In this document: positions 1-26,502 of the stretch, in pieces
Layout of the letters: each line of letters opens with the position of its first letter
How positions within the stretch are numbered: the stretch's first letter is position 1
The notes under the pieces: model-generated
The model's database searches: none
Told to the model about the DNA's origin: nothing
What the model saw: only the letters and a program-made list of their open reading frames with translations
Position numbers and translations under genes: made by a program
DNA from: Deltaproteobacteria bacterium
GTDB lineage: Bacteria; Desulfobacterota; Desulfarculia; Adiutricales; JAGVGV01
Length of the DNA stretch: 26,502 nt
Direction: 5' to 3'
Assembly (NCBI GenBank): GCA_015233515.1
Contig: JADFXS010000018.1
Span: forward strand, 1 to 26,502

Positions 1-271
1 GTGATCACTGATGACACCAGGCTAGTGCTCTAGGACGATTCCGAGATCACGAGCGCTCGCCTTAAGCTGTGACGCCATGAGTCTCGCCAGAATCAGATAA
101 GGGAAGTATGTTGCGACTATTTAAATAGAAACACACTATTCGCGGATGACAGGCCACGGAAAAGGAGTGGCGGTATTTGGTAATAAATCAAGAAAGCCTA
201 TATCTGCATTTTGAATGGGCTCGGCAACAGCGACTTAAGACAAGAGATAAAAAGGATTAAGGAGTTAATCT
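1..271. other. Leading non-coding stretch
   Basis: I see no convincing gene here. The only clear signal is the ribosome binding site AAGGAG at about 259-264, eight bases or so before the ATG at 272, which belongs to the first gene. The far left could hold the end of a gene outside the window, but no open frame with recognisable content enters it. Confidence 0.5.
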
Positions 272-2257
272 ATGAGTAAAGGCAAGATATATCTCATGGG
301 GATTGATCAGATGGTTCTTCCCCTCACCCAACATTTCATCCAGGAAGGGTCGGTCCCAACCCTGGCGAAGTTTTTTGCCCGTAGTGTCTATGGACAGGCT
401 CTGGCTTCCTTCCCCTGCTGGACTCCCAACAACTGGGCTGGAATTTCCACCGGCGCTCAGAGCGGGAGCCATGGGGCATCTTCTTGGTTTATCCGGATGC
501 CTGACGGGGAGGATGTGTCCTCACTGACTTCCTTGGGTATTAATGCTGAGACTATCTGGGAGGCTGCTGAGCGCCAGGGGCTGAAGAGCGCGGTTCTCCA
601 CTATCCTGGCAGTATGCCCTCTCGCTTGAAAAACGGCTACATCATCGACGGCAATGCTGGTCCTGCTTACAATGCCTGCCCGTTCGAGCTTGCAGCCGCG
701 GAAGCCTATACTTCCGACCGAAATGTGGAGAGCGGCAGCCTCAAAGAAATCATTCTGAAGCCGGCGCAGGGTTGGAAAAACCTGCCCATAGGTGGTCAGC
801 CACCCCTCAGTGCTACGCTTCCAGTAAGTGCCAAGAACCTCGACTGGGACACATCTTGGCAGGCGATAGTACTCGGGGACTCTGTTGGGTACAATCGAGT
901 AGTGATTTGTGCGGAAAGAGACCTGGGCACAGCCATGTGCGAGTGTCAATTGAAAGAGTGGAGCAAGTGGGCCACTGTCACTCTGGGAGGGCGCGAAGGT
1001 GGGGTCCGCTTCAAACTGACGGCGTTGTCACCAGACGGAAAGGCTATTAAGCTGTATCGCTCCCAAATCATGCCCTATAAAGGCTTCTCAGAACCTGACG
1101 AGATCGGGGCAGAGTTGATCGAGGCCCTTGGCCCCTACCAGGAATATGTGAGTCAGATGTTCAACGTCCTTGGAATTATCGACTTTCCAACGTGTGTTGA
1201 GGAGGCCGACTATCAAGGACAGTGGATTGCCAAAGCCGCCCTCTACCTCACTCAGAAAAAAGGATGTGACCTCTTCTTCTGCCATTGGCATTTCTTGGAC
1301 GATGTGAACCATTTTCATCTTGCGCACTTGGATCCAACCTGGCTCCGCTATGATCCAAAAGATGCGGAAACTCACTGGGAAATGGTAAGGCAGGCGTATA
1401 AGGCGATCGATCATATGATGGCCACCTTGCTCGAGGGGGTTACCGAGGAAGATACGGTGGTAATGGTCTCCGATCACGGTTGTTCCACCATCAATCGCAA
1501 GGTTTCCATGGAACGATTTCTCCATGATCGTGGATTCCTTGCCCTCAAGGACGCCAAGGCTGCCCCGAGTTGTTTCGACAAGGACTGGTACGAAAAGATC
1601 GACTGGGACAAAACCAAAGTCTGGCTGCACGAGGGGATATTCCTCGATCCGTTCAATATTTACATCAATGCCAAGACACCCGAAGAAAAGAAAAGGATTC
1701 AGCGAGATTTGATACGTGAGCTTCGGACCTGGGTAGACGACAAGACGCAGGAGACACCAGTGGCTTTAGCCTTGTCGAAGCAAGATGCGGAGATGATTGG
1801 ATTGTGGGGAGATCAGGTGGGGGACGTGGTGGTAGTGCTCGAAACTGGCTACACTTTGGCCAAAAAAGTCGGTGAAACAGCTCTCGAAGACAACCGAGGC
1901 CATGTCGCCTCCGGCCACGGACGGATCAAACCAACCAGCGAAACTCGCTACGGAACGGAAAAAGCTGTATATGCGATCGTCGGCCCCAAGCTAAAGAAAG
2001 GTTATAGTCGTCCGGTGGATGAACTTGGTCATCTTCGGCTGATAGACATCACTCCCACGCTCTGCTATCTTCTGGGCATTCAGCCTCCAGCTCAGAGCCA
2101 AGGGTCGATTGCTTACGACCTGTTTGAAGGACACGAGATGGTTCGGAAGCGTCCAAACCCAACTCCTGCGTACAGTCCCACCAAAGATTACAAGAAATGG
2201 ATGCAGATGCACCTTTATGAGTTTGGTCTTTTAAAGGATGAGACAAACCCTTGCTGA
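272..2257 (+). CDS. Alkaline phosphatase superfamily phosphodiesterase / nucleotide pyrophosphatase-like protein
   Basis: A 661-residue member of the type I phosphodiesterase / nucleotide pyrophosphatase group. The likely metal ligands and nucleophile are visible in order: Asp12 in MGIDQM, a nucleophile Thr51 in PCWTPNNWAG, an Asp/His pair in the segment HFLDDVNHFH, VSDHGC near residue 395, and a late GHVASGHGR that would supply the last His. This arrangement is established for the family, which cleaves phosphate mono- or diesters. Residues about 170-330 form an insertion between the nucleophile and the later metal motifs that I do not recognise and that probably sets substrate choice. There is no signal peptide, so it should be cytoplasmic. 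Start chosen for its AAGGAG site. It appears monocistronic, with 370 bases before the next gene. The substrate is unknown. Confidence 0.85.
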   Translation: MSKGKIYLMGIDQMVLPLTQHFIQEGSVPTLAKFFARSVYGQALASFPCWTPNNWAGISTGAQSGSHGASSWFIRMPDGEDVSSLTSLGINAETIWEAAERQGLKSAVLHYPGSMPSRLKNGYIIDGNAGPAYNACPFELAAAEAYTSDRNVESGSLKEIILKPAQGWKNLPIGGQPPLSATLPVSAKNLDWDTSWQAIVLGDSVGYNRVVICAERDLGTAMCECQLKEWSKWATVTLGGREGGVRFKLTALSPDGKAIKLYRSQIMPYKGFSEPDEIGAELIEALGPYQEYVSQMFNVLGIIDFPTCVEEADYQGQWIAKAALYLTQKKGCDLFFCHWHFLDDVNHFHLAHLDPTWLRYDPKDAETHWEMVRQAYKAIDHMMATLLEGVTEEDTVVMVSDHGCSTINRKVSMERFLHDRGFLALKDAKAAPSCFDKDWYEKIDWDKTKVWLHEGIFLDPFNIYINAKTPEEKKRIQRDLIRELRTWVDDKTQETPVALALSKQDAEMIGLWGDQVGDVVVVLETGYTLAKKVGETALEDNRGHVASGHGRIKPTSETRYGTEKAVYAIVGPKLKKGYSRPVDELGHLRLIDITPTLCYLLGIQPPAQSQGSIAYDLFEGHEMVRKRPNPTPAYSPTKDYKKWMQMHLYEFGLLKDETNPC

Positions 2258-2629
2258 ACTTGCGCAATCCTTTTCGGTCAACTGTTTCAAACAGACGGAA
2301 GGTTTCAACTTATTGATGACAATCGTGAATATATCATGATCCAGTTTTCCCTAGCATTACTATGACGCTGGAGAGGACCAGTTCCATACCCACCAGGGTT
2401 TGAGCATATCGGCACAGCTTTCCCCCTTCTTTCAGAAAGGTGTGAATCTCCGACTATGGGGATTTATTCGAGAACTATTTTTTGCTGAACATGCAAACGA
2501 CCACATTTCCTGCAGCTTGCTGCAGGGAGCTTCAATGGTTTTTCGACAAATGTTCTATCTTTTGGGATGTCGGGCGTAGGTCAAGCTGGAAGCTGAACTG
2601 GTGCTCGGGGCATATGTAGGAGATAAAAG
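2258..2629. other. Intergenic region with one REP-like palindrome
   Basis: No supported gene. The stretch holds the palindrome at 2505-2536 described separately and the GGAG ribosome binding site of the OsmC-like gene at about 2619-2622. I saw no convincing terminator directly behind the phosphodiesterase gene. Confidence 0.5.
2505..2536 (+). repeat. REP-like palindrome, copy 1
   Basis: A perfect 8-bp arm, CCTGCAGC at 2509-2516 paired with GCTGCAGG at 2519-2526, followed by GAGCTTCAAT. It shares its layout and flanks (TTCC..AGC-T-GCT..GGGA..CTT-AAT) with 3062-3093 and with the reverse complement of 11836-11867, so these look like diverged copies of one dispersed element. They may act as terminators, but no strong T tract follows here. 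Confidence 0.55.
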
Positions 2630-3055
2630 ATGACTGTAATGACTGCAGCGGTTTTTCTGCGCGAGACGGTCCAGTGGGAGGGTATAGCGGGCTCAGGGCA
2701 TCGCTTGCTCGTTGACGGACCGGTGGAAGCTGGAGGAAGTAACTTGGGCTTCAGGCCCATGGAATTGATGCTGCTTGGCTTGGGGTGCTGCATGGGGTTT
2801 GATATGGTTCTAATCTTGCGCCGCATGCGCAAGGAAGTCACTGGTTACGAGATCCACCTGACAGGTCAGAGAAACGATGAGCCACCAAGTGTCTACACGG
2901 AAGTGTTTTTAGAGCACGTGATTACGGGAAGAGGAATCTCCAAGGAGTCGGTTGAACGTGCGCTGGAACTAGCGGAGAGCAAATACTGCTCGGCATCGGC
3001 AATGTTCTCTAAGACAGCAAAACTAACCAATGCATACCGTATTGAGCATGTTTAA
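2630..3055 (+). CDS. OsmC family protein
   Basis: A 141-residue protein of the OsmC/Ohr fold, the usual length for the family. Members are thiol peroxidases that reduce organic or inorganic hydroperoxides. The two expected cysteine regions are present: LGCCMGFDM with Cys53 and Cys54, at the start of the central helix, and KYCSAS with Cys120. The order PMELMLLGLGCC followed by about 65 residues and a second Cys is typical of the YhfA-like OsmC subgroup. The start has GGAG seven bases upstream. It is followed by a hairpin at 3062-3089, so it is probably transcribed alone. Physiological substrate cannot be told from sequence. Confidence 0.87.
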   Translation: MTVMTAAVFLRETVQWEGIAGSGHRLLVDGPVEAGGSNLGFRPMELMLLGLGCCMGFDMVLILRRMRKEVTGYEIHLTGQRNDEPPSVYTEVFLEHVITGRGISKESVERALELAESKYCSASAMFSKTAKLTNAYRIEHV

Positions 3056-3061
3056 CTGGAT

Positions 3062-3093
3062 AGTTCCCCGTAGCTCGCTGCGGGGAACTTAAT
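3062..3093 (+). repeat. REP-like palindrome, copy 2, possible terminator
   Basis: AGTTCCCCG at 3062-3070 pairs perfectly with CGGGGAACT at 3081-3089. The hairpin sits seven bases past the OsmC-like stop codon and is followed by TAATTTAAC, too weak a T tract for certainty. It may end OsmC transcription. It is related in sequence to 2505-2536. Confidence 0.55.
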
Positions 3094-3124
3094 TTAACAT
3101 TAGGATTAACAAGGAGGTAACGAC

Positions 3125-4489
3125 ATGTCGAATGAGCTATTAAAAACACAGCTTGATCCCGATACAATCCACCAATACGACACGGAAAATGTTCTCTATC
3201 CCTGGTTAGCTCAGAAGGGATTGAATCCGATCATAGTCGATCATGCGAAAGGGAATTACTTTTACGACACTTCAGGCAAGCAGTATCTCGATTTCACCTC
3301 CATGTTTGTTTACTGCAATTTAGGCCATGCTGATCCGAGGGTAATCGAAGCCATTACCCAGCAGGCCAATAAATTGCCGACTGTGGCTTCTCCCTTTAGC
3401 ACCGAAGTCAAAGCCCGCCTGGCCCGACTTCTAGCCGAGGTTGCACCCGGCGACATCAACAAATCTTATTTTTGTACCAGCGGAGCCGAAGCCAACGAAG
3501 GAGCCATCAAGCTTGCTCGGGCAGCCACCGGAAAAGAGAAAATTATTGCCCGTTACCGGAGCTACCATGGATCAACTTACGGGGCAATGAGCCTTACCAG
3601 TGATTGGCGTTGCTGGGCTTTTGAGCCATCCATCCCCGGTGTCATTCACTGCCTGGATCCGTACTGCTACCGCTGCCCCTTTGGAGCGACATACCCTGCT
3701 TGCGACCTCCAGTGTGCCAAACACGTGGAAGATGTGATTCGTTTCGAAGGGTCGAAGAGGATAGCTGGGTTCGTTGCCGAGACTATCGTCGGAGCAAACG
3801 GCATCATCGTCCCGCCCGATGGCTATTGGCAAAAGATTCGGGAAGTTTGCGATAAATACGGAGTGTTGCTTATTTGTGATGAAGTAATGACCGGTTTTGG
3901 ACGCACGGGAAAATGGTTCGCCATTGAGCACTGGGGGGTAGTGCCGGATGTGATCACAATGGCTAAAGGAATTAGCAGTGGATACGTTCCTTTGGGAGCA
4001 ATGAGTGTCCGCGAGTGGGTCGCTAAACTCTTTGAGGACAGGCCATATTTGCACGGCCATACTTACAGCAACCATCCCCTGGCCATGGCTGCTGGAGCGG
4101 CGACAATCGAAGCTTATAAGGCGGATGGCTTAATCGAGCGTGCTGTCGAGATGGGCGAATATCTAATGAATAAAACTCTTGAACTCTCGGACAAGCATCC
4201 TAGTATAGGTGATGTCCGAGGCAAAGGGCTGTTTGTGGGAATGGAACTCGTGAAATCCCGGAAAACTAAGGAACCTATCCAAGATCCTTCTTTTGAAGGA
4301 CCGCAGCCGCTCTCGGCTAAAATGAAAGTTGTGGCCGAGGCCATGAAAGAGGGCGTCTACATAATGCCCGGCCTGGTCAGCGTAATCAATTTGGCTCCGC
4401 CTCTCACTATTTCCAAAAGCGACATTGATTATGCCATGGCGGTTCTCGATAAAGCACTGATGATTGCCGATGTCGAGGTTCAGAGATAA
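3125..4489 (+). CDS. Class III (omega) aminotransferase
   Basis: A 454-residue fold-type I PLP enzyme of the class III aminotransferase family, which moves amino groups between omega-amino acids or amines and pyruvate or 2-oxoglutarate. Visible landmarks: TSGAEANEGA (phosphate-binding region, residues 118-127), YRSYHGSTYGA, CDEVMTGFGRTG with the PLP-ring Asp252, and the Schiff-base Lys281 in MAKGISSGYVPLG. A cysteine cluster lies at 181, 184, 193 and 197 (CYRC..YPACDLQC). A very strong AAGGAGG site lies at 3111-3117, seven bases before the ATG. No neighbouring gene reveals the substrate; taurine, beta-alanine, GABA or a polyamine-derived amine are all possible. No partner is cotranscribed as far as I can see. 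Confidence 0.88.
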   Translation: MSNELLKTQLDPDTIHQYDTENVLYPWLAQKGLNPIIVDHAKGNYFYDTSGKQYLDFTSMFVYCNLGHADPRVIEAITQQANKLPTVASPFSTEVKARLARLLAEVAPGDINKSYFCTSGAEANEGAIKLARAATGKEKIIARYRSYHGSTYGAMSLTSDWRCWAFEPSIPGVIHCLDPYCYRCPFGATYPACDLQCAKHVEDVIRFEGSKRIAGFVAETIVGANGIIVPPDGYWQKIREVCDKYGVLLICDEVMTGFGRTGKWFAIEHWGVVPDVITMAKGISSGYVPLGAMSVREWVAKLFEDRPYLHGHTYSNHPLAMAAGAATIEAYKADGLIERAVEMGEYLMNKTLELSDKHPSIGDVRGKGLFVGMELVKSRKTKEPIQDPSFEGPQPLSAKMKVVAEAMKEGVYIMPGLVSVINLAPPLTISKSDIDYAMAVLDKALMIADVEVQR

Positions 4490-4941
4490 GACTTAGCGTA
4501 TTTTTTTTGATAAGCTTGCGGCTAGTTTTAGGCCGGCGGATGAACTAAGATCCTACTCGCTGATGTTTATCAATAAGAATCTGCCTTGGCGGATTCAATC
4601 TGCAAGGGGATGACTTCTCCTTAATTGTTGCACTGCGCTCAAAGTTAGACTTTGGGTTGATGAATATTCGTCCCAATCAAAACGTACTTGTCGACCTTTA
4701 TCGACATTTTGACTTTCGGCCCAGTCAAGCAACACGCGGTTTATCTTTTCCTAAGTCGAGAGGCTGATTTTGGAAATGTTTTTTGCCGTGTAGTGTTTTT
4801 AGTGCGGTGCAACTCTATTAATACTATCGTCAAGGGAAAATGTCTATCACAAGATGATCTTTTTGTAGTTAAATAAATAACTTAATAAATCGGACAGACG
4901 CTTAATAGTCCAGGTAGCCCTACTTACTAAAAGGATAGGCC
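4490..4941. other. AT-rich intergenic region
   Basis: About 450 bases with no supported gene. It contains a run of eight or more T at about 4500 without a good preceding stem, and a short palindrome at 4577-4596 (GAATCTGC/GCGGATTC, one wobble pair). A 62-codon frame at 4688-4876 uses a TTG start, has no ribosome binding site and matches nothing I know. The end holds the AAGGA site for the GcvH gene. Confidence 0.5.
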
Positions 4942-5340
4942 ATGAGCTCGTTTAATTATCCTGAAAAGATTCAATATACAATGGAACATGTCTGGTTGGC
5001 CGATAATGGTGACGGAGCCGCCAACATTGGCATTACCGATTACGCCCAAGACCAACTTGGGGATGTGATCTATGTGGATCTGCCTGATGTTGGCGCCATA
5101 TTCGAAGCCGGCACTTCTTTTGGCACGGTGGAATCCGTCAAGACGGTGAGTGAACTGTACATGCCGGTTACCGGATCTGTCCTGGCCGTAAACCAAGACT
5201 TGGAATCCACGCCAGCCTTGGTAAACACCGTTCCATACGCGGAAGGCTGGATGATCAGGATTCGCCCCGCCGATGGAGCGAATACTTCTCGCTTGATAAG
5301 CGCTACCGAATACCGGTTGGGGTTAAAGAGCCAAATCTGA
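4942..5340 (+). CDS. gcvH: Glycine cleavage system H-like lipoyl carrier protein
   Basis: A 132-residue GcvH-type protein, normal length. The single lipoyl domain is clear: HVWLADNGDGAANIGITDYA at the start, GDVIYVDLPDVG, and the lipoylation site ESVKTVSELYMPVTG with Lys67. In the glycine cleavage system the H protein shuttles the aminomethyl group between P, T and L proteins. None of gcvP, gcvT, lpd or lipoate ligase genes is in this window, so it may serve an enzyme encoded elsewhere or be one of the extra GcvH-like carriers common in anaerobes. AAGGA at 4930-4934 supports the ATG start. The next gene is 500 bases away. Confidence 0.88.
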   Translation: MSSFNYPEKIQYTMEHVWLADNGDGAANIGITDYAQDQLGDVIYVDLPDVGAIFEAGTSFGTVESVKTVSELYMPVTGSVLAVNQDLESTPALVNTVPYAEGWMIRIRPADGANTSRLISATEYRLGLKSQI

Positions 5341-5555
5341 GCTGGTAACCGCCAAACCATGTTCGGGTAATGGCCTCCGGCCGCGGCTTACCGTCTTCCC
5401 CATTTAGGCAGGTGGCGATATGGGAAGACTCCAGGGTAAATCTTCCAAGATAGCAAGATGATAGTCAAGGTAATGATGCTTCCTTTTGGGCCGCCGCCGA
5501 AAATGGGCTTCCCAATAGCTCATCGGAGGCGGCTGCCGCGATGGCGGCATAAGGA
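5341..5555 (+). ncRNA. Structured leader, candidate molybdenum-cofactor (Moco/Tuco) riboswitch
   Basis: The stretch is rich in pairings: GTCTTCCC (5393-5400) with GGGAAGAC (5422-5429), TGGG (5504-5507) with CCCA (5511-5514) inside the longer arm GCCGCC (5493-5498) with GGCGGC (5528-5533), and TGCCGC (5534-5539) with GCGGCA (5544-5549). CCGCC at 5349-5353 can also close with GGCGG at 5543-5547. Segments such as CTCCAGGG, CCGAAAATGGGC and CTCATCGGAGGCGG resemble what I recall of the Moco RNA motif, and the element precedes a molybdopterin enzyme, which is where that riboswitch is found. The assignment rests on memory and position; a covariance-model search (RF01055) would decide it. Confidence 0.45.
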
Positions 5556-5849
5556 AATCTAAATAGACACGAGTTACCGGGCCTCAGGAAATTCTTTTAC
5601 CCCGTGTCGGATTAGAGCTTGGCTTATACCGTTCAAAAGACACTCATCTGATAATGCCACGTTGACAAGCCTGATCGATTCTTTGGCTCGGGCTTTATTT
5701 GATTACCCAGATAGTGTAATAATCGATATAATCTCGGGCCAAACGTTTTGCCCGATCCAACTCAAACTCTTTGAGGGAGAAGTGAATAGGGATAAGATTT
5801 GATGAAGAGGCTAATAATGGTCTGAGCCTTTCGGTTCAATGGAGGAATG
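5556..5849. other. Rest of leader before the aldehyde oxidoreductase
   Basis: No gene. A pairing GACACG (5566-5571) with CGTGTC (5603-5608) may be an expression-platform or terminator stem, but no T tract follows. GGAGG at 5841-5845 is the ribosome binding site. Adjacent ATG codons at 5847 and 5850 are both possible; spacing favours 5850. Confidence 0.4.
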
Positions 5850-8507
5850 ATGAAGAAAATCACTCTTAATATCAACGGGCGTTCGAGGCAGGTGATTGCT
5901 GACCCTAAAATGGTGCTGATCGATCTGCTCCGGGACGGGTATAACCTCACGGGCGTAAAGCAATCCTGCGATCGTAAAGGACAGTGCGGAGCGTGCACCG
6001 TCCTCGTGAACGGCAAGACAGCTCTATCTTGCCTGACCAAGGTGGCCGACCTGGAAGGAGCAGAGATAATTACCGTGGAAGGTCTCGGCACTCCTGACAA
6101 CCCGCACTTGATCCAAGAGGCTTTTGTCCTCTCGGGGGCTATACAGTGCGGTTTCTGCACTCCGGGTATGATCATGGCCGCCAAGGCGCTCCTGGATGTC
6201 AATCCCGATCCTAGCACGGAGGATATCAAGGAAGCTTTTCGCCGCAACTTATGTCGCTGCACCGGATACATCAAGATTATCGAGGCCGTGAAATTGGCCG
6301 GACGATTTCTTCGAAAGGAAATAACTCCGGATGAAATCCGGCCGAAACCGGATGATCCCATAATGGGAATATCACACCCCAGGCCATCGGCCATGATCAA
6401 AGCATGCGGAGTGGCGGAATTTACCGCCGATATTAAAGTGAATGGCGCGCTCGAACTGGCGGTGGTTCGGAGCCCGCATGGACACGCCATCATCAAGTCA
6501 ATCGATGTTTCGGAAGCGGAAAAGATGAGCGGAGTGGTCGGCGTCATGACGGCCAAGGACATCAAGGGCACGAACAGACTGCAATATGTCATCGCGGACC
6601 GGCCGGTCATTTGCGGTGAGAAAGTCCAGCTCCTGGGAGATGCCGTGGGGGTGGTCGCGGCGAAAACCCGGGAGCAGGCCCTGGCCGCCGTCAAGGCGGT
6701 TAAGGTGGACTATGAGCTGCTGCCGGTCATGAAATCGCCGGAAGAGGCCATGGCCGACGGTGCGCTCCAGATTCACCCGGATCGTCCCAACCTCTGCTTC
6801 CGCCAGCCGATAATCAAGGGTGATGCGGAAAAGGCCTTCGCCGCTTCCGCCGCGGTGGTCGAAAGCAGCTTCAAGACCCAGATCAATCATCAGGCGCCTA
6901 TGGAGCCCGAGGCCAGCGTGGCGTATCTAGAGGGAGAAGGCGAAGATGCGCTCCTGGTGGTCATCGGTCGAAGCATTAACATCCATCTCCATATGGCCAC
7001 ACTCCAGAAGGCTCTGGGGTGGGAAAATATCCGGTATGAGGAGGCTTTCTCCGGTGGGCAGTTCGGCATCAAACTGGAGATCATCACGGAAGGCATTGCG
7101 GCCGCCGCCGCTCTCCATTTCAGACAGCCGGTGCGTTACATTCCAAGCCTGGCAGAGTCGATGCTGATCACCAGCAAACGCCACCCCTTTGACATGAAGA
7201 TAAAACTTGGCGCGGACGAGGATGGGCAGCTCACCGCAATGGCCATGGATATCGTCGTTGACAACGGCGCGTACCAATCCATCGGGAATATCGTTTTGAA
7301 CCGAGCATTGCACATGCTCACGAGCTCTTACCACATCCCAAACCTCGACGTGATGGGCCGATTGGTTTATACAAATAATCCCTGGGGTTCCGCCGCTCGC
7401 GGCGCCGGACCGCCTCAAACCCATTACGCGTTGGAATGCGCCATGGATATGCTTGCTGAAAAGATGAATATCGATCCGTTGGAATTCCGCCTGCGCAACT
7501 CACTCAGGCCGGGCCAGGGCAAAGCCACGGGCTACATAGTTCAAGAATGGCCGTTCCCAGAGCTTTGCGAAGCTATAAAACCGGCCTATCAACGCGCCAA
7601 GGAGGATGCCCGCATCCGTAGAGAGGGGCCGATCCGCCGCGGAGTCGGGTTGGGGGCCGCCGCCTTCGGGATTGCCTCGCCGGGAGACAAGGCCGTGTCC
7701 ATTGTGGAATTGGGAGATGACGATTGTGTGACTGTCTATGCGGCCGCGGCTGATCCGGGCGAAGGCAACGATTCGATGTTCAGCCAATTGGCCGCCCAGG
7801 TCCTCGACCTCCCACTGAATAAAATCCGCGTGGTCACGCGCGATACGGACAGAACAACGGCTACGGGACCAGCCTCTGGAAGCCGCATAACCTATATGGT
7901 CGGTGGAGCCACCGTGGAAGCGCTGAAGCAACTTCGGGAAGCCATGGACGCGGTTGGTTCGAAGTCTTATTCCGCTCTACGGGAAGCGGGAAGACCTACT
8001 CGGTATCGGGGTGACAAAAAGACCGTTGAAACAGCACCCCTGGATCCCAAAACAGGACAAGGCCCCTCTTTTGAATCAGATGTGCATGCCATTCAGTTGG
8101 CTGAAGTGGAGGTGAATATCGAGACGGGTGAGGTGAAGATAGTTAAAATGATCACCGCCGTGGATGCCGGTCCGGTCATTAACCCTCATAATTTTACGGG
8201 TCAGCTCGAAGGTGGTATGGACATGGGGGCCGGATACGCACTCAGGGAGGAGTATATCGCGGGCAAAAGCAAGGACTGGGTTACCTTCAAGTTTCCAACC
8301 ATGAAAACGTCCTTTCCCATGGAGACCATTATTCGTGAAACGGTCCGCGCCCGGGGTACTTTGGGCGCTACCGGAGTCGGTGAGATGTCCATGGTTTCCA
8401 CGGCTCCGGCGATCATAAATGCTATCAAGGACGCATGTGGAATATGGATCCGCCAACTCCCGGCGACTCGCGACCGAGTCAAAGCCGAGCTGGCTCAATC
8501 CGTGTAG
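5850..8507 (+). CDS. Molybdenum-containing aldehyde oxidoreductase (xanthine dehydrogenase family, fused 2Fe-2S and molybdopterin domains)
   Basis: An 885-residue single-chain molybdenum hydroxylase, close to the 907 residues of the Desulfovibrio gigas aldehyde oxidoreductase (Mop). Order of parts: plant-type 2Fe-2S domain (CDRKGQCGACTVL plus a later LSC), helical 2Fe-2S domain (QCGFCTPGM and CRCTGY), no FAD domain, then an a/b-hammerhead domain starting near AMIKACGVAEFTADI, then the molybdopterin-binding region with SGGQFG, WGSAARGAGPPQTHYALE and ASGSRITYMVGG. The catalytic Glu at about 845 is in GATGVGEMSM. The family oxidises aldehydes or hydroxylates heterocycles in the cytoplasm and needs a Mo=S ligand. 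Its stop is 16 bases before the TusE-like gene. ATG 5847 is an alternative start. Real substrate unknown. Confidence 0.92.
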   Translation: MKKITLNINGRSRQVIADPKMVLIDLLRDGYNLTGVKQSCDRKGQCGACTVLVNGKTALSCLTKVADLEGAEIITVEGLGTPDNPHLIQEAFVLSGAIQCGFCTPGMIMAAKALLDVNPDPSTEDIKEAFRRNLCRCTGYIKIIEAVKLAGRFLRKEITPDEIRPKPDDPIMGISHPRPSAMIKACGVAEFTADIKVNGALELAVVRSPHGHAIIKSIDVSEAEKMSGVVGVMTAKDIKGTNRLQYVIADRPVICGEKVQLLGDAVGVVAAKTREQALAAVKAVKVDYELLPVMKSPEEAMADGALQIHPDRPNLCFRQPIIKGDAEKAFAASAAVVESSFKTQINHQAPMEPEASVAYLEGEGEDALLVVIGRSINIHLHMATLQKALGWENIRYEEAFSGGQFGIKLEIITEGIAAAAALHFRQPVRYIPSLAESMLITSKRHPFDMKIKLGADEDGQLTAMAMDIVVDNGAYQSIGNIVLNRALHMLTSSYHIPNLDVMGRLVYTNNPWGSAARGAGPPQTHYALECAMDMLAEKMNIDPLEFRLRNSLRPGQGKATGYIVQEWPFPELCEAIKPAYQRAKEDARIRREGPIRRGVGLGAAAFGIASPGDKAVSIVELGDDDCVTVYAAAADPGEGNDSMFSQLAAQVLDLPLNKIRVVTRDTDRTTATGPASGSRITYMVGGATVEALKQLREAMDAVGSKSYSALREAGRPTRYRGDKKTVETAPLDPKTGQGPSFESDVHAIQLAEVEVNIETGEVKIVKMITAVDAGPVINPHNFTGQLEGGMDMGAGYALREEYIAGKSKDWVTFKFPTMKTSFPMETIIRETVRARGTLGATGVGEMSMVSTAPAIINAIKDACGIWIRQLPATRDRVKAELAQSV

Positions 8508-8523
8508 CATCCCTGGAGAAAAG

Positions 8524-8889
8524 ATGGCTCTTGACCCTGATGAACAGGAAAGACTGGCGGCCGATCTTGGCCGGCAAGTCCGCGAAATTGGCGGTCGCGA
8601 GATATTTTTCGACTGGGAGGGTTTTTTCTGGGATGCCGCCGACTGGAGCGAGGAAATCGCGGAGATTCTGGCCAGGGAAAGCGGCATGGAAAAACTGGAA
8701 GATATTCACTGGAAAATATTGCGTTTCTTCAGGGATTACTACGCATATCACGGACGTGCCCCATTGAACCGCCATCTGCGGGAGGGCACTAAGTTGAGTC
8801 TGGGAGAAATAGAGTCGCTGTTTCCCGGAGGCATCCGGCTGGGCGCTCGACGCCTGGCCGGGCTGCCCAATCCAAAATCCTGCTTCTGA
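8524..8889 (+). CDS. TusE/DsrC-like sulfur carrier protein with a single C-terminal cysteine
   Basis: A 121-residue protein of the TusE/DsrC/DsvC family. Visible marks: FDWEGFFWDAADWSEEIAEI near the start, the helical core WKILRFFRDYYAYHGRAPLNR, and the flexible tail RLAGLPNPKSCF with the conserved penultimate Cys120. In DsrC a second cysteine lies 11 residues earlier; here that position is Arg109, so it is TusE-like and could carry a persulfide but not form the DsrC intramolecular disulfide or trisulfide. Start set at the ATG with GGAG just upstream; the reading frame extends further up but would overlap the previous gene. It lies 16 bases after the molybdenum hydroxylase and 15 before a cysteine desulfurase, suggesting sulfur transfer between them (inference). 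Confidence 0.87.
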   Translation: MALDPDEQERLAADLGRQVREIGGREIFFDWEGFFWDAADWSEEIAEILARESGMEKLEDIHWKILRFFRDYYAYHGRAPLNRHLREGTKLSLGEIESLFPGGIRLGARRLAGLPNPKSCF

Positions 8890-8904
8890 AATGGTTGCCT
8901 ACCC

Positions 8905-10101
8905 ATGAACGATCGCCTGATCTATCTTGACAACGCCGCCACGACTTTCCCCAAGCCTCGTGAAGTGCTGGAGGAGATGCTGGAGACTTATATACGGATC
9001 GGGGTGTCTCCGGGGAGAGGAAGCTATGATATGGCCGTCCAGGCTGAAGAGATCGTATACGAGAAACGGAAACAGCTGGCCGTCTTCTTTGGCGCGCCCG
9101 ATCCCAACCGGGTAATTTTTACCGCTAACGCCACTGATGCCTTGAATCTGATTTTCGCCGGACTCCTTCAGCCTGGAGATCATGTCGTCAGCACCCGCCT
9201 GGAGCATAATTCCGTATTAAGGCCCCTTCATCACTTTCACGAGCGTAGCGGGGTCACCTATGATCTCGTTTCCTTCGATTCCCGGGGCTTCGTCGATCCC
9301 CAAGAGATCGAGCGCAGCATTAAACCCAACACCCGGTGCGTGGTGGTCACTCACGCTTCCAATGTGCTGGGTACTGTCCAACCAGCGCCGGAGATCGGTA
9401 AAGTATGCGCGGATCGAGGCATTCCATTTATTGTTGATGCTTCACAGAGTGCGGGTACGATCCCTATTGACATGATGGCGTGGCATGTGTCCGCTCTGGC
9501 CTTCACCGGCCACAAGGCATTATACGGCCCCACAGGGATAGGAGGCCTGGTGCTTCATCCGGAAATGGACATTGGAGCCAGCCGTTTTGGCGGAACAGGA
9601 GTAGATTCAAAGAGCCTGGTGCATACATCTTCCTATCCGCATCGCCTCGAAAGCGGAACAATCAACCTGATGGGCATCATCGGACTTTCCGCTGGTATTG
9701 ATTATATCCTCAAGAAAGGCATGCCGAGCATCCATCGACAAGAAATGGCCTTACTGAATCGATTGAGAGACGGACTTGCGGAGCTTAAGCATGTCAGGCT
9801 TTACGGCGATGATGACCTATCCAACCATGTGGCCGTGCTCTCAGCCAATGTCGAGGGGATGAGTTCAAGGGATGTCGGTGACATTCTAGATGGCGATTTC
9901 AATATTGCCGTGCGAGTAGGGCTTCACTGTGCCCCTCTGGTTCATCGCGATCTTGGGACCATTAACAGTGGAGCCGTCCGTTTTAGCCTCGGAGTTTTCA
10001 ACACTCAAGAGGACATCGACCAAGCTATCAGAGCAATGGCCTCTATGCGCACATATTCCACGGGTTTTGGAAAAAGACCACAAGCCGCGAATCAGCAGTG
10101 A
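8905..10101 (+). CDS. Class V aminotransferase-fold cysteine desulfurase (EF2568-like subgroup)
   Basis: A 398-residue PLP enzyme. It opens with YLDNAATTFPKP, has VDASQSAG (PLP Asp178), the Schiff-base Lys204 in FTGHKALYGPTG, and the putative persulfide Cys342 in VGLHCAPLVHRDLGT. The opening and the LHCAP context match the TIGR01977 (EF2568-type) family, which is known to cluster with selenium- or sulfur-dependent molybdenum hydroxylases. It would release sulfur from cysteine (or selenium from selenocysteine). It is the third gene of the unit with the aldehyde oxidoreductase and the TusE-like protein, so sulfuration of the molybdenum cofactor is a reasonable role. No selD, xdhC or yqeB homologue is in the window. 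A hairpin at 10121-10166 follows. Confidence 0.88.
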   Translation: MNDRLIYLDNAATTFPKPREVLEEMLETYIRIGVSPGRGSYDMAVQAEEIVYEKRKQLAVFFGAPDPNRVIFTANATDALNLIFAGLLQPGDHVVSTRLEHNSVLRPLHHFHERSGVTYDLVSFDSRGFVDPQEIERSIKPNTRCVVVTHASNVLGTVQPAPEIGKVCADRGIPFIVDASQSAGTIPIDMMAWHVSALAFTGHKALYGPTGIGGLVLHPEMDIGASRFGGTGVDSKSLVHTSSYPHRLESGTINLMGIIGLSAGIDYILKKGMPSIHRQEMALLNRLRDGLAELKHVRLYGDDDLSNHVAVLSANVEGMSSRDVGDILDGDFNIAVRVGLHCAPLVHRDLGTINSGAVRFSLGVFNTQEDIDQAIRAMASMRTYSTGFGKRPQAANQQ

Positions 10102-10120
10102 ATATTGGCAAGAAAACAAA

Positions 10121-10166
10121 GGAGATACGAAGCTTGATGAATCGAGTCCTCAGGCCTCGTATCTCC
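10121..10166. terminator. Candidate bidirectional terminator hairpin
   Basis: GGAGATACGA at 10121-10130 pairs perfectly with TCGTATCTCC at 10157-10166 across a 26-base loop. It sits in the 90-base gap between the convergent ends of the cysteine desulfurase and aminopropyltransferase genes. No strong T tract is present on either side, so termination is likely by position but not proven. Confidence 0.45.
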
Positions 10167-10191
10167 TGTATATATCCAGTCGAGCCGTTGC

Positions 10192-11106
10192 CTAGCGACT
10201 GAAGCGATATCCCTTCAGAGCCAACGGCTTGGAATCGGTCAGGATTTCTCGATAAGTCGAGTACGCCTGTTCTACATAAGCCGGAACGTAGAAAAGTCCG
10301 GGTAAAAACGTTGGGGACAAGTATTTAAGTTCCAAAGATCGTTCCAGCATGCGGCCGCCGAGATCCGCCTTCCTCGGGTCGTCACCCTTGGAAACCACTA
10401 TCATGGCGTGGATTTCATGGAAACACGGCACGGAGTATGGAAATGCCGCCACGTGAGGGAAGGCCGCGGCCAAGGTGTTACGCATTCGAGCGTGAAGTTC
10501 CACGCGCCATGGCTGAAGGCTTTCGCCCTGAATACAGGCCGTACCATTTTCAGTCAGGCGGTCATGAATAGTCTTGTAGAACTCAACGGTAAACAGCAAA
10601 ACGGACGGACTGTCCGGCACTGGGTCCGATAAATCAACGAGGATGACGTCAAACTTTTCCGACGTATTTTCCAGAAAGGCCCGGCCGTCGGTAAAGTGAA
10701 GTTCAAGGCGTGGGTCTTGAAAAGCCCCGGCCCCATATTCCGGCAAGTATTGTTGGCAAGCATGGACAAGGTCTTCGTCGATATCAACCATGACCACACG
10801 GGTTATCTCGGGGTGACGAAATATCTCCCTGAGGGTCGCCCCTTCCGCGCCACCGATGACACAGACCGATCGGGGTCGCGGATGGGTAAGCAGGGCTGGA
10901 TGGACCACGATTTCATGGTAAATGAACTCATCCCGCGCTGATGATTGAGCCACGCCATCAAGGAAGAGCATGCGGCCGTATTCCAGAGTGTCGACAAATT
11001 CGAACTTCTGGAATTTTGACTGACCGGAATACACGATCTCCCGACATTTGTAGTGCACAGTTTGATTTTTTCCGCAGCTCTCTGCGAATACGAGCATGTC
11101 AGTCAT
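10192..11106 (-). CDS. speE: Aminopropyltransferase (spermidine synthase family)
   Basis: A 304-residue polyamine aminopropyltransferase that moves the aminopropyl group from decarboxylated S-adenosylmethionine to an amine, releasing methylthioadenosine. Visible motifs: GVAQSSARDEFIYHE (residues 51-65), the dcAdoMet-binding GGAEG at 85-89 followed by ATLRE, VDIDEDLV, and the catalytic-region Asp158 and Asp161 in VDLSDPV. GGAEG and DLSDPV differ from the GGGDG and D(S/T)DP of classical putrescine-specific SpeE and look more like the Thermus agmatine enzyme or thermospermine synthases, so the acceptor amine is uncertain. The start overlaps the speD stop by four bases, a sign of translational coupling. 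No ornithine or arginine decarboxylase is nearby. Confidence 0.88.
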   Translation of the reverse strand: MTDMLVFAESCGKNQTVHYKCREIVYSGQSKFQKFEFVDTLEYGRMLFLDGVAQSSARDEFIYHEIVVHPALLTHPRPRSVCVIGGAEGATLREIFRHPEITRVVMVDIDEDLVHACQQYLPEYGAGAFQDPRLELHFTDGRAFLENTSEKFDVILVDLSDPVPDSPSVLLFTVEFYKTIHDRLTENGTACIQGESLQPWRVELHARMRNTLAAAFPHVAAFPYSVPCFHEIHAMIVVSKGDDPRKADLGGRMLERSLELKYLSPTFLPGLFYVPAYVEQAYSTYREILTDSKPLALKGYRFSR

Positions 11107-11498
11107 GTGTGTTCCGTCTCCGGTTTGTGTTTAATATCGGCGTTGGGAAGATCCAATAGTCCGCGCTTGATTTCCATGAGTGAAAAATGCTTGGACTTGA
11201 ATTTTTCGCGCAGGTAATTGAGCGCCGATTCGCCCTTGATTTCATCTCCACAGGTGAAGATGTCAATAGCGCAGTATCCATATTCCGGCCAAGTATGAAC
11301 CGAAAAATGGGATTCGGCAATTACAACTATCCCGCTTACGCCGTGGGGAGAAAATTTGTGGAAGAACGGCTGGATAACGGTGGCTCCGGATAGACGGACC
11401 GCTTCCAGCAGGTGGGCCTGGCAGACTTCAGTGTCATCCAGGATCTCCGGGTCACAGTCATGAAACTCGATGACCAGGTGTTTACCCAAAGATTTCAT
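11103..11498 (-). CDS. speD: S-adenosylmethionine decarboxylase proenzyme (bacterial SpeH type)
   Basis: A 131-residue proenzyme of the short prokaryotic class. It self-cleaves to a beta and an alpha chain with a pyruvoyl group and makes decarboxylated S-adenosylmethionine. With the ATG at 11498 the key residues fall at Ser63 (cleavage site in VIAESHFS), His68 and Cys83 (IFTCGDE), the same numbers as in the Thermotoga maritima enzyme, which supports this start over the upstream GTG at 11513. Typical N-terminus MKSLGKHLVIEFHDCD. It is the first gene of a two-gene unit with the aminopropyltransferase, so both steps of aminopropyl transfer are made together. Confidence 0.95.
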   Translation of the reverse strand: MKSLGKHLVIEFHDCDPEILDDTEVCQAHLLEAVRLSGATVIQPFFHKFSPHGVSGIVVIAESHFSVHTWPEYGYCAIDIFTCGDEIKGESALNYLREKFKSKHFSLMEIKRGLLDLPNADIKHKPETEHT

Positions 11499-11596
11499 TT
11501 TTCTTTTTATCACCCATCCTTACAGCTATGTCATAAAACATCCTTTGGCTTAGAGCCTTCGGTTAGGTCCCGCCGACCTGCGGCAGTGGAAAGACT

Positions 11597-11625
11597 CATA
11601 TAGATAAAAACGCCTTTTAATGCAA
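11597..11625 (-). promoter_or_regulatory. Possible sigma70-type promoter for speD-speE
   Basis: On the minus strand TTGCAT (plus 11620-11625) is separated by 17 bases from TATATG (plus 11597-11602), about 100 bases before the speD ATG. Both boxes are only partly consensus, so this is a weak call. Confidence 0.3.
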
Positions 11626-11835
11626 TACAAAAATAACACTTAGAGAAAACTATTAATTCATCGGCTTTTTTTTGCTGTTTTTATCCAGTGTTAACAATTT
11701 TGCGTCAAGAGCGGAATCGATTGATTCCTGTAGAAGCGCTCCCCTCAAACTGTCTATTGGGTTTTCTTCGGATAAAATCGGCTGATATCCTTGCGGCTAG
11801 GTTTTGAAGAAGATTGGGGATTTGGATTATTGGTC

Positions 11836-11867
11836 GAAGCTTCCCGCTGCAAGCGGCGAGGAATCTT
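11836..11867 (-). repeat. REP-like palindrome, copy 3
   Basis: Read on the minus strand the sequence runs GAAGATTCCTCGCCGC, TTGCA, then GCGGGAAGCTTC. It has the same plan as the two plus-strand copies near 2505 and 3062. It lies just past the 3' end of the SGNH hydrolase gene, where it could act as a transcript end or stabilising hairpin. Confidence 0.5.
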
Positions 11868-11897
11868 CGGCATGCGTTATCCGACTATCCCTAGGGC

Positions 11898-13466
11898 TTA
11901 AGGTTTTACAGCCTTTGGGTCTGTTACCGGGGCTTTAGGGCTGTTTCCCGCGGAAGAGGGCTCGGCAGTCTGGTTGGTCAGATCGATATATTTACCCGCG
12001 ACCTTCAAAAACTGTTGAACCATGATTTCTCCACCGGCCTCGGTGACATGAATATTGTCGGAGGCGCGAATACGTATGGATTTTCCCGTGGCATCGCGTA
12101 GATAGCTGGTATATTTCTGACTGGCGTCGGCCAGGGTCAACCAGGTATCCACAAAAAAGCTGAGCGGATTGGAAGCGCAGGCACTTTGAACAACTGAGTT
12201 GAGGTTTTGGATGCGGGTCGAATAAACCGCCGGCCCCATGATGGGCAAACCGACCCAGAACGTAACGATGCCTTTTTCAGCCGGAATTTTTAACAGATCT
12301 CGAGCCCTGGTCCCATAAAGCGCGTTCCAGCCTTCGCTGGCCACGAAAAAACGTTTCCGATTTTCATCTAGAATATCTTGCGGATCATTGGCCCCCAAAC
12401 TGATGACCAGGACATCCGGCTGATGTTTCTGTATCAACTCTTTTAAATACGGTGTCCAATCGAAATAGTCCGGTCTGGTCAAGCCGGTTGAATATCGTCC
12501 TTCCCGAACGACATTCAACCCGGTAAAGCCTTTCATGGCTCGCTGGAGGGCCACTCCAAAACCTTCCATAATCATTGAATCTCCGACGATGAGGATGGTC
12601 TTGGGCCGACGCTTCGCGGTAACCGCGGGATTAGTGGTTCCCGAGGTCGGATTGATCGGTTTTTCCGGGCCCAGGGGCTTGGTTATCTGTTCACTTGCCG
12701 GTGTGGTCATAGTCAATGTCGGGACTAAAGATGTATTCGGAAGAATATGATCACTGGCCAGGACACTGGAAACCGTCATCAGGGACAACTTGTTGTCGGT
12801 CTCTTTAGCAAGAGGCCCCCCGGATGAATTGCGATTAATCGAGTCGGGAGCGGCCAAAATAGCCCCACCAGTCGGTCCGGTAGGGGAAGGATTGGGAATT
12901 GGACCTTCTCCGCCTGGTCCGTTAGGAGAATCGGCCGAGTGATCGCGATCTTTGCTCCCACCGGGTTTTTCATGGTTCTTGAGAGTATTCCCGGAAGATT
13001 TGGAAGCCAACGCGTTCCCCATCCGGCCGACGATTTCGGGATACAGGCGCGTTTGTCCTTTTCCACCGATGATGATAGCCCCGGAAAGCATCCAATTCGA
13101 GGACGCATCCGATCGTATGACCGGCTTGGTTGAATCGTCTGGATCGGAGGTGGAATCGGCCGAGGATTTTAAGGTAGGTACGCCTGCTGGGAGTTTTTCG
13201 GGTATCCGGCCTATTTCCGGCAGTTCACGAGCCCAGGCCAACAAATGGTTTTCGGAGCGATGCACGCCGGTCAGTCCTATTTTCTCCAATGTTTCCCGCC
13301 ATTTTTGGCAGTAATCCAGAACAGACGTCGGCCATGTTCGATTGAGACTGGTGTTTTCCACCCAGTTCACCCAACGGTCCATTTCATGAACAGAAACCAG
13401 TAGTAGCGCGATCAGGTAGATCAGCACCATCCGGCCGGGAGTCAAAGTTTTTGCTGCGGTAGACAT
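11898..13466 (-). CDS. SGNH/GDSL hydrolase, DUF459-like, membrane-anchored with long linker
   Basis: A 522-residue protein in three parts. Residues 13-27 form a membrane anchor near the N-terminus. Residues about 95-285 are low in complexity and rich in Ser, Gly, Pro and Thr, probably a flexible periplasmic linker. The C-terminal domain is an SGNH esterase: ILIVGDSM with Ser297, SLGAND at 356-361, and the catalytic Asp470/His473 in ASDNIHVTEAGG. It lies 22 bases behind an MBOAT acyltransferase gene on the same strand. In alginate and related systems MBOAT and SGNH proteins work in pairs to O-acetylate exported polysaccharides, so the same role is inferred. It could be an acetyltransferase or a deacetylase. 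No signal peptidase site is obvious, so it is probably anchored. Confidence 0.83.
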   Translation of the reverse strand: MSTAAKTLTPGRMVLIYLIALLLVSVHEMDRWVNWVENTSLNRTWPTSVLDYCQKWRETLEKIGLTGVHRSENHLLAWARELPEIGRIPEKLPAGVPTLKSSADSTSDPDDSTKPVIRSDASSNWMLSGAIIIGGKGQTRLYPEIVGRMGNALASKSSGNTLKNHEKPGGSKDRDHSADSPNGPGGEGPIPNPSPTGPTGGAILAAPDSINRNSSGGPLAKETDNKLSLMTVSSVLASDHILPNTSLVPTLTMTTPASEQITKPLGPEKPINPTSGTTNPAVTAKRRPKTILIVGDSMIMEGFGVALQRAMKGFTGLNVVREGRYSTGLTRPDYFDWTPYLKELIQKHQPDVLVISLGANDPQDILDENRKRFFVASEGWNALYGTRARDLLKIPAEKGIVTFWVGLPIMGPAVYSTRIQNLNSVVQSACASNPLSFFVDTWLTLADASQKYTSYLRDATGKSIRIRASDNIHVTEAGGEIMVQQFLKVAGKYIDLTNQTAEPSSAGNSPKAPVTDPKAVKP

Positions 13467-13488
13467 GTAATCCGAATAAAATTCCTGC

Positions 13489-14934
13489 TTAAAATTGAAA
13501 ATAAATAAAAGGCAATACGCCGTCAGGACCTAGTTTTAAAATGATGATGCAAAAAAGGGCAATGGTCAAGCCCTGGAGGGGAAGCGGCAGTCGGTTTTGC
13601 ATGCGCAAATACCCCTCATGGGCCTGTCTTTCCCACACTTGCAGAGCCAATCCCATCATGGTGGCCGGGATGACCATTAATTCAAAACCTGCTCCCGGTT
13701 GAAAAATTCGAAATATCGCCGTGAAAATCTCCCAAGCGCGCCCGGCGTCCTCAGCGCGAAAAAACACCCATAAGAAAGAAACAAAATTAAAAGTCAGAAA
13801 CCAGGCCGCCGCCTGCTTCAACCTTTGGACCCATGGGTTGATCGATAATTCATCCTGGCTGGTTTTCCGACGCTTGTTCCAGTGATCCCGCCATAAATGG
13901 TTAATCACCAAGCCGATTCCGTGCAGGATTCCCCAAAGAATAAATCGGGCATGGGCTCCGTGCCACAGGCCACCCAGCCCCATGGTCAATATCAAATTAA
14001 CATGTTTTCTGATTTCGCCTTTTTGGTTTCCCCCCAGGGGAATATATAAATAGTCTCTCAGCCAAGTGGATAGCGAGATGTGCCATCTGCGCCAAAAATC
14101 ACGCAAATCAGTGGCGACATAGGGTTGCCGGAAATTATCCATCACTTGAAAACCTAACAGCAAAGCCAAACCGATGGCCAGATCCGAATATCCGGAAAAG
14201 TCACAATAAATCTGGATGGAATAGGCATACACCCCCGCCAGGACCGTGCAAGACGAGTATTGGCTTGGGACTTGAAAAACCTGCCTGACAATGTGCTCGG
14301 AGACATAGGAAGCGATAACAATTTTTTTGAACAGGCCCATGAGGATCAAACCGAACCCGATTTGAAACGACCGGCGGTCATAGGTTCGGCGAAATAATTG
14401 GGGGATGAAATGACGGGCGCGCATTATCGGTCCAGACAGGACCGTGGGGAAAAAAGATACGTAGACCAAGACATCCGTCAATGAGGGGACTAGCTGCCGG
14501 CGGTCGCGATACACATCGATCGCATAGGATAAACCTTGGAAAGTAAAGAAAGAAATCCCTACAGGAAATGTTATTTCCGCCATAGGGAGCCTAGCCTGAC
14601 TTCCCAAAAAGAGTAAAGTCGATTCCAGGGTTGAAAAGAAGAATTCCGAATATTTGAAAAAAGCCAGCAGGCCTAAATTAAAGGACACGTCTACGGCTAA
14701 AATAAACTTGCGCCACGACTGGGATATCGGACGATTCAATAAATGGGCTGTTCCCCAGTTGGTCACACCTACCGCCAGCAAAAGCGGGAGGAAGCGCATT
14801 TCCAGGCTGCCATAAAATATGCCGTTAACTATGAGAAGAAAAGCCTTATACAAGCCTCTTCGGCCGCGGATCCACCAATTGATTGCGATGACGACCAAAA
14901 AAAATAAGGCAAATTCCGGGCTAGTGAATAGCAT
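13489..14934 (-). CDS. MBOAT family O-acyltransferase (AlgI-like)
   Basis: A 481-residue polytopic membrane protein of the AlgI/DltB-type MBOAT family. The start MLFTSPEFALFFLVV is typical. Conserved family motifs are present: CDFSGYSDLAIGLALLLGF, DFWRRWHISLSTWLRDYLYI with His285, and the catalytic His325 in GGLWHGAHARFILWG. These enzymes pass acyl groups, usually acetyl, across the membrane for modification of extracellular polysaccharide or teichoic acid. The gene is followed by the SGNH hydrolase gene and preceded by a small membrane protein gene, all on the minus strand. There are no polysaccharide polymerase or glycosyltransferase genes alongside, so the polymer is unknown. Confidence 0.93.
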   Translation of the reverse strand: MLFTSPEFALFFLVVIAINWWIRGRRGLYKAFLLIVNGIFYGSLEMRFLPLLLAVGVTNWGTAHLLNRPISQSWRKFILAVDVSFNLGLLAFFKYSEFFFSTLESTLLFLGSQARLPMAEITFPVGISFFTFQGLSYAIDVYRDRRQLVPSLTDVLVYVSFFPTVLSGPIMRARHFIPQLFRRTYDRRSFQIGFGLILMGLFKKIVIASYVSEHIVRQVFQVPSQYSSCTVLAGVYAYSIQIYCDFSGYSDLAIGLALLLGFQVMDNFRQPYVATDLRDFWRRWHISLSTWLRDYLYIPLGGNQKGEIRKHVNLILTMGLGGLWHGAHARFILWGILHGIGLVINHLWRDHWNKRRKTSQDELSINPWVQRLKQAAAWFLTFNFVSFLWVFFRAEDAGRAWEIFTAIFRIFQPGAGFELMVIPATMMGLALQVWERQAHEGYLRMQNRLPLPLQGLTIALFCIIILKLGPDGVLPFIYFQF

Positions 14935-14970
14935 GATTCAGGTGGTGGTGTTGATCAGTTTATTTTCCGG

Positions 14971-15564
14971 TCAGCGTCCGAATACCTCGCGGTAAGCTAC
15001 AACGTTTATACATAAGGCGAGCGGTAAGGTAAAGATTATTCCCACGCCGAATGCGAGAGCCCCAATTGAACTGATGATCGTCAATAACACTCCAAACCCG
15101 ACAAAGGGCCAAAAATTAGTTCTGACCACGGCAATACTTTCCATCGAAGCCGGCCAAAACGGGGTATCTCGTTCCACGATGAGGAATAGGCTGAACATGA
15201 GGACCGCCGGAACTAATAAACTCAGGATCATGCCCGCCAGTTGGCCGATTATCGGAATTACATGAAGAATGGCTGACGCCACCGTTGTCCCTAGGCCCCA
15301 GACCAAAACAAATAAAAATGAATTGAGAAAATAGCGGAAACCCTTAAACACATCCCCGACTTGCGGCTTTGGTGTCTGTTGGTCATATAAAGCCAGGGCA
15401 ATATAGACTAAGCCGGCCATCATCGGTCCAGCCAGAATAGCCCCGGTGACCACAGACAAACCAACAGCCACCAGGGAGGCTAAAACCAGAACGGGCAAAT
15501 TTTCCTTGTACAAGGAAATTCCCCCTTGTATCCACCCACCGATATTGACTTCGACTTTTTCCAT
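14971..15564 (-). CDS. Small polytopic membrane protein (DUF975/DUF2189-like)
   Basis: A 197-residue very hydrophobic protein with about five or six membrane segments, at roughly 24-45, 46-62, 78-98, 102-128 and 150-190. The opening NIGGWIQGGISLYKENLPVL and the GP-rich second segment recall the DUF975 / glycerophosphodiesterase-type membrane-domain group, but I cannot name a function. GGAGA lies upstream of the ATG. It is 36 bases from the MBOAT start, so it is probably cotranscribed. Whether it takes part in surface acylation is only suggested by position. Confidence 0.72.
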   Translation of the reverse strand: MEKVEVNIGGWIQGGISLYKENLPVLVLASLVAVGLSVVTGAILAGPMMAGLVYIALALYDQQTPKPQVGDVFKGFRYFLNSFLFVLVWGLGTTVASAILHVIPIIGQLAGMILSLLVPAVLMFSLFLIVERDTPFWPASMESIAVVRTNFWPFVGFGVLLTIISSIGALAFGVGIIFTLPLALCINVVAYREVFGR

Positions 15565-15682
15565 ATTTTTTTCTCCGCAAAATTATCGATTTCAAGCACA
15601 GTCGCCGCTGCCGATCTAAAATAAGCCATCGCTTCGCTACTGTCCATGAAAAACAAGGCTTCCATTTAGTAAAGCTGCTGAC

Positions 15683-17031
<1,349 letters not shown>

Positions 17032-17038
17032 AATCAAG

Positions 17039-17054
17039 TATTCCCTTCGGAATA
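17039..17054 (+). terminator. Weak hairpin after purA
   Basis: TATTCC (17039-17044) pairs with GGAATA (17049-17054) around a four-base loop eight bases after the purA stop. Stability is low and no T run follows directly, so it is only a possible terminator. Confidence 0.25.
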
Positions 17055-17140
17055 ACCATGACGATTATTTTAAATAAAACTCAGCGCCGAGTTCATCATT
17101 TATGAAGCTGTTCCCCGCAAGGAGGTTGGGTTGGTCCTGA

Positions 17141-17464
17141 TCATTGATTGTTTTTAAATGGTTTCAGAATCATTCCCGCTTTGGTCTTCCGGACGATAAA
17201 GACATCATCCTCCTGAAAACCCAGCTTATCAACCATGGCCCGGGGCAGTGACACGCTGCCCCGTTGGCTGACACTGACTGAACCGACTATTAAAGTCAGT
17301 TCTTGAGTTCCACTGAGTTCCCCTTTGGGCCGAGGACCCCGCCGTCGGAATTTCTTTGTCGGTTTTTCCACACCGAAGCTGGTCATGACATCCTTGCTCA
17401 ATCGCCCGGATTCCACGGCTTCTATAACCGCGGAAGCATCAATTTTCCTTCTTCTTTTGGCCAT
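17141..17464 (-). CDS. AbrB/MazE/SpoVT-type DNA-binding protein
   Basis: A 107-residue protein. The C-terminal half (about 57-100) has the swapped-hairpin AbrB pattern: SVSVSQRGSVSLPRAMVDKLGFQEDDVFIV followed by a hydrophobic strand, here quoted only as its key features SQRGSVSLP and LGFQEDDVF. The N-terminal half is basic (MAKRRRKID, KKFRRRGPRPKG) and holds a short helical stretch of unknown role that could add DNA contacts. GGGAGAAG precedes the ATG. No toxin gene is adjacent, so it is more likely a stand-alone transcription regulator than an antitoxin. It reads divergently from the DUF3786 gene and has a good promoter with a possible self-operator. Confidence 0.78.
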   Translation of the reverse strand: MAKRRRKIDASAVIEAVESGRLSKDVMTSFGVEKPTKKFRRRGPRPKGELSGTQELTLIVGSVSVSQRGSVSLPRAMVDKLGFQEDDVFIVRKTKAGMILKPFKNNQ

Positions 17465-17530
17465 GAAACCACTTCTCCCATAAGGCTGTTGATCATTGGC
17501 GTTAAATTTTTCCGGTATGTATAGATTGAA

Positions 17531-17559
17531 ATGTTACCTTTGTTACATTCGAATGTCAA
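17531..17559 (-). promoter_or_regulatory. Sigma70-type promoter for the AbrB-type gene, with inverted repeat
   Basis: Minus strand TTGACA (plus 17554-17559), a 17-base spacer, then TAACAT (plus 17531-17536), about 65 bases before the ATG. The plus-strand inverted repeat AATGT (17530-17534) and ACATT (17545-17549) lies across the -10 and spacer and could be an operator for self-regulation, which is common for AbrB-like proteins. Confidence 0.55.
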
Positions 17560-17763
17560 GATCATACATCATAACAGAAAAATAATCTCAATAAAAAAAT
17601 GTCGATTACTACGGAATTAAGCTCGGTTACATTTCAGCGTCTGGAAAAAATGCATCAAAATCCGTGCATATTCCTAGATCGATACTCTCTCGACCGGATC
17701 ATTTTATTGAAACTCTCCGCGGCAAAATATGGGAAATGCGCTCGATTGCATGCTCAAGAAAAA

Positions 17764-17782
17764 TTAGCCGCGACGCGGCTAA
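17764..17782. repeat. Perfect 8-bp palindrome with 3-base loop
   Basis: TTAGCCGC, GAC, GCGGCTAA. It lies 50 bases before the DUF3786 start. It has no T tract on the plus strand. It could be an operator, an attenuator stem, or the stop signal for transcripts from either side. Confidence 0.45.
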
Positions 17783-17831
17783 ATCATACAAAAGAGTTTC
17801 ATCCGGAGCAAAACTGTGCTAATCAGGGCCT

Positions 17832-18449
17832 ATGTTTCGCTCAAATGGACAGACGAACTATGATGTCGTATACGAATCTTTGCGGAATCGCCTGTCAAGG
17901 GTCGACCGGGAACACGCCGTCCAATCACTCGGGGCCAACCGACATCGCGACGGCTTGTCTGTCAAACTTCTTGGCCGCACCTGCCTGGTGACTCGAGATG
18001 AGATACAAGCCGCCGATGGGAAGCCATTGGCCATAACCAGTCGTTTATGCTTAGCCTACTATCTGTTACATGCCGGACGCGGCAATCTGGAGCAGACTTG
18101 GGTGGCCTATAGGGATTTCAAGGATGGGGCATTTTTTCACACCGCCTACGCGCAGTTAGTGGAAAATGAAATTGCGGGGACGTTTGCCGGCCGCTTGCCT
18201 CGGCTTCGGGAAACCGTGGACCGAATAGGAGGTGAGGTTTTACCGACCGATTCTGGCGGCGACCTATGCGCCAAGTTCCTCATGCTGCCGCGAATCCCCT
18301 TGTCTGTGGTTTTTTATGATGCCGATGACGATTTCCCGGCTTCGGCCAGGGTATTGTATGATGCCAGCGCCACTCGATTTCTCGATATGGAATGTCTGGC
18401 TGTCCTGGGATTGATCCTGAAAGACGAACTCTGTGATACTCATTTTTAA
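17832..18449 (+). CDS. DUF3786 domain protein
   Basis: A 205-residue protein whose pattern matches DUF3786: NYDVVYESLRNRL at the N-terminus, ITSRLCLAYYLLHAGRG, TWVAYRDFKDGAFFHTAY, then GGDLCAKFLMLPRIPLSVVF and DDDFPASARVLYD. The family occurs mainly in anaerobes of the Deltaproteobacteria, Clostridia and archaea; its biochemical role is not established. In other genomes some members occur near corrinoid or methyl-transfer genes, but nothing like that is here. The ATG has only a weak AGGG upstream. It is 16 bases from the nucleoside phosphorylase gene, so the two are probably cotranscribed. Confidence 0.8.
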   Translation: MFRSNGQTNYDVVYESLRNRLSRVDREHAVQSLGANRHRDGLSVKLLGRTCLVTRDEIQAADGKPLAITSRLCLAYYLLHAGRGNLEQTWVAYRDFKDGAFFHTAYAQLVENEIAGTFAGRLPRLRETVDRIGGEVLPTDSGGDLCAKFLMLPRIPLSVVFYDADDDFPASARVLYDASATRFLDMECLAVLGLILKDELCDTHF

Positions 18450-18465
18450 CATGGAGGAATATTAA

Positions 18466-19167
18466 ATGACCGTTCCTATCGGCCTGGTGGCGGGGACTGT
18501 TTTTTATCGACAGGATTTTTTTTGTAATTCAGAACCACATGTTGTCCAGACTCCTTTCGGGCCGGCGACAATCCTGCGGTCTGACCGGTGGGCTTATGTT
18601 CCTCGTCATGGTTTGGAAGGCGAGCAATATTTACCACCGCATCGAATCAATCATCAGGCCAATCTGTCGGCGCTCAAAGCTCTGGGCGTAACCGAAGTCA
18701 TCGGAGTCAATTCTTGCGGCAGTCTACGGCCGTCCCTGGGCCCGGGATCGGTAGTACTACCCAGCGATTATATATGTTTAGGCCAAATCATCACTATTTT
18801 TGAGGATCGTCAGGTGCACATCACCCCGGTCCTGAACGAAACAGTCCGCGCCAAATTGAAGGACGCCGCCCAAACGGCGGGAGTGCATCTGGTTGAAGGC
18901 GGTGTCTATTGGCAAACTCATGGACCGCGGCTGGAAACCAAGGCGGAAATCAGATTACAGTCCCAGTTTGCCGACATGGTGGGTATGACCATGGCTAACG
19001 AAGCCACGATCGCTCAGGAACTCGAACTCTCTTATGCCTCGATATGTTCCGTGGATAATCTGGCTCACGGCCTCTCCCCTATTCCTTTATCATCAGAGGA
19101 AATATTAGGCAACGCCGCCATAAATGCCCAAAAAATCATTAAAATTATTGAAAGCTATCCCCGGTAG
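18466..19167 (+). CDS. MTA phosphorylase / purine nucleoside phosphorylase-like protein
   Basis: A 233-residue member of the trimeric PNP/MTAP family, slightly shorter than usual. Visible motifs: YVPRHG (phosphate and substrate region), GVTEVIGVNSCGSLRPSLGPG, QTHGPRLETKAEIR, DMVGMTMANEATIA with the substrate Met, and CSVDNLAHG. The family splits methylthioadenosine, methylthioinosine or 6-oxopurine nucleosides with phosphate. Methylthioadenosine is the by-product of the aminopropyltransferase encoded at 10192, so salvage of it is a fair guess, but the base-selective residues near VDNLAHG do not clearly tell adenine from hypoxanthine specificity. GGAGG lies nine bases before the ATG. Confidence 0.82.
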   Translation: MTVPIGLVAGTVFYRQDFFCNSEPHVVQTPFGPATILRSDRWAYVPRHGLEGEQYLPPHRINHQANLSALKALGVTEVIGVNSCGSLRPSLGPGSVVLPSDYICLGQIITIFEDRQVHITPVLNETVRAKLKDAAQTAGVHLVEGGVYWQTHGPRLETKAEIRLQSQFADMVGMTMANEATIAQELELSYASICSVDNLAHGLSPIPLSSEEILGNAAINAQKIIKIIESYPR

Positions 19168-19186
19168 GCCTAGTGAAAATAGGTCG

Positions 19187-19207
19187 ACATCCTCAATCGG
19201 ATGTTTC
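19187..19207 (+). terminator. Weak terminator candidate after the phosphorylase gene
   Basis: ACATCC (19187-19192) pairs with GGATGT (19199-19204), followed by TTT. It is 20 bases after the stop. Stem and T tract are both short. Confidence 0.3.
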
Positions 19208-19418
19208 CCCGGATATTAGCTGATCCACGATTTGCGTAAAATTAATCCGGATATTCGTTGAAAAGGCCGGGCGCTCTATCTTCCGAAGGATTTTGGGATG
19301 TCGGAATTTAGCCTGGGCCGACCGGCAAGTGAAAATTTATCCATCACCAGCAGGCAAGACCGAGTTTATTTTGTCAATTTTTTGGTCTCCGCGGGTTGGG
19401 ATATTGGATGATATAAAG

Positions 19419-20369
19419 TTATATTACCAGTTCCTGACCTTCGATGGCCAATGTGACCTCAAGATGTGAATTTTCGCGGACCAGGGAATAATATTGAGTT
19501 GTTTTTTCTAATATTTCAACTAGCTGAGAATCATGATATGTAGGTTCGTGGTGAAATAAAACTAGATTTTTCACTCCGGTTTTTACCGCCATGTCCACCC
19601 CCACCAAAGAAGAGCTATGCCCCCACCCTTCCTTGACCATGGATTCGGAGAAGGTGTACATGGAATCAAAAATCAATACATCCGCTTGAGAAAAAAAATC
19701 CAGATAGCGTTGCAGGGCGGTGAAGGATAAGTCTTGGTATTCACCATCCGTAGCGTATACCAAAATTTTATTCTCGGCTTTGATTCTATAAGCATAGGAA
19801 CCACCGGGGTGGTGGAGGAGGATGCAATCCACCGTGATCCCGTCCAAGCTCACGCCTTCCGGACCGATGGATACAAATTCCTTGGTGGAAGCCATTTGAT
19901 CGAGCTTCATGGGAAACATATCCTGGTCTATTTGCTGAGTCGTAAACTTAGCCTGCAGATCTTTTTTGGGACTATAAACATAAAATTTATTACCAGGAAT
20001 ATAAGCCGGAATAAAAAAAGGGAAACCTTGAATGTGGTCCCAATGAGTGTGGCTCATGAAAAAATGCGCGACCCCTTGTCCCCGCCCGAATGGACCTTGC
20101 ATGTAATGCAGACCAAGTTCCCTTAAGCCTGAACCTGCGTCGAAAATGAGGTTATGCCCGGCCAAGTTTACTTCAACACAAGAGGTGTTGCCTCCACAGG
20201 TTCCCTTGATTTCCATCGGCAAGGAATCCACAAAGGATTTTATAGCTTCCGGGTCATCCAAGTTGACACCCTTGGCCAAACTCAAGGCGCGAGTTATTTT
20301 ATCAGTAATACTATCCGTGTTGATCGGAGTGGGAATTGATCCTCTCACACCCCAGAACTTAATCCTCAT
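19419..20369 (-). CDS. MBL-fold metallohydrolase
   Basis: A 316-residue metallo-beta-lactamase-fold hydrolase when started at MRIKFWGVRGSIPTP, the typical opening of this subgroup. An upstream in-frame start at 20408 exists, but GGAGG lies ten bases before 20369 and overlaps the longer form. The metal motif is SHTHWDHIQGFPFF; later ligands are probably His in LLHHPGG, Asp in YATDGEY and His in LFHHEPTYHD. The subgroup includes PhnP- and RNase Z-related phosphodiesterases, and the KGTCGGNTSC segment before the HxHxDH motif is usual for it. Substrate unknown. Transcribed divergently from the aminotransferase operon. Confidence 0.85.
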   Translation of the reverse strand: MRIKFWGVRGSIPTPINTDSITDKITRALSLAKGVNLDDPEAIKSFVDSLPMEIKGTCGGNTSCVEVNLAGHNLIFDAGSGLRELGLHYMQGPFGRGQGVAHFFMSHTHWDHIQGFPFFIPAYIPGNKFYVYSPKKDLQAKFTTQQIDQDMFPMKLDQMASTKEFVSIGPEGVSLDGITVDCILLHHPGGSYAYRIKAENKILVYATDGEYQDLSFTALQRYLDFFSQADVLIFDSMYTFSESMVKEGWGHSSSLVGVDMAVKTGVKNLVLFHHEPTYHDSQLVEILEKTTQYYSLVRENSHLEVTLAIEGQELVI

Positions 20370-20408
20370 AGAGTTAGAGCCTCCAATCATGAGGTTCCTG
20401 GACTGCAA

Positions 20409-20790
20409 CCTATTAATCCATTGATATTAACTCGTTCCCTCGCAAAAATCAAGTAAAAAGTAAACCTTGTCATAAACCCTCGCTTATGAGCGGCAATTGC
20501 TTAACCAAATCTTAACGGTCTGTTCATTCCCATATTTAAAGCTATGCGCAGGTGACCGGCGGATTAAGGGTTTTTGCGCGACCACGGAAAATTATTGAAA
20601 AATCACATAAATCCACCATCAAATCGCGGATAGGGCGCGTAAATCCTTGGCGAAACGCGAAGTTGGACCGATTTTGGCCCGCAGGCGTATTCACCATACG
20701 TTGAGGAGCCAAAATCGGGAAACGAGCGTTGCAGCCAGGAGTTACGTGCCTCGGTACCCGTAAGTGGTGAATTAGGGATCATTAACAAAA
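20409..20790. other. Intergenic region between divergent MBL and aminotransferase genes
   Basis: No supported gene. The left part is unremarkable. From about 20600 it contains the nested-stem element at 20654-20730 and, next to it, GC-rich sequence up to the operon promoter at 20791. An open frame across the element on the minus strand appears to be an accident of the structured DNA. Confidence 0.5.
20654..20730. repeat. Nested-stem element (candidate structured RNA or mobile palindrome)
   Basis: Three nested helices are exact: AACGC (20654-20658) with GCGTT (20726-20730), CCGATTTTGGC (20668-20678) with GCCAAAATCGG (20708-20718), and CGTAT (20686-20690) with ATACG (20696-20700), loop TCACC. 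Downstream sequence to about 20760 (including CGGTACCCG) may belong to it. It lies upstream of the operon promoter, so it is probably not a leader. No second copy is in the window. Confidence 0.5.
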
Positions 20791-20819
20791 TTGACATGCT
20801 TTATTTGAGAGTATATAGA
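20791..20819 (+). promoter_or_regulatory. Sigma70-type promoter for the aminotransferase-hom operon
   Basis: TTGACA (20791-20796), 17-base spacer, TATAGA (20814-20819). Expected start of transcription is near 20826, giving a 50-base leader with a 7-bp hairpin (GGCCCGA 20833-20839, TCGGGCC 20843-20849) before the GGAGG ribosome binding site. Confidence 0.7.
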
Positions 20820-20875
20820 TAGAGTTTTTACGGGCCCGATCCTCGGGCCACGCCGCATTATGGAGGTATAATCAG

Positions 20876-22054
20876 ATGTCTAGCATTGAATTCCGGCGTA
20901 TGAAAAGACTGCCCCCCTATGTTTTCGCCACGGTCAACGAACTTAAAATTTCCGCTCGAAGGGCCGGCGAGGACATCATCGATTTAGGAATGGGCAACCC
21001 TGACCTACCCACTCCAGACCATATCGTGGAAAAGTTGGTGGAAGCAGCTAGAAAGCCCACCAACCACCGGTACAGCGCCTCCCGCGGCATAACTAAACTT
21101 CGTCATGCAATTGCAGCCTGGTATGGCCGTCGATATAATGTCGACCTGGATCCAGACACTGAAACCGTGGTCACCATGGGCGCCAAGGAAGGTTTGAGCC
21201 ACTTGGTGTTAGCCATGATAAGTCCGGGAGACGTGGTCTTTGCTCCCAATCCCACATATCCCATCCACCCGTATTCGGCTATCATCGCCGGCGGAGACCT
21301 CAGGTCTATCCCCATCGGTCCGGATCGGGATTTTTTTGAAGACTTGCAGATCGCAGTCAAGCAAACATGGCCGGCCCCTAAGTTATTGGTTATCTCTTTT
21401 CCTCATAATCCGACCGGCACAGTGGTGGACTTGGCTTTCTTTGAAAAAGTCGTGAACTTCTGTCTGGAAAACCAGATTCTACTCATTCACGACTTGGCTT
21501 ACGCCGATTTGTGCTTTGACGACTACCAAGCTCCAAGCCTTCTCCAGGTGAAGCGCGCCAAGGAAATCGGCGTGGAAGTCTTTTCCATGTCAAAAAGTTA
21601 CAGCATGGCCGGTTGGCGAGTCGGTTTCGTCTGCGGTAATAAAGAAATGGTCGCCGCCCTGACTAGAATTAAAAGTTACCTTGACTATGGCATGTTTCAG
21701 CCCATCCAGATCGCGGCCATCATCGCTTTGAATGAAGACCAGACCTGTGTCCAGACCATTACCGATGTTTATAAGGAAAGGCGCGATGTGCTGATTTCCG
21801 GTCTCGACCGCATCGGTTGGACGGTTCCCTCGCCTAAGGCCACCATGTTCGTCTGGGCCAAAATTCCGGACCAATTCCAGAAAATGGGATCGGTGGAATT
21901 CGCCAAAATGTTGATCCATCAAGCCAAGGTTGCCGTTAGTCCCGGATTGGGTTTCGGTCAATACGGCGAAGGCTATGTGAGATTCGCCCTAGTGGAAAAC
22001 AACCAACGCATCAACCAGGCCATACGAGGCTTAAGGAAGGTTATGCAGCCATGA
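20876..22054 (+). CDS. alaC: Class I/II aminotransferase, alanine transaminase (AlaC)-like
   Basis: A 392-residue fold-type I PLP aminotransferase. Key features: substrate-loop [50 protein letters not shown] with the PLP-binding Asn178, HDLAYADL with Asp206, and Schiff-base Lys240 in [15 protein letters not shown]. These match AlaC/YfdZ-type glutamate-pyruvate transaminases, which are close to LL-diaminopimelate and aspartate aminotransferases. The four-base ATGA overlap with hom shows coupling, so a role in the aspartate family of amino acids is also possible. GGAGG lies just upstream and a good promoter at 20791. Confidence 0.88.
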
Positions 22055-23358
22055 AGGAAACCAAAATCGGTATCATTGGCTGGGGCACGGTTGGTAGCGG
22101 CACGGCGAAAATTTTACTGGAAGAACAAGACCTCATCCGGCGAAAAGTCGGCTGCCCCGTGATCCTCAAAAAAATTGCCGATCTGGACTTGGAACGTTCC
22201 CGCCCTGTTTCCGTGCCCCGGGAAATCCTGACCACGGACGCCGGAGAAATTTTGAATGATCCGGAGATCCAGGTGGTCGTGGAACTAATGGGCGGGTATG
22301 AACCGGCCAGGTCCTTTATTCTCCAGGCGATAAAAGCCGGCAAGCATGTGGTTACCGCCAACAAAGCCTTGCTGGCTACCCATGGCCCGGAAATCTTCGA
22401 CGCCGCGGAGCAGGCTCGCGTGGATATCTTGTTTGAAGCCAGCGTGGGTGGGGGGATACCCTTAATCCGTGGTCTCAAAGAGGGATTGGCCGCCAATCAT
22501 ATACAGCGATTTTTCGGCATCCTTAACGGGACGTCCAATTACATATTGACCAAGATGACCAAGGAAAATCTGGATTTCAACCAAGCCTTGGCCGAAGCCC
22601 AGGCTAAAGGCTTTGCCGAAGCCGATCCGACCTTTGACGTGGAAGGTATCGACGCCGCGCATAAACTGGTGATATTAGTAGGTTTGGCCTATGGTCTCAG
22701 AGTGACCCTGGATCAGGTTTACGTGGAAGGCATCAGCCGGATAGCCCCCCTGGACATCCAATTTGCCGACGAGTTCGGTTACGTGATCAAATTATTGGCC
22801 ATTTCTTCTCAAGAAGCCGGGTTGGTCGAAGCAAGACTTCATCCGACCATGCTGCCGAAAGGCCATTTGATGGCTGAAGTCAATGGGCCTTTTAACGCGG
22901 TTCATGTTCATGGACATGCCGTGGGAGACGTTCTATTTTTCGGCGCCGGAGCCGGGATGATGCCCACGGCCAGCGCCGTGGTCAGCGACATCATGGAACT
23001 GGCCCGCGGTATTCACGGCCAGGCCCCCTGCCGAGTCCCGGCCTATGGCTGGCGAACCACAACCAATAGAGAACTGAGCCTGCGCTCCATGGATCAAGTC
23101 ACCTCCCCGTACTATTTCCGTTTTTCCGCTTTGGATCAACCGGGTGTTTTATCAAAAATTTCCGGAATACTAGGCAAGCACGACATCAGCATCGCCGCCG
23201 TCAACCAGAAAGGCCGGCAAGTGGCCGGAGCCGTGCCGGTGGTCATGCTGACCCATGAGGCCAAGGAGGCGTCTGTTCGAGCCGCTCTGTCCGAATTGGA
23301 CGGTTTGGAAGTCCTCCGCTCTAAAACCGTGATTATCCGAGTAGAAGATCGACTATGA
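22051..23358 (+). CDS. hom: Homoserine dehydrogenase
   Basis: A 435-residue enzyme that reduces aspartate 4-semialdehyde to homoserine with NAD(P)H, a branch point to threonine and methionine. Domains: Rossmann fold with GWGTVGSG at 10-17, the [10 protein letters not shown] segment, the catalytic domain with [25 protein letters not shown] and [17 protein letters not shown], and a C-terminal ACT domain (about 354-430, [16 protein letters not shown]), which usually gives feedback inhibition by threonine. Length and domain order are normal. It overlaps both neighbours by four bases (22051-22054 and 23355-23358). Confidence 0.97.
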
Positions 23359-24551
23359 AATATGCCCTCCTCATCGGCGCCGGCCTGGGAGATCACCCTT
23401 TGGCCGAACTGGGTGGTCATACTCCCTTGGAGGCGGCTAGTACTCCCACGCTAGACGCCTTGGCCGCCGGAGGTTATTTAGGATTAGCTCGAACCATCCC
23501 TGACAGCCTGGAACCAGGATCGGACCTAGCCGCCATGAGCCTGATGGGCTATGATCCAGTCAAATACCCTACCGGCCGTGGAGCTTTGGAAGCCGCGGCT
23601 ATGGGCGTCAACCTGGGTTCGGAAGATTCGGCTTTCCGGATGAACCTGGTTACCTTGGCTTTCGAAGAAGGTCGAATGATGATGCGCGATCATAGTGGTG
23701 GGAATATTACTTCCGCGGATGCCAAGGTTTTGATCGAATATTTGGCTCGGGAATTACCCTTGACTAGAGGTCAGCGGCTATATCCGGGGGTCGGCTACCG
23801 CCATCTACTGGTTTGGACCGGACACTATGACGACCTGCCCACCATCCCGCCTCATGATTGGCGAGATCAAGAAGTTACCGACTACCTCACCGCCTATAAA
23901 CCAGGAATGAAACCCATTCAAGATCTAATCCAGGCTTCCTGGCCGCTCTTGGCCGATCACCCTTATAACCGCGAACAAATCGCGAAGGGAAAAAGACCGG
24001 CCAATTCCATCTGGCCCTGGGGGCAAGGCCGACCATCAACCATGCCCACGTATCAAGAACGATGGGGATTGAGCGGCGCGGTAATTTCGGCTGTGGACAT
24101 GATCAAGGGCCTGGGAATGTCCGTAGGCCTAAAGCCGATTTTCGTCCACGGCGCCACAGGTCTTGTGGACACCAATTATGAGGGCAAAGTCGCTGCGGCC
24201 TTGCAAGCTATCAAAACCGGGGATGTAGTCATGGTCCATTTCAAAGCCCCGGACGAAGCCAGCCACCAGGGGGACATTGCCATTAAAGTGGAAACCATTG
24301 AACGATTTGACCAGAGGATAGTCAAACCGATTTGGGAAGCCTTGGAAACCATGGGTGATTATCGTCTTTTGATAGCTTGTGATCACTATACGCCAATTTC
24401 CTTGAAAACCCATTCCCGAGAGCCGATACCCTTTATTATTTATCCCGGATCGCATCGCACCGGACGAACCTATTCGGAAAAACAAGCGGCTGATGCCGGT
24501 CTTTATTTTCCACAGGGACATCTGCTAGCGGATTTGTTTTTCGGAAACTAG
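23355..24551 (+). CDS. apgM: Archaeal-type cofactor-independent phosphoglycerate mutase family protein; proposed homoserine kinase
   Basis: A 398-residue alkaline phosphatase-superfamily protein of the ApgM group. Visible ligands: Ser56 in EPGSDLAAMSLMGYDP, Asp300 and His304 in KAPDEASHQGD, Asp343 and His344 in ACDHYTPIS, and His353 in KTHSREP. The subfamily TIGR02535 is a proposed homoserine kinase found beside hom in genomes lacking thrB, and the four-base overlap with hom fits that. Odd point: the usual opening GDGMAD has a metal-binding Asp, here replaced by Ala9 in LIGAGLGDHP. Asp13 is present and might take over. Either a phosphoglycerate mutase or a homoserine phosphotransferase is possible. 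Confidence 0.85.
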   Translation: MKYALLIGAGLGDHPLAELGGHTPLEAASTPTLDALAAGGYLGLARTIPDSLEPGSDLAAMSLMGYDPVKYPTGRGALEAAAMGVNLGSEDSAFRMNLVTLAFEEGRMMMRDHSGGNITSADAKVLIEYLARELPLTRGQRLYPGVGYRHLLVWTGHYDDLPTIPPHDWRDQEVTDYLTAYKPGMKPIQDLIQASWPLLADHPYNREQIAKGKRPANSIWPWGQGRPSTMPTYQERWGLSGAVISAVDMIKGLGMSVGLKPIFVHGATGLVDTNYEGKVAAALQAIKTGDVVMVHFKAPDEASHQGDIAIKVETIERFDQRIVKPIWEALETMGDYRLLIACDHYTPISLKTHSREPIPFIIYPGSHRTGRTYSEKQAADAGLYFPQGHLLADLFFGN

Positions 24552-24613
24552 ATGATTTGAAATTAATACCTCACCGCAAACCGCGGCGAGTCATTGGCGA
24601 GTCTGGAACAACT

Positions 24614-25039
24614 ATGACTTCAACTGTTGTCCCACTTAGTTTCACCCGTTACCGAGTCCTGTACGGCGACACCGACGCCATGGGCGTGGTTTATCACGGC
24701 AATTATTTCCGTCTGTTCGAGCTTGGGCGCGCTGAATTTCTAAGAGAGCGGGGGTTGCCTTATAAGCAAATAGAAGCCGATGGCTTGATGCTCCCGGTAG
24801 TGGAAGCCTATTCCCATTATTTTAGCTCAGCCCAATATGATGACTTGGTTCTGATAGAAACCAGACTGACCAAAATTCACCGGGCCAGCCTTCGTTTTGA
24901 TTACGATATTTATCGTGATGACACCAAAAACGAACGCCTGCTGGAAGGCTTTACCATCCATGCCTGCGTCACTTCAAATAAAAAGGTGGTCCGCGTTCCG
25001 CGAGATTTGGCTGACACATTGTCAATCATAATTGATTGA
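24614..25039 (+). CDS. YbgC-type acyl-CoA thioesterase (4-hydroxybenzoyl-CoA thioesterase family)
   Basis: A 141-residue hotdog-fold thioesterase, usual length. The motif YGDTDAMGVVYHGNYFRLFE includes the catalytic Asp of the YbgC/4HBT group, followed by ELGRAEFLRERG. These enzymes hydrolyse acyl-CoA or acyl-ACP thioesters in the cytoplasm, sometimes next to the Tol-Pal system, which is not here. A longer frame begins with TTG at 24557, but the ATG at 24614 fits the family length and has GGAA upstream. It lies 62 bases after the mutase-like gene and may be read through from the same operon. Confidence 0.87.
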   Translation: MTSTVVPLSFTRYRVLYGDTDAMGVVYHGNYFRLFELGRAEFLRERGLPYKQIEADGLMLPVVEAYSHYFSSAQYDDLVLIETRLTKIHRASLRFDYDIYRDDTKNERLLEGFTIHACVTSNKKVVRVPRDLADTLSIIID

Positions 25040-25132
25040 TTTTCAATTTATTGATCTAAAACCGCCCTATTCACTTTTTCTTTGAGCATACAGGCGATCG
25101 CCATCCCCCTTGCTTGCCGTTGGATTGGCGAG

Positions 25133-25164
25133 CATGCAGGTAAAACCTTTTTGTATCCTGCATG
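25133..25164 (+). terminator. Hairpin after the thioesterase gene
   Basis: CATGCAGG (25133-25140) pairs with CCTGCATG (25157-25164) around a 16-base loop containing CCTTTTT. An alternative short stem AGG/CCT followed by TTTTT could terminate earlier. It is about 95 bases past the stop of the thioesterase gene. Confidence 0.35.
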
Positions 25165-25196
25165 TCGATGATTCCTTGCGACTCGTGGCTGGGAGA

Positions 25197-25408
25197 TTAT
25201 AGTGGTTCTCGAAAGTTTTTCAGAATAGTGTAGTCTAAATCTCCTTTCCTCCGCTTTTTTCCATCAGCCACAATGTCTGTCATTTCGACCGAAGGGAGAA
25301 ATCTCATTAAATTTGCTGGTGTTAGAGATTTCTCGTCGCGGCCTATGGCCGCTCCGTTTAAATGACAACGGTGCTTCATAACGAAGAAACTTTCGAGAAC
25401 CACTATAA
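25197..25408. mobile_element. MITE-like element with 22-bp perfect terminal inverted repeats
   Basis: The left end at 25197-25218 and the right end at 25387-25408 are exact reverse complements over 22 bases (core TATAGTGGTTCTCGAAAG). The 212-bp element has no coding capacity. A second pair of inverted repeats lies inside: TGTCATTT (25278-25285) with AAATGACA (25360-25367), and GAGAAATCTC (25296-25305) with GAGATTTCTC (25325-25334). Ends with TATA fit insertion at a TA target, as in IS630/Tc1-type elements, but I cannot prove a target duplication. Confidence 0.6.
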
Positions 25409-25561
25409 ATCCGCGTTGGCAAAAAAAGCCAATTTCAAACATCAACATGATCCGACCTCGAGCGACAAATACAGCCTTTGAAGATGTTTTTATTGAGGCT
25501 CGAAAATCTTGAGATTTATGGATTTTTTCCGGTGCCATCAGCTGGGTCGCTTGTGTTATCA

Positions 25562-25601
25562 AAAATCAATCCACCGAACAGAGTGTTCCGTTCGGTGGAT
25601 T
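25562..25601 (-). terminator. Rho-independent terminator of the GlcG-like gene
   Basis: AATCCACCGAAC (25568-25579) pairs perfectly over 12 bp with GTTCGGTGGATT (25590-25601), loop of ten. Read on the minus strand the stem is followed by GATTTTTG. It lies about 80 bases past the stop codon of the minus-strand gene. Confidence 0.7.
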
Positions 25602-25679
25602 ATTCATGACCAAGTCGCCGTTGCCTTTATCTTGGCCTGTTACCTTCCAGCTATTATAGAGATATCCAGTAAAAATGAC

Positions 25680-26195
25680 TTATTTCAATTCACTCAATCG
25701 AGCAACACCAGCTTGAGCGCACTTGACATCATCCTCGACGCTGCCGCCGCTCACGCCGATTGCTCCAATTATCTTGCCGTCCTTTTTCAGTGGAATACCA
25801 CCACCGAAAATAATGACCTTACCGCCGCCAACCGCATTAATTCCGAAAAGAGGTTGGCCGGATTGAGATATCTTGGCCAACTCTTCGGTCGGCATCTTGA
25901 GAGCCACGGCTGTGTACGCCTTGTTGGCCGCGATTTCGATGCTCACCAGCAAGGCTTCGTCCATCCGCTGCAGGGCCAGTAAGTTACCTCCGGTATCGGC
26001 CACAGCAATGACCATGGGAACTCCAATTTCCATGGCTTTTTTCTTGGCGGCGGCAATGACCTCGAGCGCGGTTTCAAGTTTGATGTTCATTATTCCGCCG
26101 GCGGCCGGCTGGGTTTTGGTGTCTTGGGCAAAGACGACGGTAAAAAAGCAAACAACCAACAAAGTGACTGCCACAAGGATCGGAAGCTTCTTCAT
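25680..26195 (-). CDS. Exported GlcG/HbpS-like (DUF336) protein
   Basis: A 171-residue protein with an N-terminal signal peptide: two Lys, then a hydrophobic run about 20 long ending VVFA before QD, so it is likely periplasmic. The rest is a GlcG/HbpS domain: LETALEVIAAAKKKAMEIG, then GVPMVIAVADTGGNLLAL, RMDEALLVSIEIAANKAYTA and GGGIPLKKDGKIIGAIGVSGG, all typical. Some family members bind heme or haem breakdown products; others sit in glycolate or propanediol gene sets, and the function here is unknown. The ATG at 26195 has GAGG eight bases upstream; a GTG nine bases earlier is less likely. A terminator follows, so it stands alone. Confidence 0.85.
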   Translation of the reverse strand: MKKLPILVAVTLLVVCFFTVVFAQDTKTQPAAGGIMNIKLETALEVIAAAKKKAMEIGVPMVIAVADTGGNLLALQRMDEALLVSIEIAANKAYTAVALKMPTEELAKISQSGQPLFGINAVGGGKVIIFGGGIPLKKDGKIIGAIGVSGGSVEDDVKCAQAGVARLSELK

Positions 26196-26322
26196 GTCCT
26201 TCACCTCAACAATAAATTTTTAGGCATTTTAATTTAACATTAATTTCAAATTTATTCCAGGAATAAAAAATTTCATAAGTGACCTCCAGTCATGAGAGGT
26301 TGTCTGGCTATCTTTAATATGA

Positions 26323-26351
26323 TTGACATCCAAGGGCATCTCGAATAACAT
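26323..26351 (+). promoter_or_regulatory. Sigma70-type promoter for tRNA-Arg
   Basis: TTGACA (26323-26328), a 17-base spacer, then TAACAT (26346-26351), 12 bases before the first tRNA base. Perfect -35 and ideal spacing make this convincing. The AbrB-type gene promoter uses the same pair of boxes. Confidence 0.75.
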
Positions 26352-26363
26352 GGCTATGTTTGA

Positions 26364-26440
26364 GGGCGATTAGCTCAGTTGGATAGAGCGTTGGTCTCCG
26401 GAACCAAAGGCCACGCGTTCGAGTCGCGTATCGCCCACCA
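26364..26440 (+). tRNA. tRNA-Arg (anticodon CCG)
   Basis: A complete 77-base cloverleaf including an encoded CCA. The acceptor GGGCGAT (26364-26370) pairs with ATCGCCC (26430-26436); the D arm is GCTC...GAGC; the anticodon stem TTGGT/ACCAA holds the loop CTCCGGA with anticodon CCG, reading Arg codon CGG; the T arm is ACGCG/CGCGT with TTCGAGT. It has a promoter directly upstream and a strong terminator directly downstream, so it is a single-gene unit. Confidence 0.96.
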
Positions 26441-26450
26441 TAATAAAATC

Positions 26451-26485
26451 AAGGGGTTACAAACAATAACTTGTAACCCCTTTTT
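26451..26485 (+). terminator. Rho-independent terminator of tRNA-Arg
   Basis: AAGGGGTTACAA (26451-26462) pairs perfectly over 12 bp with TTGTAACCCCTT (26471-26482), loop of eight, followed by a T run to 26485. Confidence 0.92.
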
Positions 26486-26502
26486 GCATCGCAACCTAGT
26501 CC

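Follow-up and report, generated by a model that had tools for sequence, protein, structure and literature searches.

In bacteria, the delivery of the terminal sulfur to the molybdenum of xanthine-oxidase-family enzymes has been worked out chiefly for the XdhC/NifS4 route. As described for Rhodobacter capsulatus (PMC2997495), the cysteine desulfurase acts directly there, sulfurating the molybdenum cofactor (Moco) while it is held by XdhC. At the locus analyzed in this work, by comparison, a TusE-like carrier gene stands between the genes of a molybdenum hydroxylase and a cysteine desulfurase, and XdhC is usually encoded elsewhere in the genome. The sulfido ligand is described as essential in xanthine oxidase, with the aldehyde oxidoreductase of D. 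gigas as an exception, reported to be active with an oxo ligand in place of the sulfido one (PMC3877041).

Other described systems share parts of this arrangement. In the IscS-TusA-TusBCD-TusE-MnmA relay (PMC5372717), TusE is presented as a persulfide carrier working through its C-terminal cysteine, and the carrier found here is of the same type and fold; however, TusE is said there to receive sulfur from TusD and to donate it to MnmA, whereas here the carrier and desulfurase genes are neighbours. The selenium-dependent molybdenum hydroxylase system, as outlined by Haft and Self 2008 (PMC2276186), has in common with the present one a TIGR01977 enzyme, a molybdenum hydroxylase, a small sulfurtransferase-like protein and, often, SelD, but its small protein is SirA-like (TIGR03527), and YqeB is found in 24 of the 49 genomes counted here. 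The SufS/SufU and SufS/SufE pairs (PMC4934914, PMC10011822) likewise combine a SufS-like desulfurase with a dedicated small acceptor, although the acceptor has another fold and the pairs are described as feeding Fe-S assembly. Metallopterin-dependent ergothioneine synthase (MES; PMC9516567) is portrayed as a molybdopterin enzyme that comes with a cysteine desulfurase of its own; it is, however, related to acetylene hydratase and DMSO reductase, and its desulfurase is fused, while the genes considered here are separate.

The three open reading frames in Table 1 share one strand of the window (i.e., the whole 26,502-nt stretch of DNA that was analysed), with 16 bases between the hydroxylase and carrier genes and 15 bases between the carrier and desulfurase genes, in agreement with the initial annotation, which had suggested a possible dedicated sulfuration unit. 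Its family calls were borne out as well. The first protein is xanthine oxidase/MOP-like, the second belongs to the DsrC family (PF04358: 85 bits, cut-off 24.9, E 5.8e-24; TIGR03342: 73 bits, cut-off 53.5), and the third scores 455 bits against TIGR01977 (cut-off 377). Single-sequence queries (E 1e-3) gave no match to XdhC in the window, as had been noted, and none to MocA-like, YqeB or SelD proteins.

Table 1. Features of the three-gene unit and its leader (positions in the window)
Feature	Position	Strand	Family evidence	Size
Xanthine-oxidase-family molybdenum hydroxylase	5847..8507	+	Pfam, NCBIfam	886 aa, one chain
TusE/DsrC-like carrier	8524..8889	+	PF04358, TIGR03342	121 aa
Predicted cysteine desulfurase, TIGR01977 (EF2568 type), SufS-like	8905..10101	+	NCBIfam	
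Leader, from gcvH to the hydroxylase gene	5341..5846	+		506 nt

The hydroxylase comprises the Pfam domains Fer2, Fer2_2, Ald_Xan_dh_C, MoCoBD_1 and MoCoBD_2, i.e., two [2Fe-2S] domains, a hammerhead domain and two Mo-cofactor domains, and the FAD domain is absent. These domains, together with Glu846, present in 53/53 hydroxylases of such units, place it in the xanthine oxidase family. Its closest solved structure is the D. gigas aldehyde oxidoreductase (MOP, 1sij; E 2.5e-175), which is also one chain with the same domain order and without FAD, but possesses pocket aromatics that are absent from the clade of the window's enzyme. The protein falls below the equivalog cut-off for MOP-type aldehyde oxidoreductase (NF045668; 798.6 vs. 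1100 bits) and below that of TIGR03311 (593 vs. 830). In a FastTree phylogeny all 53 unit hydroxylases, together with the two exceptions discussed below (L082 and L122), which lie inside, form one clade (support 100). This clade carries A-R-G-A in the pocket where other members have F/M-R-G-F: Ala517 is found in 53/53 and Ala520 in 52/53 sequences, while in 27 non-clade enzymes the equivalent positions hold F (14), M (12) or Y (1), and F (25) or P (2), respectively. Position 405 is Gln in 51/53 clade hydroxylases and A, G or S in the 27 others. These changes in the pocket indicate that the clade probably acts on a substrate different from that of the known relatives. Glu846, Arg518 and Gln786 are kept in all 53 unit hydroxylases; by MOP numbering, Glu846 is the catalytic glutamate, and the three are the residues expected for ordinary hydroxylation.

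The carrier has a single cysteine, the penultimate Cys120, which is invariant in 62/62 aligned rows. At the position of the second cysteine of DsrC (about 11 residues before the first), Arg is present in 61/62 carriers, whereas this residue is Cys in DsrC proteins, both the solved and the fetched ones. The profile built from the carriers hits DsrC chains and, less strongly, chain 7syb, and the AlphaFold model (mean pLDDT of 88.6, lowest at both termini) gave eight PDB matches at E≤0.001, all of them DsrC-family chains. The Arg in place of the second cysteine argues against DsrC proper, as does the lack of dsrA over the cut-off in 18/49 genomes, and TusE proper (PRK11508) is rejected by a score of 47 bits vs. 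an equivalog cut-off of 191. The unit carriers are also separated from 14 other DsrC-family proteins of the same genomes (FastTree support 99). One 177-aa carrier homologue (P0093) has an N-terminal Gp5_trimer_C match, reflecting a fusion or a wrong start. The third protein is nearest to SufS-type chains, and its active loop aligns to them without gaps; the score and Cys342, by family the persulfide cysteine, invariant in 53/53 rows, assign it to the predicted TIGR01977 desulfurases. Cys342 and Cys120, which had been singled out as the sulfur-bearing residues, do stand at these positions, the window's proteins being included in both alignments.

Genome contigs were scanned with an alignment of 43 sequences (A1), chosen among 120 listed carrier homologues (of 271 in total), and two conserved peptides (carriers lacking both of them escape such a scan), which resulted in 61 carrier loci. 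According to the record titles, 28 of these are from Thermodesulfobacteriota, 9 from Chloroflexota, 9 from Bacillota and 2 from Actinomycetota; the remaining 13 have imprecise titles (e.g., "Deltaproteobacteria bacterium", which the tree tool files under Myxococcota). Many of the genomes are metagenome bins of uncertain completeness. The unit is spread over several bacterial phyla, and isolates with it include Desulfocicer vacuolatum, Desulforhopalus singaporensis, Desulfocarbo indianensis and Desulfotruncus arcticus. The hydroxylase gene lies directly upstream of the carrier gene, on the same strand, in 58/58 loci not cut at the contig start (in L029, L052 and L061 the contig starts at the carrier), with a stop-to-stop distance of 344–817 nt (median 365.5). 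Five loci (L006, L023, L053, L054 and L055) account for distances of 625–817 nt, vs. the usual 344–439 nt. A desulfurase gene adjoins the carrier or hydroxylase gene in 56/59 evaluable loci, being the next downstream gene in 54 and lying upstream of the hydroxylase in two; L010, L047 and L048 have no adjacent desulfurase, L035 and L049 are outside this count, with contigs ending just past the carrier, and in L022 and L034 only part of the desulfurase is matched. The three-gene order, on which the initial annotation depended, is therefore conserved in relatives.

No larger conserved operon was seen, as the neighbour families are mixed. The commonest further one, ABC ATPase, occurs in 13/61 loci, and in 23/61 no gene of the same direction lies within 200 nt (with ORFs called mechanically and contig ends counted in). 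Among the 62 of 82 co-directional neighbours that were scanned, there were aldehyde dehydrogenases (6), molybdopterin oxidoreductases (5), MoCF_biosynth proteins (3) and NTP_transf_3 proteins (2); tus and mnmA genes were absent from the conserved neighbours of the 61 loci. The three genes are a compact, stand-alone unit. The distance matrices of the three proteins, computed for 46 complete units (the window's included), correlate (hydroxylase–carrier 0.55, hydroxylase–desulfurase 0.65, carrier–desulfurase 0.68; 0/2000 permutations each), and since shared species history remains in this test, the correlated divergence fits either inheritance as a unit or that history.

The association was also followed from the hydroxylase side, using the best two or three candidates per genome among the matches listed. 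The first sample was 247 genomes from the phylum to which G001, the Syntrophobacteraceae bin with locus L001, belongs; here ten listed hydroxylases scored 1143–1582 bits against the enzyme of the window, and the next one 734. Nine of these ten clade hydroxylases have a DsrC-family gene directly behind them, and the desulfurase gene follows in all eight cases where the contig continues (G001:C296 ends at the carrier). Comparison of coordinates revealed, among the matches listed, no non-clade hydroxylase closer than 5 kb to a DsrC-family match, and the three nearest non-clade enzymes (3/3) have neither carrier nor desulfurase beside them; genomes of this sample (e.g., G001, G037 and G254) also encode further hydroxylases that lack the pair. 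The second sample, 400 genomes from the phylum to which the Chloroflexota bin G003 belongs, gave six listed hydroxylases with at least 1316 bits, the next one scoring 569. Five of the six are accompanied by carrier and desulfurase, and L122, a second hydroxylase copy in a genome with a full unit elsewhere, has neither. All 25 fetched lower-scoring enzymes of this sample lack both genes within about 1.4 kb, which is the extent per side covered by these loci. Taken together, the carrier stands behind 14/16 clade hydroxylases among the matches listed.

The other exception, L082 (G082:C172, 5657–10177), encodes a clade hydroxylase followed, after 96 nt, by a SufS-family desulfurase (TIGR01979, 305 bits, cut-off 475) and, after a further 9 nt, by a 135-aa NifU_N protein (PF01592), a weak match with 27.5 bits (cut-off 22) that also weakly resembles solved NifU chains. 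A single DsrC-family match, canonical in strength, is present in this genome on another contig, and the best match to the desulfurase of the window is a distant one (E 8.9e-32). SufU has a NifU-like fold. SufS with SufU is described as a desulfurase/acceptor pair (PMC4934914), and, as L082 has a desulfurase and a small acceptor of another fold in the same place, this single case suggests that carrier and desulfurase are likewise a desulfurase with its sulfur acceptor. In NaphS2 (G043), a hydroxylase–carrier pair (L090) and a carrier–desulfurase pair (L089) lie apart. The latter (L089:5830–13930) has no one-chain hydroxylase directly adjoining, and a multi-subunit hydroxylase with an FAD subunit is situated about 3.7 kb away on the opposite strand.

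Based on these data, we consider it probable that the unit consists of a clade-specific hydroxylase with its own sulfur supply, in which sulfur would pass from the desulfurase through the carrier to the molybdenum cofactor. The desulfurase would take sulfur from cysteine onto Cys342, as its family suggests, and this persulfide would be handed to Cys120, the lone C-terminal cysteine of the carrier. The carrier tail may then pass it on to the hydroxylase's molybdenum cofactor, held either on XdhC or in the apoenzyme, giving the terminal sulfido ligand, while cytidylation and insertion of the cofactor would presumably be left to MocA and XdhC of the genome, XdhC being present in most genomes with the unit. 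Persulfides on SufS-type enzymes are, according to PMC10011822, protected and dependent on a partner, and the carrier appears to be the natural acceptor owing to its position, its invariant tail cysteine and the NifU-like stand-in in L082; persulfide transfer through it is what we infer from the sequences. Molybdenum is the most likely destination, since xanthine oxidase needs the sulfido ligand and the R. capsulatus desulfurase is described as sulfurating XdhC-bound Moco (PMC2997495). This relay is supported by the constant hydroxylase (58/58) and nearly constant desulfurase (56/59) neighbours, the clade-only association, the stand-in pair, the invariant cysteines, the correlated distance matrices and the continuation of one unit into maturation genes, i.e., the co-directional run L045:2–6917 of hydroxylase, carrier, desulfurase, MoCF_biosynth protein, XdhC and YqeB. 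It is weakened by the three loci without an adjacent desulfurase and by L122, which lacks both partners, as well as by the replacement being a single case with a weak NifU-like match; moreover, no desulfurase–carrier fusion was found among the 120 listed of 7951 desulfurase homologues, and the best solved relative, the D. gigas enzyme, is reported to work without the sulfido ligand (PMC3877041). If correct, the relay would be a new branch of molybdenum sulfuration chemistry, in which one enzyme clade is tied to its own desulfurase and TusE-type carrier, and the DsrC family would gain a role beyond tRNA thiolation and sulfur respiration; the widespread unit, being a cassette of three genes, lends itself to co-expression and testing.

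Whole-genome counts were made for 49 genomes with the unit, drawn from 50 of the 61 loci. XdhC exceeded the cut-off in 46 of them (G010 and G039 gave no match and G034 a weak one only), and in 6/61 loci its gene lies a few kb or less from the unit. The idea of a carrier route in place of XdhC, implied in the initial annotation, is thereby rejected; because XdhC is so regularly present and sometimes adjacent, the carrier would add to the XdhC route instead of replacing it. As XdhC-type maturation is known to proceed without a carrier, its presence in 46/49 genomes also weakens the relay reading. Of the proposals in the initial annotation, a dedicated sulfur relay is the best reading, whereas the replacement of XdhC and a riboswitch-like leader are not borne out. 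Within the phylum sample, XdhC is present in 8/9 genomes with the hydroxylase clade vs. 113/247 overall, an enrichment that fits what any hydroxylase would give. Other maturation genes within about 5.5 kb of the unit are MocA-like (7 loci), MoCF_biosynth (3) and YqeB (2), and at least one of these or XdhC is found within this distance in 11/61 loci.

DsrC has its role in dissimilatory sulfur metabolism. It could thus be argued that the carrier serves this process, or tRNA thiolation, the described role of TusE (PMC5372717), and came to its place by chance or co-transfer, all the more as dsrA exceeds the cut-off in 31/49 genomes with the unit. This explanation is largely refuted and highly improbable, given the 58/58 adjacency with one hydroxylase clade, the Arg in 61/62 carriers and the tree split from other DsrC-family proteins; moreover, in 14 of the 18 genomes without dsrA over the cut-off the carrier is the sole DsrC-family match and dsrA gave no match. 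The carrier, as the initial annotation implied, tracks with the molybdenum hydroxylase and not with dsr, and the same dsrA counts, second-cysteine Arg and tree split rule it out as a dsr or tus gene. A unit feeding selenium to molybdenum, i.e., a version of the selenium-dependent hydroxylase system in which a TusE-like protein takes the place of the SirA-like one, appears unlikely to us, although TIGR01977 and the SirA-like protein are given as marks of that system (PMC2276186) and L041 and L045 have a YqeB gene close to the unit. SelD exceeds the cut-off in 46/49 genomes, a count confined to genomes with the unit, and this high frequency may point to a link with selenium; in the order of G017 it occurs in 7/8 carrier genomes vs. 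44/118 others (p 0.0074, uncorrected for phylogeny). Against selenium delivery, YqeB exceeds the cut-off in just 24/49 genomes, and the hydroxylase stays under the TIGR03311 cut-off (593 vs. 830). Among the three genomes without SelD, all possibly incomplete, G019 and G044 have YqeB, and G018 has neither.

The sulfur of the pair might also go to a substrate of the hydroxylase and not to its cofactor. Such substrate thiolation, which we regard as rather unlikely, would agree with the restriction of the pair to a single clade whose pocket is altered (Ala517 53/53, Ala520 52/53, Gln405 51/53) and with the other hydroxylases that the same genomes hold without it, and MES, as described in PMC9516567, offers a precedent, being a molybdopterin enzyme that has a desulfurase to itself. 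That precedent, however, comes from another molybdopterin family, there is no conserved biosynthetic neighbour of the unit, and cofactor-maturation genes lie nearby in 11/61 loci. Furthermore, Glu846, Arg518 and Gln786, the set expected for ordinary hydroxylation, are kept in all rows. It is equally doubtful that the enzyme would transfer sulfur (or selenium), in place of oxygen, to the carbon of a C-H bond, with the desulfurase and carrier feeding every turnover and the electrons leaving via the two [2Fe-2S] clusters. Ergothioneine synthesis was considered and rejected, as no conserved methyltransferase cluster occurs among the neighbours, and an MES-type synthase does not match a unit of separate genes with xanthine oxidase family domains, which is not a DMSO-reductase-family fusion.

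Among open-access titles and abstracts (subscription papers and preprint servers being outside this scope), none reports a TusE/DsrC-like protein that accompanies both a molybdenum hydroxylase and a desulfurase, and TusE and aldehyde oxidoreductase are never named in the same open-access full text. Two open-access papers name DsrC together with the molybdenum cofactor and cysteine desulfurase, and each mentions DsrC once.

The leader had been called riboswitch-like. It gave no Rfam match at the gathering score and chance-level matches only up to E 10, folded with a z of −1.28 relative to shuffles (7/100 of which were equally good), and shared with the relatives' loci a single 36-nt chance match (E 0.52) in an unrelated place; the riboswitch reading was rejected, as nothing in these results supports it. 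The sole Rfam match above the gathering score in the window is a tRNA gene (26364–26437). A plasmid search with the purA-like gene of the window yielded no match. The window also encodes a DUF3786 protein (17832–18449) and, on the − strand (10192–11513), S-adenosylmethionine decarboxylase and spermidine synthase, whose genes overlap by a few bases in an ordinary arrangement.
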